From Novosphingobium sp. SG751A (GTDB lineage: Bacteria > Pseudomonadota > Alphaproteobacteria > Sphingomonadales > Sphingomonadaceae): a stretch of 64,000 nucleotides of DNA. The stretch lies in NCBI RefSeq assembly GCF_013149295.1, contig NZ_JABGCB010000003.1, forward strand, positions 58,631-122,630. Direction: 5' to 3'. This document shows, piece by piece, positions 1 through 64,000 of the stretch. Each line of letters opens with the position of its first letter. Positions within the stretch are counted from its first letter, which is position 1. The position numbers and the translations under genes are program-made. The notes beneath the pieces were generated by a model that saw only the letters and a list, made by a program, of their open reading frames with translations, made no database searches and was not told the origin of the DNA.

Positions 1-179
<179 letters not shown>

Positions 180-199
180 TCGCTGGAATAACAAAAAAG

Positions 200-232
200 A
201 AGGGCGGTGCCGGTTGGCGCCGCCCTTTCTTT
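200..232 (+). terminator. Rho-independent terminator after the aldehyde dehydrogenase
   Basis: A 12-bp stem with one G-T pair (200-211 with 216-227) closes a GGTT loop and runs into TTTCTTT. It lies 20 bases after the dehydrogenase stop and ends 30 bases before the stop of the convergent VanZ gene. Confidence 0.9.
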
Positions 233-262
233 ATGCCCATCCGAGCCGATGCCCGTTTTCGG

Positions 263-619
263 TCATCTTAAAGATGCTCTAAAGCGGCCGATCAGGCCAG
301 TGAGGGCGAGCATGGCCGATGTTGCCGCCATATCGGCCACCCAATCGCGCCAGTCGCAATCACGGTGCAGTTCCGGGATGGCCTGAAACACCTCGATCAG
401 CGCTCCAAACAGCGCCATGCGTTCCAGCAGGCGCATGGCGGGCATGGCCGGATAGGCCATCCGCGCCACCAGTGTCAGCACAGCAAAGGCGGTCATATGG
501 GTGAATTTGTCGCCCATACGGTCAATCGGCATCTGCGGCGGATTGGGCGAAAGCGCCATGAAGACCGTAAAGGCCAGCAGCGGCCAGAGTGCCCAACGTG
601 CCATATATCCAAGCTTCAT
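263..619 (-). CDS. VanZ-like small membrane protein
   Basis: A 118-residue protein with about four hydrophobic segments (roughly residues 9-25, 41-56, 65-82 and 95-111). Segments DKFTHMTAFAVLTL and EVFQ...RDCDWRDWVADM resemble the conserved D/H and RDxxDxxAN-like patches of the VanZ family. VanZ proteins are small membrane proteins; the founding member raises teicoplanin resistance, but most homologues have no known role. The gene stands alone, between the aldehyde dehydrogenase terminator and the DUF4919 gene upstream. The family call is fairly secure; no function is claimed. Confidence 0.8.
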   Translation of the reverse strand: MKLGYMARWALWPLLAFTVFMALSPNPPQMPIDRMGDKFTHMTAFAVLTLVARMAYPAMPAMRLLERMALFGALIEVFQAIPELHRDCDWRDWVADMAATSAMLALTGLIGRFRASLR

Positions 620-698
620 ACGACCCTCACTGCGCCCACGACCTCACTCTGTCCCTTTGCCGATCACGGGCCAAGGCACCAATCGCGGCCAGGTTGAT

Positions 699-1322
699 TT
701 AGAATTGCTTCCCAAAGAACGCGTCGATGTTGAACCACACTTCGCGCGCCGGTTTACCCTCGCGGGCGTTGATCGTGAATACGTCGAAATTGTGCCCGTC
801 CTTGGGCACCAGCGCCTGCCGCTCCGGTATCAGCCCCATGGTCATCAGGATGCGATATTCCTCGGGCACATTCACGGCGTTGAACGCATCCTCGGCTGAG
901 GTTCCCTTATGCCCTCCGGCGATGGAGCGCAGCAGGCCCATGGCGATCCGGTTTTGCCGCTCCGCCTCGGCGGGCTGTTCAAGCGTGCGATGGATGTGGG
1001 CGGCCATCATATGCGGCAGAAAATCGGTCCAGTCCTGCACTATTCGGGCCTTGGCAAGCGCCAGTGCCTTGTCCGGTTCCTGCTGATAGAGTTCCTCGGC
1101 CTTTTGCCGCGTTTCCCAATTGCTGCCGAAAAATCCCGAAGCCACGGTCGCCTGTTTGCGGAGCCAGCCATAATCGACGTCCGCATCCCCGTTCTCGGCC
1201 TTGGCAATCGCGGCTTTATACCCTGCTTCGTCAAACTTTTCTTTGGCAAAGACTGGGTTGGCGGCCAGAGCGGCCGCCGCCATGATGGCCGTTGCAACGC
1301 GAACGGGGAAACGAATGTTCAT
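699..1322 (-). CDS. Exported DUF4919-type protein
   Basis: A 207-residue protein beginning with a typical Sec signal peptide (residues 1-26, cleavage likely after NPVFA). The mature part is mostly helical, with a tetratricopeptide-like feel around residues 70-140. It ends in the conserved pattern [14 protein letters not shown]...[12 protein letters not shown], which I recognise from the DUF4919 family of sphingomonads. No catalytic residues are evident. Its ATG overlaps the ispG stop by four bases, so it is very probably co-transcribed and translationally coupled with ispG. I see no functional link to isoprenoid synthesis. Confidence 0.8.
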
Positions 1323-2443
1323 TCCGCCGCTTCGGTTTCCACAGTCGCCGCCTCGATCTCGGCCGCTTTGGCCTCGACCAGCTTGACGATATGTTCGAGC
1401 ATATCCTCGCTCTGCACCGTGTGGTCGGTCACGCCCGAGAGATAGACCATATGCTTGCCATTGCCGCCGCCCGTCAGGCCAATGTCGGTTTCGCGCGCCT
1501 CGCCCGGACCATTGACGACGCAGCCCAGCACCGAGAGCGAGAGCGGGGTCTTGATGTGGCTGAGGCGGGTTTCCAGCGCCTCGACGGTCTTGATGACGTC
1601 AAAGCCCTGACGCGCGCAGGAGGGGCACGAAACCACCCGCACGCCGCGCGTGCGCAGGCCCAGAGACTTGAGGATCTCAAAACCGACGCGCACTTCTTCC
1701 TCCGGCGGGGCCGAGAGCGAAACGCGGATCGTGTCGCCGATCCCGGCCCACAGCAGATTGCCCATGCCGATGGCGCTTTTCACGGTGCCGCCGATCAGGC
1801 CGCCCGCCTCGGTGATGCCCAGATGCAGCGGGCAATCGACCGCATCGGCCAGCCCCATATAGGCAGAGACGGCCAGGAACACGTCCGAAGCCTTCACCGC
1901 CACCTTATATTCGTGGAAGTCGTGGTCCTGAAGCAGCTTGATATGATCGAGCGCGGATTCGATCAGCGCCTCGGGGCAGGGCTCGCCATATTTTTCCAGC
2001 AGGTCCTTTTCCAAAGACCCTGCGTTCACGCCGATGCGGATCGAGCAGCCATTGGCCTTGGCCGCGCGCACCACTTCGGCCACGCGGTCAGACCCGCCGA
2101 TATTGCCGGGGTTGATGCGCAGACAGGCCGCGCCCGCATCGGCCGCTTCCAGAGCGCGCTTATAATGGAAATGGATGTCGGCCACCAAAGGCACCCGCGA
2201 GGCGCGCGCGATCTGCTTGAAGGCCGCCGTCGATTCGACATCGGGGCAGGACACGCGCACAATATCGGCGCCCGCTTCTTCGCAGCGGCGGATCTGGTCG
2301 ATCGTGGCCACCGCATCGCTGGTCAGCGTGTTGGTCATGGTCTGGACCGCGATAGGCGCATCGCCGCCGATGGGAACCTTGCCGACCATGATCTGACGGC
2401 TTTGACGGCGGGCGATATCACGCCAGGGACGGACTGAGGACAT
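1319..2443 (-). CDS. ispG: 4-hydroxy-3-methylbut-2-enyl diphosphate synthase (flavodoxin)
   Basis: IspG (GcpE) converts methylerythritol cyclodiphosphate to HMBPP, the penultimate step of the MEP isoprenoid pathway, using a [4Fe-4S] cluster. The 374-residue protein starts [20 protein letters not shown], has the TIM-barrel part to about residue 265, and carries the cluster ligands in [11 protein letters not shown] (Cys273, Cys276) and [11 protein letters not shown] (Cys308, Glu315). Length and domain order match the short bacterial form. A Glu/Ala-rich tail follows residue 355. The downstream DUF4919 gene overlaps by 4 bp. Upstream lies a 167-bp gap with two palindromes, so the start near 2443 probably has its own promoter. 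Confidence 0.97.
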
Positions 2444-2509
2444 GGGGGCAACTCCTTTGTTCTGGCCCTATAGCGCATTGGCCCTGCGTCGCAAATGTAG
2501 AGTCTGTTG

Positions 2510-2533
2510 AGGAAATCGCCTCCGCGATTTCCT
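2510..2533. repeat. 24-bp palindrome upstream of ispG
   Basis: AGGAAATCGC (2510-2519) and GCGATTTCCT (2524-2533) are perfect inverted arms around a CTCC loop. It lies between the GNAT gene end and ispG. With three T after the right arm it could act as a weak terminator, but it also looks like a short dispersed palindrome. Only one copy is in the window. Confidence 0.6.
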
Positions 2534-2549
2534 TTCGGCATCGGCCGTC

Positions 2550-2604
2550 TCCCCCCGCCCTGCCGCCCAATAGCCTACTCTGAAAGGGTGGCAGGGCAGG
2601 GGGA
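2550..2604. repeat. Long GC-rich inverted repeat between the GNAT gene and ispG
   Basis: Arms 2550-2568 and 2586-2604 are 19 bases long and pair except for two mismatched or wobble positions, around a 17-base loop. There is no T-run on the minus strand, where both flanking genes are encoded, so it is not a classical terminator for the GNAT operon. It may be a transcript-end stabiliser or a REP-like element. Confidence 0.6.
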
Positions 2605-2610
2605 GAGGTT

Positions 2611-3066
2611 TTACAGATTCCGGCTCATGCACAGGCTGTAGTCATCGGTGGTGTAATCGGCAAAGGCGGGGCATTCGCTAAAGCCCTCGCTCTCATACAA
2701 TCGCCGCGCCGGGATAAAGGCTTCGGGCTTGCCGGTTTCCAGCAAGACCTGCCGGTATCCGCGACCGCGCGCCACCGCGATCAGGTGATGCAGGATGGCC
2801 CGCCCGATGCCGCGCCCCAGATAGTCGGGCGCCACGCGCATGGATTTCAATTCGCCGCGCGCCGCATCAAGATGCCGGATCGCCCCGCATCCGGCCAGTT
2901 CACCATCAACCCATGCCGAATAGAAAGTGACATCGCTCGCGCGCAGCCGCTCGATGGGCATCGCATGCACCTTGTCGGCGGGCGACCAGCGGTGCATCTG
3001 ATCGAGATGCCAGGTCAGCAATCGGGCGATTTCCGGCCCGCTCAGGTCATCTTCGCGGATGTTCAT
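2611..3066 (-). CDS. GNAT-family N-acetyltransferase
   Basis: A 151-residue acetyltransferase. The acetyl-CoA binding motif A is clear: LKSMRVAPDYLGRGIGRAIL (about residues 73-92), with the R/QxxGxG/A pattern as LGRGIG. It is followed by LLETG and a C-terminal YESEGFSECPAF segment, typical of the YsnE/PhnO-like GNAT subgroup. The substrate is unknown. Its start codon overlaps the stop of the RDD gene by 4 bp, making it the last gene of the seven-gene MoxR operon. That position is not conserved knowledge, so its role in the module is uncertain. Confidence 0.85.
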   Translation of the reverse strand: MNIREDDLSGPEIARLLTWHLDQMHRWSPADKVHAMPIERLRASDVTFYSAWVDGELAGCGAIRHLDAARGELKSMRVAPDYLGRGIGRAILHHLIAVARGRGYRQVLLETGKPEAFIPARRLYESEGFSECPAFADYTTDDYSLCMSRNL

Positions 3067-3980
3067 CGTCCTGCTCCGTCAAATTTGTCCATCTTGCGTC
3101 GGCCAAAGCGCAGGCCCTGTTCGAGCCGCGCCCGCAGCGCGGTGTAATAGGCGTCGAGGAAGCGGCGGACCTCATCGCCCTGCGGCGCGTTCCATCCGAT
3201 TTTGGCGCAGATCGCATGGGCCACCGCCTCCATCGCATCATGGTGCCCCTCGCGCAAAACCCGTTCCAGCGTCTGCAATTCATACTCGCCATAGACCGCC
3301 AGTTCGGCGGGGCCAAAGGCATAGTCGGGCGGGGCCTCATGCGCGCCCGGTTTTGCGCTCAGGGCCTGTTCCAGCCGGGCGCGGGGGGCCTCGACCACCC
3401 ACGTCCCCGCGATCATGTCGCCCGCGCGCAATCGGTCGCGGTTGAACAGGGGAAACAGCGCAAAGAGCAGGAACCACCCCGCCGCCGCCCAATTGACCAT
3501 GCCCGCCGATGGACCGCCCGCCATTGAACTGCCCAGAGCGGAAAACACCGCGACCATCGGCAGAAAGATCTCGATATCGCGCAGCAGATTGCGCGCAAGC
3601 ACCATTTCGGTCGTCAGTCGCGCCCCATCGCGCGCGGCAATCCGCAGGCCCAGCATCCTCTTGCCCGGTGTCGCGCCGCGCGGCCCCAGTTCAAAGATCA
3701 GAAACCAGCCATTGCGCAGCAGAAACATCAGCGCGGTCCACAGGATGAAGAGGAATTGCGCGGCATGGCGGGCATCGGGTCGCTTCGTCCACTGGCCCAG
3801 CCCCGATTGCGTATAGACCAGCGCCAATATCGCCCCCAGCAGGATCGCGCCGATACAGGCCAGATCCACCGCCAGCGCCCCCAGCCGCGCCGAGCGCCCC
3901 GCCAGCGTAAAGCGCAGGGTCAGCCCCTCGGGCGTGACAATCTCGCGCTGATCGGGCCGCAAGTGGCTCTCGGGGCTCAT
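3063..3980 (-). CDS. RDD-family membrane protein
   Basis: The start is placed at the ATG giving MSPESHLRPDQREI because this ATG overlaps the SpoIIM-like stop by 4 bp; a longer open frame upstream only shadows that gene. The product has 305 residues. An RDD domain covers about residues 15-165: the opening TLAGRSARLGALAVDLACIG has an R...D pattern, and PGKRMLGLRI is the usual signature after the second helix. There are three or four membrane segments. The remaining ~130 residues are soluble, rich in charged helices and unique to this context. RDD proteins are suspected transport or exchange proteins. Here the gene belongs to the MoxR/DUF58/SpoIIM module. Confidence 0.85.
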   Translation of the reverse strand: MSPESHLRPDQREIVTPEGLTLRFTLAGRSARLGALAVDLACIGAILLGAILALVYTQSGLGQWTKRPDARHAAQFLFILWTALMFLLRNGWFLIFELGPRGATPGKRMLGLRIAARDGARLTTEMVLARNLLRDIEIFLPMVAVFSALGSSMAGGPSAGMVNWAAAGWFLLFALFPLFNRDRLRAGDMIAGTWVVEAPRARLEQALSAKPGAHEAPPDYAFGPAELAVYGEYELQTLERVLREGHHDAMEAVAHAICAKIGWNAPQGDEVRRFLDAYYTALRARLEQGLRFGRRKMDKFDGAGR

Positions 3981-5023
3981 TTGCGCGCACCAAACACAAA
4001 GAAATAGACCAGCCAGAAGGTCAGCATAAAGCCCCCGACGAGGAGCCTTTGCGGCGTCGAATCGATCAATTGCCGTGCAAACCCTTCGAGCATCCCGGCC
4101 ACCAGCAGCATCAGCACCACGCCCAGCATCACCGGCGCGGTCCGTCGCCCTGCCGCCGCCGTGCTGGCCATCACCGAGAACTCGCCCGGAAAGGCGATGG
4201 CGCGCCCGATATGGATGCCGCTGGCCCCGGCCAGCAGGATGGCGAACAATTCGGTTGTGCCATGGATCGCGATCCATGCCGAGAAATCGAACAGCAGTCC
4301 CTTGCCGTGAAACAGCCAGAGCATCGCGCCCAGCATCCCGCTGTTTTGCAGCAGCAGCAGCACGCTGGGCAGGCCGATGGCAAAGCCCAGCGCGAAACAC
4401 AGGATGGCGATCTGGGCATTATGGCCGAACAGATAGGCGGCAAAGGCGGCCAGCGCGTCCTGATCCTGTCCGCCAAACAGGGTTTCGCGCAATTGTTTGG
4501 CCGATGCGCCGGGGTTGCGCTCGGGGTCTTGCCCGGCCAGCATCCCATAGAGCGAGGGATCATGGGCCACCATCATCCACCCCGCCGCCACGCCTGCCAC
4601 CATCAGCGCCAGCGCGATCAGGATGTCAAAGCGGATCGCGCGCACCGCCCGGCTCCACCCGCCAAGGATGAAGCCCATGAACCAGCCCCGGAAATTCTCG
4701 CGCGGGCCATAGGTGATGAACCATGCCCTTTGCGCCAGCGCTTCCAGATAGGCGAGGGCTGCGGCATCAAGGCTGGTTTCGCGGGCCACCGCAAGGCTGG
4801 AGGCCAATTGACGATAAAGCACCGGCAGATCGAGCAGATCGGCATCCGACAGGCGCCGCAGCCGTCCTTGCTCCACCGCCGTGACGATGGCCTCCAGCCG
4901 CCGCCAGTCGCCCTCGCGGGCCTGACGAAAGCGGTCGGAGCGCAGGGTGGCGGGCGGGGCGGGTTGGGCCTGCGCGGGCCCTGCGCGAAAACGGGCGCGG
5001 ATAAGCTCTGGCCAGTTCCTCAT
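3977..5023 (-). CDS. SpoIIM-family (DUF95) membrane protein
   Basis: A 348-residue protein of the stage II sporulation protein M family. The host does not sporulate; in proteobacteria these proteins are coded beside MoxR and DUF58 genes. The N-terminal ~115 residues are soluble and end in FITYGPRENFRGWF, a typical entry to the membrane part. About five to six hydrophobic segments follow (near residues 120-150, 200-255, 265-290, 300-350). The conserved GFAIGLPSVLLLLQNSGMLG and HGTTELFAILLAGASG stretches are family hallmarks. Both neighbours overlap it by 4 bp. Function is unknown; a membrane partner of the MoxR/DUF58 pair is a reasonable inference. Confidence 0.88.
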   Translation of the reverse strand: MRNWPELIRARFRAGPAQAQPAPPATLRSDRFRQAREGDWRRLEAIVTAVEQGRLRRLSDADLLDLPVLYRQLASSLAVARETSLDAAALAYLEALAQRAWFITYGPRENFRGWFMGFILGGWSRAVRAIRFDILIALALMVAGVAAGWMMVAHDPSLYGMLAGQDPERNPGASAKQLRETLFGGQDQDALAAFAAYLFGHNAQIAILCFALGFAIGLPSVLLLLQNSGMLGAMLWLFHGKGLLFDFSAWIAIHGTTELFAILLAGASGIHIGRAIAFPGEFSVMASTAAAGRRTAPVMLGVVLMLLVAGMLEGFARQLIDSTPQRLLVGGFMLTFWLVYFFVFGARK

Positions 5024-6366
5024 CCGATCCCTCCCCGGCTGCGGATGGCCATATAGGCGTCGAGCAGGCGTGCGCCCACCGCGTCATGCGCGGCCTCGAC
5101 CACATCGACCCCCATCGCGCGCAGCCGCATCAGCACCCATTCGCGCTGGCGCAGCAAGGCGCTTGCCGCCACCGATCCGCCCAGCGCCTCCATATCGACC
5201 ACCTCGCCGCCCGCCAGCGTTTCGAGTTCCTCGTCGCGCAGGCAGACGAACAGCACCCGATGGCGCGCGATCAGCCGCCCGATCGATTCGATCATCAGCT
5301 CGGCGCTGGTGGGATCGGCAAATTCGGAGAAGACCACGATGAGCGAGCGCCGCGCCAGTTGCTGGGCCAATGTGGACAGGGCCAGCGTGAAATTGGCCTC
5401 GCGCGCGGTGTAATCCAGATCGGCCGCCGCGCTGCGAAGGCGGTGAAAATCGCGCGTGTCGGCCACAAAGGGCGTGGAGACGATCACCCGCGCGGCAAAG
5501 CCGAAAAGCGAGACCCGGTCGCCCCCTTTGAGCGCGACCCACGCCATTTGCAGCGCCGCGCTGACCGCCCGATCCAGCCTTGGCAGGCCCGCCACCGGCT
5601 CGCACATGGCCGCCCCGCAATCCATCGCCAGCACGATGGGGTTGTTGCGCTCGACCTCATATTCCTTGGCATAGAGATGGGCGTGGCGGGCCGAGACTTT
5701 CCAGTCGATGCGGCGACGGTCCATGCCGGGCTGATATTCGGTCAGCGTCTCGAACATCTGCCCTTCGCCGCGCAGCCGCCGCGCGATCAGGCCCAGCGAG
5801 GCGTCGCGCAGATAGGTCTGCATCGTGGGGCCGCGCAGGGCTGCCACCGAGGGCAGTACGCGCACCGAGGCATCCACCTCGCGCCGCTCAATCCGCATGG
5901 CAAGGCCCAGCGGCCCGCGCCAGCGCAGCCAGAGCGTGTCGATAGCGCCATGGCAACGGCGGCTGGGGGTGAAAGGGGCCCGCGCTTCCTCGCCGGTCAG
6001 GGTGGCGCTCAGCTTACCCCCCGGCGCAAGGCGCGGGTCGAGGGCGAGGGCGGCCTCCATTTGGGCGGGCCGCGACAGGCGGGCGCGGATGGTGATCGCC
6101 GCGCTCTGGCCGATTTCGGCCTCGGCGGGGGCGGAGATATGGGCCTCCTCCAGCCGTCCGGCCAGCGCCCCATCGACCAGCACCAGCCCCAGCAGCAACA
6201 GGCCCAGCAAGGGTGCGGCAATCCACAGCGCCGGAACAAACCCGGCCAGCACCACCGCCACCGGCCCCAGCGCGACCAGCGCCAGCACGCAGCGCGGCGC
6301 GGGCGCCACGCCGGGGCGCATCAGAGCGGCGGCAAGGCGCAGTCCGGGGGCGATCCGGCCTATCAC
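5020..6366 (-). CDS. DUF58 domain protein (von Willebrand A-like)
   Basis: The likely start is GTG at 6366, one base after the MoxR stop, giving VIGRIAPGLRL and 448 residues. An upstream ATG at 6432 would add 22 residues inside moxR and is less likely. Two membrane segments lie near residues 27-65, then an immunoglobulin-like region. The DUF58 signature around residues 190-225 reads ETLTEYQPGMDRRRIDWKVS and then ARHAHLYAKEYEVERN. The C-terminal vWA-like fold includes VLAMDCGAAM in place of the usual DxSxSM metal site, so metal binding may be altered. DUF58 proteins are co-encoded with MoxR ATPases and thought to be their substrates or adaptors. Confidence 0.88.
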   Translation of the reverse strand: MIGRIAPGLRLAAALMRPGVAPAPRCVLALVALGPVAVVLAGFVPALWIAAPLLGLLLLGLVLVDGALAGRLEEAHISAPAEAEIGQSAAITIRARLSRPAQMEAALALDPRLAPGGKLSATLTGEEARAPFTPSRRCHGAIDTLWLRWRGPLGLAMRIERREVDASVRVLPSVAALRGPTMQTYLRDASLGLIARRLRGEGQMFETLTEYQPGMDRRRIDWKVSARHAHLYAKEYEVERNNPIVLAMDCGAAMCEPVAGLPRLDRAVSAALQMAWVALKGGDRVSLFGFAARVIVSTPFVADTRDFHRLRSAAADLDYTAREANFTLALSTLAQQLARRSLIVVFSEFADPTSAELMIESIGRLIARHRVLFVCLRDEELETLAGGEVVDMEALGGSVAASALLRQREWVLMRLRAMGVDVVEAAHDAVGARLLDAYMAIRSRGGIG

Positions 6367-6367
6367 T

Positions 6368-7321
6368 TCAGCGCGGCGCCTCGGTCCGGGCAATGATCTC
6401 GGCCACCAGCCCTTCGGCCTGCCGCCCCTCAATCTCGGCGGCGGGGGAAAGCAACAGGCGATGGCGCAGCACGGCGGGGGCCAGCGCTTTTACATCATCG
6501 GGCAGCACATAATCGCGGCCCCCCAACGCCGCCCGCGCCCGCGCCGCATGGGCCAGCAGCACGCCGGCACGCGGGGATGCGCCGCAGGACAGGTCGGCGC
6601 TTTCGCGCGTGGCGCGGATCAGGCGTACGATATAATCGACCAAAGGCTGGGCCAGCGTGATGCCAGCCACGGTCGCATTGGCGGCGGCCAATTGTTCGGG
6701 TGAAAGCACGGGGGCAATATCGGCCACCGACGCTTGCGCGCCATAGCGGGCGATGATCCGCGCCTCCTCCTGCGCATCGGGATAGGGGATGGTGAGCTTG
6801 AACAGGAAGCGGTCGAGCTGCGCCTCGGGCAGGGGATAGACGCCTTGGGATTCGATGGGGTTTTGCGTGGCCACCACCATGAAATGATCGGGCAGGCGGT
6901 GCGCCGTCCCGTCCAGCGTCACCCGCCGCTCCTGCATGGCTTCGAGCAGGGCGGCCTGCGTCTTGGGCGGGGTGCGGTTGATTTCATCGGCCAGCAGCAG
7001 GTCGCAAAAGATCGGCCCGCGCGTCAGGGTGAACTGGCTGGTCTGGAAATTGAACAGGTTGGAGCCGAGAATATCGCCCGGCATCAGATCGGGGGTGAAT
7101 TGAATCCGCCCGAATTGCAGGCCAAGCGTGGCGGCAAATGTCTGGGCCAACAGCGTCTTGGCGGTGCCGGGCGGGCCTTCGAGCAGGACATGGCCCCGCG
7201 CAAACAGCGCCACCAGCAGATGATCGACCGCATCGACCTGTCCGACCACCGCTTGCGCGATCCGGTCGCGGATGGCCCCGGCCAGATCCGAGAGGGCGGA
7301 AAGGGAGAGTGCTTCACTCAT
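6368..7321 (-). CDS. MoxR-family AAA+ ATPase
   Basis: A 317-residue MoxR AAA+ chaperone-like ATPase. Walker A is GPPGTAKT (residues 49-56) and Walker B is DLLLADEIN (107-115). Sensor 1 lies in VVATQNPIE and the arginine region in [11 protein letters not shown]-terminal lid domain carries the SPRAGV-like [15 protein letters not shown]. MoxR proteins remodel or mature partner proteins, classically together with a vWA protein; here the partner would be the adjacent DUF58 product. It overlaps the DUF4350 gene by 4 bp upstream and abuts DUF58 downstream, so all are one transcript. Confidence 0.93.
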
Positions 7322-8529
7322 CGGGTCAATAACCTTTCGACATCATGCAACTGGCGCGCGGCGCGCAGGATTTCGGATGGGCGCCGCGCGGCGCGCAGGG
7401 CGGCGCTGGCGGCGGTATAGCTCAATTCTGGCGCGCGAGCAGACAGGGTGCGCTCGATGGCGGCGTCGATCATGGCCGGATCGCCATGGGGGGCAAGGCC
7501 CAGCGCCGCCGCGATCCGCCCCCGCGCCGCATCGGCATAGGGCGCGGGCAGCAGATGAAACCGCCGCGCCCGCGCGATCAGCCCGGCCGAATTCTCTGCC
7601 AGCGCCCGCTTGCCAAAGGCGATGTCGCGCGCCGGGGACAAGGGCGGACCAAAGCGCGCATAGGCCCGCCACAAGACCGCCACCCCGGCCAGAATCAGCG
7701 CCAGCGTGGCGGCCAGATAGGGCGGGGTAAAGGCCAGCGTGAGCAGATTGGGGGTCCGCCCATGGCCGTTGAGCGTGAGGTCGAAACGCACTTGCCTTTG
7801 GCCCGGCGGCAACAGGTCGTCGATCAGGCGCAGGGTGATGGCGGCGTTTTCCTCGCGCGCAAACCCGGCATTGTTGGCCAGATCGGGCTCAAAGATCAGC
7901 GCCAGCGGCGCGCCGTCCTGTTGGCGATAGGTGGCGGCCAGAATGCGGCCCCCGGCATCGACCACGCGGGGGGCCAGATTTTGGCCCGTCCCGCTCATCA
8001 CGTGGGCCGGAGCGAGCAGGGCGGCATGCGCGCCGCGCAGGTCGGCCGCGGGCGCGGCGGCGGGGCCAATGGTCACCCCCACATCGTCAAGGAAGCCTTC
8101 CCATTCGGGCGTGCGCGCCTTGCCCAGCCGGACCCAGCCGTCCTGCACGCCGGGCTGCCTTGTGTCGGCGCCGGTGGCCATCCATTTGGGGGTGATGACC
8201 AATACCGGCCCATAGCGGCGGTGAAGCGTGACGATGCGGTTGATGTCGGCCCCCTGCGCCTCGTGCGGCGGGGTCAGGATCAGCAGGCCGGGTTGGCGCA
8301 GGCCATTGTCGTCGCGGGCATAGTCGGTGTCATGGCCGGTCTGTTCGAGCAGGCGATAGAGGGCACCATAGCCGTTGAGCCCCCGCCCGCCGCCATGCGC
8401 GCCGCCATCATTGATATCGCCCGCCGCCACGCCCGCGCCGATCATCCACAGCATCGCCACCAGCAAGGCGCCGCCCGCCAGCACCAGCGCAAGGGCCGAC
8501 AGGGGCGAAAAGGGGCTGCGGGCGTTCAT
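7318..8529 (-). CDS. DUF4350 domain membrane protein
   Basis: A 403-residue protein with an N-terminal membrane segment (about residues 10-33) and a second one near residues 262-290. The region between is extracytoplasmic and holds the DUF4350 part, in which [20 protein letters not shown] and [13 protein letters not shown] are typical. After the second helix, [20 protein letters not shown] begins the conserved C-terminal cytoplasmic region. DUF4350 genes regularly sit between DUF4129 and MoxR genes. The domain resembles glutamine-amidotransferase-like folds, but I see no catalytic residue that I would trust. It overlaps moxR by 4 bp and the DUF4129 gene by 4 bp. Confidence 0.85.
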
Positions 8530-9149
8530 GCCAGAGGGCGGGCCGCAAAATCGGCATAAGCAGCGCGGGCTGTCGCCCAGTCCTGTGCGCCAAGGGGGTG
8601 GAGCGCATAGCGCCCCTGTTCGACCAGCGCGGCGATCCGGCCAAAGGTGGCGCGTGCCGGGGCCGACAGAAAAGCCAGCGCGGCGATTTCGCGCGCGGTG
8701 CTGGCGGGCGTCAGGGCGCTGGGGCGGGCCGCGGCAATATGTTCGAGGCTGCGCAGCAGGAGCAGGTGGGTCGCCTCGTCAAAGCGGCCCTGCGCGGCCA
8801 GCGCATCGGCCTCGTCCAGCAGGGCGCGGGCGGCGGCGGCGTCGAGATGAAATTCCGGGGCGGGGGGGGCGGGGCGGCGCATGGCCCAAAGCCCGGCCCC
8901 GATCCGCCAGAGCAGCAGCGCCACGCCCAGCGCCAGCAGGCCGATCAGGATCTTTTCCATCACCGGCCATGACAGGCCCAGCGCCCGGCCCACCGGCTCG
9001 AACAGATCGCGCAGGAAACGGGCCAGCGCCTTGACCCAATCGGGCGTGGGCGCTGGGGTCCAGTTGGGCAGGGGGGTGAATTGCAGGTCGCGCGCATCGC
9101 GGATCGCGCGCCATGCTTGATGGGGTGTTTGGGACGCTGCTGCGCTCAC
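8526..9149 (-). CDS. DUF4129 domain membrane protein
   Basis: A 207-residue protein with one clear membrane helix (about residues 65-90) and a C-terminal cytoplasmic DUF4129 domain. That domain contains ALLDEADALAAQGRFDEATH followed by LLLLRSLEHIA and ALTPASTAREIA, the conserved helices of the family. It is the first gene of the DUF4129-DUF4350-MoxR-DUF58-SpoIIM-RDD-GNAT operon, in which every junction is an overlap of 4 bp or a one-base gap. That implies tight translational coupling and fixed stoichiometry. No biochemical function is known. The 96-bp gap to pheA upstream should hold its promoter unless it is read through. Confidence 0.85.
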   Translation of the reverse strand: MSAAASQTPHQAWRAIRDARDLQFTPLPNWTPAPTPDWVKALARFLRDLFEPVGRALGLSWPVMEKILIGLLALGVALLLWRIGAGLWAMRRPAPPAPEFHLDAAAARALLDEADALAAQGRFDEATHLLLLRSLEHIAAARPSALTPASTAREIAALAFLSAPARATFGRIAALVEQGRYALHPLGAQDWATARAAYADFAARPLA

Positions 9150-9245
9150 CTGACGTCTCTGTCCCGAATTGCCATCGCGGACAGGTTCTTACACGTCGTC
9201 AGGCCCAGCGCAAGCGATCACCCTTATGCGCGCAAGCGTGCAGCG

Positions 9246-10142
9246 TTACCCGCGCGGGCGGCTTTGGGCATAGCTGCCCAGCAGGCGCAGGTCCTTGCAA
9301 TGGAAGGCGACTTCTTCGAGCGCGCGGTCCACCGGTTCCTCGCCCGGCTTGCCCACGATATCGACAAAGAACATCGTGGCCGAGAAGGTGGCGCCCTTCT
9401 GATAGGATTCCAGCTTGGTCATGTTGACCCCGTTGGTGGCAAAGCCGCCCATCGCCTTGTAGAGCGCGGCGGGCACGTTGCGGACCTCGAAGATCATCGT
9501 GGTCATCGCGGTGCCCTCGATGGTCGCGGGATCGAGCGGGGCGCGGGCCAGCACGACAAAGCGCGTGGTGTTGTCGGCGGCGTCCTCGACATTATACTCG
9601 ACAATATCGAGACCATAGAGCGAGGCCGCCAGCGCAGGCGCAATCGCGGCGGCGGCCAGATCGCTCTGTTCCTTGACAAAGGCGGCGGCCCCGGCGGTGT
9701 CGGCATAGGCCATGGGCACGATGCCGCGCGCGCGCAGATAATGGCGCGACTGGCCCAGCGCCTGAGGATGGGAATAGGCGGCGGCGAACGGGCCCTTCGC
9801 GCCCGGCAGCGCCATCAGCGCATGTTCGATCGAGAGAAAATGTTCGCCCACGATCGACAGTCCGCTTTCGGGCAGCAGGAAATGGATGTCGGCCACGCGG
9901 CCATGCTGGCTGTTTTCGATGGGGATGATCGCCCGATCAGCGCGGCCTTCTTTGACCGCATCCAGCGCGTCTTCAAAGCTGAAACAGGGCAAAGGCGCGC
10001 ATTGCGGCGCATATTCCAGCGCCGCGCGGTGCGAGTTGCACCCCGGCGCACCCTGAAACGCAATCGCGCGTGCAGGATTTTCAGCGGCTTGGGCGGTCAG
10101 TTCTTTGACCTGGATCAGAGCGGGCGTAGGATAGCTGTGCAT
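9246..10142 (-). CDS. pheA: Prephenate dehydratase
   Basis: A monofunctional 298-residue enzyme that makes phenylpyruvate from prephenate in phenylalanine synthesis. The catalytic domain spans about residues 27-200, with IPIENSQHGRV, the YSHPQALGQ segment and the essential Thr-Arg-Phe in NTTRF (191-195). A C-terminal ACT regulatory domain starts near residue 213; GVNMTKLESYQ (238-248) is the phenylalanine-binding ESRP-like motif, here ESYQ. No chorismate mutase domain is fused. The first ~25 residues are a variable extension. The gene is divergent from the cytochrome c gene; 217 bases separate them. Confidence 0.95.
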   Translation of the reverse strand: MHSYPTPALIQVKELTAQAAENPARAIAFQGAPGCNSHRAALEYAPQCAPLPCFSFEDALDAVKEGRADRAIIPIENSQHGRVADIHFLLPESGLSIVGEHFLSIEHALMALPGAKGPFAAAYSHPQALGQSRHYLRARGIVPMAYADTAGAAAFVKEQSDLAAAAIAPALAASLYGLDIVEYNVEDAADNTTRFVVLARAPLDPATIEGTAMTTMIFEVRNVPAALYKAMGGFATNGVNMTKLESYQKGATFSATMFFVDIVGKPGEEPVDRALEEVAFHCKDLRLLGSYAQSRPRG

Positions 10143-10359
10143 AGCGGTCTGGCGCTTAGGCTGATTTTACGCCTCGCGCCAGTAGGCTTTGCCGATAGTC
10201 TGTTCGATGCGAATTGTATCGGGCATTGTGTCGGGTGTGGGCGGATTACTGGCGCGCGGATGAAATCCGCCTTGCGCTTGGGTTTCACGCTCTCTACACC
10301 AGAGGGCAAAACGGGTTTCGACACTCTGTCGCAACCCATAATGGGACGGGGCATTGTTG

Positions 10360-10965
10360 ATGAGCGGTCGTTTCAATACCATTGCCGGTTGGGTTTTGGG
10401 TTCTGCTGTGGTTGCGCTGGGACTATCCAGCCTGTCGGGCCACTATTTCCGCGCCGACAAGGAAAACCGCCCCGAAAACATGGGCTTTCCTATTGAAGGC
10501 GTGTCGGGGGCCAAATCCGGCCCGGCCGAGGCGCCGATCGAGGAACTGTTGGCCAAGGCGGACCCCGCCAAGGGCGCGCAGGTTTTCGCCAAATGCGCAT
10601 CGTGCCATACGATCACGGCGGGCGGTCCCAATGGGATCGGTCCGAATATTCATGGCATCCTTGGCGATGAAATCGGGCATGGGCGCGGGGGCTTTGCCTT
10701 CTCGGCAGGCCTGTCGGCCAAGGGGGGCAAGTGGGACTTTGCCCAGATGAACGAGTGGCTGAAGAATCCGCGCGCCTTTGCCGATGGCACCAAGATGACC
10801 TTTGCAGGCTTGGAATCGGCTGAGGATCGCGCGGCGGTCATGGTCTATCTGAACCAGCAAGGTTCGAACCTGCCCCTGCCTGCGGCTCCTGCTGCGGCGG
10901 CGCCTGCAGGCGATGCGGCGGCGGCTCCGGCCGATGCGGCCTCGGCGGCCGAAAGCGCGAAGTAG
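10360..10965 (+). CDS. Membrane-anchored class I cytochrome c
   Basis: Start ATG 10360 is preferred because GGGACGGGG lies eight bases upstream; an earlier TTG would add two residues. The 201-residue protein has an uncleaved N-terminal anchor (residues 7-26), a short linker and one haem domain with CASCH (Cys79, Cys82, His83). The Met ligand is in GTKMTFAG (Met146). The last ~35 residues are an Ala/Pro-rich tail. This is the CycM/cytochrome c552-like type that carries electrons from the bc1 complex to terminal oxidases in alphaproteobacteria. The bc1 genes petABC lie 9 kb downstream. Confidence 0.93.
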   Translation: MSGRFNTIAGWVLGSAVVALGLSSLSGHYFRADKENRPENMGFPIEGVSGAKSGPAEAPIEELLAKADPAKGAQVFAKCASCHTITAGGPNGIGPNIHGILGDEIGHGRGGFAFSAGLSAKGGKWDFAQMNEWLKNPRAFADGTKMTFAGLESAEDRAAVMVYLNQQGSNLPLPAAPAAAAPAGDAAAAPADAASAAESAK

Positions 10966-11510
10966 CATCCGGGCATTTCCAGCGGGCATTTCCAGCGGGC
11001 ATGGCAAATGCCCGCTGGCCACAAGACCGGCGGTTGGCTTGAGAGATCAGGCCGACACCGTGGGCGCCCTTGAACACCGGGCGCGAAAGGGCCGCGTGCG
11101 CGTGCGAATGATCGGGTAGCCGCCTTGCTTCACAGCCCGATTCGGCCCCATCGGCGGATCGGGCGGTCATGACAGGTGGGCTCGCAAGGCCTGCCATGAC
11201 GGTGCTTGGCCCGTCCCTCCGGTTGGCGCTTTGCGGCGTGGTCCACGGCTTGATTAACCCTTTCGCCATGATCCCGGCCCAACGGCGCCGGCCTGAATTA
11301 CCGCATCGGTCCTTATGCATCAGGGCGGTTGCGGATGGCAGGGTAAATAACCCATATGGTTTCGTGTAGGACAGATTTTTCTTATTGCGAATTGGTTCAG
11401 GTCAACGCAAGCTACCCTCGATCCGGCGCATGGGGGTTGAAACAGGGCGCCGATTCGCGGCAAACTATGTCTATTCCATCAGTAGAGATATAAGCACAGG
11501 AGATGGTCCA
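10966..11510. other. 545-bp intergenic stretch without a convincing gene
   Basis: No reading frame here has a ribosome site or recognisable product. It holds the direct repeat ATTTCCAGCGGGC (twice, near 10975-11000), whose second copy forms a perfect 11-bp hairpin (10992-11002 with 11008-11018). The GC content drops towards 11340-11490, where the promoter of the small gene at 11511 is expected. I could not assign promoter hexamers. Confidence 0.5.
10992..11018. repeat. Perfect 11-bp hairpin after the cytochrome c gene
   Basis: CCAGCGGGCAT (10992-11002) and ATGCCCGCTGG (11008-11018) pair perfectly around GGCAA, 26 bases after the cytochrome stop. No T-run follows, so it would be a 3' end stabiliser or a Rho-type end rather than a classical terminator. 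Confidence 0.6.
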
Positions 11511-11672
11511 ATGGCACAAGCATGGAGCGCCGATTTTCTGATCCGCCGTATCGATCGCTGCTATCTGCTGGCCGCCTGCGCCCGGCACCCGGAAAAGCGC
11601 GACCGCCATCTGAAGCGCGCCCGCCACTATCGCAGCGTGCTGGCCGATACGCAGGAACTGGCTCTGGCCTGA
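11511..11672 (+). CDS. Small basic protein of unknown function (53 aa)
   Basis: A 53-residue frame beginning MAQAWSADFLIRRIDRCYLL. I trust it for three reasons. AGGAGA stands eight bases before the ATG. The composition is helical and charge-patterned (R/H-rich middle, HLKRARHYRSVLADTQ). A strong terminator follows 24 bases after the stop. The protein is probably one or two amphipathic helices and could bind nucleic acid or another protein. I do not recognise the family. It is a lone small transcript between a 545-bp gap and a repeat element. Confidence 0.7.
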   Translation: MAQAWSADFLIRRIDRCYLLAACARHPEKRDRHLKRARHYRSVLADTQELALA

Positions 11673-11695
11673 TTTACCGCAGGCGTTTTCCCATC

Positions 11696-11734
11696 AAGGG
11701 CCGCGTGGGGCATGACGCCTTGCGCGGCCTTTTT
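11696..11734 (+). terminator. Rho-independent terminator after the 53-aa gene
   Basis: AAGGGCCGCG (11696-11705) pairs with CGCGGCCTT (11723-11731) with one bulged G, and T5 follows at 11730-11734. Confidence 0.8.
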
Positions 11735-11770
11735 GGTGTTTGATGGGTTTGGGGGTTTTGAGATTTAAGA

Positions 11771-11852
11771 TGCCTCCGGCGGGCAAAGGGCGGGGGCCCT
11801 TTGCAATCCCGTTACTGTATGCGTTGCGGCGGGATTGCCGCGTTGTGTTTTG
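11771..11852 (+). repeat. Palindromic intergenic repeat, copy A
   Basis: It begins TGCCTCCGGCGGGCAAAGGG, continues through a GGGC..GCCC hairpin and TTGCAATCCCGTTACTGTAT, and ends near CGTTGTGTTTT. The same block recurs inverted at 12521-12565 and 14911-14961, and in part at 14751-14799. All copies are intergenic. Confidence 0.85.
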
Positions 11853-11974
11853 AGGCGATGTCGGGAAGGGCAGATAAGCCGCTTCGCGGGAAGAAAAGAG
11901 ATGTTCCGGACATGGTGCCAAAGGCGGCATTAAAATGACTTGACCTGTGGCCATGGCTACCACCTAAATTGGCC

Positions 11975-12409
11975 ATGACCGACGACATGTCCGATGAAGA
12001 TGAAGAACGCTGGTGCGCGGAGCAACGAGCCAACGTTATGGCTTATCTTGCTGACGAGAAATGCGCCTCGACAGGTGTTGGCGAATGGCCTGCTTGGCAT
12101 ATGGCGCCAATCCTGTCGGTGTGGGCTGTTGAAAGCGCAGAACACCCCGGTTCCGTCGGATGGTGGGCAGTATCCGGTGATTTTCCAATGGACTACACTG
12201 AATGTCGTGGCGAGCGTCACCCGCGACAAGGCCTGCGTGACATCGGGCGGCGTTGGCAGATTGCTGCGGAAAAGTGGCTGAAGGAGGAGACTTTCGACAG
12301 CTGGCAATTGGGCGGCGGCAAGCGCCATGCAGAGTTAGCCCCTCTTCTTGCCGCGCGTGCGAAAATGTTTCTGGAGTTCGCCGGGGATGATGAGAACTGG
12401 GACGAGTAA
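11975..12409 (+). CDS. DUF4826-like cytoplasmic protein
   Basis: A 144-residue acidic protein starting MTDDMSDEDEERWCAEQR. An in-frame TTG six bases upstream is a less likely start. It contains PAWHMAPILSVWAVES, PGSVGWWAVSGDFPMDY and a C-terminal RRWQIAAEKWLKEE, a pattern I associate with DUF4826, a family of unknown function. No signal peptide or membrane segment is seen. The gene is bracketed by two inverted copies of the intergenic palindromic repeat (11771 and 12521), so it stands as an isolated unit. That bracketing may mean it moved as a block, but base composition is not strikingly different. Family name is moderately sure. Confidence 0.75.
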   Translation: MTDDMSDEDEERWCAEQRANVMAYLADEKCASTGVGEWPAWHMAPILSVWAVESAEHPGSVGWWAVSGDFPMDYTECRGERHPRQGLRDIGRRWQIAAEKWLKEETFDSWQLGGGKRHAELAPLLAARAKMFLEFAGDDENWDE

Positions 12410-12520
12410 ATAGCGTCAGCTCCCCCTAACGTTCCGTACATTTTCCGGCCGCACAGCGGCTTTCAAAACCCGCCACATTGCGGCCCAGCGCCGCGCCGAA
12501 TCCCTGGCACGACAAAGACA

Positions 12521-12565
12521 GCAACGGGATTGCAAAGGGCCGAGGCCCTTTGCCCGCCGGAGGCA
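12521..12565 (-). repeat. Palindromic intergenic repeat, copy B (inverted)
   Basis: Reverse-strand copy of the repeat: AACGGGATTGCAAAGGGC, then a CGAGGCCCTTT arm and GCCCGCCGGAGGCA. It lies between the convergent ends of the DUF4826 gene and the UDP-sugar epimerase gene. Confidence 0.85.
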
Positions 12566-12593
12566 TCATCGCGCAGCGATCAACGCCCCCAAA

Positions 12594-13592
12594 TCAAACC
12601 CCATGATATTCCTTATACCACTCGATAAACTTGGGCACGCCAACGTCGATGCTGGTTGTCGGCGCGTATCCGTGGTCGCGGGCGATGGCGTCGATGTCGG
12701 CGAAGGACTGGCGCACGTCGCCCGGCTGCATGGGCTGGAAGTCGATGATGGCTTTTTTGCCGATCTGTTCTTCGAGGATTTCGACCACGCGCATCAGGTG
12801 TTCGCTGGAATGGTTGCCGATGTTGTAGAGGCGGTGGGGTTTGGTCGATCCGCCGGCCTTTTCAAGCCCATCGTCGGGGGCGGGGTTGTCTAGGGAGGCC
12901 ATGACGCCGGCGATGATGTCGTCGATATAGGTGAAGTCGCGGTACATGTCGCCGTTGTTGAAAACGGGGATGGGCTGGCCCGCCGCAATGTTCTTGGCAA
13001 AGATCCACATCATCATGTCGGGGCGGCCCCACGGACCATAGACAGTGAAGAAGCGCAGGCCCGTCAGCGGCAGGCGATAGAGATGGGCGTAGGTTTCGCT
13101 CATCAGCTCGTCGGCCTTTTTGGTGGCGGCATAGAGGCTGATGGGCTGGTCGACGCGGTCTTCGACGGCGAAGGGCAGCTTGGTGTTGCCGCCATAGACC
13201 GAGGAGGAGGAGGCATAGACCATGTTTTCCACGCCCCGGTGCCGCCCGATTTCGAGCATGTTGAGGTGCCCGGCAAGGTTGGAGTGCAGATAGGCGTGGG
13301 GGTTGGTGATCGAATAGCGCACGCCCGCCTGCGCGCCCAGATGGACGATGCGGTCGAATTCGAGGCCCGCAAGCGATTCGACCAGCGGTTCGTATTGCGA
13401 GAAATCCTGTCGCACGAAGGTGAAGCGATTGCCGCCCAACTCACGCAGGCGGGCGAGGCGAGCTTCCTTGAGCGTCACGTCATAATAATCGTTGACCATG
13501 TCGAGGCCGATCACGCTGTCGCCGCGCGCCAACAGTTTGACCGCAAGGCTGTAGCCGATGAAACCCGCCGCGCCCGTAACCAGAACCTTCAT
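12594..13592 (-). CDS. NAD-dependent UDP-glucuronate 4-epimerase-like enzyme
   Basis: The start is placed at the ATG giving MKVLVTGAAGFIG, with the NAD-binding GxxGxxG at residues 7-13; upstream codons overlap a perfect inverted repeat and are not protein-like. The 332-residue extended SDR has the Ser-Tyr-Lys set in SSSVYGG and SLYAATKKADE (Tyr154, Lys158). It also has LTGLRFFTVYGPWGRPDMM, the signature of UDP-glucuronate 4-epimerases (UDP-galacturonate formation) involved in capsule, exopolysaccharide or LPS sugar supply. It is a monocistronic gene: convergent with the DUF4826 gene and divergent from the aldolase gene. Substrate is inferred from family likeness only. Confidence 0.9.
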   Translation of the reverse strand: MKVLVTGAAGFIGYSLAVKLLARGDSVIGLDMVNDYYDVTLKEARLARLRELGGNRFTFVRQDFSQYEPLVESLAGLEFDRIVHLGAQAGVRYSITNPHAYLHSNLAGHLNMLEIGRHRGVENMVYASSSSVYGGNTKLPFAVEDRVDQPISLYAATKKADELMSETYAHLYRLPLTGLRFFTVYGPWGRPDMMMWIFAKNIAAGQPIPVFNNGDMYRDFTYIDDIIAGVMASLDNPAPDDGLEKAGGSTKPHRLYNIGNHSSEHLMRVVEILEEQIGKKAIIDFQPMQPGDVRQSFADIDAIARDHGYAPTTSIDVGVPKFIEWYKEYHGV

Positions 13593-13599
13593 TGCCCAG

Positions 13600-13652
13600 A
13601 ACCCTTTGTTAGCTTTGCCGCTCTCATATCGGGGCAAAGCTAACAAAGGGTT
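13600..13652. repeat. Perfect 20-bp inverted repeat in a divergent promoter region
   Basis: Arms 13600-13619 and 13633-13652 are exact reverse complements (AACCCTTTGTTAGCTTTGCC) with a 13-bp spacer. The left arm begins eight bases upstream of the epimerase ATG and the right arm ends 58 bases before the aldolase-like ATG. On the minus-strand transcript it would form a stable hairpin just before the epimerase ribosome site. Confidence 0.9.
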
Positions 13653-13710
13653 GGAGTCTGGTCCATCCGGCGTATTGACGCGCCCCGGCGGCGTCCGCAC
13701 AAACGCCCCC

Positions 13711-14712
13711 ATGCCATTCATGTCCGACAATGCCGCCCCCGTTCACCCCGCCGTATGGTCCGCGATGAAGGCCGCCGACGGGCCACAGCCTCCCTATGAC
13801 GGCGACAATCTGAGCGCCGCGCTTGATGACGCCTTTTCCGCGCTGTTCGCCCGGCCATGCAGCGCGATCTGGGTGGCCAGCGGGACGGCTGCCAATTGCC
13901 TCGCGCTGGCCGCGATGGCGCCGCCCTATGGCGCGGTGCTGTGCCACGAACTGGCCCATATCGAGCGGGACGAATGCGGGGCGCCCGGGTTCTTTACGCA
14001 TGGGGCGAAACTGATTCTGGCGGGCGGGGATCATGCGAAAATGACGCCCGAGAGTGCCGGTGCGCGGCTGGCCAGGGTGGGCATGGGGGTGGAGCACACG
14101 CCCGTCACCGCGCTGTCCATTACCCAGGCCAGCGAAGCGGGATGCGTCTATACGCCCGGCGAGGTGGCGGCGATGGGTGCGCTGGCGCGGGAAAAGGGGC
14201 TGCGTTTCCATATGGATGGCGCGCGCTTTGCCAATGCGGTGGCATATCTGGAATGCTCGCCCGCGGCGGCCAGTTGCGAGGGCGGGGTCGAGGCGCTCTC
14301 CTTCGGCTTTGTCAAAAACGGCGGGATGGGGGCCGAGGCGCTGGTCTTCTTCGCCCCCGACATGATCGAGGCTACCCGCTATAACCGCAAGCGCGCCGGG
14401 CATCTGCAATCCAAGGGCCGCTATCTGGCGGCGCAGATCCTCGCCATGCTGAAGGGCGACCTGTGGCTGGACAATGCCCGCCGCGCCAATGCGGCGGCGG
14501 CTGAAATCGCGGCGGCGGCGGGCGAAAGGCTGGTCCATCCGGTGGAGGCGAATGAGGTGTTTGTGCGCCTGAATGCGGCGGAAAGGGCGGCTGTGCGGGG
14601 GGCGGGCTTTGCCTTTTATGACTGGGACGAGGCGACCGCGCGTTTCGTTACCGCGTGGAACAGTGAGGATGAGGAAGTGATGGCTTTGGCGAAGGCGTTG
14701 CGGGGGGTGTGA
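13711..14712 (+). CDS. ltaE: Low-specificity L-threonine aldolase / beta-eliminating lyase
   Basis: A PLP enzyme of the threonine aldolase fold that cleaves beta-hydroxy amino acids such as L-threonine to glycine and aldehyde. From ATG 13711 it has 333 residues; a second in-frame ATG at 13720 is equally possible, and neither has a strong ribosome site. Visible features are VASGTAAN (cofactor phosphate region), the aspartate in HMDGARFANA (167-176), and the Schiff-base lysine in SFGFVKNGGMG (Lys202). The usual motif is SFxxTKN, so Val replaces Thr. The gene is convergent with the SDR gene, with a large nested palindrome between them. Confidence 0.87.
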   Translation: MPFMSDNAAPVHPAVWSAMKAADGPQPPYDGDNLSAALDDAFSALFARPCSAIWVASGTAANCLALAAMAPPYGAVLCHELAHIERDECGAPGFFTHGAKLILAGGDHAKMTPESAGARLARVGMGVEHTPVTALSITQASEAGCVYTPGEVAAMGALAREKGLRFHMDGARFANAVAYLECSPAAASCEGGVEALSFGFVKNGGMGAEALVFFAPDMIEATRYNRKRAGHLQSKGRYLAAQILAMLKGDLWLDNARRANAAAAEIAAAAGERLVHPVEANEVFVRLNAAERAAVRGAGFAFYDWDEATARFVTAWNSEDEEVMALAKALRGV

Positions 14713-14728
14713 AGAAGGAAAGGATGAT

Positions 14729-14961
14729 GCGAGGGACTCGTCCCTCGCGCTCCCGTTACTGTATGCGTGGCGCATAGGGCTTAGCGTTGTGTGTCGGACG
14801 CGCCCAAGGAATATAGAGCCTGCGGCGCCTCAGGCAGGAGTTCGCCGCGCCGCAGGCTTTCAAACCCCAACATTACGTCCGACACACAACGCCGAACCCG
14901 TGGCACACCCTATACAGTAACGGGATTGCAAAGGGCCCCCGCCCTTTGCCCGCCGGAGGCA
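14729..14961. repeat. Nested palindromic repeat element (copies C and D of the family)
   Basis: Four concentric or adjacent stems: GCGAGGGAC/GTCCCTCGC (14729-14737 with 14740-14748); outer 13-bp arms 14752-14764 with 14912-14924; middle 16-bp perfect arms 14784-14799 with 14877-14892; inner 11-bp arms 14817-14827 with 14848-14858. The right end (14911-14961) is an inverted copy of the repeat at 11771. It sits between two convergent gene ends. Confidence 0.88.
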
Positions 14962-14971
14962 ATAAAAACGC

Positions 14972-15760
14972 CTATATAACCCCGCCTTCCTCTTCCCAAA
15001 TCGCCCGCAACCCCGCGCGATAATCGGCAAACACCGGCCGCCATCCCATCACCCGCCGGGCCTTGCCGTTGGCCACGCGGCGGTTCTCGGCATAGAAGGC
15101 GCGCGAGGCGGGGGGCACATCCTGCGCGGCCAGCAGGGGGGGCAGGGGGAGGCCGGAGATCCGGCAGGCTTCCTCGATCACGGCGTTTTGCGGGGCGGGC
15201 ATGTCGTCGGCGATGTTATAGGCGCCGGGCGGGGCGGACAGGGCGGCATGAGCGGCCCCGGCGATATCCTCCACATGGATGCGGCTGAAGATCTGGCCGG
15301 GCAGATCGACGCGGTGGGCGCGGCCTTGCGCCACGCGGTCGAAGGCGGATCGTTTCGGCCCATAGATCCCCGGCAGGCGCAGCACCCGCGCCCCGCGATC
15401 CAGCCATGCCGCATCGGCCCGCGCCCGCGCGCTGCGCCGCCCGAGGCCCACGGGGGCGCTTTCATCCACCCATGCCCCGCCGCAATCGCCATAGACCCCG
15501 GTGGAGGACAAATATCCCAGCCAGCCCACCCCGCCCAGATCCGCGCCATAGCGCGCCAGCACCGGGTCAACCTCTTCGGCCGGCGGCACGCTGGACAAAA
15601 CCGCGTCGGCGCGCTCCAGCGCGGCGCGCACCGCGTCTTCATCGGCGAAATCCATCGTGCCCGCGCTGCCTGTGGCCTCGATATGCCAGCCGTCAGCGGC
15701 CAGGCGGCGGGCGATTGCGCGGGCGCTATAGCCCAGACCAAAGATCAGCATGGTTTTCAT
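14972..15760 (-). CDS. NAD(P)-binding SDR/epimerase-like protein (YeeZ type)
   Basis: A 262-residue Rossmann protein. The start at 15760 gives MKTMLIFGLGYSARAIARRL, placing the dinucleotide-binding strand at the N-terminus; an ATG at 15772 would add MIAP and cannot be excluded. Further SDR-like features are YLSSTGVYGD, the LRLPGIYGPKRSAFD segment and IHVEDIAGAAHAAL. The canonical YxxxK is absent: the Tyr of GVYGD is not followed by a matching Lys. It may therefore be a binding or atypical reductase protein, as for E. coli YeeZ. Its reaction is unknown. It is divergent from pepN, with a 16-bp tandem repeat in between. Confidence 0.8.
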   Translation of the reverse strand: MKTMLIFGLGYSARAIARRLAADGWHIEATGSAGTMDFADEDAVRAALERADAVLSSVPPAEEVDPVLARYGADLGGVGWLGYLSSTGVYGDCGGAWVDESAPVGLGRRSARARADAAWLDRGARVLRLPGIYGPKRSAFDRVAQGRAHRVDLPGQIFSRIHVEDIAGAAHAALSAPPGAYNIADDMPAPQNAVIEEACRISGLPLPPLLAAQDVPPASRAFYAENRRVANGKARRVMGWRPVFADYRAGLRAIWEEEGGVI

Positions 15761-15772
15761 AGGGGCAATCAT

Positions 15773-15814
15773 AATCGGAAATGCGGTTAATCGGAAATGC
15801 GGTTAATCGGAAAT
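15773..15814. repeat. Tandem repeat of a 16-bp unit (2.6 copies)
   Basis: AATCGGAAATGCGGTT is repeated at 15773-15788 and 15789-15804, with a partial third copy at 15805-15814. It fills the 5' region of the SDR gene and the upstream side of pepN, 38 bases before the pepN start. Confidence 0.9.
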
Positions 15815-15851
15815 ACTGGCATTCGGAAAGGCTTGGCCACATAAGGAAGGC

Positions 15852-18473
15852 ATGATGGATGCCATGAACGCCCCTGCCGCCCCTGTTGCCGCCCCCGCCG
15901 TGATCCGCCGCGAGGATTATCTGCCGCCTGCATGGCTGGTGCCGCAGGTCGATTTGGAATTTCGCCTCGGGCTTGAGGAAACGCGGGTGCGCGCGCAATT
16001 ATCCGTGCGCCGCAATCCTGATGCGCGGGGCGATCAGACGATCCGCCTGAAGGGCGACGGCTTGACCGCGCTGTTGGTCGAGGTGGACGAGGTGGTGCGC
16101 AATGACTGGCGGATGGAGGGGGACGATCTGCTGATTGACCTGGCCGACGACAATCATGAGATCGTGGTGGAAACCGCGATTCATCCCGCTGCCAACAGCC
16201 AGCTTATGGGCCTTTACGCCTCGGGCGGGATGCTTTGCACCCAATGCGAGGCCGAGGGCTTTCGCCGCATCGCGTTTCACCCCGACCGCCCCGATGTGCT
16301 GAGCATCTATCGCGTGCGGATGGAGGGCAGCCGCGAGGCTTTCCCGGTGCTGCTGTGCAACGGCAATCCGGTGGCGCAGGGCGACAATGGCGACGGCACG
16401 CATTGGGCCGAATGGCACGATCCATGGCCCAAGCCGTCCTATCTGTTTGCCTTGGTGGCGGGCGATCTGGTGGCCACGACCGACCATTTCACCACGATGG
16501 AGGGGCGGCAGGTCACCCTAAACATCTATACGCGCAGCGGCGACGAGGGGCGCACGACCCACGCGATGCGCAGCCTCATCAATTCGATGAAATGGGACGA
16601 GGAGGTCTTTGGCCGTGCCTATGACCTTGATCTGTTCAACATCGTGGCCGTGTCGGATTTCAACATGGGGGCGATGGAGAACAAGGGGCTGAATGTCTTT
16701 AACACGCGCTATGTGCTGGCCGACCCGGAAACGGCGACCGATGGCGATTATGATGCGGTGGAAGGCGTGATCGGCCATGAATATTTCCACAACTGGTCGG
16801 GCAACCGCATCACCTGCCGCGACTGGTTTCAATTGAGCCTGAAGGAAGGCTTTACCGTCCTGCGCGATCAGATGTTCAGCGCGGATATGGGGTCCGAGCC
16901 GGTCAAGCGCATCGAGGATGTGCGGATTTTGCGCAGCGCCCAGTTCCCCGAGGACAGCGGGCCGCTGGCCCATCCGATCCGGCCCGATTCCTATCAGGAA
17001 ATCAGCAATTTCTACACCGCCACCGTCTATAATAAGGGCGCCGAGGTGATCCGCATGATGCGGGTGATGGCCGGACCCGAACGTTTCCGCGCGGGCACTG
17101 ACCTCTATTTCGCCCGCCACGATGGCGAGGCGGCGACGTGTGAGGATTTCATCCGCGCCATCGAGGAAGGGGCGGGGCTGGACCTGACGCAATTCCGCCT
17201 GTGGTATGCGCAGGCCGGCACGCCGCGCGTGAAGGTAAGCTTTGCCCATGAGGGCGAGGAGGCGGTGCTGATGCTGACGCAGCAGGTGCCGCCCACGCCG
17301 GGGCAGCCGGACAAGTTGCCGGTGCCGATCCCGCTGCGTCTGGCGCTGTTTGACCCGGCCACGGGCGCGCATCGCGGCGAGGAGTTGGTTGTGATGACCG
17401 CCGCGCAGGAGGAGCACCGCTTTTCCGGCTGGCCGACGCGCCCGGTGCTCTCGATCAACCGGGGTTTTTCGGCGCCTGTGACCATTGAGGCCGATACCAG
17501 TCTGGATGATCTGGTGTTTCTGGCCGCGCATGATGATGACCCCTTTGCCCGCTATGAGGCGATGCAGAGCCTGATGGTGCGCCATTTGGTGGCCGCCGCT
17601 TTGGGGGCGATGAATGACGCCCGCCGCGCCGCCGAGCGCGCGGCGATTGGCGAGGCGATGCTGGCGATCCTGAACGATCCCGCCATCGACGATCTGATGC
17701 GCGGCGAATTGCTGATCCTGCCGCCCTATGCCTATCTGGCGGAACAATTGCCGGTGGTCGATCCGGGCCTGCTGCATGGCGAGCGCGAGGGGTTGAAGGC
17801 ATGGCTGGGCACGGAATTGGACGATGCCTTTGCCGCGCTGCATGACCGGGCGAGCGCGGTGCCTTTTGGCCTCGACGCGGCGGCCAAGGGCGCGCGCAAG
17901 GTGAAAACGCAGGCGCTGGTCTATCTGGCCGCCGCGCAGGGCGCCGAGGCCGCCCCGCGTGCCGCCGCGCAATATGATGCCGCCACCAATATGACCGACA
18001 GGCAGGGCGCGCTGATGGTGCTGTGCGGATTGGACAGCCCGCTGCGCGAGGAAAAGCTGGAGGATTTCCACAAGCGGCACGAGGGCAATGCGCTGGTGAT
18101 CGACAAGTGGTTTTCGCTTCAGGCAGGTTCCCTGCACCGCGATGTGCTGGCCCATGTGAAGGCGCTGGCCGGGCATCCTGATTTTACCATTCACAATCCC
18201 AACCGGGCGCGGGCGCTGTATATGGCGCTGGCGGTCAATCCGGCGGGCTTCCATGATGCGGGGGGCGAGGGCTATCGTCTGATCGGCGACCTGATCCTCG
18301 CGCTCGACCCGATCAATGCCCAGACGGCGGCGCGTTTCGTGCCCTCGCTGGGCCGCTGGCGGCGGGTGGAGGCGGGGCGCAGCGCCTTGATGAAGGCGCA
18401 GCTTGACCGGATACTGGCCACGCCCGGCCTGTCGAAGGACGTGTTTGAACAGGTGAGCAAGAGCCTTGGTTGA
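15852..18473 (+). CDS. pepN: Aminopeptidase N (M1 zinc metallopeptidase)
   Basis: An 873-residue M1 aminopeptidase that removes N-terminal residues from peptides in the cytoplasm. The exopeptidase motif is GAMEN (273-277). The zinc site is HEYFHNWSGNRITC: His309 and His313 with catalytic Glu310, plus Glu332 in SLKEG. Length and C-terminal helical domain match E. coli PepN. Two ATGs start the frame (15852 and 15855); AAGGAAGG ends one base before the first, so 15855 or the ATG at 15864 may be used. The pgeF frame begins inside its last codons, suggesting coupled translation. Confidence 0.96.
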   Translation: MMDAMNAPAAPVAAPAVIRREDYLPPAWLVPQVDLEFRLGLEETRVRAQLSVRRNPDARGDQTIRLKGDGLTALLVEVDEVVRNDWRMEGDDLLIDLADDNHEIVVETAIHPAANSQLMGLYASGGMLCTQCEAEGFRRIAFHPDRPDVLSIYRVRMEGSREAFPVLLCNGNPVAQGDNGDGTHWAEWHDPWPKPSYLFALVAGDLVATTDHFTTMEGRQVTLNIYTRSGDEGRTTHAMRSLINSMKWDEEVFGRAYDLDLFNIVAVSDFNMGAMENKGLNVFNTRYVLADPETATDGDYDAVEGVIGHEYFHNWSGNRITCRDWFQLSLKEGFTVLRDQMFSADMGSEPVKRIEDVRILRSAQFPEDSGPLAHPIRPDSYQEISNFYTATVYNKGAEVIRMMRVMAGPERFRAGTDLYFARHDGEAATCEDFIRAIEEGAGLDLTQFRLWYAQAGTPRVKVSFAHEGEEAVLMLTQQVPPTPGQPDKLPVPIPLRLALFDPATGAHRGEELVVMTAAQEEHRFSGWPTRPVLSINRGFSAPVTIEADTSLDDLVFLAAHDDDPFARYEAMQSLMVRHLVAAALGAMNDARRAAERAAIGEAMLAILNDPAIDDLMRGELLILPPYAYLAEQLPVVDPGLLHGEREGLKAWLGTELDDAFAALHDRASAVPFGLDAAAKGARKVKTQALVYLAAAQGAEAAPRAAAQYDAATNMTDRQGALMVLCGLDSPLREEKLEDFHKRHEGNALVIDKWFSLQAGSLHRDVLAHVKALAGHPDFTIHNPNRARALYMALAVNPAGFHDAGGEGYRLIGDLILALDPINAQTAARFVPSLGRWRRVEAGRSALMKAQLDRILATPGLSKDVFEQVSKSLG

Positions 18474-19221
18474 GGTTATCAGATCCGAGGCTCTGGGCGC
18501 GGTGCCGCACGGGTTTCTCGGGCGGCGCGGGGGCGTGTCGGTGGGCGCGGTGGCGGGGCTGAATGTCGGCCTTGGCAGCGCGGATGATCCGGCGGCGGTG
18601 GCGCAAAACCGGCGGCTGGCGGCCGAAAGCGTGCTGCCCGGCGCGTTTCTGGCAACCTGCTATCAGGTGCATTCGGCGGTCTGTGTGGTGGCCGATGCAT
18701 GGCCGGATGCGGATCGTCCCCATGCCGATGCGCTGGTGACCGATCGGGCGGGAATCGTGCTGGGCGTGCTGACCGCCGATTGCGCGCCGGTGCTGTTTGC
18801 CGATGTGCAGGCGGGCGTGGTGGGCGCGGCCCATGCCGGGTGGAAGGGCGCCTTTACGGGTGTTTGCGAGGCCACGGTCGATGCGATGGAGGCCTTGGGC
18901 GCGCGGCGCGAAAGAATTGGGGCGGCCATCGGGCCGTGCATCGCACAAAAATCCTATGAAGTGGACGAGGCTTTTCGTGCGCGCTTCCTTGCGCAGGCCG
19001 CGCGCCACGAGCGTTTCTTTATGGCCGGGCGCGAGGGGCATTATCACTTCGCGCTCGAAGCCTATGTCGCTGATCGGCTGGCGGAATATGGCGTTGGCGT
19101 GGTTGAGGGGCTGGGGCTGGACACCTATGCCGATTCCGACAGATTCTATTCCTTTCGCCGCGCCACCCATGCGGGCGAGGCCGATTACGGCCGCCAGATC
19201 GCGCTGATCGGGCGGGGTTGA
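18466..19221 (+). CDS. pgeF: Peptidoglycan editing factor / polyphenol oxidase family (YfiH/YlmD)
   Basis: A 251-residue protein starting at TTG 18466, overlapping the pepN stop by eight bases; AGGTGAGC lies eight bases upstream. The family's metal and catalytic triad is visible: His69 in CYQVHSA, Cys106 in LTADCAPVLF and His123 in AAHAGWKG. E. coli PgeF (YfiH) removes non-canonical peptidoglycan precursors carrying L-Ser in place of L-Ala; other homologues were described as copper-dependent laccases or purine nucleosidases. So the cell-wall editing role is inferred by family. A perfect FNR-type box lies 40 bases after the stop and belongs to the next operon. Confidence 0.9.
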   Translation: MVEVIRSEALGAVPHGFLGRRGGVSVGAVAGLNVGLGSADDPAAVAQNRRLAAESVLPGAFLATCYQVHSAVCVVADAWPDADRPHADALVTDRAGIVLGVLTADCAPVLFADVQAGVVGAAHAGWKGAFTGVCEATVDAMEALGARRERIGAAIGPCIAQKSYEVDEAFRARFLAQAARHERFFMAGREGHYHFALEAYVADRLAEYGVGVVEGLGLDTYADSDRFYSFRRATHAGEADYGRQIALIGRG

Positions 19222-19261
19222 GACAAAAGGGCAAAGAAAAAGGCCATTGGCAGCACTGGTT

Positions 19262-19275
19262 TTGATGTTTATCAA
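19262..19275 (+). promoter_or_regulatory. FNR/FixK-type box upstream of petABC
   Basis: TTGATGTTTATCAA fits TTGAT-N4-ATCAA exactly and lies inside a longer perfect 10-bp dyad (19257-19266 with 19271-19280). It ends 164 bases before the petA start. Activation from -41.5 would put the transcript start near 19310. The site is seen in sequence; control of petABC by an oxygen-responsive Crp/Fnr protein is inferred. Confidence 0.65.
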
Positions 19276-19439
19276 AACCAAAAAAGCCGGTGACCGTATG
19301 GGACAAACCACACGGATCGCGGGGGAGAAGATTCCTGACGATACCGTATTGCAGCTTTATGCTGTGATCGCGATGATGTTCATTCGTTTTTTCGGTCCTG
19401 CGGCCCGCATGGACCATTGGTGCAAGGCAAGGGTCAAAC

Positions 19440-20003
19440 ATGACAGAAACTGCTGTTGCTGAAAGTCCCAACGATACGGCGCAGGGGGTGCGTCGGCGGG
19501 ACTTCATCTATGTGGCTGCCACGGGTGCGGCAGGCGTTGGCGCGGCCAGCGTTCTGGTGCCCCTGATCAGCCAGATGGCCCCCTCGGCTGACGTGCTGGC
19601 CGAAAGCTCGACCGAGATCGACATCGGCTCGATCCAGCCCGGACAGGCGATCAAGGCGGTGTTTCACAAGCAGCCGGTGTTTGTGCGCCGGTTGACGCCG
19701 GTTGAAATCGCCGAAGCGAAGAAGGTGGACGTGGCAAGTTTGCGCGATCCGCAGAGCCTTGAGGACCGCACCAAGAAGGGCAAGGAAGAGTGGCTCATCA
19801 CCATGGGCGTCTGCACCCATCTGGGCTGCGTGCCGCTGGGCGCGGGCGAGGGCGAGGTGAAGGGCGAGTTCGGGGGCTATTTCTGCCCCTGCCATGGCTC
19901 GACCTATGACACTGCCGCGCGCATCCGCAAGGGTCCGGCCCCGAAGAATCTCGAGGTGCCGCCTTATGAGTTTACCAGCGACACTGTCGTGAAGATCGGG
20001 TGA
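19440..20003 (+). CDS. petA: Ubiquinol-cytochrome c reductase iron-sulfur subunit (Rieske)
   Basis: The 187-residue Rieske subunit of the cytochrome bc1 complex, moving electrons from quinol to cytochrome c1 on the periplasmic side. A twin-arginine start [14 protein letters not shown] (from residue 16) precedes the single membrane anchor (about 22-46), as expected for a Tat-inserted Rieske protein. The [2Fe-2S] motifs are CTHLGC (Cys125, His127, with Cys130 for the disulfide) and CPCHGS (Cys149, His152, with Cys151). It heads petABC, ten bases before petB. A FNR/FixK-type dyad lies upstream. Confidence 0.97.
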
Positions 20004-20013
20004 GGAAGACGCG

Positions 20014-21306
20014 ATGAGCTTTCCATGGGCGAATGAATACAAGCCGAGCCACCCGGCGATGGTGTGGCTGGACGAAAAGCTGCCTTTGCCGCGCTTTGTC
20101 TATAATGCGATCGGGGCCGGCTATCCGGTGCCGCGCAACCTGAACTACATGTATAATTTCGGCGTTCTGGCCGGTTTCTGTCTGGTGATCCAGATCGTGA
20201 CAGGCGTCGTGCTGGCGATGCATTATGCCGCCAACACGGGCGTGGCCTTCAATTCGACCGAACATATCATGCGCGATGTCAACTGGGGCTGGATGCTGCG
20301 CTATGGCCATGCCAATGGCGCCTCGGCCTTCTTTGTCGTCGTCTATTTCCATATTTTCCGCGGCTTCTTCTATGGGTCATACAAGGCCCCGCGCGAGATG
20401 ATCTGGCTGCTTGGCGTGGCCATCTTCCTGTTGATGATGGCCACGGCCTTCATGGGCTATGTGCTGCCCTGGGGTCAGATGTCCTATTGGGGCGCCAAGG
20501 TCATCACCGGTCTGTTCGGCGCGATCCCACTTGTGGGCGAGCCGATCCAGACATGGCTGCTGGGCGGGTTTGCGCCCGATCAGGCCGCGCTCAACCGCTT
20601 CTTCTCGCTGCACTTCCTGCTGCCGTTCGTCATTCTGGGCGTGGTGATCCTGCATATCTGGGCGCTGCACATTCCCGGCTCGACCAACCCGACCGGCGTT
20701 GAGGTGAAGCAGGAATCGGACACCGTGCCGTTCCACCCCTATTACACCGCCAAGGACGGGTTCGGCCTCGGCGTGTTCCTGATCTTCTATTGCGCGCTGC
20801 TGTTCTTTGCGCCGAATGCGCTGGGCCACCCGGACAATTACATTCCGGCCAACCCGATGCAGACGCCCGCGCATATCGTGCCCGAATGGTATTTCTGGCC
20901 CTTCTATGCGATCCTGCGCGCCTTTACCCAGAACTTCCTGTTCTTCCCGGCCAAGCTGATGGGCGTGCTGGCGATGTTCAGCTCGATTCTGGTGTGGTTC
21001 CTGCTGCCCTGGCTGGACAAGTCGCCGGTGCGTTCGGGCCATTTCCGCCCGACCTTCCGCAAGTTCTTCTGGCTGCTGGTGATCGACGTGGCGGTGCTGG
21101 GCTATTGCGGCGGTTCGCCGGCCGAAGAGCCCTATGTGATCATCAGCCAGATCGCGGCCTTCTATTACTTCGCCCACTTCTTCATCATCCTGCCGCTCGT
21201 CTCGATGACGGAAAAGCCGCTGCCGCTGCCTTTCTCGATCACCGAAGCCGTGCTGGGGGCCGATGAAGCCGCCACCTTGGCAGCCCCTGTGGCCCCGGCC
21301 GAATAA
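20014..21306 (+). CDS. petB: Ubiquinol-cytochrome c reductase cytochrome b subunit
   Basis: A 430-residue cytochrome b with about eight membrane helices. The two haems are held by histidines in helix B (LAMHYAANT region and RYGHANGAS) and helix D (HFLLPFVI and [10 protein letters not shown]). The [10 protein letters not shown] motif (quinol-oxidising Qo site) is intact at about residues 289-298. It forms the core of the bc1 complex with PetA and PetC. Length is typical for alphaproteobacteria. It is followed by petC after 23 bases, the three genes forming one transcript. Confidence 0.98.
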
Positions 21307-21329
21307 GAGAGCGAGGATAGAGACACATC

Positions 21330-22166
21330 ATGATCCGTATCTTTTCCATGCTCGTGGGCGCCTTCTTCTCGCTGGCCCTGTTGTGGTCGGCGGGCAAGGG
21401 CACCGTGGCCTATATTTCCGAACCGCCCGCCAAGACCGTCGAGTCCGAATTTCATCAGCACCCCAAGGCGCTGAGCCTGTCTTCGGACGGGGCCTTCGGC
21501 AAATTCGATCGTCAGCAGCTTCAGCGCGGCTTTCAGGTCTATTCCGAGGTCTGCGCGACCTGCCACGCGATCAAGCAGGTGTCCTATGGCGACCTGCGCG
21601 AGCTGGGCTATAACGAAGCCGAAGTGAAGGCGATTGCCGCCAAGGCGCAGGTGCCCGAATATAACCCCGCCACCGGCGAGGTGAAGCAGCATCCGGGCGC
21701 GCTTAAGGACCACTTCCCGCCGGTCGTCTATGGCGGCGCGGGCAGCCCGCCCGACCTCTCGCTGATCGCCAAGGCGCGTCATGGCGGGGCGGCCTATATC
21801 TACTCGCTGCTGACCGGCTATGCCGATCAGGCGGGCTATAAGAACGAAAAGGGCGAGGAACTGCTCAAGAAGTTCCCTGACGCCAAGACGCCTGACGGCT
21901 TGTTCTTCAACCCGTACTTTGCCAACCTGAACATCGCCATGCCCCAGCCGCTCGTCTCGGATGGTCAGGTGAGCTATAAGGACGGCACCAAGGCGAGCGT
22001 CGATCAGATGGCGCAGGACGTCTCGGCTTTCCTCGTCTGGACCGCCGAACCCAAGCTGGAAAAGCGTCACCAGACCGGCTGGCCGGTGATCGGCTTCCTG
22101 ATCTTCGCCACGGTGCTGGCCTATATGGCCTATCGCACCGTCTGGGCGGAGAAGAAGGGCCACTAA
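21330..22166 (+). CDS. petC: Cytochrome c1
   Basis: A 278-residue membrane-bound cytochrome c1. An N-terminal export signal (residues 1-22) is followed by the haem site VCATCHAIK (Cys75, Cys78, His79). The axial methionine is in NLNIAMPQPL (Met204). A C-terminal anchor runs from GWPVIGFLIFATVLAYMAY, with a basic cytoplasmic end. It hands electrons from the Rieske subunit to soluble or membrane cytochromes such as the one at 10360. It is the last gene of petABC; a strong terminator begins 22 bases after the stop. Confidence 0.97.
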   Translation: MIRIFSMLVGAFFSLALLWSAGKGTVAYISEPPAKTVESEFHQHPKALSLSSDGAFGKFDRQQLQRGFQVYSEVCATCHAIKQVSYGDLRELGYNEAEVKAIAAKAQVPEYNPATGEVKQHPGALKDHFPPVVYGGAGSPPDLSLIAKARHGGAAYIYSLLTGYADQAGYKNEKGEELLKKFPDAKTPDGLFFNPYFANLNIAMPQPLVSDGQVSYKDGTKASVDQMAQDVSAFLVWTAEPKLEKRHQTGWPVIGFLIFATVLAYMAYRTVWAEKKGH

Positions 22167-22187
22167 GCCTTTCCTGATGAAAATGAA

Positions 22188-22229
22188 GGCGCCCCCTGCA
22201 TCACGCGATGCGGGGGGCGCTTTCGTTTT
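22188..22229 (+). terminator. Rho-independent terminator of petABC
   Basis: A 14-bp stem with one wobble pair (22189-22202 with 22207-22220) closes ACGC and runs into TTTCGTTTT. Confidence 0.92.
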
Positions 22230-22279
22230 GGAGGCAAATGACTTTTTCATGTCGCCAAATCGGTCTATAGGGCCGGGTC

Positions 22280-22828
22280 ATGACACCCCCCATGACACCT
22301 GACGACATGAAATCGCTCGTCCGCTCGATCCCCGATTTTCCCAAGCCGGGCATCCTGTTCCGCGACATCACCACCCTGATCGGCCATGGCGAGGGCTTTG
22401 CCGCCAGCGTCGCCTTGCTGTCCGACCGCGCGGCAGAGGCGGGTGCGCAGGCGATCGCGGGCCTTGAGGCGCGCGGCTTCATTTTCGGCGCGGCGGTGGC
22501 GGCTCGGCTTGGCCTGCCCTTCATCCCCGTGCGCAAGCCGGGCAAGCTGCCCGTGCCGGTGCTGGCCATCGATTATGCGCTGGAATATGGCACAGACACG
22601 CTCGAGGTCGATCCGGGCGCGGTGGCGCAGGGGCAGAAGGTTGTCATCGTCGATGATCTGATCGCCACGGGCGGCACGGCCTGTGCCGCGCTCACCCTGC
22701 TGCGCCGCGCGGGTGCGGCGGTGGACGAGGCGCTTTTCGTCATCGACCTGCCCGACCTTGGCGGGGCGCAGCGCCTGCGCGCGGCGGGCGTAACGGTGCG
22801 CCCGATCATGGATTTCCCCGGCCATTGA
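22280..22828 (+). CDS. apt: Adenine phosphoribosyltransferase
   Basis: A 182-residue purine-salvage enzyme making AMP from adenine and PRPP. The core SIPDFPKPGILFRDITTL is the classic Apt N-terminus. ARGFIFGAAVA and VPVRKPGKLP-like IPVRKPGKLP contact the base and hood. The PRPP loop is VVIVDDLIATGGTA (about residues 118-131). Three in-frame ATGs (22280, 22292, 22307) are possible; I keep the first, but homologues usually begin close to the third. It is a single gene between the petABC terminator and a tRNA. Confidence 0.94.
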   Translation: MTPPMTPDDMKSLVRSIPDFPKPGILFRDITTLIGHGEGFAASVALLSDRAAEAGAQAIAGLEARGFIFGAAVAARLGLPFIPVRKPGKLPVPVLAIDYALEYGTDTLEVDPGAVAQGQKVVIVDDLIATGGTACAALTLLRRAGAAVDEALFVIDLPDLGGAQRLRAAGVTVRPIMDFPGH

Positions 22829-22923
22829 TGTTTTGCGTGGGCGCAGGCGCTTGACGGCGCCGCGCCCGCATGGCAAGCGCTTCGCCACGACAGCGCCGGT
22901 CCACAGCACCAGCGCAACCCTGA

Positions 22924-22997
22924 GCGGGTATAGCATAGTGGTAATGTCCTAGCCTTCCAAGCTAGTCAGGCGGGTTCGATTCCCGCTACCCGCTCCA
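22924..22997 (+). tRNA. tRNA-Gly (anticodon TCC)
   Basis: A 74-base tRNA with an encoded CCA end. The acceptor stem is GCGGGTA (22924-22930) with TACCCGC (22987-22993), discriminator T, and CCA at 22995-22997. The anticodon arm is CTAGC-CTTCCAA-GCTAG, giving anticodon TCC (glycine, GGA/GGG). The T-arm is GCGGG-TTCGATT-CCCGC. No intron. Confidence 0.97.
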
Positions 22998-23000
22998 ATC

Positions 23001-23930
23001 TTACATCGCCGCCATCCACCCCATCAGCGAGCCGAGCGAGGCGATGGTGGTGATCAGGATCGTGGCTGAGGTCAGGGCGGCTTCGCGGCGGTAATATTCG
23101 GCCACCATGAAGGGGCCGGTGCCGGTGGGCAGAGCGGCCAGCAGGACGGCGGCATGGGTCAGGCCGGGGGTAAGGTGGAAGATCTCGACCGCCAGAAACC
23201 AGGTCAGCGCCGGGTGCAGGATCAGCTTTGCCAGGCTGAGCGCGGCGATGGCCGTCCAATGGACCGAGGCTTCGCGTTTTTCGGCCAGAAACAGGCCCAG
23301 CCCGACCAGCGCGCAGGGCGAGGCCGAGCCGCCCAGCAGTTTGAGGAAAGCATTGACCGGCGCAGGCACGCCAAGACCCGTGAGCAGAAAGGCCGCCCCC
23401 AGCGCGGGCGCCACCAGCAAGGGGTTGCGCGCCAGCGAAAGCGCGACCTTGCGGGCCATATGGATCGGATGGGCCTCGGCTTGCAGGCCGATTTCGAGCA
23501 GCACCAGCGCCAAGGCAAACAGCACGCAGACCGTCAGGATCGAGGCGATCAGCGTGGGGGCCAGCGAGGCCGGACCCAGCACCGCCAGCAGCAGCGGAAA
23601 GCCGATGAAGCCGGTATTGGCATAGCCCGCGTTCAGCCCGTCGATGGCCGCATCGGCCAAGGGGCGCCCCCGGCTCATGCCCACTCCCAGCGCGAGGGCA
23701 AAGACCGCAGCCCCGCCCAGCGCAAAGACCGCCATGAAGCCCGGCTGCCAGATCGTGGCGATTTTGGCATTGGCGACAATGTCAAACAGCAGCGCGGGCA
23801 GCGCGAGGTTGACGACATAGCGGTTGATCTCGCCGCTGGCCATCGGGCCCATCACGCCGATGCGCCGCGCGCCCCATCCGGCCAGAATGAGCGCAAAGAT
23901 CGGCAGGGTGATGCCAAGAATTGAGAGCAT
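23001..23930 (-). CDS. AEC-family (auxin efflux carrier-like) transporter
   Basis: A 309-residue membrane protein with about ten hydrophobic segments in two halves. The start at 23930 gives MLSILGITLPIFALILAGWG; upstream codons are not protein-like. AEC features are YVVNLALPALLFDIVAN in the first half, a GYANTGFIGFPLLLAVLG stretch, and LPTGTGPFMVAEYYRRE near the end. Bacterial members export or import small organic acids such as malate or malonate; this substrate is unknown. Its stop lies three bases from the convergent tRNA end, so transcription of the two must meet. Confidence 0.9.
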   Translation of the reverse strand: MLSILGITLPIFALILAGWGARRIGVMGPMASGEINRYVVNLALPALLFDIVANAKIATIWQPGFMAVFALGGAAVFALALGVGMSRGRPLADAAIDGLNAGYANTGFIGFPLLLAVLGPASLAPTLIASILTVCVLFALALVLLEIGLQAEAHPIHMARKVALSLARNPLLVAPALGAAFLLTGLGVPAPVNAFLKLLGGSASPCALVGLGLFLAEKREASVHWTAIAALSLAKLILHPALTWFLAVEIFHLTPGLTHAAVLLAALPTGTGPFMVAEYYRREAALTSATILITTIASLGSLMGWMAAM

Positions 23931-24145
23931 GAGTTTATCCGGTTGATGCCCGGCCAGAGGGCACAGGGGCGCGGTCTGGCTGGCGCGGCGGCGCGGCAAA
24001 ATCAACCCCGCCGCGCCCGCCGATGCCGGGCGCAGACGTTTTCTTTGTCGCAAAGGGGAAACTGATAAGGGTTGTGCAACGGATTGTTTACGCCATGATG
24101 GGCAAAATAGACAATCCTTGGTCCTGCCCTTGAAAGGGGGCCAAT

Positions 24146-25573
24146 ATGCCGTTTCTTCGTCAATTGATCGAATCGCGCAATGGCGCCCTGTCGCAACTGG
24201 CCGCGATTGCCGCCGATATGTTTGACGTGCCCATCGCGCTGGTCAGCATTCTGGATGGCGACCGGCAGGTGTTTGTCGGCCGCCACGGGCTGGATGTCGA
24301 AGGCACGCCCATCGAACAATCCTTTTGCCGCCATGCCGTTGCGCAGGATGCCCCGCTGGTGGTGGCCGATGCGGAGCTGGACCCGCGTTTCTGCGCCAAT
24401 GGGTTGGTGTGCGGGGCGCCGGGCATTCGTTTCTATGCGGGCGTCCCGCTGCGCGTGCGGATGCGCACGGGCCATAACGCGGTCGGCATCGGCGCCTTTT
24501 GCCTGATCGATACCGCCCCGCGCGAATTTTCGTCCGCCGATCTGGCGCGCCTGTCCAGCCTTGCCTGCGGGGTCGAGGCGATCCTGCAATCCATGGTGTC
24601 GAGCATGGCGATGGCGCTGGATGCCGGACGCATCACCCGGCTCTATGCCGACCAGCAGCGCCTGCAGCGCCAGTTCCGCCAGGCCGAGCAGATGGCGGCG
24701 ATGGGGTCGTGGCGGCTGGATGCCGCGCGGCAGACGGTGACATGGTCCGAAGGCGTCTATGACATCCACGACCTGCCCCCCGGCGACGGCATGCCGGTGG
24801 CCGATGCCATGTCGTTTTATCCGCCCGCCGACCGTGAAAAAATCACCGCACTGGTCGAGCAGGCGATCAAAACCGGGGCGGCCTATGATGTGGAACTGGA
24901 TTTCATTTCCGCGCGCGGCGTTTGCAAAAGGGTGCGCGCGATCGGCGAGCCGGAGCTGGAAAACGGCCGGGTGATCGGGCTGATCGGCGTGTTTCACGAT
25001 GTCACCGAGCGGCACGAACTGTTCGTCGAGCTGGACCGCCGCGCCAACACCGACGAGGTGACCCATGTGGCCAGCCGCCATGCCTTTGTCACCCATGTCG
25101 ACGAATGCGTGGAGCGCGCCCAGCAACGCGGCGAGCGCATGGCGCTGATGCTGATCGATCTGGACCATTTCAAGCAGGTGAATGACACATTCGGGCATGG
25201 CGCGGGCGATGATATCCTGCGTAAGGTGGCGCAGGAATTGCGCTCGCCATGGCTGGGGGACAGTCTGGCGGCGCGGCTGGGGGGTGATGAATTCGCGCTG
25301 GTCATCACCGATCAGGCGATGATCGCGCAATTGCCCCGTGTGGCGGAAAATCTGCTGCGCGTGCTGCGTTTTCCGATGGGGCGCGGGGCGGATCCGCTGG
25401 TGGTTTCGGCCACGATCGGCGTGGTGGAACTGCGCGGGGCCGATGATTGCCGCCACGACCTGTTGCAACGCGCCGACCGCGCGCTCTACAGTGCCAAGCA
25501 CAAGGAGCGCGGCACATGCGAGATGGAATGGTCGGACGGGGCGGAGCGGCAGGTGCTGAAAGCGGCAGGCTGA
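24146..25573 (+). CDS. GAF-PAS-GGDEF diguanylate cyclase
   Basis: A 475-residue cytoplasmic signalling protein. A GAF-like domain covers about residues 8-155 (FCRHAVAQDAPLVVADAELD is typical). A PAS domain covers about 185-290, and a GGDEF domain about 300-465. The active-site loop is RLGGDEF (GGDEF at 379-383), with the phosphate loop DLDHFKQVNDTFGH, so cyclic di-GMP synthesis is expected. Odd points: the usual DxLTxLxNR is degenerate (TDEVTHVASR), and no RxxD inhibition site precedes GGDEF. AAGGGGG stands six bases before the ATG. It overlaps the following GNAT gene by 58 bases, suggesting one transcript. Confidence 0.93.
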   Translation: MPFLRQLIESRNGALSQLAAIAADMFDVPIALVSILDGDRQVFVGRHGLDVEGTPIEQSFCRHAVAQDAPLVVADAELDPRFCANGLVCGAPGIRFYAGVPLRVRMRTGHNAVGIGAFCLIDTAPREFSSADLARLSSLACGVEAILQSMVSSMAMALDAGRITRLYADQQRLQRQFRQAEQMAAMGSWRLDAARQTVTWSEGVYDIHDLPPGDGMPVADAMSFYPPADREKITALVEQAIKTGAAYDVELDFISARGVCKRVRAIGEPELENGRVIGLIGVFHDVTERHELFVELDRRANTDEVTHVASRHAFVTHVDECVERAQQRGERMALMLIDLDHFKQVNDTFGHGAGDDILRKVAQELRSPWLGDSLAARLGGDEFALVITDQAMIAQLPRVAENLLRVLRFPMGRGADPLVVSATIGVVELRGADDCRHDLLQRADRALYSAKHKERGTCEMEWSDGAERQVLKAAG

Positions 25574-26169
25574 CAGGCGACGCGCTGGAGATCCGCCCGC
25601 TGACCGGGGATGAGATCGGCGCGGCCATGGGCGATCTGGCCGCTTTGCGCATCGCGGTCTTTGCCGCATGGCCTTATCTGTATGATGGCGACGCGGATTA
25701 TGAGGCCGACTATCTGCGCGAATTTCTGAGCGCGCGCGATGCGGTGCTGGTGGCCGCGATAGATGACGGCCGGATCGTGGGCGCGGCCACGGCCAGCCCG
25801 ATGGCCGAGCAGAAGCCTGAATTTCGCGCGCCCTTTGAGGCGCGGGGCATCGACACATCGCATCTGTTCTATTTTGGTGAAAGCGTGCTCTTGCCGCACT
25901 ATCGCGGGCGCGGCGCGGGCCATGCCTTTTTCGATCACCGCGAGGCGCAGGCCCGACGATGCGGGGCCGATGCGGCCTGTTTTGCCGCCGTGATCCGCCC
26001 CCCGGATCATCCGGCGCGGCCCGGCGATTACCGGCCACTCGATGGTTTCTGGCGGGCGCGATCCTATGCGCCGATCCCCGATTTTATCACCCATCTGGCG
26101 TGGAAAGAGCATGGCGAGGCGCAGGAAAGCCTCAAGCCCCTTCAATATTGGCACAAGGTTCTCGATTAG
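25516..26169 (+). CDS. GNAT-family N-acetyltransferase overlapping the diguanylate cyclase gene
   Basis: A 217-residue acetyltransferase starting at ATG 25516, chosen because AAGGAG lies eight bases upstream within the cyclase gene. The enzyme part begins at LEIRPLTGDEIGAAM (about residue 24). The acetyl-CoA loop is ESVLLPHYRGRGAGHAFFDH (RGRGAG). Two Cys follow in RRCGADAACFAAV. The long C-terminal part PRPGDYRPLDGFWRARSY-like, with ITHLAWKEHGEA, resembles GNAT proteins often annotated only as hypothetical. The substrate is unknown. The 58-base overlap with the GGDEF gene is unusual and would couple the two products. Confidence 0.85.
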   Translation: MRDGMVGRGGAAGAESGRLTGDALEIRPLTGDEIGAAMGDLAALRIAVFAAWPYLYDGDADYEADYLREFLSARDAVLVAAIDDGRIVGAATASPMAEQKPEFRAPFEARGIDTSHLFYFGESVLLPHYRGRGAGHAFFDHREAQARRCGADAACFAAVIRPPDHPARPGDYRPLDGFWRARSYAPIPDFITHLAWKEHGEAQESLKPLQYWHKVLD

Positions 26170-26178
26170 GCGCGCCCG

Positions 26179-27948
26179 TTAAGCTCTGAGCCGTTCAAAC
26201 GCCTGTTCGCGGATGGCGTGGAGCGTGCTTTGCCCGCGCTGGTTCAGCCAGATGGCCAGATCGCCCGCAGGCATCGGGCGGGCCAGATGGAAGCCCTGAA
26301 ACTCGCGGCAGCCGCGTGCCTTGAGATAGGCCATCTGCTCTGCGCTCTCGATCCCTTCGGCGATGACCTTGTGGCCCAGCACCTTGGACACGGTGATGAT
26401 CGCGGCCAGCATGGATTCGGTCTTGCCGTGCTCGCCGATGCTGCCCACCAGCGAGCGGTCGATCTTGAGCGCGTCATAGTCCAGCCGCGCCAGTTGCGAG
26501 AGATTGGAATAGCCGATCCCGAAATCATCGATCGAGATCGAGATCCCCGCCTTGCGCAGCGTATCGACCCTTTCGCGCGTGCGGGCGAAATCGGCCATGG
26601 CGATGCTCTCGGTGATTTCCAGTTCGAGCCATTGCGGCGGCAGGCCGAAATGGTCGAGCATGGCCAGCACGGATTCGACAAAGCCGGGCCGTTCGAATTG
26701 CACCGGCGAGACATTGACCGCAATCGGCAGCGGCCGCCCCGCGTCCAGCCATTGCCGGGCCTGACGCATGGCGCTGCGCAGGATCGAATGGCCCAGCGGC
26801 ACCATCAGTCCGCATTGTTCAGCAATATTGACGAAAATTTCGGGCGAAACCGGGCCAAGGCCGGGACAGGTCCAGCGCGCCAGCGCCTCGACCCCGGTGA
26901 CGTTCAGCGTGTCGGCGTCGAATTTGGGCTGATAATGTAATTCCAGCGCGTCATGCTCGATGGCATGATGCAATTCGCGCTCGATCAGCGCGCGTTCCTC
27001 GACCTTGCCTTTCAGCGAGGAGTCGAAGAAAACATGGGTATTTTTGCCGCCCTCTTTGGCCCGGTACATGGCGATATCGGCATAGGCCAGCAATTGTTCG
27101 GGCGTATCGGCATCCTGCGGCATGCGCGCAATGCCCATGCTGGCGCCGATATGGACTTCATTGTTGAACACGGTAAAGCAATCGGCCAGCGCCTTGTGGA
27201 TGCTGCGCGCCACGGCATCGAGCACTTTATTGTCATGATGGCCGGGCAGCAGCAGCACGAATTCATCCCCGGCAAAGCGGGCAAAGACCGGGCGCGTGGG
27301 GCAGGTTTCGCATAATTCGCCAAAGGAATTGGTGCAGGTTTCCAGTTCTTCGAGCGCCAGCCCCATGCCGCGCACGATGATCCGCGCGGCCACCTGACGC
27401 AGCAATTCGTCGCCAGCATCATGGCCCAGCGTGTCATTGACCCGTTTGAACCCGTCCAAATCGATGAACAGCATTGCCCCGGCGCAGGGCTTGTCGCTGT
27501 CGCGCTGGCCCAGCGAGAGGATATGCGTAATGACCGAGCGGTTGGGCAGGCCGGTGATCGGATCGGTATAGGCCAGCACATTCATGCGCAGCATATTGTT
27601 GTTGAGCCGGGCCACCATCGCGCGGAAACTGTCGGCCAGCCCGCCCACCTCGCAGGGGCAGTCAATGTCGATGGTGCGCGAGAAATCGCCTTCGACAATC
27701 GCCTGCGTGCTGTCGCGCAGGGTGCGGATCATACCCGACAATTTGCGTGCGGCCAGATAGGTGACCGTTGCGGGCAGCATCAGCAAAGCGGCCAGCGCCG
27801 ACACCATGCCCGCACTCCACGGGCCAGCCAGCCACACGCGGGCCACCAGCGCCACCACCGCCGAGGTGACAAGCGCCATCAACGCGAAACGCCAGGGAAT
27901 GCTGTTGAGCCCACGCTCGCGTCCGAGCAGGGGGTTGCTCCATGCCAT
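26179..27948 (-). CDS. Membrane-bound GGDEF-EAL protein with a cysteine-rich insert
   Basis: A 589-residue protein: two membrane helices (about 22-66), a HAMP-like linker (67-120), GGDEF (125-315) and EAL (320-570). The cyclase loop reads FARFAGDEF (AGDEF, 226-230), a variant known in some active enzymes. The phosphodiesterase part keeps VEALARW (EAL 354-356), EITES, DDFGIGYS (474-481) and AEGIE (530-534), so c-di-GMP hydrolysis is likely. Between the GGDEF helices an extra ~30 residues carry Cys205, Cys213 and Cys216. GGAAG stands eight bases before the ATG. It is convergent with the GNAT gene. Confidence 0.92.
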   Translation of the reverse strand: MAWSNPLLGRERGLNSIPWRFALMALVTSAVVALVARVWLAGPWSAGMVSALAALLMLPATVTYLAARKLSGMIRTLRDSTQAIVEGDFSRTIDIDCPCEVGGLADSFRAMVARLNNNMLRMNVLAYTDPITGLPNRSVITHILSLGQRDSDKPCAGAMLFIDLDGFKRVNDTLGHDAGDELLRQVAARIIVRGMGLALEELETCTNSFGELCETCPTRPVFARFAGDEFVLLLPGHHDNKVLDAVARSIHKALADCFTVFNNEVHIGASMGIARMPQDADTPEQLLAYADIAMYRAKEGGKNTHVFFDSSLKGKVEERALIERELHHAIEHDALELHYQPKFDADTLNVTGVEALARWTCPGLGPVSPEIFVNIAEQCGLMVPLGHSILRSAMRQARQWLDAGRPLPIAVNVSPVQFERPGFVESVLAMLDHFGLPPQWLELEITESIAMADFARTRERVDTLRKAGISISIDDFGIGYSNLSQLARLDYDALKIDRSLVGSIGEHGKTESMLAAIITVSKVLGHKVIAEGIESAEQMAYLKARGCREFQGFHLARPMPAGDLAIWLNQRGQSTLHAIREQAFERLRA

Positions 27949-28093
27949 CGATTGCGCTTCCTTCCTCGCTCCGATTATACGGCGCCGAAGGTTTCCTCTT
28001 GGCCAAAGGGTGGCTGGTGGAATCTACGCAGGAAGATGGCGATAAGTCATTGAAAGATGGCCCGTGCATCAGGGGCGCGGGCCATGAGGGATC

Positions 28094-29587
28094 TCAGTCA
28101 ATGGCAAAGGGCATATTCTGGAAACAGACCGGGCGCAGAAAGCGCGCCATGGCCAGCGTGCCGACCGAGGTGGTGCGCGTGTCGGACGTGGCGGGGAAGG
28201 GGCCGCCATGGACCATCGCGCGCGAGACTTCGACGCCGGTGGGCCATTCATTGGCGATCACGCGCCCGGCCTTGTCGGCCATGATCGGCAAGAGCGCCTG
28301 CGCCAGCGGCCAGTCGGCTTCGTCGCCGTGGAAACTGGCGGTCAATTGCCCCTCGAGCGAGGCGAGGACGGCGGCGAAATCATCGGGCGAGGCGCAGCGC
28401 ACCACCAAGCCCGAAACGCCGAACACTTCCTCACGCAGGGCCGGATCGGCGATGAAGCGGGCGGCATCGACGGCAAAGATTGCCGCGCCGCAGCGGTCCT
28501 CGGGCGCGTTCTGGCGCAGGATGGTGGTCACGCCTGCGTGTCCGTCCAGCGCGGCCACGCCATGATGATAGGCGCGGCAGATGCCGGGCGAGAGCATGAC
28601 CTGCGGCGCGGCGGCATCGAGCGCGGCGGCTGCCGCGCTCAGAAACGCATCAAGCTCGGGCCCTTCGACCGCCAGCAGCAGGCCGGGATTGGTGCAGAAC
28701 TGGCCCGCGCCCATCGACAGTGAGGCGGCATAGGCCCGCGCCAGCGCCCCCCCGCGCGCCGCCATTGCGGCGGGCAGCAGCAGGACCGGGTTGATGCTGC
28801 TCATTTCGGCATAGACCGGGATCGGCTCGGGCCGGGCCTGCGCCTGTGCGATCAGAGCAAGACCACCCGCGCGGCTGCCGGTAAATCCCACCGCCTTGAT
28901 GGCCGGATGGCCGACCAGCGCGGCGCCCAGCGCGCGATTGTTACCCGGAAGGAAGGAAAATACGCCTGCTGGAAAGCCGCTCTCGGCCACGGCCCGCGTC
29001 ACGGCGCGCGCGACATATTCGCCGGTGCCCGGATGCGCCGAGTGGCCCTTGACCACCACCGGGCAGCCCGCCGCCAGCGCCGAAGCGGTGTCGCCCCCGG
29101 CCACAGAAAAGGCGAGCGGGAAATTGGAGGCGCCAAACACCGCCACCGGCCCCACCGCCCGGTTGATCCGCCGCAACGAGGGGCGGGGCGGCACGCGGGC
29201 AAGGTCGGCCGGTTCGAACACTTCATCCTGCCAGTCAAAGCCGCGCAATTCGGCGGCGAACAGGCGCAACTGGTTGACGGTGCGCATCCGCTCGCCCTCC
29301 AGCCGGGCGCGGGGCAGGCCGGTTTCGCGCATGGCCGTTTCGATCAGCCCGTCGCCAAGGGAGAGAATTTGCGCCCCGATGGCTTCGAGCAGATCGGCGC
29401 GGGCCGCCGCATCGCGGGCAAAGGCGGGGGCGGCCTCTTGCGCGGCGGCGCAGGCGGCATCGACATGCTCGGGCGTGGCCACGCTGAAATCAGGGCCGAA
29501 AGCCTTGCCGCTGGCCGCGTCGATGGCGGAAAATCGGGTTTCGGTCTGAAGCGGCTTTCCTGCGATCAGAAGGCTTCCGTCAATCAT
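28094..29587 (-). CDS. 2-oxoglutarate semialdehyde (2,5-dioxovalerate) dehydrogenase
   Basis: A 497-residue aldehyde dehydrogenase that by family likeness oxidises 2-oxoglutarate semialdehyde to 2-oxoglutarate, the last step of non-phosphorylating glucarate, galactarate and pentose routes. Features are FGASNFPLAFSVAGGDTASA (cofactor and oxyanion Asn), KGHSAHPGTGE, GFTGSRAGG, the general base Glu261 in YAEMSSINP and the nucleophile Cys298 in GQFCTNPG. The SNFPLAFS and EMSSINP wording is typical of this subfamily rather than generic ALDHs. The kdgD-type dehydratase at 36734 makes its substrate, which supports the assignment. It lies downstream of the TonB receptor gene, separated by a terminator-like hairpin. 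Confidence 0.9.
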   Translation of the reverse strand: MIDGSLLIAGKPLQTETRFSAIDAASGKAFGPDFSVATPEHVDAACAAAQEAAPAFARDAAARADLLEAIGAQILSLGDGLIETAMRETGLPRARLEGERMRTVNQLRLFAAELRGFDWQDEVFEPADLARVPPRPSLRRINRAVGPVAVFGASNFPLAFSVAGGDTASALAAGCPVVVKGHSAHPGTGEYVARAVTRAVAESGFPAGVFSFLPGNNRALGAALVGHPAIKAVGFTGSRAGGLALIAQAQARPEPIPVYAEMSSINPVLLLPAAMAARGGALARAYAASLSMGAGQFCTNPGLLLAVEGPELDAFLSAAAAALDAAAPQVMLSPGICRAYHHGVAALDGHAGVTTILRQNAPEDRCGAAIFAVDAARFIADPALREEVFGVSGLVVRCASPDDFAAVLASLEGQLTASFHGDEADWPLAQALLPIMADKAGRVIANEWPTGVEVSRAMVHGGPFPATSDTRTTSVGTLAMARFLRPVCFQNMPFAID

Positions 29588-29606
29588 CTGTGTATTCCTG
29601 TCCCAT

Positions 29607-29655
29607 GAAAATCCCCGCGTCCGGCGGGAGTGTTGGGAGTGCCGGACGCGGGGAT
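29607..29655 (-). terminator. Terminator-like hairpin between the TonB receptor and dehydrogenase genes
   Basis: Perfect 15-bp arms 29611-29625 and 29641-29655 with a 15-base loop. On the minus strand, the direction of both genes, TTTT follows the stem. It ends the receptor transcript or attenuates read-through into the dehydrogenase gene. Confidence 0.8.
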
Positions 29656-29676
29656 GGGGTGGGGTCGGCCTTCGGT

Positions 29677-32445
29677 TTAGAAGGTGACCTTGGCCCCAAG
29701 GTTGAACTGGCGGCCGCTGTGGGTCAGCACGTTGAGGCGGTTGGTCGCATCGACATACTGATCGTTGAGCGCGTCGGTCAGGTTGATCATTTCAAGGCTG
29801 AACTTGATCCGCTCGATGGGCGCATAGGTGATCTGGGCGTCCACATTGATCGTGCGGTTGGTGCCGTTCCAGCTCTGGCCCTCGGTGCCGGGAACGGCGG
29901 TCAGATACTTGGAACGATAGGCGATTGAGCCGCGCACCGAGAACTTCTTGTCCTCGTAATAGAGCGTGCCATTGGCGGCATATTTCGACAGGCCCACCAG
30001 TGGCGCGGTGACCGAGGTGCTGCCATCGGCGCTGGTCAGGTACTGGATGTTCGACGACACATAGGTGAAGTTGCCCAGAACGCCGAAATTCTTGCCGATG
30101 CCGCGCAGGAAGCTGAAGGGCTGCTGCATGTTCACTTCAAAGCCGCGCAGCATGCCGCCGCTGGAATTGACCGGGGTGCTGGCGATGAACACGTCGCTGG
30201 CGACCGCCGTGGTGCCGGTCAGCAAGGATGCGGGCAGGCCGAGCGAGGAGAAGGGCACGGCGGTGCTGAGCGTCTGGGCAAAGCTGCTGATGTTCTTCTG
30301 GAAATAGGCGACCGAATAGATCGCCCCGCGCGCGGGGTAATATTCGACGGAGAGGTCCAGATTGGTCGATTCGGTCGGGCGCAGATCGGGGTTGCCCGCG
30401 CTGAAGGTGCGGCTGCCGCCCGAAACCGACAGGCTGCCACCCGGCGTGAGCGAGGCGATCCCGGCGCGCGCCAGCGTCTTGGCCGCGCCAAAGCGGACCA
30501 GCAATTGCCGGTTGATGTCATAGACCACATTGGCCGAGGGCAGCAGGCGGCTGTACGAACGGTTGGCCGTCACCAGATTGATCGTCGCGCCCTGGCTGGC
30601 ATAGCCGGTCGAGAATTGCTTGGTGTTGACATAGCGCAGGCCGATGTCGCCACGCAGCGGAATGTCGCGGTCGCCAAGGTTGAATTCACCCATGCCCCAG
30701 ACACCGGTGTCATCCTCGCGCACAGTGATGAAGGAACCGCGCGCAGTCGCATTTTCAATGCCGCCGGTGGCATAGGTCGGGTTGGTATAGATGCCATAGA
30801 GATTGGCAAAGGCGTTGAGATCGGGAACCACCCATGCCGTGGGCGTGCCCGCCGGAACCGCAAGGCCGCGGCCAAAGCCGCTGAACACTGTGGTGGCCGC
30901 CGCGATCTGCGAGGCATTGAGCGAATTGACCACGGTTTCGCCCGAAAGGCGGCGTTGCTCGGTCGAACCATAGGTGAAGCGGCGCCAGTCCAGACCCGCC
31001 TTGATCTTCAGGATATCATTGGCTTTCCATTCCAGCGCGCCCTTGGCGGTGCCGAAAGCATTGTCCACCGTCTGCGGGCGGATGCGCACTTCAGACGTGC
31101 CGCTGGTGAAGGAGAAATTGGCCGGATTGGTGATGTCCACGCCGGGACGGATGGTAGGGAAACGGGTCGAGAAATCGTAGAAGAAATTGCCCGTATTGGC
31201 CGCGTCCAGCGTCACCGTGGTCTGGATCGGATTGGTGAAGGCGGATTTGGAATAGCCGACAAGGCCGGTGAACTTCAGCCGGTCCGAGAAGGAATGTTCC
31301 AGATTGGCGGTCAGGTTGTAGAAGGTGGTGCGCAGCACGTCATAGCGGGCCTGGGTGCGCAGATCGACATTGTCGAACGTGCCCGAAATCAGGTTGCCAT
31401 TGCCATCGACGGTGCCGTTGCGGATGATCGTCTGGGGCTTGCCGGTGCCCGAGCGGCTGAAGCTGATTGCCTGAAACTGGCTTTCGGCGCGGGTGCCGTC
31501 GAGATAGGAGAACAGCCCGTCGAGCGTCAGCAGCGTGCGATCACCCGGCCGCCACTGGATCGAGGCCGAGGCGCCAAGGCGCTTCTGGTTGATGTCATAG
31601 CTGACCAGACCGGGGATGCGCGGGTGATACATATTGGCGCTGTTGATCTGGGCCAGATTGTAGCCCGGCACGGTCGAGGCGGCGTTGAAGCCGCCGTTGA
31701 AGCCGCCATAGGTCCAGCGGGTGATGTTGGCGCCTTCTTCCTTCAGACGGCGCGCTTCATAGGAGAAGCTCATCAGCACGCCAAAGGTCTGATCATCATT
31801 GCTCTTGGTGACCAAGGCCGAGAGGCGCGGCGTGGTCTTGCGCGAGAGGTCATTATAGCTGCCCTGCGCCGAGAAGGTGGCTGTGGGTTTTTTGAAATCG
31901 AAGGGGCGGGCGGTCTGCATATCGACCGTGGCGCCCAGCGAGCCTTCCTCAACGTCCGCGCTGGCGCTCTTGCGCACGGCCAGCGAGTTGAACAGGTCCG
32001 AGGAGAAGATGTTGAAGTCAAATCCGCGACCGCGGTTGACGCCGCCCGAATTGTCGGTGCCGCCGGTGGTGCCGATGGCCTCCATGCCGTTGATGCGCAC
32101 GCGGGTGTAATCGGCGCCAAGGCCGCGCACCGAGACGTTGCGGCCTTCGCCATTCACGCGGTTGATGGCCACGCCCGGAATGCGCTGGAGCGATTCGGCC
32201 AGATTGAGGTCGGGGAATTCGGCAATATCCTCGGCCTTGATGACATCGACGGCGGCGGCGGTTGCCTTTTTCACGCCCAGCGCGCTGTTCAGGCTGGCAC
32301 GGAAACCGGTGACAACAATTTCGGGTGCAGCCGGCTCTTTGGCGATGGATGCGGGTGCTTCCTGCGCCACGGCGGCGGGCGCGGCGATAATGGCGCTGGT
32401 GACAAGCAGGGCGGCCTTCGCGCCGCGGCGGATGGAATGGGCCAT
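29677..32445 (-). CDS. TonB-dependent outer-membrane receptor (Xanthomonas/Caulobacter type)
   Basis: A 922-residue outer-membrane transporter. The start at 32445 gives MAHSIRRGAKAALLV, with GAGGGGA seven bases upstream and a signal peptide ending at AVAQ. A TonB-box-like PEIVVTGF follows, then the plug (LAESLQRIPGVAINRVNGEG and NVSVRGLGADYTRVRINGME). The C-terminus is the 22-strand barrel, closing with RQFNLGAKVTF and a terminal Phe. This receptor class usually imports saccharides or sugar-acid oligomers. Its neighbours (MFS carrier, sugar-acid enzymes) fit that. Energy would come from the tonB-exbBD genes at 48.8-51.4 kb. It is divergent from the carrier gene. Confidence 0.95.
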   Translation of the reverse strand: MAHSIRRGAKAALLVTSAIIAAPAAVAQEAPASIAKEPAAPEIVVTGFRASLNSALGVKKATAAAVDVIKAEDIAEFPDLNLAESLQRIPGVAINRVNGEGRNVSVRGLGADYTRVRINGMEAIGTTGGTDNSGGVNRGRGFDFNIFSSDLFNSLAVRKSASADVEEGSLGATVDMQTARPFDFKKPTATFSAQGSYNDLSRKTTPRLSALVTKSNDDQTFGVLMSFSYEARRLKEEGANITRWTYGGFNGGFNAASTVPGYNLAQINSANMYHPRIPGLVSYDINQKRLGASASIQWRPGDRTLLTLDGLFSYLDGTRAESQFQAISFSRSGTGKPQTIIRNGTVDGNGNLISGTFDNVDLRTQARYDVLRTTFYNLTANLEHSFSDRLKFTGLVGYSKSAFTNPIQTTVTLDAANTGNFFYDFSTRFPTIRPGVDITNPANFSFTSGTSEVRIRPQTVDNAFGTAKGALEWKANDILKIKAGLDWRRFTYGSTEQRRLSGETVVNSLNASQIAAATTVFSGFGRGLAVPAGTPTAWVVPDLNAFANLYGIYTNPTYATGGIENATARGSFITVREDDTGVWGMGEFNLGDRDIPLRGDIGLRYVNTKQFSTGYASQGATINLVTANRSYSRLLPSANVVYDINRQLLVRFGAAKTLARAGIASLTPGGSLSVSGGSRTFSAGNPDLRPTESTNLDLSVEYYPARGAIYSVAYFQKNISSFAQTLSTAVPFSSLGLPASLLTGTTAVASDVFIASTPVNSSGGMLRGFEVNMQQPFSFLRGIGKNFGVLGNFTYVSSNIQYLTSADGSTSVTAPLVGLSKYAANGTLYYEDKKFSVRGSIAYRSKYLTAVPGTEGQSWNGTNRTINVDAQITYAPIERIKFSLEMINLTDALNDQYVDATNRLNVLTHSGRQFNLGAKVTF

Positions 32446-32528
32446 CAGTAATCCCCTCAAATTCCCATACCGGTCAGGATTGCCGGATTGAGCGTGGGAT
32501 AGACCAGAGGGGCGCAAAAACGCCAACC

Positions 32529-32557
32529 TGATTCCGGCATCAATCATTGCCGGATCA
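32529..32557. promoter_or_regulatory. Imperfect dyad between the divergent receptor and carrier genes
   Basis: TGATTCCGGCA (32529-32539) and TGCCGGATCA (32548-32557) form an inverted repeat with one extra base. ATTGCCGGAT also occurs at 32477-32486. Its central place in the 251-bp divergent region makes it a candidate operator, perhaps for the nearby LysR protein. Not proven. Confidence 0.4.
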
Positions 32558-32696
32558 GCACTGATTGCCCCGCAATCGTTATATTTAATTCCCATCATGC
32601 CGAAATTTGGCTGGATCATCGCGTGATTTGCCTTGGACGATTTTGCCCGTTACGCCTATCGAAACAGGGTCAAAAAAGACTATCCGGAGAGACATG

Positions 32697-34013
32697 ATGC
32701 ACGGCCCGGGCGCCCAGATTCCCACAAGAACGCGCTATAAAATCATCGCGCTGATCTTCCTTGTGACCACGCTTAACTATGCGGATCGGGCCACTTTTTC
32801 CATCGCGGGCGGCGCGGCGGCCAAGGAATTATCGCTGACACCGGTGGCAACTGGATACGTGCTTTCGGCCTTTGCATGGGCCTATGCGCTGGCGCAGATT
32901 CCGGGCGGCGCATTGCTGGATCGTTTCGGAACCAAGCGGATTTACACCATCGCCATCGCCATTTGGTCGGTGCTGACCGCCGCGCAGGCTTTGGTCGGCG
33001 TGGTGCCGGGCGTTTCGGCGGTGGCGGCGCTGTTCAGCTTGCGCTTTCTGGTTGGGTTGGCCGAGGCGCCGTCTTTTCCCGGCAATGCGCGGCTGGTGGC
33101 GGCATGGTTTCCCGGCGCCGAGCGCGGCACCGCCTCGGCCATTTTCAACAGCGCGCAATATTTCGCGCTGGTGGCCTTCGCGCCCGTCATGGGCTGGATG
33201 GTCCATGCCTATGGCTGGCGCTCGGTGTTCTGGATGATGGGCGTGGTGGGGGTGATCGCCGCGCTGATTTTTGCCAAGATGATCCATGGGCCGGATCGCC
33301 ACCCGGGCGTCAATGCGGCTGAGCTGGACCTCATCCGCGAAGGCGGCGGCCAGATCGCGCTGGAGAGCAGCAGCGGGCAATCACTGGCTTTCAACTGGGC
33401 CAATATCAAGCCTCTGCTGGCCAACCGCATGATGCTGGGCATCTATATCGGGCAATACAGCATCAATGTGCTGACCTATTTCTTTGTCACATGGTTTCCG
33501 ATCTATCTGGTGAAAGAACGTGGCCTGTCGATTACGCAGGCCGGCTTTGCCGCCGCTCTGCCCGCGATCTGCGGCTTTGGCGGGGGATTGGTCGGGGGCG
33601 TGATCTCCGACCGCATCCTCAAACGCAGCGGCAGTCTGGATCAGGCGCGCAAGATGCCTTTGGTGTTCGGCATGGTGCTGGCTTCCAGCATTCTGGGCTG
33701 CGTCTGGCTGGACAGTCAGGCGGCGGTGCTGGGGGTGATGGCGCTGGCCTTTTTCGGCAAGGGGGTGGCCTCGCTCGGTTGGGCGGTGATGGCGGACGTG
33801 GCGCCCAAACGGCTGGCGGGGCTGTCGAGCGGGGTGTTCAACATGTTTGGCAATGCGGCGGGCATCGTGACGCCGATTGTGGTGGGCTATATCGTGGGGG
33901 CGACCGGGTCGTTCGATCTGGCGCTGTTGTTTGTGGCGGCGCATTGCGTGCTGACCATTCTGGCTTTTACGGTGATCGTCGGGCCGATCCGCCGTCTGGA
34001 GATTGGGGCATGA
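32697..34013 (+). CDS. MFS transporter, anion:cation symporter (ACS) family
   Basis: A 438-residue carrier with twelve predicted helices. Of the ATGs at 32694 and 32697 the second is better spaced (six bases) from GGAGA. ACS hallmarks are TTLNYADRATFSIAG in helix 1, GGALLDRFGTKR in loop 2-3 and the FLVGLAEAPSFPGNARLVAA stretch, as in glucarate, galactarate and galactonate carriers (GudP, GarP, DgoT). It probably imports a sugar acid by proton symport. The next gene, coding the Tat-exported protein, overlaps its stop by 4 bp, so the two are coupled. It is divergent from the TonB receptor gene. Confidence 0.93.
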   Translation: MHGPGAQIPTRTRYKIIALIFLVTTLNYADRATFSIAGGAAAKELSLTPVATGYVLSAFAWAYALAQIPGGALLDRFGTKRIYTIAIAIWSVLTAAQALVGVVPGVSAVAALFSLRFLVGLAEAPSFPGNARLVAAWFPGAERGTASAIFNSAQYFALVAFAPVMGWMVHAYGWRSVFWMMGVVGVIAALIFAKMIHGPDRHPGVNAAELDLIREGGGQIALESSSGQSLAFNWANIKPLLANRMMLGIYIGQYSINVLTYFFVTWFPIYLVKERGLSITQAGFAAALPAICGFGGGLVGGVISDRILKRSGSLDQARKMPLVFGMVLASSILGCVWLDSQAAVLGVMALAFFGKGVASLGWAVMADVAPKRLAGLSSGVFNMFGNAAGIVTPIVVGYIVGATGSFDLALLFVAAHCVLTILAFTVIVGPIRRLEIGA

Positions 34014-35830
34014 AGATGGATCGTCGTCAGTTGCTGGCCGGGGCCGCAGCGCTTGCCGCCAGCCCCGCCATGGCCGCAACCGCCGCGCCTTTGCGCATCA
34101 CCAGCCCGATGGCGGTCCCTCGCTGGGCAAGGTTGCAGCGGCAGTTGCTGGCCGCCCATACGCAGGCGTGCAAAGATTTTTACGCCACCTATGTCGATGC
34201 GCAGGACCATCTGAAATGCTTTGAACGCTGGGGCGCCAATGACGGGCCGGACGATGCGGCCGAGGCGACCAATGACTGGGTGCTGCTGCATGCCTTGGGC
34301 GCGGATGACAGCCTGCTGACCATGGCGCAAAAGTTCTGGGAAGGGCATTTGCGCCAGTACACCGGCATTCAGACCCGCGAGGTGCCGATTGCCCGCCAAG
34401 GCATGTATTACCGCGAATTCCCGGTCCAGATGGATTGGCAGCACAATTCCGAAGGGCTTTCGACGTTCAACGTGATGGGCCTGTCGGCGCCGCGCGATCC
34501 ACGCCTGCTGCTGCGCACGCGGCGCTTTGCCGATTTCTATACGGGCGCGGATAAAACGGTCGGCAATTATGACCCGCAGCACCGCGTCATCCGCTCGATC
34601 CTGAACGGCAGCCGGGGGCCGATGCTGCGCAAGGCAACGCCGCTCGACTGGGCGGGCGATCCGTTTGACGCTGGCCGCTTTCATCTGGAGCATGGCGAGG
34701 ACAGCTATGAGCAGTTTCTGCGCCATTATGATGAATATGATGACGTGGCCTGGGATACGCCGCTCAATCTGCAATCGACCACCTTGGGCCTCAATGCCTA
34801 TGCTCTGGGCGCGGGGGAACGTTTCCGCCGCTGGGTTCTGGATTACACCGATGCGTGGATGGAGCGGGCCAAGGCCAATGGCGGCATCTTTCCCAGCAAG
34901 GTCGGCCATGACGGCAAGGCGGCGGCGGATTGGTGGGGCGGCACCTATGGCTGGAATTTCGCGCCCATGGTGCCCCAGACCGGCGTGCGCGAAGGTCGCA
35001 ACCGCGTGCCCCGCGCGATCACGGCCTTCTTCAACGCGCTGCTGCTGACGGGGGATCGCGAATATCTCCATGTCTGGCGGCGTCAGAATGCGATCATCAA
35101 TGTGCAGGCCCGCATGGTGGACGGCAGGATGCAGACGCCCACCTTGTTCGGCCCCGAAGGCTGGCATGGCTGGAAGGCTGGCCCCTATCGTCAGGGTGCG
35201 TTTGAAATCTGGTATGCCACGCAAGACCCTCAAGACCGCGCGGCGGCGGGCAGCGATCCGTGGATCAGCTTTCTTGAAGGCGCCAACCCCGCCTATCCCG
35301 AGGCCGCTTTGGAGGCCGATCTGGCCCGATTGAGCAAGCGCGACGCGGCAAGGCGGGCGGATCATACCACGCCCGACAGCCGCCTTGCCGACTGGACGCT
35401 GGACTTCAACCCGGCCAGCGCCAAGGCTTTGGTGCAATTGACCACGGGGGGGCTGCATATTGCCCGGCCTACTTGGAATGCCGACAGTCCGCCGCAGGGC
35501 GGGGTCACGCTGCATTGCCGGTTGCGCTATTTTGATCCGGCGCGACGGCGGGCGGGATTGCCAACGGATGTGGCGGCGCTGGTCCATTCACTGGGCGATA
35601 CGCAGACGCAGCTTAGCCTTGTGAACACCGGCGACAAACCGCGCCGCGTGATCGTGCAGGGCGGGGCCTATGGTGAACACCGGATCGAGAGCGTGGAGAT
35701 TGAGGGGCGCAAGCATCCCGTTGGCGCGCGCCATTTCACGCTGGATCTGGCGCCGGGCGCCGGGGCGCGGCTGGTGCTGGGCATGAAGCGTTATGCCAAT
35801 CGGCCCAGTCTGGCGTTTCCTTGGACCTAA
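34010..35830 (+). CDS. Tat-exported protein of unknown function in the sugar-acid locus
   Basis: A 606-residue protein whose ATG overlaps the carrier stop by 4 bp. The N-terminus MKMDRRQLLAGAAALAASPA is a twin-arginine signal with a cleavage region near AMAATA. The mature part looks all-helical for about 400 residues with many aromatic and acidic pairs (ERWGANDGPDDAAEATNDWV, DWWGGTYGWNF), like an (alpha/alpha) toroid of sugar-acting enzymes. It ends in a beta-rich region (residues ~460-600, VTLHCRLRYFDP). I do not recognise a named family. Tat export plus coupling to the ACS carrier suggest a periplasmic enzyme or binding protein acting on the imported compound. Function is inference only. 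Confidence 0.8.
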   Translation: MKMDRRQLLAGAAALAASPAMAATAAPLRITSPMAVPRWARLQRQLLAAHTQACKDFYATYVDAQDHLKCFERWGANDGPDDAAEATNDWVLLHALGADDSLLTMAQKFWEGHLRQYTGIQTREVPIARQGMYYREFPVQMDWQHNSEGLSTFNVMGLSAPRDPRLLLRTRRFADFYTGADKTVGNYDPQHRVIRSILNGSRGPMLRKATPLDWAGDPFDAGRFHLEHGEDSYEQFLRHYDEYDDVAWDTPLNLQSTTLGLNAYALGAGERFRRWVLDYTDAWMERAKANGGIFPSKVGHDGKAAADWWGGTYGWNFAPMVPQTGVREGRNRVPRAITAFFNALLLTGDREYLHVWRRQNAIINVQARMVDGRMQTPTLFGPEGWHGWKAGPYRQGAFEIWYATQDPQDRAAAGSDPWISFLEGANPAYPEAALEADLARLSKRDAARRADHTTPDSRLADWTLDFNPASAKALVQLTTGGLHIARPTWNADSPPQGGVTLHCRLRYFDPARRRAGLPTDVAALVHSLGDTQTQLSLVNTGDKPRRVIVQGGAYGEHRIESVEIEGRKHPVGARHFTLDLAPGAGARLVLGMKRYANRPSLAFPWT

Positions 35831-36714
35831 CCGATTGCCTCGGCGCATAGGCGGCGCATCGGGTCGAGGGCGGGATTGGCATTGTCCCGCCGCCAGGCCA
35901 TGATCAGCTCGACCGGAAATTCGGGCTGGGTGACCATCTGGCGGAACTGCACATCGTCCGGGTGAAGCCCCAGCGCCGATTGCGGCACCACGGCGGCGGC
36001 CAGCCCTGCGCGCACAAGGCCCAGCATCGAATGGATCTGGGTCACATGCTGGACGAAATTTGGGGCCACCTGCGCCTCGTCAAACAGGCGCACCAGCATG
36101 TCGTGGAAATAGCCCGCGCCTTGCCTTGCATACATGATCAGCGGCTGGCCATCGAGATCGGCGGGCGTCAGGGTTGAAAGCCCCTGTCGCGGATCGCCCG
36201 AGGGCAGCGCGACCAGCAGCGGTTCGTGCAGGATGGTGAGCGTTTCAAATTCGGAGCGCACCACCGGGGGGCGGACAAAGCCGATGTCAATGAGGCCCGT
36301 GAGCAGCGCATCGGTCTGCTCGGTGCTGACCATTTCGCGCAGGTCCAGCTCGATATTGGGCAGGCTGGCGCGGGCTTGGGCCACGATCTGCGGCACCAGC
36401 GTATAGCCCGAAACGGCAGTAAAGCCGATGGCCACCTTGCCCGCATCGCCCTTGGCCACGCGCCGAGCCGATAGAGACGCGCTCTCGGCCAGCCGGACGA
36501 TGCGCCGCGCCTCGATCAGAAACACCCGGCCCGCAGGCGTCAGCGACACCGTGCGGCTGGTGCGTTCAAGCAGCGTCACATCCAGAATGCGTTCGAGCAA
36601 CTGGATCTGACGGCTGAGCGGGGACTGCGTCATGTTGAGCCGCTGGGCCGCGCGGCCGAAGTGGAGTTCTTCGGCCGCCGCGACGAAGCAGCGAAGCTGG
36701 CTGAGTTCGAACAT
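35827..36714 (-). CDS. LysR-family transcriptional regulator
   Basis: A 295-residue LysR regulator. The start at 36714 gives MFELSQLRCFVAAAEELHFG, the usual N-terminus of the winged helix; further upstream codons are not protein-like. The recognition helix lies in RAAQRLNMTQSPLSRQIQLL. The effector domain (about 90-290) includes GFVRPPVVRSEFETLTILHE and the LLVALPSGDPR segment, the type that binds small acids or aromatics. It lies 19 bases after kdgD on the same strand, so it is part of that transcript. Its stop overlaps the stop of the convergent Tat-protein gene by 4 bp. It likely controls the surrounding sugar-acid genes. Confidence 0.92.
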   Translation of the reverse strand: MFELSQLRCFVAAAEELHFGRAAQRLNMTQSPLSRQIQLLERILDVTLLERTSRTVSLTPAGRVFLIEARRIVRLAESASLSARRVAKGDAGKVAIGFTAVSGYTLVPQIVAQARASLPNIELDLREMVSTEQTDALLTGLIDIGFVRPPVVRSEFETLTILHEPLLVALPSGDPRQGLSTLTPADLDGQPLIMYARQGAGYFHDMLVRLFDEAQVAPNFVQHVTQIHSMLGLVRAGLAAAVVPQSALGLHPDDVQFRQMVTQPEFPVELIMAWRRDNANPALDPMRRLCAEAIG

Positions 36715-36733
36715 GGAACCCAGCCTAGCGTTT

Positions 36734-37666
36734 TCAGGCAGGAAGCGGGAGAGCATAAGGCGCGACTTTTTCGATAAGCGCGGCAAGCTGCGCATCTTCT
36801 GCCGCCGACAGATCGGTCAGCGGGCTGCGCACCGGTCCTGCATCGCGCCCGATCACCCGGCAACCGGCCTTGACGATCGAGACCGCATAGCCGCGCCCCT
36901 GATTGCGCAGGGCGATATAGGGCAGCACGAAATCGCGCAGTTGCTGCTGCACATGGGCGTGGTTGCCCGCGCGCACGGCGTTGTAGAATTCCAGCGCCCA
37001 TTGCGGCATGAAGTTGAAAATAGCCGAGGAATAGGTGGTCACGCCCATGGTCAGATAGGGCGTGGCAAAGGTTTCCGCCGTGGGCAGTCCGCCGATATAG
37101 GTCAGCCGGTCGCCCATGCGGGCATAGATGCGCGCCATCAGCTCGATATCGCCCACGCCGTCCTTATAGCCCACCAGATTGGCGTTGCGTTCGCACAGGC
37201 CCGCCAGCGTTTCATCATCCACAATCGCATTGCCGCGATTATAGACGATCACGCCCAGCCCCGTCGCGCGGCACACGGCCTCGATATGGGCTGCCAAACC
37301 TTCCTGCTTGCCCCCCATCAGATAGGGCGGCAACAGCAGGATGCCATCGGCCCCTGAGCTTTCCGCCTTGCGCGCGATGTCCACCGCAATCGCCGTGCCA
37401 TAGCCGCAGCCCGAGATCACCGGCACATTGGCCTTGCGCTCGGCCACGGCGGCGCGCACGACCTGGGCCACCTCGTCGGGCGTCAGCGAGAAGAATTCGC
37501 CCGTGCCGCCCGCAGCAAACAGGCCGGAGAGGTCATGTTCGAGCATCCATGCGCAATGGGCGCGAAAGCGGGCTTCCTCAAATGCGCCATCAGCATCGAA
37601 ATGGGTGACCGGAAACGACAGCAGGCCTTCGCCCAGCCGTTGCGCCATCGAGACGGGATCGAACAT
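36734..37666 (-). CDS. kdgD: 5-dehydro-4-deoxyglucarate dehydratase
   Basis: A 310-residue member of the dihydrodipicolinate synthase/aldolase superfamily. It is assigned to KdgD, which dehydrates and decarboxylates 5-dehydro-4-deoxyglucarate to 2-oxoglutarate semialdehyde. Evidence: [14 protein letters not shown], the [16 protein letters not shown] signature, VIVYNRGNA with the catalytic Tyr142, and [10 protein letters not shown] with the Schiff-base Lys168. The product is the substrate of the dehydrogenase at 28094. L-2-keto-3-deoxyarabonate dehydratase is a related alternative, but GEFFSLTP favours KdgD. It is followed by the LysR gene and divergent from the cyanophycinase-like gene. Confidence 0.93.
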
Positions 37667-37907
37667 TGCTATCTCCTGATATTGCGCGCCGCAAAAGCAT
37701 CCGGCGGGGCGCTGCTTCTGCGGCCCTGCCTAGGGTTTCGGCCGCGACAGGTCTAAACCAAAGGGGCGGTGGATTGATGCAGGATTTGGCTTGATGGCGC
37801 CGGGCGCGGGGCGCGCGCAATGGTGAACTGCGCAATTTGGCGGTTTGTCGCCGCGCCCCGTGGCTGTCAGATTTCGCCATGCATTCGATGGTCATGGGGG
37901 ACGATGC

Positions 37908-38900
37908 GTGAAATTTGCCAAAGCCTGTCTGATTGCGTTCGGCCTGATTGCCGCGCCGCTCCCTGCCTATGCTGAAGATGGCTATGCCCATTACATGGCG
38001 GGTGACCGCAGCCTGCCCACGCCGGGGCGGCGGGCGCCGGGCCTGCTGCTCTCGGGCGGGGGCGACTGGGATGTGGAGGCGTTCCGCTGGTTCGTGGCGC
38101 GCGCGGGCCATGGCCATATCGTCGTGCTGCGCGCCTCGCAGGGCGGACAGGCGGGCGAGGCTTTCATGAAAGAGATCGGCGGGGTGGCCTCGGTCGAAAC
38201 CTTCGTCTTTTCATCAAGGGCAGCCGCCTATGATCCGCGCATCCTGTCCGCGCTGGAGCGGGCCGATGGCGTGTTTATCGCCGGGGGCGATCAGTCGCGC
38301 TATGTCCGCTTCTGGCAGGCAACGCCGCTTTCGCGCCTGATCGACCGGCTGTCGCGCGATCGCCCGATTGGCGGCACAAGCGCCGGTCTGGCGATCATGG
38401 GGTGGTGGGGATATGGCGCCTTTGGCGACGATGGCATCACCAGCCCCGAGGCGCTGGACAATCCGATGGGGCCGGGGGTGAGCGTGGTGAACCGCTTCCT
38501 GCATCTGCCCCGGATGCAGCGGATTTTCACCGACAGCCATTTCATGATCCGCGGGCGGATGGGGCGGCTGATCGCTTTCCTTGCCAATGTCCGCGCAAGG
38601 GGCGCGAAGGATGTGGTCGGGCTGGGCATGGACGAGCGCGCCTCGCTGGTGGTGGACGGGGCGGGCCATGCGCGGCTGATGGCGCCAAAGGGCACATACG
38701 GATGGCTGGTGCAGCCGGGAGGCCTCGCGCAAAAGGCGGTGCTGGGCGAAAAGCTGGATTATGCCGGGGTGAAGATCACCGGGATCGGGGCCGAGAGCCG
38801 GTTCGACCTCAACACGTTGCAGGTTCGCCATCCGGCCTTTTCCGGCGTGGCGCAGGTGCGTGGGGGCGTGCTTTCGGGGGTTCCGGCTCCCTTGCCGTGA
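37908..38900 (+). CDS. Exported cyanophycinase-like S51 peptidase
   Basis: A 330-residue protein starting at GTG 37908, with GGGGGA about six bases upstream. The signal peptide ends at LPAYA (residue 22). The S51 fold is marked by GLLLSGGGDWD, FIAGGDQSRYVRFWQ and the nucleophile in GGTSAGLAIMG (Ser158). Cyanophycinases cut cyanophycin (multi-L-arginyl-poly-L-aspartate) to beta-Asp-Arg dipeptides; exported forms let non-producers feed on it. No cyanophycin synthetase is nearby. Other S51 members cut N-terminal Asp-X dipeptides (PepE), so the exact substrate is open. Confidence 0.87.
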   Translation: MKFAKACLIAFGLIAAPLPAYAEDGYAHYMAGDRSLPTPGRRAPGLLLSGGGDWDVEAFRWFVARAGHGHIVVLRASQGGQAGEAFMKEIGGVASVETFVFSSRAAAYDPRILSALERADGVFIAGGDQSRYVRFWQATPLSRLIDRLSRDRPIGGTSAGLAIMGWWGYGAFGDDGITSPEALDNPMGPGVSVVNRFLHLPRMQRIFTDSHFMIRGRMGRLIAFLANVRARGAKDVVGLGMDERASLVVDGAGHARLMAPKGTYGWLVQPGGLAQKAVLGEKLDYAGVKITGIGAESRFDLNTLQVRHPAFSGVAQVRGGVLSGVPAPLP

Positions 38901-38946
38901 CCTGCGGGCGCTGTCATAGCGGCGCGATGATGACGGAGAGAATGCA

Positions 38947-39405
38947 ATGAGCGTAGCCTTTCGCCGCGATGGCGATGAGGAACATCTGGAGCCGAAATTT
39001 GAGCTGCCCATCCCGCCCGGCCCCAATCTGGTGACGGCGCGCGGCAAGGCGCAGATTGAGGCGAAATGTAGCGAATGGGAGGCAACCGTTGCCGCCGCGC
39101 CCGACGAGGAGGCGATCAAATCCGCCCGCCGCCATCTGCGCTATTGGCGCAACCGCGCGGCCACGGCGCAGGACATGCCCGCGCCCGATGGCTCCTGCGT
39201 GGGTTTTGGCGCGACCGTGCAATTCCGCCTGAACGGCCAGACCCGCACCATCACCATCGTGGGCCATGACGAGGCTGATCCGGCCGCCGGCCTGCTCGCC
39301 TTCTCCGCCCCTCTGCCGCGCGCGATGATGGAGGCCGAGGCGGGCGAGATGGTCGATTTTTCCGACCGGGCCGAGGCGATTGAGATAATCTCAATTACGG
39401 TTTGA
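38947..39405 (+). CDS. GreA/GreB-family (Rnk-like) protein
   Basis: A 152-residue protein. The C-terminal half (about 75-152) matches the Gre-factor FKBP-like domain: VGFGATVQFRLNGQTRTITI, GLLAFSAPLPRAMMEAEAGE and MVDF. The N-terminal part is a short helical region (GKAQIEAKCSEWEATVAAAP...SARRHLRYW) rather than the full coiled coil with acidic tip of GreA. It may bind the RNA polymerase secondary channel without stimulating cleavage, as Rnk does. It stands between the cyanophycinase-like gene and cstA on the same strand, with gaps of 46 and 60 bases. Confidence 0.85.
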   Translation: MSVAFRRDGDEEHLEPKFELPIPPGPNLVTARGKAQIEAKCSEWEATVAAAPDEEAIKSARRHLRYWRNRAATAQDMPAPDGSCVGFGATVQFRLNGQTRTITIVGHDEADPAAGLLAFSAPLPRAMMEAEAGEMVDFSDRAEAIEIISITV

Positions 39406-39465
39406 ACACTGGCAAAGGCGGGATTTAGCCGTTAACCCGGCGCGCAGATGAGCCGGGAGAATGCG

Positions 39466-41496
39466 ATGTTTGGGCCTTTACCATGGATGGCGGCGGGTTT
39501 GCTGGGGCTGGGCGCTCTGGCCAAGGTGGCGCTGGACCATGGTGAGCCGATCAATGCGCTTTGGCTGGTGGTGGCCTCGCTGGGCTGTTTTGCGGCCTCC
39601 TATCGCTTCTATGCGCGGTTTATCGGGGCAAAGGTGATGGGGCTGGACAGCGCGCGGGCCACGCCTGCGGTGCGGCGGCCCGATGGGCTGGACTATGTGG
39701 CCACCGACCGCAATGTGCTGTTCGGCCATCACTTTGCTGCGATTGCCGGGGCCGGACCGCTGGTCGGGCCGGTGTTGGCGGCGCAGATGGGTTATCTGCC
39801 CGGCAGCTTGTGGATCATCTTTGGCGTGGTGCTGGCGGGCGCGGTGCAGGATTTCCTTGTCCTGTGCATCTCGATGCGGCGCGATGGCAAATCCTTGGGC
39901 GAAATCATTCGCATGGAAATGGGCGAGGTGGCGGGCGGCATTGCGCTGCTGGGCACCTTCATGATTATGGTCATCATTCTGGCCGTGCTGGCGCTGATCG
40001 TGGTGAAGGCTCTGGCCGAAAGCCCTTGGGGCATGTTCACCGTGGCGGCCACGGTGCCGCTGGCGCTGGCGATGGGCGTCTATTCGCGCTGGATCCGTCC
40101 GGGCCGCGTGGGCGAGGTTTCGCTGCTGGGGCTGGTGGGGCTGCTGGCCGCGCTGGTCTTTGGGCAGGATGTGGCGCAATCGGCCTTCTGGGGGCCTTTG
40201 TTCACCTATACGCCGATCCAGATCTGCTGGATTCTGATCGTCTATGGCGCGATTGCCTCGCTTTTGCCGGTCTGGCTTTTGCTGGCGCCCCGCGATTATC
40301 TTTCGACGTTTCTGAAGATCGGCACGATCATCGCGCTGGCCATCGGCATTCTGATCATGGCGCCTGCGCTCAAAATGCCCGCGCTGACGCAATTTGTGAA
40401 CGGCGGCGGGCCGGTGTGGTCGGGCGGGCTGTTTCCGTTTCTGTTCATCACCATCGCCTGCGGGGCGGTGTCGGGTTTCCATGCGCTGATCGCCAGCGGC
40501 ACCACGCCCAAGCTGATCGCCAGCGAGGCGGACGCTCCCTTCATCGGCTATGGCGCGATGCTGGCCGAGGCGTTCGTGGCGATCATGGCGCTGGTGGGCG
40601 CCTCGATCATCGAGCCGGGCATCTATTTCACCATGAACAGCCCCGCCGCGCTGATCGGCACCACGCCCGAAAGTGCAGCCGCGGCGGTGTCGGCCATGGG
40701 CTTTGCCATCACGCCCGAGGCCATCGTGCAATTGACCAAGGATATTGGCGAGCACACGATCCTCTCGCGCACCGGCGGCGCGCCCACGCTTGCCGTGGCG
40801 ATGGCGCAGATTTTCAGCCACGTGGTCGGCGGGGCGGCGATGAAGGCCTTCTGGTATCACTTCGCCATTCTGTTCGAGGCTTTGTTCATCCTGACCGCCG
40901 TGGACGCGGGCACGCGGGCGGGGCGGTTCATGGTGCAGGATCTGCTGGCCCGCGCGGTGCCGGGGTTCGCGCGGTTCGGCGGCATGGCGCAGGGGCTGAT
41001 CGGCACGGGCATCTGTGTGGCGGCCTGGGGCTTCTTCCTGCATCAGGGCGTAACCGATCCGCTGGGCGGGGTGAACACGCTCTGGCCGGTGTTTGGCATT
41101 TCGAACCAGATGCTGGCGGCAACGGCCCTGATGCTGGCCACCGCCGTGCTGTTCCGCATGAAGCAGCAGCGTTACGCATGGGTCTCGGCGCTGCCGACCG
41201 TGTGGCTGCTGATCTGCACGCTTTCGGCCGGGTGGCTCAAACTGTTTTCCGATGACCCCAAGGTGGGATTTTTGTCGCATGCGGCGAAATTTTCCGCCGC
41301 CGCCGCGCAGGGCAAGCTGCTGGCCCCGGCCAAGAGCATGGCGCAGATGGAGCGAATCATCTTCAACGACCGCGTTGACGCCCTGCTTTGCGGGTTCTTT
41401 ATGGTAGTGGTGCTGGCCGTGCTGGCGGCGGCGGTGCGGACTTGTCTGGCGGCCATGCGCAGCGAAGTACCCACAGTGCGCGAGGTGACGGCGTGA
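39466..41496 (+). CDS. cstA: Carbon starvation protein CstA (pyruvate/peptide transporter)
   Basis: A CstA-family membrane protein of 676 residues from ATG 39466, which has GGGAGA five bases upstream; an earlier ATG at 39448 lacks a ribosome site. It has about sixteen membrane segments. Characteristic stretches are TDRNVLFGHHFAAIAGAGPL, VGPVLAAQMGYLPGSLWI, SGTTPKLIASEADAPFIGYG and VDAGTRAGRFMVQD. E. coli homologues import pyruvate and perhaps peptides during carbon limitation. It is followed by ybdD with a GTGA overlap, its usual partner. Confidence 0.95.
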   Translation: MFGPLPWMAAGLLGLGALAKVALDHGEPINALWLVVASLGCFAASYRFYARFIGAKVMGLDSARATPAVRRPDGLDYVATDRNVLFGHHFAAIAGAGPLVGPVLAAQMGYLPGSLWIIFGVVLAGAVQDFLVLCISMRRDGKSLGEIIRMEMGEVAGGIALLGTFMIMVIILAVLALIVVKALAESPWGMFTVAATVPLALAMGVYSRWIRPGRVGEVSLLGLVGLLAALVFGQDVAQSAFWGPLFTYTPIQICWILIVYGAIASLLPVWLLLAPRDYLSTFLKIGTIIALAIGILIMAPALKMPALTQFVNGGGPVWSGGLFPFLFITIACGAVSGFHALIASGTTPKLIASEADAPFIGYGAMLAEAFVAIMALVGASIIEPGIYFTMNSPAALIGTTPESAAAAVSAMGFAITPEAIVQLTKDIGEHTILSRTGGAPTLAVAMAQIFSHVVGGAAMKAFWYHFAILFEALFILTAVDAGTRAGRFMVQDLLARAVPGFARFGGMAQGLIGTGICVAAWGFFLHQGVTDPLGGVNTLWPVFGISNQMLAATALMLATAVLFRMKQQRYAWVSALPTVWLLICTLSAGWLKLFSDDPKVGFLSHAAKFSAAAAQGKLLAPAKSMAQMERIIFNDRVDALLCGFFMVVVLAVLAAAVRTCLAAMRSEVPTVREVTA

Positions 41497-41669
41497 GCGG
41501 GTTTCTGCGCCGTTTGATGGGGGCGCTGGTGGGGATGCCCGATTATGACGCCTATCTGGCGCACCATCTGGCCCATCATCCCGAACGCGCGGCGATGACC
41601 CGCAAGGAGTTTTTCCGCAACCGCCAAGAGGCCCGTTATGGCAAGGGCGGCGGGGGTAAATGTTGCTGA
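41493..41669 (+). CDS. YbdD/YjiX family small protein
   Basis: A 58-residue protein starting at GTG 41493, overlapping the cstA stop by four bases. The sequence SGFLRRLMGALVGMPDYDAY, the HHLAHHPERAAMTRKEFFR part and a glycine-cysteine end (GGGGKCC) match the YbdD/DUF466 family, encoded almost always after CstA-type transporters. In E. coli such partners are needed for pyruvate uptake. The stop is one base away from the stop of the convergent ArsR gene. Confidence 0.93.
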   Translation: MSGFLRRLMGALVGMPDYDAYLAHHLAHHPERAAMTRKEFFRNRQEARYGKGGGGKCC

Positions 41670-41670
41670 A

Positions 41671-41997
41671 TTAAGGCTTTTTTGTCTGGTTTTGTTCTGC
41701 CTCGAACAATTCGCAAAGGGCGTGGATCGTGCCCGAAACGATTCGGTCCTTCAGACTGTACCAGCGGGTCTGGGCCTCGACCCGCACGTTCACGATATCC
41801 TCGGCGCGCAGCAGCGCCAGATGTTGCGACACGCCCGATTGCGACAGGCCGGTCATCGCCACCAGCTCGTTCACGCTGACCTCGCCCTCGTCCATCCGGC
41901 ACAGCATCAAAAGGCGCTCAGGGTGACTCATCACCTTGAGGCGCGCGGCCATCATCGTGGCATTGGCCTTCAGTTCTGCAAGATCGGTTGGCTTCAT
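41671..41997 (-). CDS. ArsR-family regulator with SqrR/BigR-like cysteine pair
   Basis: A 108-residue winged-helix repressor. The HTH is SVNELVAMTGLSQSGVSQHL, followed by ALLRAEDIVNVRVEAQTRWY. Two cysteines, Cys33 (LLMLCRMDEGE) and Cys95 (IHALCELFEA), sit where SqrR and BigR carry the thiols that form persulfide bridges when reactive sulfur species rise. A persulfide-sensing role is therefore inferred. No sulfur-oxidation gene is adjacent, so its targets are elsewhere or are the flanking ArsR or cstA genes. It lies 41 bases downstream of the second ArsR gene and is probably co-transcribed. Confidence 0.88.
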   Translation of the reverse strand: MKPTDLAELKANATMMAARLKVMSHPERLLMLCRMDEGEVSVNELVAMTGLSQSGVSQHLALLRAEDIVNVRVEAQTRWYSLKDRIVSGTIHALCELFEAEQNQTKKP

Positions 41998-42038
41998 TGC
42001 GCCGGAATTGGCGATTTACGGGCCGTTTTGCAAGGGGG

Positions 42039-42401
42039 TCAGCAGGGGTGGGCCTGTGCGGAGCCATTGAGCGTTGCTTCTGTCCGCGCCATTTCCGCCA
42101 GCGCCAGGGCCACTTCGGCCATGCGAGGGCGGGCCAGCGAATAGAACACCTGCTTGACCTCGCGTCGCCCCTGCACCAGCCCGGCCTTGCGCAGCAGCGC
42201 GAGTTGCTGGCTGATGATCGACAGGCTGACCCCATTGTGCGCGGCCAGATCGCCCACCGCCACCGGGCCTTGCGCCAGTTGCGTGATCAGGTTGAATCGC
42301 AAAGGATGGCCCAGCAGACGCAGCGCCTCGACCAGATCGGACGCCAAAGGATTATGCGAGGGGCAGGCGGCAGGGCGCGCGGCGCTGTCGGCTGGTTCCA
42401 T
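42039..42401 (-). CDS. ArsR-family transcriptional regulator
   Basis: A 120-residue ArsR protein from ATG 42401; a GTG one codon earlier is better spaced from GGGAG and could be the true start. The winged helix includes LGHPLRFNLITQLAQGPVAV, SIISQQLALLRKAGLV and the RREVKQVFYSL wing. The only cysteines are Cys13 and the terminal residue, at opposite ends and not in a classical CxC metal site, so the inducer is unclear. A FixK/FNR-type box lies 84-97 bases upstream of the start. With the ArsR gene at 41671 it forms a two-regulator operon. Confidence 0.88.
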   Translation of the reverse strand: MEPADSAARPAACPSHNPLASDLVEALRLLGHPLRFNLITQLAQGPVAVGDLAAHNGVSLSIISQQLALLRKAGLVQGRREVKQVFYSLARPRMAEVALALAEMARTEATLNGSAQAHPC

Positions 42402-42484
42402 CACTTCGCATTGCTCCCATCTGGCCGTAACCGCGCGGGTTCTGGCGGCGGGTGCCTATCCTAAAGGATTGTGAAGTTGAGAAA

Positions 42485-42498
42485 TTGACCGCGATCAA
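42485..42498 (-). promoter_or_regulatory. FixK/FNR-type box upstream of the ArsR pair
   Basis: TTGACCGCGATCAA fits TTGA-N6-TCAA. Activation from -41.5 would start transcription near 42450, about 46 bases before the ArsR start, a normal distance. Orientation is set by the only nearby gene. Confidence 0.55.
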
Positions 42499-42588
42499 TC
42501 GGTCGCCTGCAAAGAATGGGTTTCCATTCTGATTATAATGTTCCCAAATGGTTCATTAACCACCCGTTACCTTGCACGGAAAATGGGC

Positions 42589-42616
42589 AAAAAAAACCCG
42601 GCCGGAGCCGGGTTTT
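42589..42616 (-). terminator. Strong intrinsic terminator in the panC-ArsR gap
   Basis: AAAACCCGG (42593-42601) pairs with CCGGGTTTT (42608-42616) around CCGGAG. On the minus strand the stem is followed by a run of eight T in all (42596-42589). It lies 183 bases after panC. Confidence 0.9.
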
Positions 42617-42700
42617 GGAAGTTTGGGAGAGGATGCCTGAAAGGCAGGTTCTAAGTAGGTGAATCAGCTGATTCGCGCAACTGTAAAAGATGTTAACTAG
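42589..42700 (-). ncRNA. Candidate small RNA ending at a strong terminator
   Basis: The 394-bp gap between the ArsR and panC genes holds, on the minus strand, a palindrome (GAATCAGCTGATTC, 42661-42674), a small TGCC/GGCA stem, an unpaired CCTCTCCC stretch that could pair with ribosome sites, and an intrinsic terminator with T8. It could equally be the 3' end of panC mRNA. The 5' end shown is arbitrary. No coding frame is seen. Confidence 0.25.
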
Positions 42701-42798
42701 CCAAATGGGCGTTTATAATGCAATGTTAAATCCAAAATGGCCAATATGGCGAAAATTCGTTCATATTGCGGTAAATCTCGCCACCCTGGTCCGACAAA

Positions 42799-43656
42799 TC
42801 ACCCCAGAGGAACGTCGATATTGTCGATCAATCGCGCCTTGCCGATTCGCGCCGCAGCCAGCAAACGCGCCGGGCCCGTGCCGCGCTCGATCAAAGGGGC
42901 CAGCGTATCGGCATCGCAGATCTGCGCATAATCGACCGAGAGAAAGCCGCCGGCCAACACCGCCTGCTCCATCTGGGCCAGGGCATCGCCAATCGCCATG
43001 CCGCCCGCCACAGCCTGCGCTGCCGCCCGCATCGCGCGGGGCAGCGCCACCGCATCGGAGCGCTCCTGCGCCGACAGATAGGCATTGCGCGAGGAGCGGG
43101 CGAGGCCGTCCTCTTCGCGCACGGTGGGCACGCCGATGATCGCATCGACATGGGGCGCGGTCAGATCGAGATCGCGCGCCATGCGCCGGATCACCGCCAG
43201 TTGCTGCCAGTCCTTTTCGCCAAACAGCGCGACATCGGGCGCCACCTGATTGAACAGTTTGAGCACGACCGTTGCCACGCCGTCGAAATGGCCCGGCCGC
43301 GCCGCGCCGCAAAGCCCCTCGCTGACCCCGGACACGCCGACATTGGTGGAAAAGCCCGCAGGATACATTTCATCGACCGTCGGCGCCCACAGCACCGCCA
43401 CGCCCTCGCTCTCCAGCGCGGCCTTGTCGGCGGCCAACTGGCGCGGATAGGCGTCCAGATCCTCGCCCGGTGCAAATTGTCGGGGATTAACGAAAATCGA
43501 CGCGACCACGTGTTCGGCATGCCGCCGCGCCTCGCGCATCAACGTTAAGTGCCCGAAATGCAAGGCTCCCATCGTCGGGACCAATGCCACGCGGCCGCTC
43601 TTGCGCAGTTCGGCAATCGCTTCGCGCAGCAGATTGAGGTGATTGATGGTTTGCAC
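42799..43656 (-). CDS. panC: Pantothenate synthetase
   Basis: PanC condenses pantoate and beta-alanine, with ATP, to pantothenate (vitamin B5/CoA pathway). Start at GTG 43656 is preferred because AAGGGGG is then eight bases upstream; a GTG at 43662 is too close. The 285-residue protein has the nucleotide site [14 protein letters not shown] (HFGH), the [19 protein letters not shown] region, [15 protein letters not shown], and the KMSKS-like SSRNAYLS. It is not linked to panB or panD here. It is divergent from mipZ. Confidence 0.95.
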
Positions 43657-43680
43657 CGGCACGGCCCCCTTGGTAAGGTT

Positions 43681-43709
43681 TTGACACTGTTCGCGCGGTG
43701 GCTGATAAG
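43681..43709 (+). promoter_or_regulatory. Predicted sigma-70 promoter of mipZ
   Basis: TTGACA (43681-43686), a 17-base spacer and GATAAG (43704-43709). Transcription would start near 43716, leaving a ~54-base leader before the mipZ ATG. Confidence 0.55.
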
Positions 43710-43769
43710 CCGGTGTCTTGCGAGCAGCAACGCTTTTAAGCCCGCCAACCCTGTGATGAGAGAACCGCC

Positions 43770-44582
43770 ATGTCTGGTCCCCACCGCATCGTTTTCGCCA
43801 ATGAAAAGGGGGGCACGGGCAAATCCACCACCGCCGTGCATATCGCCGTGGCTTTGGCCTATCTGGGCGCGCGGGTGGGCACGATCGACCTCGATTCGCG
43901 CCAGCGCACGATGCACCGCTATATGGAAAATCGCGGCGAGACCCTGCGCCGCCGCGGCATCGATCTGCCCACGGTGGGGTTTGACGTGTTTCGCGGCACG
44001 ACCACGGCCGAGCTGGACGAATTGACCGAGCAGGTGTCGCAGAATGTCGATTACCTGATCTTTGACACGCCGGGGCGCGACGATGAATTCGCCCGCCATG
44101 TGGCGATGAGCGCCGACACGCTGGTCACGCCGCTGAACGACAGTTTCGTCGATTTCGACCTGATCGGGCAAGTGGACGCCGAGACGTTTAAGGTGCGCCG
44201 CCTGTCTTTCTATGCCGAAATGATCTGGGAAGCGCGCAAGAAACGGGCGCTGGCCACGATCAACGAACACCGGCGCGAGATGGACTGGGTGGTGGTGCGC
44301 AACCGCACCCAGCATATCGAGGCGCGCAACATGCGCCGTATCGACAGCGCGCTGGCCGAGCTTTCGCGCCGGGTAGGCTTCCGCATCGCGCAGGGCCTGT
44401 CCGAACGCGTGATCTACCGCGAATTGTTCCCCAGCGGGCTGACCCTGCTGGACAAGGGCCATCTGGGCGATCTGGGCACCAGCCATCTGGTCGCACGGCA
44501 GGAATTGCGCACGCTGGTGGCGGGCCTGAACCTGCCCGCGCCCCGCGTGCAGCGCGATGCGCAGGTGGTCTCGGCGGGCTGA
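43770..44582 (+). CDS. mipZ: Division-plane positioning ATPase MipZ
   Basis: A 270-residue ParA/MinD-type ATPase. The deviant Walker A is [12 protein letters not shown] (11-22). Other motifs are [33 protein letters not shown] (Walker B region) and [16 protein letters not shown], all wording specific to MipZ. In Caulobacter it rides on ParB near the origins and inhibits FtsZ at the poles, so that division occurs at midcell. It is the first gene of a tight four-gene operon with a J protein, a phosphohexomutase and an Lhr-type helicase. Confidence 0.95.
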
Positions 44583-44583
44583 T

Positions 44584-44886
44584 ATGGTCAAGCTGCTTCT
44601 GCTGTTGGTGCTGGCGTCATGGGCGTGCCGCCAATGGACGGGGCAATGGCCGTGGGCGCATTGGCAGCGGATGACCGGGCCGACCCCGGTGGAGCGGGCG
44701 CGCCGCCTGCTGGGCGTTGAGGCCGGGGCCGGGCGCGGGGCGATCATCGAGGCGCACAAGAAACTGATCGCGCGAGTTCACCCTGATCGCGGCGGTGATG
44801 CGGCACTGGTGCATGAGGCCAATGATGCGCGCGATCTGCTGCTGGCGCGGCTGGGTACTGAAACCGGCGCCAATACCGGCAGATGA
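44584..44886 (+). CDS. Membrane-anchored J-domain protein
   Basis: A 100-residue protein starting one base after the mipZ stop. An N-terminal hydrophobic helix (residues 2-14) is followed by a Trp-rich stretch. A short J domain (about 36-92) carries VERARRLLGVEAGAGRGAII and the HPD motif in ARVHPDRGGD (66-68). J proteins stimulate the ATPase of an Hsp70; the anchor would place this one at the inner membrane, similar to Tim14-like proteins of alphaproteobacteria. The partner chaperone is not in the window. It overlaps the next gene by 4 bp. Confidence 0.9.
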   Translation: MVKLLLLLVLASWACRQWTGQWPWAHWQRMTGPTPVERARRLLGVEAGAGRGAIIEAHKKLIARVHPDRGGDAALVHEANDARDLLLARLGTETGANTGR

Positions 44887-46310
44887 CCGATCCGGCGATC
44901 TTCCGGGAATATGATATTCGCGGCACCTATGGCCGCAATCTGTTTGACGATGACGCCTATGCGATAGGCCGCGCCGTGGCGCAGGCTTTGCAGGAGCGGG
45001 GCGGGCGGCGGATTGCGGTGGGGCGCGATGGCCGGCTCAGCGCACCCGCGCTGGAGGCCGCGCTGGTTGATGGCCTGCGCGATGGCGGGCTGGATGTGGT
45101 GCGGATCGGGGTGGGGCCGACGCCTATGCTCTATTACGCCGAAGCGTCATTGGAGGAGGTAGATGGCGGCATTCACGTAACTGGCAGCCACAATCCCCGC
45201 GATGATAATGGCTTCAAAATAGTATTTTTTGGTGGAGCCCTGTTCGGCGCCGAAATCCAGCGGATCGGGGATCTGGCGGGTGGGTTGCAGAGGCGAGGCG
45301 ATCTCGTCCATCGCGGCGCGGTGAAAATGCAGGATATTCTGCCCACCTATGTCGCCCGTCTGGTCGAGGGGCTGCTGCCGGGGCTTTGGGATAAGGCGGG
45401 CGATCTTCGGATCGGCTGGGATGCCGGCAATGGCGCCGCCGGCCCCGCCATCGAGGCCCTGACCGCGCTCTTGCCCGGAGAGCATCATCTTCTCTTCACG
45501 CAGGTTGACGGACATTTTCCTCACCACCATCCAGATCCGACTGTTGAGGCAAATCTCGCAGACTTGCGGGCGCTGGTCGCCTCCAGACATCTCGATTTCG
45601 GAGTGGCTTTCGACGGGGATGCCGATCGGATCGTGGTAATCGACGGACGGGGGCGCTCGATCCTTGGCGATCAATTGCTGGCGCTGCTGGCACAGGATCT
45701 GCTGCTCGATTGTCCGGGCGCGGTAATTCTGGGCGATGTCAAAGCGTCACAGGCGGTTTACGACCGGATCGCGGCGCTGGGCGGGGTGCCCGCGATGGGG
45801 CCTGCGGGGCACAGTCTGATCAAGGCCGAAATGAAGGTTAACGGCGCTTTGCTGGCCGGGGAGACCTCGGGGCACATCTTTTATAAGCACCGCTTCTATG
45901 GTTTCGACGATGCGCTTTATGCCGCCGTGCGGCTGATGGCAGCGGTTTCGCGCCGAAATGGATCCATCGCGGATTGGTTCGACGAACTGCCTATCTGCTT
46001 CAACACGCCCGAATTACGCTTTCCCGTGGCGGCGGATCGTAAACGCGCTGTGGTTGAGGAAGTGGCCGCGAGGCTGGCCGCGCAGGGGGCGCAGGGGGCG
46101 CAGGTTAACCGGATGGATGGCCTGCGCGTGTCCTGCAATGGTGAAAACGGCGATGGCGGCTGGTGGCTGCTGCGCGCGTCCAATACACAGGAGATGCTGG
46201 TTGCCCGCGCCGAGAGTGCGAGCGAGCAGGGTCTCGCCGCGCTGGTGGCGCAACTGGATGCGGAACTGGCGCAAAGTGGTGTGAGCCGGGCCGGGTTGAG
46301 CAAGGGGTGA
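44883..46310 (+). CDS. Phosphomannomutase/phosphoglucomutase
   Basis: A 475-residue alpha-D-phosphohexomutase that interconverts hexose 1- and 6-phosphates for LPS, exopolysaccharide and nucleotide-sugar synthesis. The phosphoserine loop is HVTGSHNPRDDNGFK (Ser102), the metal loop is FDGDADR (243-249), the sugar loop is LAGETSGHIFY (GETSG in place of GEMSG), and the phosphate loop is RASNTQEML. Domain order and length are typical of the AlgC/ManB type. Bases 45170-45560 are slightly less GC-rich than the rest, without breaking the frame. It overlaps both neighbours by 4 bp. Confidence 0.93.
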   Translation: MTDPAIFREYDIRGTYGRNLFDDDAYAIGRAVAQALQERGGRRIAVGRDGRLSAPALEAALVDGLRDGGLDVVRIGVGPTPMLYYAEASLEEVDGGIHVTGSHNPRDDNGFKIVFFGGALFGAEIQRIGDLAGGLQRRGDLVHRGAVKMQDILPTYVARLVEGLLPGLWDKAGDLRIGWDAGNGAAGPAIEALTALLPGEHHLLFTQVDGHFPHHHPDPTVEANLADLRALVASRHLDFGVAFDGDADRIVVIDGRGRSILGDQLLALLAQDLLLDCPGAVILGDVKASQAVYDRIAALGGVPAMGPAGHSLIKAEMKVNGALLAGETSGHIFYKHRFYGFDDALYAAVRLMAAVSRRNGSIADWFDELPICFNTPELRFPVAADRKRAVVEEVAARLAAQGAQGAQVNRMDGLRVSCNGENGDGGWWLLRASNTQEMLVARAESASEQGLAALVAQLDAELAQSGVSRAGLSKG

Positions 46311-48712
46311 GGCAGGTTCACCCGCGCATTGCCGACTGGTTTGCCGGGCGCGGGTGGCATATCCGCCGCCATCAGGCGCAGGTGCTGGCGCAGGTGGGCG
46401 ATGAGCGCCATGTGCTGCTGGCCGCCGACACCGGGGCGGGCAAGACGCTGGCCGGGTTCATGCCGACGCTGTGCGATGCGGCGGATGGCGTTTTGGCGGA
46501 TGGGTTGCATACGCTCTACGTCTCGCCGCTGAAAGCATTGGCGCATGATATTCAGCGGGGCCTGCTGGGGCCGGTGGCCGAGATGGGGCTGGGCCTGCGG
46601 GTCGAGGCGCGCACCGGCGACACATCCTCGGACCGCAAGGCGCGGCAAAGGCATGATCCGCCTCATGTGCTGCTGACCACGCCTGAATCGCTCTCGCTGC
46701 TGTTGTCCTATCCCGAAAGCGCGACGATGTTTGCGGGGCTGCGCTATGTCGTGGTCGACGAAATCCACGCTATGGCGGCGGGCAAGCGGGGCGATCTGCT
46801 GGCGCTGTCTTTGGCCCGCTTGCAGAGTTTGGCGCCCGATATGCGGCGCATCGGCCTGTCGGCCACGCTGGCCGACCCGGCGGGCTTTGCGCGCTGGATC
46901 GCGCCCGCGGGTGAGGAGGCGGCCCTGGTTGCGGGCGAGGAAGGTGCGCCCGCCGATGTCTCGATCCTCCTGCCTGCGGGCCAGCGTATCCCGTGGAGCG
47001 GCCATGCGGCCAGTTGGGCCGTGCCCCAGATCCTCGACCTGATCCGTGCCCACCGCACCACGCTGATCTTCACCAACACGCGCTTTCTGGCCGAATATAC
47101 GTTTGGCCTGCTGTGGGATCGCAACGAGGAAAATCTGCCCATCGGCATCCACCATGGCAGCCTGTCTGCCGAGGCACGGCACAAGGTTGAGGCGGCGATG
47201 GCAGGCGGGCGGCTGCGCGCGCTGGTCTGTACCGCCAGCCTCGATCTGGGGGTGGACTGGGGCGACATTGATCTGGTGGTGCAGATGGGGGCGCCCAAGG
47301 GTTCCTCGCGCCTGTTGCAGCGGATCGGACGGGCCAATCACCGGCTCGATTGTCCGTCCAAGGCGGTGCTGGTGCCGGGCAACCGGTTTGAATTTCTCGA
47401 AGCCGTGGCCGCCGTCGAGGCGGTGCGGGCGGGCACGCGCGATGGCGAGGATCTGCGCCCCGGCGGCCGCGATGTGCTGGCCCAGCATGTGCTGGCGCTG
47501 GCCTGCGCGGGTCCTTTCGATGGCGACGCCCTGCTGGCCGAGGTGCGCGGCGCCGCACCCTATGCCAATGTCAGCGAGGAGGAGTGGGGGCGGGTGCTCG
47601 GCTTCGTCTCGAACGGGGGCTATGCGCTGCGGGCCTATGACCGGTTTCGCCGGATCACCCATGGGCGCGACGGCCTGTGGCGGCTGAGCCATCCCGATCT
47701 GGCGCGTTCCTATCGGCTGAATGCGGGCATCATTGTTGACGCCGATATGGTCGAGGTGGCGTTTCGCAACGGCCGCGCGCTGGGCCGGGTGGAGGAGGAT
47801 TTCGCCGCCTCGCTGGGGCCGGGCGATACGTTCCGTTTTGCCGGGCTGGATCTGGAGGTCGAGTCGCTGCGAGAAGGGGCCTTGCTGGTGCGCGCCTCGC
47901 GGCGTTCGGCGGCGATCCCCTCGTATAATGGCGCGCGCATCCCGATCTCGTCGCATCTGGCCGACCGCGTGCGGGGGCTTTTGGCCGATTCTGCGCGCTG
48001 GGATGACTTCCCCGAGGATGTGCATGAGTGGCTCGACGTGCAGGCGCGGGTCTCGGTGCTGCCGCGCCCCGGCGAATTGCTGGTCGAGAGCTTTCCCCAT
48101 CACGACCGGCATTACAGCGTGTTCTACACCTTCGAGGGCTGGCCCGCGAATCAGTCGCTGGGCATGTTGATGACACGGCGGATGGAGGCGCTGGGCCTCT
48201 CGCCGCTGGGCTTTGTCGCCAATGACTATGCGCTGGCGGTCTGGGGGCTGCGGCCCGTTGAGGACCCTGCCGCGCTGCTCTCGCCCGACATTCTGGTCGA
48301 TGAATTTGTCGAGTGGGTGGAAAATTCCTATCTGCTGCGCCGCGCCTTCCGCGAGGCTTCGGTCATCTCCGGCCTGATCGAGCGGCAGATGCCGGGCAAG
48401 CGCAAGACCAACCGGCAGGTCACGTTCTCCAGCGACCTCATCTATGACGTGCTGCGCCGCTATGAGCCGGACCATCTGTTGTTGCAGGCCGCATGGGCCG
48501 ATGCCCGGCAAAAGATGACCGATGTGGCCCGCGTGGCCGAGGTGCTGGAGCGCGCCCAATCCGCGATCCGCCATCAGCGCCTGTCGCGCGTCAGTCCGCT
48601 GGCTGTGCCGACGCTGACCATGATCGGGCGCGAGAGCATGCCGGCCGGCGCCGCCGATGACGAACTGTTGCTGGAGGCCGAGGCGCTGGCCGCGATTGCT
48701 ATGGGCGAATAG
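46307..48712 (+). CDS. Lhr-type DEXH helicase (ligase-associated DNA damage response)
   Basis: An 801-residue superfamily 2 helicase starting at GTG 46307, overlapping the mutase stop by 4 bp. Motif I is ADTGAGKT (40-47), motif II is DEIH (151-154), motif III is SAT, and motif VI lies in LQRIGRANHRLD. The large C-terminal Lhr region includes FVSNGGYALRAYDRF and FYTFEGWPANQSLGML. This is the bacterial subtype usually clustered with an ATP-dependent ligase, a nuclease and a PdeM-like phosphoesterase in DNA repair. None of those partners is adjacent here. It ends the mipZ operon. Confidence 0.92.
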   Translation: MRQVHPRIADWFAGRGWHIRRHQAQVLAQVGDERHVLLAADTGAGKTLAGFMPTLCDAADGVLADGLHTLYVSPLKALAHDIQRGLLGPVAEMGLGLRVEARTGDTSSDRKARQRHDPPHVLLTTPESLSLLLSYPESATMFAGLRYVVVDEIHAMAAGKRGDLLALSLARLQSLAPDMRRIGLSATLADPAGFARWIAPAGEEAALVAGEEGAPADVSILLPAGQRIPWSGHAASWAVPQILDLIRAHRTTLIFTNTRFLAEYTFGLLWDRNEENLPIGIHHGSLSAEARHKVEAAMAGGRLRALVCTASLDLGVDWGDIDLVVQMGAPKGSSRLLQRIGRANHRLDCPSKAVLVPGNRFEFLEAVAAVEAVRAGTRDGEDLRPGGRDVLAQHVLALACAGPFDGDALLAEVRGAAPYANVSEEEWGRVLGFVSNGGYALRAYDRFRRITHGRDGLWRLSHPDLARSYRLNAGIIVDADMVEVAFRNGRALGRVEEDFAASLGPGDTFRFAGLDLEVESLREGALLVRASRRSAAIPSYNGARIPISSHLADRVRGLLADSARWDDFPEDVHEWLDVQARVSVLPRPGELLVESFPHHDRHYSVFYTFEGWPANQSLGMLMTRRMEALGLSPLGFVANDYALAVWGLRPVEDPAALLSPDILVDEFVEWVENSYLLRRAFREASVISGLIERQMPGKRKTNRQVTFSSDLIYDVLRRYEPDHLLLQAAWADARQKMTDVARVAEVLERAQSAIRHQRLSRVSPLAVPTLTMIGRESMPAGAADDELLLEAEALAAIAMGE

Positions 48713-48729
48713 CGGGCGGGAGCAGGGCG

Positions 48730-48760
48730 CAAAAAAAGGGGCGGATCGCTCCGCCCCTCT
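48730..48760 (-). terminator. Bidirectional terminator between the helicase and exbD genes
   Basis: AGGGGCGGA (48737-48745) pairs with TCCGCCCCT (48750-48758) around TCGC. On the minus strand seven T follow, ending the tonB operon. The plus side has only CTCTCTTG. Confidence 0.85.
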
Positions 48761-48791
48761 CTCTTGCCGTTTAACGCAGCTGACCTTGGCC

Positions 48792-49241
48792 TTACTTGGC
48801 GCCGGCAGCCTTGTTGAAAGTGGCATAGCGCTCGTTGCCGACGAAGCCGAACTTCGTCACTTCGGAGGCCTTGATGATGTTCAGCACATTCGCTGCCAGT
48901 TCATAGCCCGACTGCGCATCCGGCTCGAACTGAAGTTCGGGCTCGGGGGTCATGCTGCGCGAAGCCTTGAGGTTCGCGCCCAGAACGCTGCGGTCGATCG
49001 GCGTGCCGTTCCACAGGATCTGGTTATCCGGGGTAAGGACGACCTTGTTCTTGATCGGGTCGACCGGCGGCTTGGGCATATTCGGCGGCGGCGGCGAAGG
49101 CAGGTCGATGTTCACCGCGTGGGTAGCCACGGGGATGGTGATGATGAACATGATCAGCAGAACGAGCATAACGTCGATCAGCGGAGTCGTGTTCATTTCG
49201 CCCATCGGCTCGCCGTCGTCTTTACCAGCTGACATTGCCAT
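48792..49241 (-). CDS. exbD: ExbD/TolR biopolymer transport protein (second copy)
   Basis: A 149-residue ExbD protein. The cytoplasmic start includes MGEMNTTPLIDVMLVLLIMF, in which the Asp of PLIDVML is the proton-path aspartate. One membrane helix (about 21-41) is followed by a proline-rich PSPPPPNMPKPP linker and a periplasmic domain ending AAGAK. It is one of two adjacent exbD genes, an arrangement typical of sphingomonads and Xanthomonas. It is the last gene of tonB-exbB-exbD-exbD; a terminator follows. Confidence 0.95.
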   Translation of the reverse strand: MAMSAGKDDGEPMGEMNTTPLIDVMLVLLIMFIITIPVATHAVNIDLPSPPPPNMPKPPVDPIKNKVVLTPDNQILWNGTPIDRSVLGANLKASRSMTPEPELQFEPDAQSGYELAANVLNIIKASEVTKFGFVGNERYATFNKAAGAK

Positions 49242-49270
49242 GGGATGTTACTCCTGAGTTAAAGGGCTTA

Positions 49271-49807
49271 TCAGCCGTTCGGATCGACCGGGGTCGAAAT
49301 GAAGCCAACCGTGGGATAACCCGCGCGCTGCACGTTGAAGATCGCACCGGCGACACAGCGCCAGGGCGCTTCGACGTCGGCCCGAACGTGAACCTGCGGC
49401 ACCTTTTCGGGGTTATCGCGCAGTACCTCGGCACCGCCCTCGCGCTTGATGATGTCGTCAAGGCGCTTGAACGCCTGATCGTACAGTTCAGTCGAGTCAA
49501 CGGGGGTGATGTTGTTGAAGTAGATGCGGCATTCGCCACCACGCGATGCGCCTTCGAAGCCGGCATCGCCGGCGCTGCGACCCGCAGCGTCGGTCGTGCT
49601 GACCGTGATCAGCAGATTTTCGACCTTATCTTTCGATTCCTGTGAAACCATCACAGGAATCTTGAGCTTCTGGATCGTCTGAATCGCGACCGGAACCGCG
49701 ATGAGGAAGATGATCAGAAGCACAAGCATAACGTCCACCAGAGGGGTGGTGTTGATGTCGGACATAGGCTTTTCTTCGCCGCCCGCGCCGCCAACAGCCA
49801 TTGCCAT
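49271..49807 (-). CDS. exbD: ExbD/TolR biopolymer transport protein (first copy)
   Basis: A 178-residue ExbD. MSDINTTPLVDVMLVLLIIF carries the membrane aspartate. The periplasmic domain is longer than in the second copy and has an insert with GRSAGDAGFEGASRGGE-like glycine-rich loops and two cysteines (GGECRIYF and APWRCVAGA), which may form a disulfide. It ends GYPTVGFISTPVDPNG. It works with ExbB to use the proton gradient for TonB. The gap to exbB upstream holds two strong hairpins. Confidence 0.94.
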   Translation of the reverse strand: MAMAVGGAGGEEKPMSDINTTPLVDVMLVLLIIFLIAVPVAIQTIQKLKIPVMVSQESKDKVENLLITVSTTDAAGRSAGDAGFEGASRGGECRIYFNNITPVDSTELYDQAFKRLDDIIKREGGAEVLRDNPEKVPQVHVRADVEAPWRCVAGAIFNVQRAGYPTVGFISTPVDPNG

Positions 49808-49869
49808 GTTATGATCCTACTCTTGCAATGCCCTCTTTCGAGAGGAGGGATTGGGGGGAGGGGAGGGCC

Positions 49870-49933
49870 GGGAAATCATGCCGCATGCCGCGCATGATTT
49901 CCCGTACATCCGGGCAGACTGGCCGCCCGGATG
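49870..49933 (-). repeat. Two perfect hairpins between exbB and exbD
   Basis: Stem 1: 49870-49881 with 49892-49903 (12 bp, GGGAAATCATGC). Stem 2: 49907-49915 with 49925-49933 (9 bp, CATCCGGGC). No T-run follows on the minus strand. They lie directly after the exbB stop and would shield its 3' end or reduce read-through to the exbD genes. Confidence 0.75.
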
Positions 49934-49946
49934 CCTGCCTCATGTC

Positions 49947-50696
49947 TTACTTCTTGGCGGCGGGAGCCGGAGCAGCCTTGACCGGAGCAGCAGCCACGAC
50001 GGGCTTGATGGCGCCCTTCGAGTTGATGTAGGCCAGCACGTCAGCCGAGAAGCCGGTCAGCAGCTCGTTGATGCGCTTGTTGCGCGACTGCAGGAAGTTG
50101 TAGGCAAGCACGGCAGGCACAGCGACGAGCAGACCGATGGCGGTCATGATCAGAGCTTCACCCACGGGGCCGGCAACCTTGTCGATCGAGGCCGAACCGG
50201 CCAGACCGATGGCGATCAGAGCGCGGTAGATGCCGACCACGGTACCGAACAGACCCACGAAAGGAGCGGTCGAACCGACGGTGGCGAGGAAGGGCAGGCC
50301 GCGAGCAAGGAACGCGCCGATCGAGGCTTCGGTGCGGGCCAGCGACGAGTGAACCCAGTCGTGGGCTTCGAGGCTGTCAGCCATCTTGCCGTGGTTTTCT
50401 TCGGCCAGGATACCGGCTTCGACGATGTCACGGAACGGGCTGGTCTTTTCCAGCTTGGCGGCGCCTTCCTTCAGCGAAGCGGCCTTCCAGAACGTGCCCA
50501 GAGCCTTGTACTGCTTCAGGATCTTCGACTGATCCGACCAGCGGGTGAACAGCACGAAGAACGAACCGAACGAGAAAATGGCCATGATGGTCACGGTCGA
50601 CTGAGCGATCAGACCGCCCTGTTCCAGGGCTTCCTTGAAACCGAACTTGTTCTGCGGAGCCGCGCCAGCAGCGGCGGTCAGAATGTCAATAAGCAT
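49947..50696 (-). CDS. exbB: ExbB/TolQ/MotA proton channel protein
   Basis: A 249-residue ExbB with three membrane helices (about 30-50, 130-155 and 175-200). The conserved proton-channel region reads FLATVGSTAPFVGLFGTVVG and then IYRAL, followed by VGEALIMTAIGLLVAVPAVL. The C-terminus is Ala/Pro/Lys-rich. GAGGACC stands just upstream of the ATG. With the ExbD copies it powers TonB, and so the outer-membrane receptor at 29677 and others in the genome. It follows tonB after 94 bases. Confidence 0.96.
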   Translation of the reverse strand: MLIDILTAAAGAAPQNKFGFKEALEQGGLIAQSTVTIMAIFSFGSFFVLFTRWSDQSKILKQYKALGTFWKAASLKEGAAKLEKTSPFRDIVEAGILAEENHGKMADSLEAHDWVHSSLARTEASIGAFLARGLPFLATVGSTAPFVGLFGTVVGIYRALIAIGLAGSASIDKVAGPVGEALIMTAIGLLVAVPAVLAYNFLQSRNKRINELLTGFSADVLAYINSKGAIKPVVAAAPVKAAPAPAAKK

Positions 50697-50790
50697 GCGA
50701 TGGTCCTCTCAAAGGGCTCTCGAGTAGAGAATAGGGTCATTTACAGTAGGGACCGGGCCTTCATGCCGCAGATCCCCTGGGGAGTGTGGC

Positions 50791-51447
50791 TCAGTCCTTC
50801 GGGATGACCCACTTCACGCGATTGGCATAAACGCCGGTGGTGGGCTGGCCTTCGCCATCCTTGGCGGGCGTGAAACGCGCGCGGCTGGTGACGTATTTGC
50901 AAGTCGCAGCGTCCAGTTCGGCATTGCCCGAGCTGGCCGTGATTTCGCAACTCGACACGCGCCCATCCGTGGAAACCGTCAGACGGAAACCAGTGGTGCC
51001 CTGAACACCTTCACGCAGGGGGCGCGAAGGATAGTCTTCAGGCGTCGCCCAGTTGGCAGGGTTGCCCTTGGGGGCAGCGCCAACAGGCGTAAAGCGCGGC
51101 GGCGGCGGAGCCGAAGGCGCAGGCGGTGCCAGCACAGGCGCCGGCGGCGCCGGCGGCGGTGCAACCGAAACCGTCTCGATCACGGGCGCGCTAACGGGCG
51201 CCACGTTCACCGGCGGCGGCGGAGCGACGATCGGCGGCGGCGGAGCGTCCTTCGGCGGCGGCGGAGGCGGTGGCGGCGGTTTCTCCTCTTGCTTGATATC
51301 GACAGTCGTTACTTTTTTCATGACCTTCTGAACCGCCGAGTAGGCAAGACCAGAGACCAAGGCATAACCAACGACGATGTGAATCAAGGCAACGATGATA
51401 ATGGCGGTAAGGCGATTACCGCTCAATTGTTGATCAGCGTAGGCCAT
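50791..51447 (-). CDS. tonB: TonB energy transducer
   Basis: A 218-residue TonB. The N-terminal anchor (about 15-35) includes the conserved His in ALIHIVVGYAL. A long Pro-rich spacer follows, with a run of nine prolines near residues 57-65 and Ala/Pro repeats to about 115. The C-terminal TonB domain (about 135-218) includes YPSRPLREGVQGTTGFRLTV, two cysteines likely to pair, and VKWVIPKD at the end. It heads the tonB-exbB-exbD-exbD operon. Its leader carries a terminator-like hairpin inside a short reading frame. Confidence 0.95.
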   Translation of the reverse strand: MAYADQQLSGNRLTAIIIVALIHIVVGYALVSGLAYSAVQKVMKKVTTVDIKQEEKPPPPPPPPPKDAPPPPIVAPPPPVNVAPVSAPVIETVSVAPPPAPPAPVLAPPAPSAPPPPRFTPVGAAPKGNPANWATPEDYPSRPLREGVQGTTGFRLTVSTDGRVSSCEITASSGNAELDAATCKYVTSRARFTPAKDGEGQPTTGVYANRVKWVIPKD

Positions 51448-51456
51448 TCAGACGCA

Positions 51457-51537
51457 TCACTCCATACAAAAACCCGGGCAAGCCCCGGGCCGACCATGAA
51501 CCGAACCCGAAGGCGAAGTCCATGGGGAAAAGCTCAT
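51457..51537 (-). other. Possible leader reading frame with an internal attenuator, upstream of tonB
   Basis: A 26-codon frame begins MSFSPWTSPSG and ends TGA nine bases before the tonB ATG. Its distal half contains CCCGGG-GCTTG-CCCGGG followed by T5 (51489-51468 on the minus strand), a short terminator shape. No gene lies upstream on that strand, so a terminator here would act on the tonB leader itself. Translation of the frame is not shown by a good ribosome site. Confidence 0.35.
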
Positions 51538-51603
51538 ATCCACCCTGCCGGATTTACCGGATATTCGCCAAATGCCTTATGTGTCGGCTTTCGGCGAACG
51601 CAT

Positions 51604-51633
51604 CGGCCCCCTTTATTGGGGGTCCGCTTTTTT
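51604..51633 (+). terminator. Terminator-shaped hairpin upstream of the secreted protein gene
   Basis: CGGCCCCC pairs with GGGGGTCCG (one bulge) around TTTATT, and is followed by CTTTTTT. It points along the plus strand, where no gene lies just upstream, so it would stop antisense or leader transcription. Confidence 0.6.
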
Positions 51634-51792
51634 GCCAATCCTAGCCACCTTGCCGACTCGGCGCAACGCCTTATGCGCGGGGGGGTGGGGTTCAGGCAAA
51701 ATTCATTTGTGTTAAAGCCTATCTAACGGGCACCCTTGGGGGCCTTTTGCAGGGGTTATGCGCCAATGGCGAATTTTTCGGAGTTTTCCGCG

Positions 51793-52671
51793 ATGTTTCA
51801 AGGCATCCGAGGGTGGAAATCGGCTTGCTTTGCGGCTCTATTGCCGCTGTTTGTTCCGGTGTCTGCAGGGGCTCAGACCCCCGTTACGCAAAATGTCGTA
51901 CAATCGTATGCTGACCTCGTTGGTCTGGCCGAATCATCTCCTTTGGTCGTCTTTGCCGAGCTGAAAAAGGTGATTCCCATGCCCGAAGCCAGGGATGTTT
52001 CGCCCTTCGCCACCGTCCAGCGCGCCTATATTGAGGCGCAGGGAATTGATTTGTTGAGCGGAACCGGCTCGGTTTCGGCCTCGGTGCGCTATCTGGCCGA
52101 TGTCCGGCTCGATTCGCGCCACAAAATTCCCAATCCAAAGAAGCAGATGGTGCTGCTTTTCGCCCGTCCCGGAACCACGCCGGGCGACATTCAACTGGTT
52201 TCCCCCGACGCGCAATTGCCGTGGAGCCAGCCGCTGGAGGCCCAGATTCGCAAGATTCTGGCCGATCTGGCCGCCCCTGATTCGCCGCCCCATATTACGG
52301 GAATCAATATGGCGCTCTATCAGCAGGGCGATCTGGCGGGCGAGGGCGAGACCCAGATCTTCCTGACCACAGCCAAGGGCACGCCTGCCGCGATCATCAT
52401 CCAGCACCGCGCAGGCCAGCCCTCGCGCTGGAGCGCGTCCTTCTCCGAAGTGGTCGATGCGGCCAATGCTCCGCCCGCGCAAGGCACGCTGGAATGGTAT
52501 CGTCTGGCCTGCTCGCTGCCTGAAATGCTGCCCGCTTCGGCCAATCTGGGCGAAACGCAGGAGGCCAAGGATCAGGCCGTGGCCGATTACCTGCTGGTAC
52601 GCCGCGATCTTGGCCCTTGCACGCGCACGCGGGTGTCGTGGGGCGGGGATATCGCCAAACCGGGCAAATAG
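51793..52671 (+). CDS. Exported protein of unknown function
   Basis: A 292-residue protein from ATG 51793, chosen because it gives a compact signal peptide (GWKSACFAALLPLFVPVSAG, cleaved near AGAQ); an ATG at 51766 is also possible. The mature part has a beta-rich region (YADLVGLAESSPLVVFAELK, FATVQRAYIEAQGIDLLSGT, VRYLADVRLDSRHKIPNPKK), then mixed structure. Cysteines at the LACSLPEML and LGPCTRTRV sites may pair. It looks like an envelope protein of sphingomonads. I recognise no family or active site. It is divergent from tonB and 92 bases ahead of hom. Confidence 0.78.
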   Translation: MFQGIRGWKSACFAALLPLFVPVSAGAQTPVTQNVVQSYADLVGLAESSPLVVFAELKKVIPMPEARDVSPFATVQRAYIEAQGIDLLSGTGSVSASVRYLADVRLDSRHKIPNPKKQMVLLFARPGTTPGDIQLVSPDAQLPWSQPLEAQIRKILADLAAPDSPPHITGINMALYQQGDLAGEGETQIFLTTAKGTPAAIIIQHRAGQPSRWSASFSEVVDAANAPPAQGTLEWYRLACSLPEMLPASANLGETQEAKDQAVADYLLVRRDLGPCTRTRVSWGGDIAKPGK

Positions 52672-52763
52672 GCTTGATGGCCAATTTGGCTTGCTGGCCA
52701 AATTGCCTTGAAGGGACTCGATTTGCCCCCTAGGTGGCCCAGCGTAAAGCTGAGGATTCCATG

Positions 52764-54131
52764 ATGACCGACACCGCCGACAACGCCGCTCTTTCGCCCC
52801 AATCCGGCAAGCCGCCGCTGCGCATTGCGCTGGCGGGCCTTGGCACGGTGGGCGCGGGCGTCATTCGGCTGGTGGAGGCCAATGCCGATCTGATCGCGCG
52901 CCGCGCAGGCCGTCCGATCAAGGTTTCCGCCGTTTCCGCGCGTGATCGCGGCAAGGATCGCGGCGTCGATCTCTCGCCTTATGCGTGGGAAGACGACATG
53001 ACCGCGATGGCCGCGCGCGATGATGTGGACGTGGTGGTCGAACTGGTCGGCGGGTCGGACGGTCCGGCGCTGGTGCTGGCGCGCAATGCGATTCGCCATG
53101 GCAAGGCGCTGGTGACGGCCAACAAGGCGATGATCGCCCATCACGGCATGGCTCTGGCCAAGGAAGCCGAAGCGCAGGGCGTGGCCATGCGTTTCGAGGC
53201 AGCCGTGGCGGGCGGCATCCCGGTCATCAAGGGCCTGCGCGAAGGCGCGGCGGCCAACCGGGTCGAGCGCCTCTATGGCATCCTCAACGGCACCTGCAAT
53301 TACATCCTCTCGACGATGGAAGACACCGGCCGCGACTTTGCCGAGGTGCTTTCCGAGGCGCAGGCCAAGGGTTATGCCGAGGCAGACCCCACCTTTGACA
53401 TCGAGGGTATCGATGCCGCGCACAAGCTGTCCATCCTGTCAGCCATCGCCTTTGGCGCCAAGATCGACTTTGGCAGCGTAGACACGCAGGGCATCAGCCG
53501 CATCCTGGCCGCCGACATCGCCCAGGCCGATTCGCTGGGCTATTGCATCCGCCTGATCGGCACCGCCGAGGCCGATGCCGGACCCGACGGCACGCCGGGC
53601 CTTTTTCAGCGCGTCGCGCCCCATCTGGTGCCTTTCGACAATCTGCTGGCCCATGTCGATGGCCCGACCAATGCGGTCGTGGTTGAGGGCAACTTCTCGG
53701 GTCGCCTGCTGTTTCAGGGCGCGGGCGCGGGCGATGGCCCGACCGCCAGCGCGGTTGTGGCCGACCTTATCGACATCGCGCGCGGCATGGACACCGGGTT
53801 TGAGGCCGACATGGCTTTCTCGATCCCGGTTGACGGGCTGGAGGATATGGCGCCGGCGCCCGCGGGCCATCGTCTGGGCCGCGCCTATATCCGCTTCCTC
53901 GTGGCCGATCGTCCGGGTGTGCTGGCCGAAATCACCGCCGCGATGCGCGATGCCGGCGTGTCCATCGAGAGCCTGATCCAGAAAGGTCAGGCCAGCAAGG
54001 ATGGCGCGGTCATCGTCGCCATCGTCACGCATGAAGTGCCCGAGGCGGCCGTGGCCAAGGCGCTGACCTTGCTCGAAGGTTCGCCCAGCCTTGTGGGCCA
54101 GCCGCTGGTCATGCAGATTCTGGGCGCGTAA
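52764..54131 (+). CDS. hom: Homoserine dehydrogenase
   Basis: A 455-residue monofunctional enzyme reducing aspartate semialdehyde to homoserine for threonine and methionine synthesis. Of two adjacent ATGs (52761 and 52764) the second is seven bases from GAGGA. The nucleotide site is LAGLGTVGAG (23-32). VELVGGSDGPALVLARNAI, the catalytic lysine region VTANKAMIAHHG, LNGTCNYILSTME and GYAEADPTFDIEGIDAAHKL are all intact. A C-terminal ACT domain starts at DRPGVLAEITAAMRDAG. A terminator follows after 61 bases. Confidence 0.96.
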   Translation: MTDTADNAALSPQSGKPPLRIALAGLGTVGAGVIRLVEANADLIARRAGRPIKVSAVSARDRGKDRGVDLSPYAWEDDMTAMAARDDVDVVVELVGGSDGPALVLARNAIRHGKALVTANKAMIAHHGMALAKEAEAQGVAMRFEAAVAGGIPVIKGLREGAAANRVERLYGILNGTCNYILSTMEDTGRDFAEVLSEAQAKGYAEADPTFDIEGIDAAHKLSILSAIAFGAKIDFGSVDTQGISRILAADIAQADSLGYCIRLIGTAEADAGPDGTPGLFQRVAPHLVPFDNLLAHVDGPTNAVVVEGNFSGRLLFQGAGAGDGPTASAVVADLIDIARGMDTGFEADMAFSIPVDGLEDMAPAPAGHRLGRAYIRFLVADRPGVLAEITAAMRDAGVSIESLIQKGQASKDGAVIVAIVTHEVPEAAVAKALTLLEGSPSLVGQPLVMQILGA

Positions 54132-54192
54132 CGCGGCGTTTCAGCCCCGCCGGATGGGTGGGGCAAATGCGCAGTAACTCAGACAATTTCGG

Positions 54193-54220
54193 CGCCGGGG
54201 GCCATGCCCTCGGCGTTTTT
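54193..54220 (+). terminator. Rho-independent terminator of hom
   Basis: CGCCGGGGGC (54193-54202) pairs with GCCCTCGGCG (54206-54215, one G-T pair), loop CAT, followed by T5. Confidence 0.85.
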
Positions 54221-54311
54221 CTTTGCCCGCTCCGTGGCTGGGTTCGTATGTTGCCCGATTTGGGCCGTCGCCCTCGCATCTGCGGCATTTGTCCGCTCGA
54301 CAATCGGGTTA

Positions 54312-54343
54312 TGCATAGGTAAGCGGACGTGTCTGCATAGGTA
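54312..54343. promoter_or_regulatory. Direct repeat upstream of glpX
   Basis: TGCATAGGTA occurs at 54312-54321 and 54334-54343, exactly 22 bp apart (two helical turns), 78 bases before the glpX start. The phasing suggests two sites for one regulator on the same face of the DNA. Confidence 0.4.
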
Positions 54344-54420
54344 TTCACAACATGCATTCACACCGCCGACCAACAGGGCCGGCATAGGGGCCATACATTC
54401 CTGAAGGAATCGGACAGATT

Positions 54421-55398
54421 ATGAGCGCTACTCCTGCCAGCAAGATTCTCGACCGCGTTCTGGTGCTTGAAATGGTGCGCGTGACCGAAGCGGCGGCCAT
54501 CGCCTCGGCCAAGCTGATCGGGCGCGGGGACGAGAAGGCCGCTGACGCTGCGGCAGTGGAAGCCATGCGCGAAAAGCTCAACGAGCTGTATATCGACGGC
54601 ACGGTGGTGATCGGCGAAGGCGAGCGCGACGAGGCCCCGATGCTTTATATCGGCGAAAAGGTCGGCGCTGCGCTGGGCAAAGGCCCCAAGATCGACATCG
54701 CGCTCGATCCGCTGGAAGGCACGACGATCTGTGCCAAGGCCGGGCCGAACTCGCTGGCGGTGCTGGCGATTGCCGAAGAGGGCGGGCTGCTCAATGCGCC
54801 CGACACCTATATGGACAAGCTGGCCGTGGGGCCGGGCTATCCCGATGGCATCATCGATCTGGCCAAGAGCCCGACCGAGAACGTCAAGGCCGTGGCCGCC
54901 GCCAAGGGCGTGCCGCCCGAAGACATCGTGGTCTGCGTGCTGGACCGCCCGCGCCACACCGATCTGATCGAGGAACTGCGCGCGCTTGGCTGCGGCGTCT
55001 ATCTGATCGGCGATGGTGACGTGGCGGGCGTGATCGCAACCACCAATACCGAAGAAACCAACATCGACATGTATATGGGCCAGGGCGGCGCACCGGAAGG
55101 CGTGCTGGCCGCCGCGGCTCTGCGCTGTGTCGGCGGGCAGTTCAAGGGCCGCCTCGTGTTCCGCAACGAGGATGAAAAGGCCCGCGCCTACAAATGGGGC
55201 ATCACCGATCTGAACAAGATCTATGACCTGACCGAACTGGCCAAGGGCGACTGCATCTTTGCCGCCAGCGGGGTGACCGATGGCTCGCTGCTCAAGGGCG
55301 TGAAGCGTCTGCGCAGCGGCCGTCTGACCACCGAAAGCGTGGTGATGCGCGCCAGCACCGGCACCGTGCGCTGGGTCAAGGGCGACCGCCGGGCGTAA
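54421..55398 (+). CDS. glpX: Class II fructose-1,6-bisphosphatase
   Basis: A 325-residue GlpX-type phosphatase for gluconeogenesis and the Calvin-type or pentose routes. The metal and phosphate site is IALDPLEGTTICAKAGPNSL, with DPLEGT at 96-101, as in the Li-sensitive phosphatase superfamily. VVIGEGERDEAPMLYIGE and DRPRHTDLIEELRALGCGVY are conserved GlpX segments. No class I fbp is in the window. It stands alone: a terminator on each side and a direct repeat in its promoter region. Confidence 0.96.
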   Translation: MSATPASKILDRVLVLEMVRVTEAAAIASAKLIGRGDEKAADAAAVEAMREKLNELYIDGTVVIGEGERDEAPMLYIGEKVGAALGKGPKIDIALDPLEGTTICAKAGPNSLAVLAIAEEGGLLNAPDTYMDKLAVGPGYPDGIIDLAKSPTENVKAVAAAKGVPPEDIVVCVLDRPRHTDLIEELRALGCGVYLIGDGDVAGVIATTNTEETNIDMYMGQGGAPEGVLAAAALRCVGGQFKGRLVFRNEDEKARAYKWGITDLNKIYDLTELAKGDCIFAASGVTDGSLLKGVKRLRSGRLTTESVVMRASTGTVRWVKGDRRA

Positions 55399-55418
55399 GC
55401 TTTGCGTGAATTATCCCG

Positions 55419-55453
55419 AAAGGGGGCAGGGGTTTGCGCCTCTGCCCCCTTTT
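55419..55453 (+). terminator. Rho-independent terminator of glpX
   Basis: AAAGGGGGCAG (55419-55429) pairs perfectly with CTGCCCCCTTT (55442-55452), and T continues to 55453. Confidence 0.9.
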
Positions 55454-55560
55454 GTATGCGCGGCAAACCTTGCAATCCTGCCGATCTTGGCTAGAGGCAC
55501 GCGCGAGGGAAGCAACGCGGCGGCTGAGTCTTTCACGCCGCGTGCAGTGGAGATACGCGA

Positions 55561-56496
55561 ATGAAGATCCTTGCCGGTAACGGTAACCTGCCGCTGGCGC
55601 GCGCGATTGCGGGCTATCTGGAACTGCAGCTGACCGACGCCAGCGTGCGCCGGTTTGCCGACGAGGAAGTCTTCGTCGAGATCAACGAGAATGTGCGTGG
55701 CGAGGATGTCTTTGTCATCCAGTCGACCAGCTATCCCACCAATGACAACCTGATGGAACTGCTGATCTGCATCGACGCGCTGCGCCGCGCCTCGGCCAAG
55801 CGCATCACGGCCGTGATGCCCTATTTCGGCTATGCCCGTCAGGACCGCAAGCCCGGCCCCCGCACGCCGATCTCGGCCAAGCTGGTGGCCAATCTGATCA
55901 CCACGGCGGGCGCGGACCGCGTGCTGGCGGTTGATCTGCATGCCGGCCAGATCCAGGGCTTCTTCGACATTCCCACCGACAACCTGTTTGCCGCCCCCGT
56001 GATGGCCGCCGACATTCTGGCGCGCAATGGCGATGCCGGTCTGATGGTGGTCTCGCCCGACGTGGGCGGTGTGGTGCGCGCCCGCGCGCTGGCCAAGCGT
56101 CTGAACAATGCCCCGCTCTCCATCGTGGACAAGCGCCGCGACAAGCCGGGCGTGTCGGAAGTGATGAACATTATCGGCGATGTGAAGGGGCGCACCTGCA
56201 TCCTGATCGACGACATCATCGATTCGGGCGGCACGCTGTGCAATGCGGCGCAGGCGCTGATGGATGCGGGCGCGGCTTCGGTCACGGCCTATATCACCCA
56301 TGGCGTGTTGTCGGGCGCGGCGGTGTCACGCGTCAACAATTCGGCGCTCAAGGAACTGGTCATCACCGACTCGATCCTGCCGACCGAGGAAACGCAGCAG
56401 TCCGACAAGATCCGTCTGCTGACCATCGCCCCGCTGATCGGCGAGGCGATCCGCCGCATTGCGGATGAAAGCTCGGTCTCGAGCCTGTTCGACTAA
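55561..56496 (+). CDS. prs: Ribose-phosphate pyrophosphokinase
   Basis: A 311-residue PRPP synthetase making PRPP from ribose 5-phosphate and ATP, the precursor for nucleotides, histidine and (via apt at 22280) purine salvage. Key segments are [20 protein letters not shown], the flexible loop region [31 protein letters not shown] and the PRPP loop [12 protein letters not shown] (215-226). Length is standard for class I. Its transcript meets the convergent AraC gene at a shared terminator. Confidence 0.97.
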
Positions 56497-56503
56497 GACT
56501 TGC

Positions 56504-56533
56504 AAGGCCCTCTGCCGCTGGCGGGGGGCCTTT
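56504..56533. terminator. Shared terminator of prs and the AraC gene
   Basis: AAGGCCCTCTGCC (56504-56516) pairs with GGCGGGGGGCCTT (56520-56532), including wobble pairs, loop GCT, with TTT on the plus side. The right arm overlaps the AraC stop codon. Confidence 0.75.
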
Positions 56534-57476
56534 ACTGCCAGGGGCGGTTGCCGCCCGGCGGCACGCGTTCCAGCGCCTCGAGCCTTTTGGCCTGCCGTGA
56601 TTCCAGCGCCAGCGTGAGCAGCGGATTGGGCGTGCGGACAAAGCGGCGCGGGGTCACGCCGAACAATTCGGTAAATTCGCGCGTCATCTGCGCCTGATCG
56701 AAATAGCGCAGGATCAGTTCCTCGGCCTCGGCCTCGTCGGCCACGCCGTGCAGATGGCTGGCCATGTCCAGCGCGCGGGCGCGGCGCATCACCTGTTTGG
56801 GCGGCATGCCGAAATCACGCCGCACGATGCGTTCCAATTGCCGCGTGCTGATCGCCATCTCGGCGGCAAATTCGCTGATGCTGGCGTTGGGATGGGCATA
56901 GGACAGCGCTTCGAAGGCGGTGCTGATCGGATTGGGCAGAGGGCGGCCAAGGCTTTCCACCAGAATGCGGAAACGCCGTTCCAGCAGATCGGCAATCGCC
57001 ACCGGGTCCTCGGTATGGCTGAAAGCGGCCAGCGTTTCTTCGCTGTTGAGCCCGTAATGCTCGAGCGGCACCAGCCGGTTGACCATCTCATGCGCGCTGC
57101 GCCCAAACAGCGCATAGCCCGCGCCGGCATTGAGCGCATAGCCGATTGAGGTGAAACTGCCCTCGACGGTGACGGGCATGATCTTGCTTTGCGGGCCAAA
57201 GATCAGCGCCGCTCGGCCAAGCTGGTGGATGCCATCGGCGGTATGGGCGGTCCATTTCCCGCCCAGTTGAATGCGCACCATCGAACTGTCGTTAAAGATG
57301 CCCGATGACAGGCAGTAATCGGGCGGCAGATTGACCGGGGTGACATAGATCCGCCCCAGCCAGGGCGCCAGATCGGGCGCAGGCGCGCGATTATACGACA
57401 GCGGTTGGCCCTTGCTTGACCGACCGACCAACGGGGTTACCGCCGCATCAAGGGCCGGCTTGGTTGGCTTGAGCAT
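56532..57476 (-). CDS. AraC-family transcriptional regulator
   Basis: A 314-residue regulator from ATG 57476 (MLKPTKPALDAAVTPLVGRS). An upstream TTG would add five residues. The C-terminal double helix-turn-helix (about 205-290) reads ISEFAAEMAISTRQLERIVR, then RDFGMPPKQVMRRARALDMA and FDQAQMTREFTELFGVTPRR. The N-terminal sensor region (about 25-190) is unlike the cupin type and close to the sensor of the AraC gene at 60643. Ligand and targets are unknown. It is convergent with prs. Confidence 0.9.
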   Translation of the reverse strand: MLKPTKPALDAAVTPLVGRSSKGQPLSYNRAPAPDLAPWLGRIYVTPVNLPPDYCLSSGIFNDSSMVRIQLGGKWTAHTADGIHQLGRAALIFGPQSKIMPVTVEGSFTSIGYALNAGAGYALFGRSAHEMVNRLVPLEHYGLNSEETLAAFSHTEDPVAIADLLERRFRILVESLGRPLPNPISTAFEALSYAHPNASISEFAAEMAISTRQLERIVRRDFGMPPKQVMRRARALDMASHLHGVADEAEAEELILRYFDQAQMTREFTELFGVTPRRFVRTPNPLLTLALESRQAKRLEALERVPPGGNRPWQ

Positions 57477-57633
57477 AAATATTGGACCCAATATTCGTTT
57501 TTGTTGTAAAAATTATTTCCTGAACCTGTACAGTTCAATTTCCTTTGTACGCGGCTTTGTCAACCGATTGTCATGTTATATTGCCAGCCTTGCGGCTTGA
57601 CCCGACCCCATGGGCAAAGGCACAAGCAGCCCC

Positions 57634-58452
57634 ATGAAACTGAACCTTGATGCTGACATTGAACTGGCCCAACGTCTTGCCGATGCGGCGGGCGCGGCGA
57701 TCCGCCCCTATTTCCGGTCCGGCGTGGCCAGCGAGCGCAAGGAGGACGCCAGCCCAGTCACTCTTGCCGATCAGGCCGCCGAGGAGGCGATGCGCGCGAT
57801 CCTGCGCGTCGAGCGTCCCGATGACACGATCATTGGTGAGGAATATGGCATTACGGCCGGAACCTCGGGGCGCAGCTGGGTGCTGGACCCGATAGACGGC
57901 ACGGCGGGGTTCCTTGCGGGCCGCGCGATCTTTGGGACTCTGATCGCGCTGGTGATCGAGGGCTGGCCGGTGCTGGGTGTGATTGACCAGCCGATTGCGG
58001 GCGAGCGCTGGGTGGGCGCCTCGGGCCGCAAGACGACCTTCAATGGCCAGCCGGTCAGCACCCGCCGGTGCCGCGAATTGTCCGATGCCACCATCGCCAC
58101 TACCGGCCCGCATTATTTCAGCGACCATGAGGGCGAGCATTTCATGGGCCTGGCCGCCAAGACCGATTATCGCCGGATGGTGATGGGCGGCGATTGCTAT
58201 AATTACGCGATGCTGGCCAGCGGCCATCTCGACATCGTGTGCGAGGCGGGGCTCAAGCTGCATGACTGGGCCGCGCTGGTGCCGGTGGTTGAGGGCGCGG
58301 GCGGCTTGATGTGCGACTGGAACGGCGACCCGCTCCATGCCGGATCGACCGGCCATGTGCTGGCGCTGGGCGATCCGGCGCGGCAGGACGATGCGGTCGA
58401 GGCGCTGGCCTGCCAGCATGACCATCATCACGACCATACTCACGGGCATTGA
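57634..58452 (+). CDS. hisN: Inositol-monophosphatase-fold phosphatase, HisN (histidinol-phosphatase) type
   Basis: A 272-residue Mg2+-dependent phosphatase from ATG 57634; an ATG at 57610 adds eight residues and has no better ribosome site. The metal site is visible as IIGEEYG (Glu69, Glu70) and LDPIDGTAGFLAG (Asp85, Asp88, Gly89, Thr90), plus the aspartate of LHDWAALVPVVEGAGG. The wording GTLIALVIEGWPVLGVIDQP fits the HisN subgroup that dephosphorylates histidinol phosphate, but inositol phosphatase activity cannot be ruled out. The C-terminus is a histidine-rich tail [11 protein letters not shown], unusual for the family. It overlaps the next gene. Confidence 0.88.
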   Translation: MKLNLDADIELAQRLADAAGAAIRPYFRSGVASERKEDASPVTLADQAAEEAMRAILRVERPDDTIIGEEYGITAGTSGRSWVLDPIDGTAGFLAGRAIFGTLIALVIEGWPVLGVIDQPIAGERWVGASGRKTTFNGQPVSTRRCRELSDATIATTGPHYFSDHEGEHFMGLAAKTDYRRMVMGGDCYNYAMLASGHLDIVCEAGLKLHDWAALVPVVEGAGGLMCDWNGDPLHAGSTGHVLALGDPARQDDAVEALACQHDHHHDHTHGH

Positions 58453-58853
58453 TCCTGCGCTTCTTCTTCTACGGTACCTTGATGGCGGGCATGGGCAACC
58501 GGCATGAACGGGCGGCCCATGCCTTGCTGGACGAAGGGCGCGCTGCGACTGTTCGCGGGCGGCTCTATGGGGTGCCTGATCCGGCAGGGTGGTATCCGGC
58601 GCTGTTGCCCGGTGCGGGAACGGTGCGGGGGATGGTCCACCGTGCGGGCCGACGCTTTGATGCGCGGGCGCTTGCGTTGATGGATGCCTATGAGGGGCGC
58701 GAATACCGGCGGCGCAGGGTGAAGGTCGGCGCGATCACCGCTCATGCCTATGTCTGGCGCGGGGCCTTGCCGCGCGGGGCTTGCCGGATCGCAGGGGGCG
58801 ATTTTGCCGCATGGCTGGCGGCCCGCCGGTGGCGGCGAGCCTTTGGTGCCTAG
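58449..58853 (+). CDS. Gamma-glutamylcyclotransferase-like (AIG2) protein
   Basis: A 134-residue protein starting at TTG 58449, overlapping the hisN-type stop by 4 bp. [20 protein letters not shown] contains the YGTL substrate loop at the N-terminus. [32 protein letters not shown] with the catalytic Glu of the family, and [13 protein letters not shown] complete the fold. Members cyclise gamma-glutamyl amines or act in unknown side routes. Tail-to-tail overlap of 4 bp with bfr. Function beyond the fold is open. Confidence 0.87.
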
Positions 58854-59329
58854 TCCTTGGGCGCTTCGCTGTTGAGCTGAATGTAGTTCTGGATGCCCAT
58901 CCGCTCGATCATGTCGAGCTGCTTTTCCAGCGTATCGACATGGCCTTCCTCGCTTTCGAGGATCTTCTGGAACAGGTCGCGGCTGATGAAGTCGCGCACG
59001 CTTTCGCTATAAGCGATGGCGTCCTTGAGCAGGGGGATCGCGTCCATTTCCAGCGCGAGATCGGCCTTGATGACCTCCTCGACCGATTCGCCGATGCGCA
59101 ACCGGCCCAGATTCTGGAAATTGGGCAGGCCTTCGAGGAAGAGGATGCGATCGGCCAGCAGGTCGGCATGCTTCATCTCGTCGATAGACTCATGACGCTC
59201 GAACTGGGCCAGCTTATGTACGCCCCAATTGTCGAGCAGCCGGAAATGCAGCCAGTACTGATTGATCGCGGTCAGCTCATTATAGAGCGCCTTGTTCAGA
59301 TACTCGATGACCTTGGCATCGCCCTTCAT
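58850..59329 (-). CDS. bfr: Bacterioferritin
   Basis: A 159-residue ferritin-like iron store of the bacterioferritin class (24-mer). Ferroxidase ligands are all present: Glu18, Glu51, His54, Glu94, Glu127 and His130. The haem-binding methionine is Met52 in SIDEMKHAD. The C-terminus ends NSEAPKD. It lies 67 bases downstream of bfd on the same strand; both may be read from the bfd promoter, whose spacer carries an iron-type operator. Its stop overlaps the stop of the convergent cyclotransferase-like gene. Confidence 0.97.
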
Positions 59330-59396
59330 GGTTTTCTCTCCGGCCGGACTGAAGCCGAGAGCGTAACGCGGCGGGGGTGCTCAGGCAAATGGATCT

Positions 59397-59573
59397 TCAG
59401 GCAGGAACGCTGTTGCGCTCTTCGGCCACGATCTGATCGGCATCTTCAAGGCATTGGCGGCATTGCGGGCGGCAGCCGAGGCGGTTGTAGAGCGTTTCGG
59501 CATCGCCGGCATGACAACGGGCGGTGGCGCGCAGGTCCTTTTCGCGCAGGGCATTGCAGATGCAGATATACAT
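59397..59573 (-). CDS. bfd: Bacterioferritin-associated [2Fe-2S] ferredoxin
   Basis: A 58-residue Bfd protein from ATG 59573, with GGAG ten bases upstream; a GTG two codons earlier is possible. Cluster cysteines Cys4, Cys6, Cys38 and Cys41 (MYICICNA and CRPQCRQC) fall at the same residue numbers as in E. coli Bfd. Bfd reduces the haem of bacterioferritin to release stored iron when iron is scarce. The gene has a well-formed promoter (TTGCTA-N17-TATAAT) with a 19-bp dyad exactly in the spacer. Confidence 0.93.
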   Translation of the reverse strand: MYICICNALREKDLRATARCHAGDAETLYNRLGCRPQCRQCLEDADQIVAEERNSVPA

Positions 59574-59602
59574 TGCCACGAGGCTCCAGAGAGAATGACT
59601 CG

Positions 59603-59653
59603 ATTATAATGCGAAACACTCGCAATAGCAAGCTTCTTGCGTTTCATTCGCAA
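59603..59653 (-). promoter_or_regulatory. bfd promoter with a Fur-like operator in the spacer
   Basis: On the minus strand -35 is TTGCTA (59631-59626), the spacer is 17 bases and -10 is TATAAT (59608-59603). The dyad AATGCGAAACACTCGCAAT (59608-59626) fills the spacer. A second dyad, TTGCG-N7-CGCAA, lies at 59637-59653. Transcription would begin near 59596, 23 bases before bfd. Which iron regulator binds is inferred. Confidence 0.6.
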
Positions 59654-59909
59654 AAGGTAGTCGCGCCAGATGGATAGTCGGGTTTGGCGCGAGGGGGGCG
59701 GGGGCGTCCCAGCTTCAGGCGGATGCCTCAAGCGCAACCTGCAAAAGCCGCAACCAGTGCCAAGGCGCTTGCATTTCTCGGGCGATGTGCCTAAGGGCCG
59801 CCCCTTCAACCGGTTCGGAGGATTTGCCGCAAGGCAGATTCGCTCGCCTGCCTGGCCATCAAGGGCTGCCACGGCAAGCGGGACGAACCGCTAGATCAAG
59901 GAGATGAAA
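59654..59909. other. Leader region of rpmI-rplT, no gene
   Basis: The usual infC gene does not precede rpmI. This stretch has no coding frame of its own. An 8-bp perfect stem TCGCGCCA/TGGCGCGA (59661-59668 with 59685-59692) and several GC-rich stems could form a structured leader, as for other L20-controlled operons. Promoter hexamers were not assigned. Confidence 0.4.
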
Positions 59910-60113
59910 ATGCCCAAGATGAAGACCAAGAGCGGTGTGAAGAAGCGCTTCAAGCTCACCGCGACCGGCAAGGTCAAGCATGGCGTCGCTGGCAAGCGTC
60001 ACCGTTTGATCAGCCATAACGCCAAGTACATCCGCCAGAACCGTGGCACCGATGTGATTTCCGACGCCGACGCGAAGGTGATCAAGAAGTGGGCGCCCTA
60101 CGGGCTGAACTGA
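59910..60113 (+). CDS. rpmI: 50S ribosomal protein L35
   Basis: A 67-residue basic ribosomal protein. ATG 59910 ([20 protein letters not shown]) has AAGGAG six bases upstream, so the ATG at 59904 is not used. The typical [20 protein letters not shown] and the end WAPYGLN are present. It is followed by rplT after 13 bases. Translation initiation factor gene infC, often first in this operon, is not adjacent here. Confidence 0.97.
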
Positions 60114-60126
60114 GGAGTACTGAAGT

Positions 60127-60489
60127 ATGGCACGTGTCAAAAGGGGTGTTACCACCCGCGCCAAGCATAAGAATATTCTGGAGCAGGCCAAGGGTTACCG
60201 CGGCCGCCGCAAGAATACGATCCGCGTTGCTCGTCAGGCTGTTGAAAAGGCCGGTCAGTACGCTTACCGCGACCGTAAGGTCAAGAAGCGCACCTTCCGC
60301 GCCCTGTGGATCCAGCGTATCAACGCTGCGGTTCGCGCCGAAGGCCTGACCTATTCGCAGTTCATCAACGGCATCAAGCTGGCTGGCATCCAACTGGACC
60401 GCAAGTCGCTGGCCGATCTGGCGCTGAACGAAGCGGCCGTGTTCTCGGCTGTTCTGGCTCAGGCCAAGGCTGCTCTGCCCGCCGCGTAA
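60127..60489 (+). CDS. rplT: 50S ribosomal protein L20
   Basis: The 120-residue L20, an early 23S rRNA-binding assembly protein. [39 protein letters not shown] and [20 protein letters not shown] are all standard. The globular end ([20 protein letters not shown]) is the part that binds rRNA and, in other bacteria, its own leader mRNA. It forms an operon with rpmI and ends at a strong terminator. Confidence 0.98.
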
Positions 60490-60513
60490 GCGCGCAGGCC
60501 GATTGGACAGAAA

Positions 60514-60546
60514 GGGCGCGGGGGGCTTCTCCTCCGCGCCTTTTTT
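60514..60546 (+). terminator. Rho-independent terminator of rpmI-rplT
   Basis: GGCGCGG (60515-60521) pairs with CCGCGCC (60534-60540), loop of 12, then T6. Confidence 0.88.
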
Positions 60547-60642
60547 GTTGCCTGATGCGCGTAGGTGAACTTGCCTTCACCTGTGGGATGCGCCATCAAC
60601 AGGGCACAAGGTTCGCAAAAAGATAAGGCAAAAAGATAAGGG

Positions 60643-61545
60643 ATGCCATTGACGCGCGGCTCATCGGTCCGTGCCCGGTTCTTTGCTCCTCCGGCGGAAC
60701 TGGCCCGGTATTTCACGACCTTCTATTTGGCCGAGATTGATCTCGCGCCCGGCCAGCGTGTGGTCGATTATCTGCATCCCGAATGGGCCAATCTGCGTTT
60801 TTCTTGCGGCGGGCCGCTGGCCGCGCGCAATGCGCGGGGCATGGGCATTGCCGATTGCCATTTTGCGGTGACGGGCCCCAGCGGCCATGCGGTGCGTTTC
60901 GAGGTCGGGCCATGTCGGATCTGGGGCGTGGGCCTGTTGCCGCTGGGCTGGGCGCGATTTGTCGGCTTGCCTGCGTCCGAACTGGCCGATGCGGTGCTGG
61001 ATGGGGCGGGGCATGATGGCTTTGCCCCCTTCATGCCGTTGGCCGATGCGATTTTCGGGCCTGAACCCGATGTCGAGGGCGAACTGGGGCGGATCGGCCG
61101 CTTCTTTGCCGAATGGCCATCCATGGGGCCGGGTGATGATCAAAGGGTTCAGGCGATCCATGCCGCGATGATCGATCCGGGCGTTTCCAGCGTGGCCGAA
61201 ATGGCGCGCCGCGCGGGAACCAGCGCGCGCACGGTCGAGCGGCTTTGCCAGCAATCCTTCGGCTTTGGCCCGAAATATCTGCTGCGTCGCCAGCGTTTCA
61301 TGCGCAGCCTTGCCCAGTTCATGCTCGATCCGACGCTTAAATGGATCGGGGCGCTGGACGGGCATTATCACGATCAGGCGCAATTCGTGCGCGAGTTTCG
61401 GCAATTCATGGGCATGACCCCGCGCGAATATGCCAAAATGCCCCATCCCATCATCGAGGCCTTTGTGCGCGAGCGGGCGCGGATTGCGGGCGCGGCGGTG
61501 CAGGCGCTGGACGGGCCAAACGGCGCGCGGTTAGGGCGCGGTTGA
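60643..61545 (+). CDS. AraC-family transcriptional regulator
   Basis: A 300-residue regulator. The start ATG 60643 has only a close AAGGG, so a weak start is likely. The N-terminal sensor (about 8-180) has RARFFAPPAELARYFTTFYL and GPCRIWGVGLLPLGWARFVG. The C-terminal helix-turn-helix pair lies in VAEMARRAGTSARTVERLCQ and YHDQAQFVREFRQFMGMTPR, with the family signature ending in REYAKMPHP. It is unrelated in function to its neighbours (ribosomal genes, pheS) as far as can be seen, and resembles the AraC gene at 56532. Confidence 0.9.
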   Translation: MPLTRGSSVRARFFAPPAELARYFTTFYLAEIDLAPGQRVVDYLHPEWANLRFSCGGPLAARNARGMGIADCHFAVTGPSGHAVRFEVGPCRIWGVGLLPLGWARFVGLPASELADAVLDGAGHDGFAPFMPLADAIFGPEPDVEGELGRIGRFFAEWPSMGPGDDQRVQAIHAAMIDPGVSSVAEMARRAGTSARTVERLCQQSFGFGPKYLLRRQRFMRSLAQFMLDPTLKWIGALDGHYHDQAQFVREFRQFMGMTPREYAKMPHPIIEAFVRERARIAGAAVQALDGPNGARLGRG

Positions 61546-61621
61546 TCTTGACGCCGCGCCGCCCTAGAGGGTGCTGGCGCATGGCCCGATGCCGGCGCGC
61601 CCATCAGCAAACGGACAGAGC

Positions 61622-62734
61622 ATGGATTACGAAAGTCTCGGCGCACAGGCGCTCGACAGCATTGCAAAGGCGCAGGATCTGGACGCGCTGGAGGCGCTGC
61701 GCGTGGCGTTTCTGGGCAAGCAGGGTTCGATCTCGGGCTTGCTGAAAACGCTGGGCGCGATGAGCCCGGAGGAGCGCCAGACTACGGGCCCCAAGATTCA
61801 TGCCCTGCGCGAAGGCGTGACGAATGCTCTGGCCGACAAGAAGGCCGGGCTGGAATCGGCCGCGCTGGAGGCAAAGCTGGCCGCCGAGACGGTCGATCTG
61901 ACCCTGCCTGCGCCCGAAGCGCTGCGCGGCAGCGTGCATCCCGTTTCGCAGGTCATGGACGAATTGGCCGAGATCTTTGCCGATCTTGGCTTTGCCGTCG
62001 CCACCGGGCCGGAAATCGAGGACGACTGGCACAATTTCACCGCGCTCAACATGCCCGAGAGCCATCCGGCGCGCGCGATGCATGACACATTCTATATCGA
62101 CAAGGCCGCCAGCGGTTATGAGACCGAGCAGGACATGGTGCTGCGCACGCATACCAGCCCGGTGCAGATCCGCGCGATGCTGGCCGCGGGCGGCGACAAG
62201 CCTTTGCGCATCATCGCGCCCGGCCGCGTCTATCGCAGCGATTCCGACGCCACCCACACGCCGATGTTCCATCAGGTCGAAGGTCTGGTGATCGGCAAGG
62301 ACATCACGCTGGCGCATCTGAAATGGACGCTGGAAACCATGCTCAAGGCGTTCTTTGAGCGCGACGATATCGTGCTGCGCCTGCGTCCCAGCTATTTCCC
62401 CTTCACCGAACCCAGCGTCGAGGTCGACACCGGCTATTCCTATGTCGATGGCCGCCGTGTGGTGGGCGGGTCGGGCGATGCGCCGGGCCATTCGTGGATG
62501 GAACTGCTGGGCAGCGGCATGGTCAACCGCCATGTGTTGACCGCTGGGGGTTACGATCCGGACCAGTGGCAGGGGTTTGCCTTTGGCGTGGGCGTCGATC
62601 GCCTGGCCATGCTGAAATATGGGATGAACGATTTGCGGGCCTTCTTTGATGGCGATGCGCGCTGGCTGGGCCATTACGGCTTTTCCGGCCTTGATGTGCC
62701 GACCCTTTCGGGCGGCGTTGGCGTACAGGCATAA
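61622..62734 (+). CDS. pheS: Phenylalanyl-tRNA synthetase alpha subunit
   Basis: The 370-residue catalytic subunit. The N-terminal coiled coil (about 1-90) binds tRNA-Phe. The class II core has motif 1 in [20 protein letters not shown], motif 2 in [20 protein letters not shown] with MFHQVEG, and motif 3 in [32 protein letters not shown] is the phenylalanine pocket region. It is followed by pheT 12 bases later, with AAGGAGG between them. Confidence 0.98.
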
Positions 62735-62746
62735 GGAGGCTGCCAC

Positions 62747-64000
62747 ATGAAATTCTCTCTTTCGTGGCTCAAGGCCCATCTCGACACCGAAGCCACCGTC
62801 GAACAGATCGCGGGCAAGCTGAACGCCATCGGCCTTGAGGTCGAAGGCATCGAGGACCCGGCGGAAAAGCTGAAGGGCTTTCGCGTCGCGCGCATCCTGA
62901 CGGCCGATCGCCACCCCAATGCCGACAAGCTGCAGGTGCTTTCGGTCGATACCGGTGAAGGCGCTCCGCTTCAGGTGGTCTGCGGCGCGCCCAATGCGCG
63001 GGCCGGCTTGATCGGCGTGCTGGGCCTGCCGGGCGCGGTGGTGCCGGCCAATGGTATGGTGCTGAAGGTCGCTGCCGTGCGCAGCGTCGAATCGAACGGC
63101 ATGATGTGTTCGATGCGCGAACTGGAATTGGGCGAGGGCCATGACGGCATCATCGAATTGCCCGATGACGCGCCGGTCGGCACCGCTTTTGCCGATTATC
63201 ACGGCGCCGATCCGGTGTTCGACATTTCGGTCACGCCCAACCGCCCCGATTGCATGGGCGTCTATGGCATCGCGCGCGATCTGGCCGCCGCAGGCCTTGG
63301 CACGTTGAAGCCCATTGCCGCGCCGGGGATCGTCGGTTCCTATCCCTGCCCGGTCGAAATCCGCACCGAGGACGAGGATGGCTGCCCCGCCTTTTATGGT
63401 CGCACCGTCAAGGGCGTGAAGAATGGCCCAAGCCCGGAATGGCTTCAGGCTGCGCTCAAGGCCGCTGGTCAACGCCCGATTTCGGCGCTGGTGGACATCA
63501 CCAATTATGTGATGCTGACCTATGGCCGCCCGGCCCATGCCTATGATCTGGCCAAGCTGTCGGGCGCGGTCGTGGCGCGCCGCGCGGTGGCGGGCGAACA
63601 GTGCCTTGCGCTCAATGGCAAGACCTATGATCTGAGCGACAGCATGACCGTGATCGCCGATGCGGCGGGCGTGCATGACATTGCCGGGATCATGGGCGGC
63701 GAACATTCGGGTTGCAGCGAGGCGACCACCGACGTCCTGCTCGAAATCGCCTATTTCACGCCCGAGAAGATTGCCGCCACGGGCCGCGCGCTGAACCTGA
63801 CCTCGGACGCACGCGCGCGGTTTGAGCGCGGGGTGGACCCGGCGTTTCTCGACACCGGCCTTGATCTGCTGACCGGGCTGATCCTTGAGATCTGCGGCGG
63901 TGAAGCGTCCGAAGTGGTGCGCGCCGGTGCTGCGCCCGCCACGCCTAGGCAAGTTGCTTTCGATCCCGCGCTGGTGACCAAGCTGGGCGGGGTGGAGATT
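62747..64000 (+). CDS. pheT: Phenylalanyl-tRNA synthetase beta subunit (partial)
   Basis: The first 418 codons of pheT; the window ends in frame inside the gene (full length is usually ~800). ATG 62747 is seven bases after AAGGAGG. Domain order fits: MKFSLSWLKAHLDTEATVEQ start, the OB-fold tRNA-binding domain (about 39-150, with HPNADKLQVLSVDTGEGAPL), and the B3/B4 editing domain (about 200-400, with VDITNYVMLTYGRPAHAYD and IAGIMGGEHSGCS). B5 begins near the edge. It forms the alpha2beta2 enzyme with PheS. Confidence 0.97.
   Translation, partial: MKFSLSWLKAHLDTEATVEQIAGKLNAIGLEVEGIEDPAEKLKGFRVARILTADRHPNADKLQVLSVDTGEGAPLQVVCGAPNARAGLIGVLGLPGAVVPANGMVLKVAAVRSVESNGMMCSMRELELGEGHDGIIELPDDAPVGTAFADYHGADPVFDISVTPNRPDCMGVYGIARDLAAAGLGTLKPIAAPGIVGSYPCPVEIRTEDEDGCPAFYGRTVKGVKNGPSPEWLQAALKAAGQRPISALVDITNYVMLTYGRPAHAYDLAKLSGAVVARRAVAGEQCLALNGKTYDLSDSMTVIADAAGVHDIAGIMGGEHSGCSEATTDVLLEIAYFTPEKIAATGRALNLTSDARARFERGVDPAFLDTGLDLLTGLILEICGGEASEVVRAGAAPATPRQVAFDPALVTKLGGVEI

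Follow-up and report, generated by a model that had tools for sequence, protein, structure and literature searches.

PF26099-tagged proteins with a predicted (alpha/alpha) toroid, encoded beside sugar-acid carriers, as candidate uronic-acid-releasing enzymes in pectin utilisation

The gene under study lies at 34010–35830 on the + strand of the window (the whole stretch of 64,000 nucleotides from Novosphingobium sp. SG751A that was analysed) and encodes a protein of 606 amino acids in a single open reading frame; the genome holds one copy of it. Its ATG (34010–34012), with a GGAG on the 5' side, shares bases with the TGA stop codon (34011–34013) of the preceding gene, the two overlapping by 4 bp in an ATGA (34010–34013, + strand). 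That preceding gene (32697–34013, + strand) codes for an MFS carrier of the D-galactonate-transporter (ACS) type (TIGR00893, 403 bits for a cut-off of 395), in line with the initial annotation, which had also placed a TonB-dependent receptor and kdgD in the neighbourhood. Both were recovered on the − strand: the divergent receptor gene at 29677–32619 (TIGR01782, 651 bits, cut-off 310) and the gene for the 5-dehydro-4-deoxyglucarate dehydratase KdgD at 36734–37666 (TIGR03249, 429 bits, cut-off 374). Between the latter and the gene, and convergent with it, Pfam identifies a LysR regulator (35827–36795, − strand) whose true start, judged from comparison of homologues, is likely at MFELSQ, about 36714. 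The gene at 28094–29587 (− strand), described before as a 2-oxoglutarate semialdehyde dehydrogenase, is safely an aldehyde dehydrogenase in Pfam and NCBIfam searches; however, its specificity has no model support (best NCBIfam score 86 bits versus a cut-off of 750), and we list it as a candidate 2,5-dioxopentanoate dehydrogenase.

The encoded protein starts with MKMDRRQLLAGAAALAASPAMA, a Tat-like N-terminus in which RRQLL is followed by an h-region and then by AMA (predicted signal peptide, residues 1–22, 34010–34075, + strand). The AlphaFold2 model (pLDDT 93.8) predicts an (alpha/alpha) toroid (residues 38–480, 34121–35449, + strand) followed by a C-terminal beta domain (residues 505–594, 35522–35791, + strand). 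This agrees with the all-helical middle and the beta-rich end that the initial annotation had read from the letters, and with the toroid that it had put forward as a possibility; the toroid, a predicted fold, is backed by two confident models as well as by fold searches. The latter gave distant likeness to GH76, GH47, GH88/GH105 and sugar epimerases and close likeness to none, and no polysaccharide lyase or glycoside hydrolase family appeared as a close match among the families listed. Invariant residues were mildly enriched at the starts of the inner helices (11 of 78 positions, compared with 50 of 563 overall), which was too weak to be used.

Apart from a sub-threshold TAT_signal, no family match was found in Pfam (limit E 10); NCBIfam gave zero matches, a sequence search of the PDB gave no significant relative, and relatives were absent from the viral contigs scanned. 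Thus no characterised cytoplasmic family was hit in Pfam, NCBIfam or the PDB. In contrast to what this suggests, the protein is far from isolated: a search of a protein database (7997 candidates scored) returned at least 2712 homologues at E ≤ 0.001, from bacteria and archaea, with 94–100% of the query covered in the rows of the search. The label PF26099 stood on 120 of 120 homologues among the matches listed, and again on 120 of 120 among those listed when a haloarchaeal homologue served as query (872 homologues). Full-length homology with conserved core motifs ties the gene product to these tagged homologues, so that it appears to belong to a family tagged PF26099. The earlier statement that no named family exists was therefore nearly right: the homologues do carry a tag, but where names are given they are almost always 'hypothetical' or 'uncharacterized'. 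Among the papers listed by full-text literature searches, none had PF26099 or the five homologue identifiers tried, and none joined the family to the locus or pathway terms used.

A midpoint-rooted tree of 90 members shows two deep branches of 46 and 44 sequences. An N-terminal RR-x-hydrophobic (twin-arginine) motif is present in at least 33 of the 46 rows of the window's branch, a lower bound because most of the other 13 rows start at the match; two poribacterial rows of this branch have no signal. In the other branch, which includes haloarchaea, Actinobacteria and others, the motif occurs in 1 of 44 rows, and most proteins start ~13–14 residues ahead of a conserved PPxWA motif, which leaves no room for a signal peptide. 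Export of the gene product via Tat to the cell envelope is accordingly a prediction from sequence, favoured by the RRQLL and by the motif across the branch, although the Pfam TAT_signal score stays under its cut-off (14.3 versus 22.7 bits). The periplasmic location proposed before would likewise hold for the window's branch but not for the other. Despite spanning archaea and bacteria and two predicted cell compartments, the 90-sequence alignment keeps 37 invariant columns rich in acidic residues and Trp, among them D81, D82, E85, D142, H145, E148, D249, N253, W308, W315 and D409 in the toroid and R514 and H557 in the beta domain. H145 and H557 are the only invariant histidines.

A genome scan confirmed at least 514 relatives, and the best 80 of these, five plasmid loci and the window's own locus made up 86 loci that were examined. 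Homologues of the window's genes were found near the gene as follows: MFS carrier in 66, KdgD in 59, LysR regulator in 59, TonB receptor in 58 and aldehyde dehydrogenase in 11. Spacing was examined in 82 loci, 66 of which have the MFS homologue, upstream and on the same strand in 64 and on the other strand in 2. Among the 64, the carrier gene overlaps the gene in 39 (22 by 4 bp, 17 by 1 bp), is separated from it by 0–30 bp in 21 and by 95–101 bp in 4. Since this coupling recurs in most of the 82 loci, the overlap is not due to chance, and the gene is confirmed as a real reading frame coupled to an ACS-type MFS gene. The order TonB receptor–MFS–gene–LysR–KdgD recurs in Sphingomonadaceae and Caulobacteraceae. 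Homologous kdgD/MFS loci do carry the gene, although a second KdgD locus of the window's own genome has no copy.

The commonest additional partner is a type-B carboxylesterase between the gene and LysR (54 of 80 loci; one representative was scanned and the others were assigned by clustering), which is absent at this place from the window and from its closest relatives (L007, L059 and L073). In eight Caulobacter loci the gene is followed by one for a right-handed beta-helix protein (one representative scanned), and one Brevundimonas locus has a GH127. L-talarate/galactarate dehydratase scored above cut-off in L065 and L138; L065 further encodes a relative of glucarate dehydratase that scores far below cut-off, and L138 has a 94% identical copy of it; both enzymes were assigned to L069 by clustering. 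In a separate alphaproteobacterial group (6 loci, L074–L083) the gene is instead surrounded by cytochrome c and, in most cases, an NHL protein, with a PQQ dehydrogenase nearby in L074. Elsewhere in the window's own genome, a second KdgD adjoins a near-cut-off glucarate dehydratase (807 versus 829 bits) in a locus (L087) that has an esterase-like gene and no copy of the studied gene. Another contig carries GH28, GH35, PF07470, arabinofuranosidase-like and GDSL-type genes in one locus (L135), and a UGL-like GH88 gene is found in L097.

Association with pectin was analysed in 149 genomes of the genus, of which 12 have the gene, 13 have GH28 and 8 have both. GH28 is thus present in 8 of 12 gene-positive and in 5 of 137 gene-negative genomes (Fisher P = 1.1e-7). 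With GH28 limited to E ≤ 1e-10 the counts are 6 of 12 and 3 of 137 (P = 5e-6), lower because the matches in G711 and G751 (E about 2e-4) and in two gene-negative genomes are marginal; both P-values are optimistic, the genomes being related. No such co-occurrence was seen for the control family GH10 (over cut-off in 13 genomes, 2 overlapping with the gene, P = 0.28). This co-occurrence of the gene with GH28 and not with GH10 is new here. The gene copies of the genus fall into three groups of identity (81–100%, 70–71% and 52–53%), and the 70–71% group (G719 and G740) has no GH28, which is missing from 4 of the 12 gene-positive genomes overall. GH28 is adjacent to the gene in one genome only. There, in G765, KdgD and the gene are separated by a GH28 relative of alpha-D-galacturonidase (below the NCBIfam and over the Pfam cut-off). 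The locus of G671 contains KduI and KduD, which both exceed their cut-offs, as well as a GH43 and another MFS carrier that stays below cut-off; by eye, the G751 locus resembles it.

The signal-less branch is associated with pectate lyase on haloarchaeal plasmids, an observation that is also new here. The gene occurs in 17 plasmid records, 12 of them haloarchaeal. In Haloterrigena it lies beside a PelZ-like pectate lyase gene; with this lyase as query, homologues (34–100% identical) were found in all 12 haloarchaeal plasmids with the gene, the one in Haladaptatus halobius covering merely 59% of the query. Conversely, 11 of the 13 plasmid records in which at least 80% of the query is covered have the gene. 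The best lyase copy is <1 kb from the gene in 4 of the 12; with every copy in each record taken into account, the combined P for proximity is 1.4e-4. Ten haloarchaeal neighbourhoods were read: an annotated pectate lyase lies within 8 kb in 6 and is absent in 4, and an ABC importer lies within 8 kb in 4. They also hold enolase-superfamily dehydratases and NAD(P) oxidoreductases. Three of the oxidoreductases were scanned; for those of L103 and L004 the best PDB matches are uronate dehydrogenases (their best NCBIfam match, below cut-off, being the Azf glucose-6-phosphate dehydrogenase) and that of L105 is of another type. KdgD-like proteins of L103 and L105 score far below cut-off. A 2,5-dioxovalerate dehydrogenase is above cut-off in L101 and L102, two loci that also contain a xylose dehydrogenase, whose pathway needs that enzyme too. 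As far as the main text of the 2011 genome paper (PMC3102087) goes, Htur_4783, 4785, 4786, 4789 and 4790 are named as neighbouring pectin genes and the Haloterrigena copy of the gene, Htur_4781, does not appear.

Neighbours in other phyla are more varied. Downstream of one acidobacterial copy lie PL11 and GH106, and some 3 kb upstream of it is an apiosidase-family gene; acidobacterial genomes with several copies (7 regions, L127–L133) have mixed neighbours and gave no clear signal. Two actinobacterial copies (L005 and L006) lie near ABC sugar importers, as judged by eye from translations. Actinobacterial and poribacterial loci point away from pectin, with a fuconolactonase-like protein, far below cut-off, and GH29- and GH95-like genes seen by eye. 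For part of the relatives, pectinase or uronate-catabolism genes are present in the locus or genome.

Taken together, the gene order and the overlap with the carrier gene recur, and the association with pectinases and uronate-oxidising enzymes extends to distant taxa. Across the loci an oxidative uronate theme can be followed (uronate dehydrogenase-like protein, galactarate/glucarate dehydratase, KdgD, 2,5-dioxovalerate dehydrogenase), never with all members in one locus read. The simplest role joining this theme with the pattern of import would be release of a hexuronic acid from pectic oligosaccharides. We therefore propose, at about even probability, that the gene product is a periplasmic carbohydrate-active enzyme acting on pectin-derived oligosaccharides, from which it frees a hexuronic acid (D-galacturonic acid being the likeliest). 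An acidic oligosaccharide would enter through the TonB receptor; the enzyme, probably an inverting exo-hydrolase with its carboxylates among D81, D82, E85, D142, E148 and D249, would free the uronic acid; and the coupled MFS carrier would bring it inward. Oxidation and dehydration would then yield 5-dehydro-4-deoxyglucarate, from which KdgD would make 2,5-dioxopentanoate en route to 2-oxoglutarate. In the other branch the equivalent step would be cytosolic and, where ABC importers are near, would follow uptake by them. Export signals go with TonB and MFS genes, and the branch without them has some ABC loci, a distribution that fits an enzyme following its oligosaccharide substrate. The wider claim, namely that the protein founds a new carbohydrate-active family, common to archaea and bacteria, which frees galacturonic acid, completes oxidative pectin catabolism and switches compartment with the uptake system (periplasm with TonB/MFS, cytosol with ABC), we hold a little less probable than its opposite. 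Our confidence goes no higher than an even balance because of the esterase partner, the missing pectinases (absent from many loci and from some genomes with the gene) and the fucose-like neighbours in other phyla. The initial annotation as a whole is partly supported: genomic context agrees with its link to a sugar acid, which our analysis narrows to uronides derived from pectin.

Beta-elimination, as by a polysaccharide lyase, would instead leave an unsaturated uronate, with 5-keto-4-deoxyuronate formed from it by rearrangement. Several lyase families combine a toroid with a beta-sheet part, the PL2 entry 2v8j is in the Foldseek list, and KduI and KduD, which act on 5-keto-4-deoxyuronate, lie in locus L137. 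However, the recurrent core gene is that of KdgD, whose substrate derives from aldarates and not from the KduI/KduD route; a saturated uronate product, and with it a hydrolase, is accordingly favoured. Moreover, the invariant residues are rich in Asp and Glu, and haloarchaeal loci already have lyases beside the gene, so we regard this reading as unlikely. The carboxylesterase in the majority of loci points elsewhere, to an esterified or conjugated aldaric acid (plant hydroxycinnamoyl glucarates or galactarates are examples) attacked by both enzymes, with the MFS carrier importing glucarate or galactarate directly. The dehydratases of L065, L138 and L069 would suit such a substrate, as would the second KdgD locus of the own genome, where glucarate dehydratase, KdgD and an esterase-like gene occur without the studied gene. 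Yet the window and its closest relatives do without the esterase at this place, a toroid is an unexpected fold for an esterase, and the haloarchaeal pectin loci and the co-occurrence with GH28 would be left unexplained; we give this explanation the same low probability as the lyase.

Less probable still is an acid-sugar epimerase or isomerase akin to YihS, a sulfoquinovose isomerase with the AGE fold. Enzymes of this fold rank among the best matches in Foldseek and VIA, but they work through histidines of the barrel, and of the two invariant histidines here H557 sits in the beta domain; isomerisation of a free sugar in the periplasm ahead of import would also be unusual. We consider it most improbable that the protein is a binding or chaperone-like toroid with no catalysis: members have no known activity and, where named at all, are nearly always called hypothetical or uncharacterized, but the acid- and Trp-rich columns are kept in archaea and bacteria and across both predicted compartments.

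If release of uronic acid from pectic oligosaccharides is indeed the role, an unassigned enzyme family with thousands of homologues would gain a testable pectin/uronate function, and in sphingomonads and caulobacters the KdgD/MFS loci could be predicted to serve uronide utilisation. Haloarchaeal pectin loci would gain a depolymerising step beside the lyases reported in PMC3102087.

Among known systems, GH88/GH105 (PF07470) would have the (alpha/alpha)6 barrel in common with the modelled gene product, which differs in its extra C-terminal beta domain and its length (606 versus about 380 amino acids); PF07470 itself is represented in the own genome by two other genes, of which one is close to UGL. 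Membership of GH88/GH105 was rejected, as PF07470 gave no match (limit E 10) and hhalign, run with alignments of 4, 11 and 14 sequences, gave probabilities of 1.5–4.6% on 33–48 columns, partly in shifted registers. The GH76 and GH47 mannosidases resemble the model in fold at 7–14% identity with no Pfam family match to the gene product, and mannan-related neighbours were not noticed in the loci read. GH127 is likewise similar in fold at low identity, with no Pfam match. The AGE-fold enzymes (YihS, cellobiose 2-epimerase) resemble the predicted toroid at E about 1e-4 in Foldseek, but with a TM-score of only 0.19–0.36 on the query, and their catalytic His pattern was not seen in the gene product. 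The GH28 exo-alpha-galacturonidases, of a right-handed beta-helix family, have no sequence match to the gene product; they share a locus with the gene in one genome and the genome in others, and the product proposed for the gene's enzyme, free galacturonic acid, would be the same as theirs.

Among loci that carry a relative of the gene, an alphaproteobacterial group of six (L074, L075, L078, L080, L081 and L083) has recurrent neighbours: clustering placed a cytochrome c upstream of the gene in all six, and an NHL-repeat protein is encoded downstream, either immediately or one gene further on, in five. A PQQ dehydrogenase lies close to the gene in L074 and, as judged by eye, in L081 and L083. 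Together, these neighbours may reflect periplasmic oxidation of the sugar released. In two Caulobacter loci the gene is immediately followed by a GDSL-type esterase, detected by scanning in L055 (11793–12968) and by clustering in L057 (11783–12952), in line with an esterified substrate.

Other observations were a relative of subclass B3 metallo-beta-lactamases immediately upstream of the gene in Novosphingobium rosa (L065, 8837–9871; under curated cut-offs) and, in the window, an apparent carbon-starvation (CstA-like) permease (39448–41496), recognized by eye only. A second sugar-acid locus of the window's genome (L087, G000:C13:187000–206000) encodes KdgD (score over the cut-off) and glucarate dehydratase (slightly below it) but has no copy of the gene; it also encodes an enolase-superfamily member with a Tat-like character and, as judged by eye, a carboxylesterase-like product.

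A single poribacterial MAG (G442, the source of L077) contains seven family matches, one of them with an internal stop. Phytanoyl-CoA-dioxygenase-like genes were seen by eye close to several copies, and four of the seven adjoin genes of the enolase superfamily, recognized by inspection or from a family hit.
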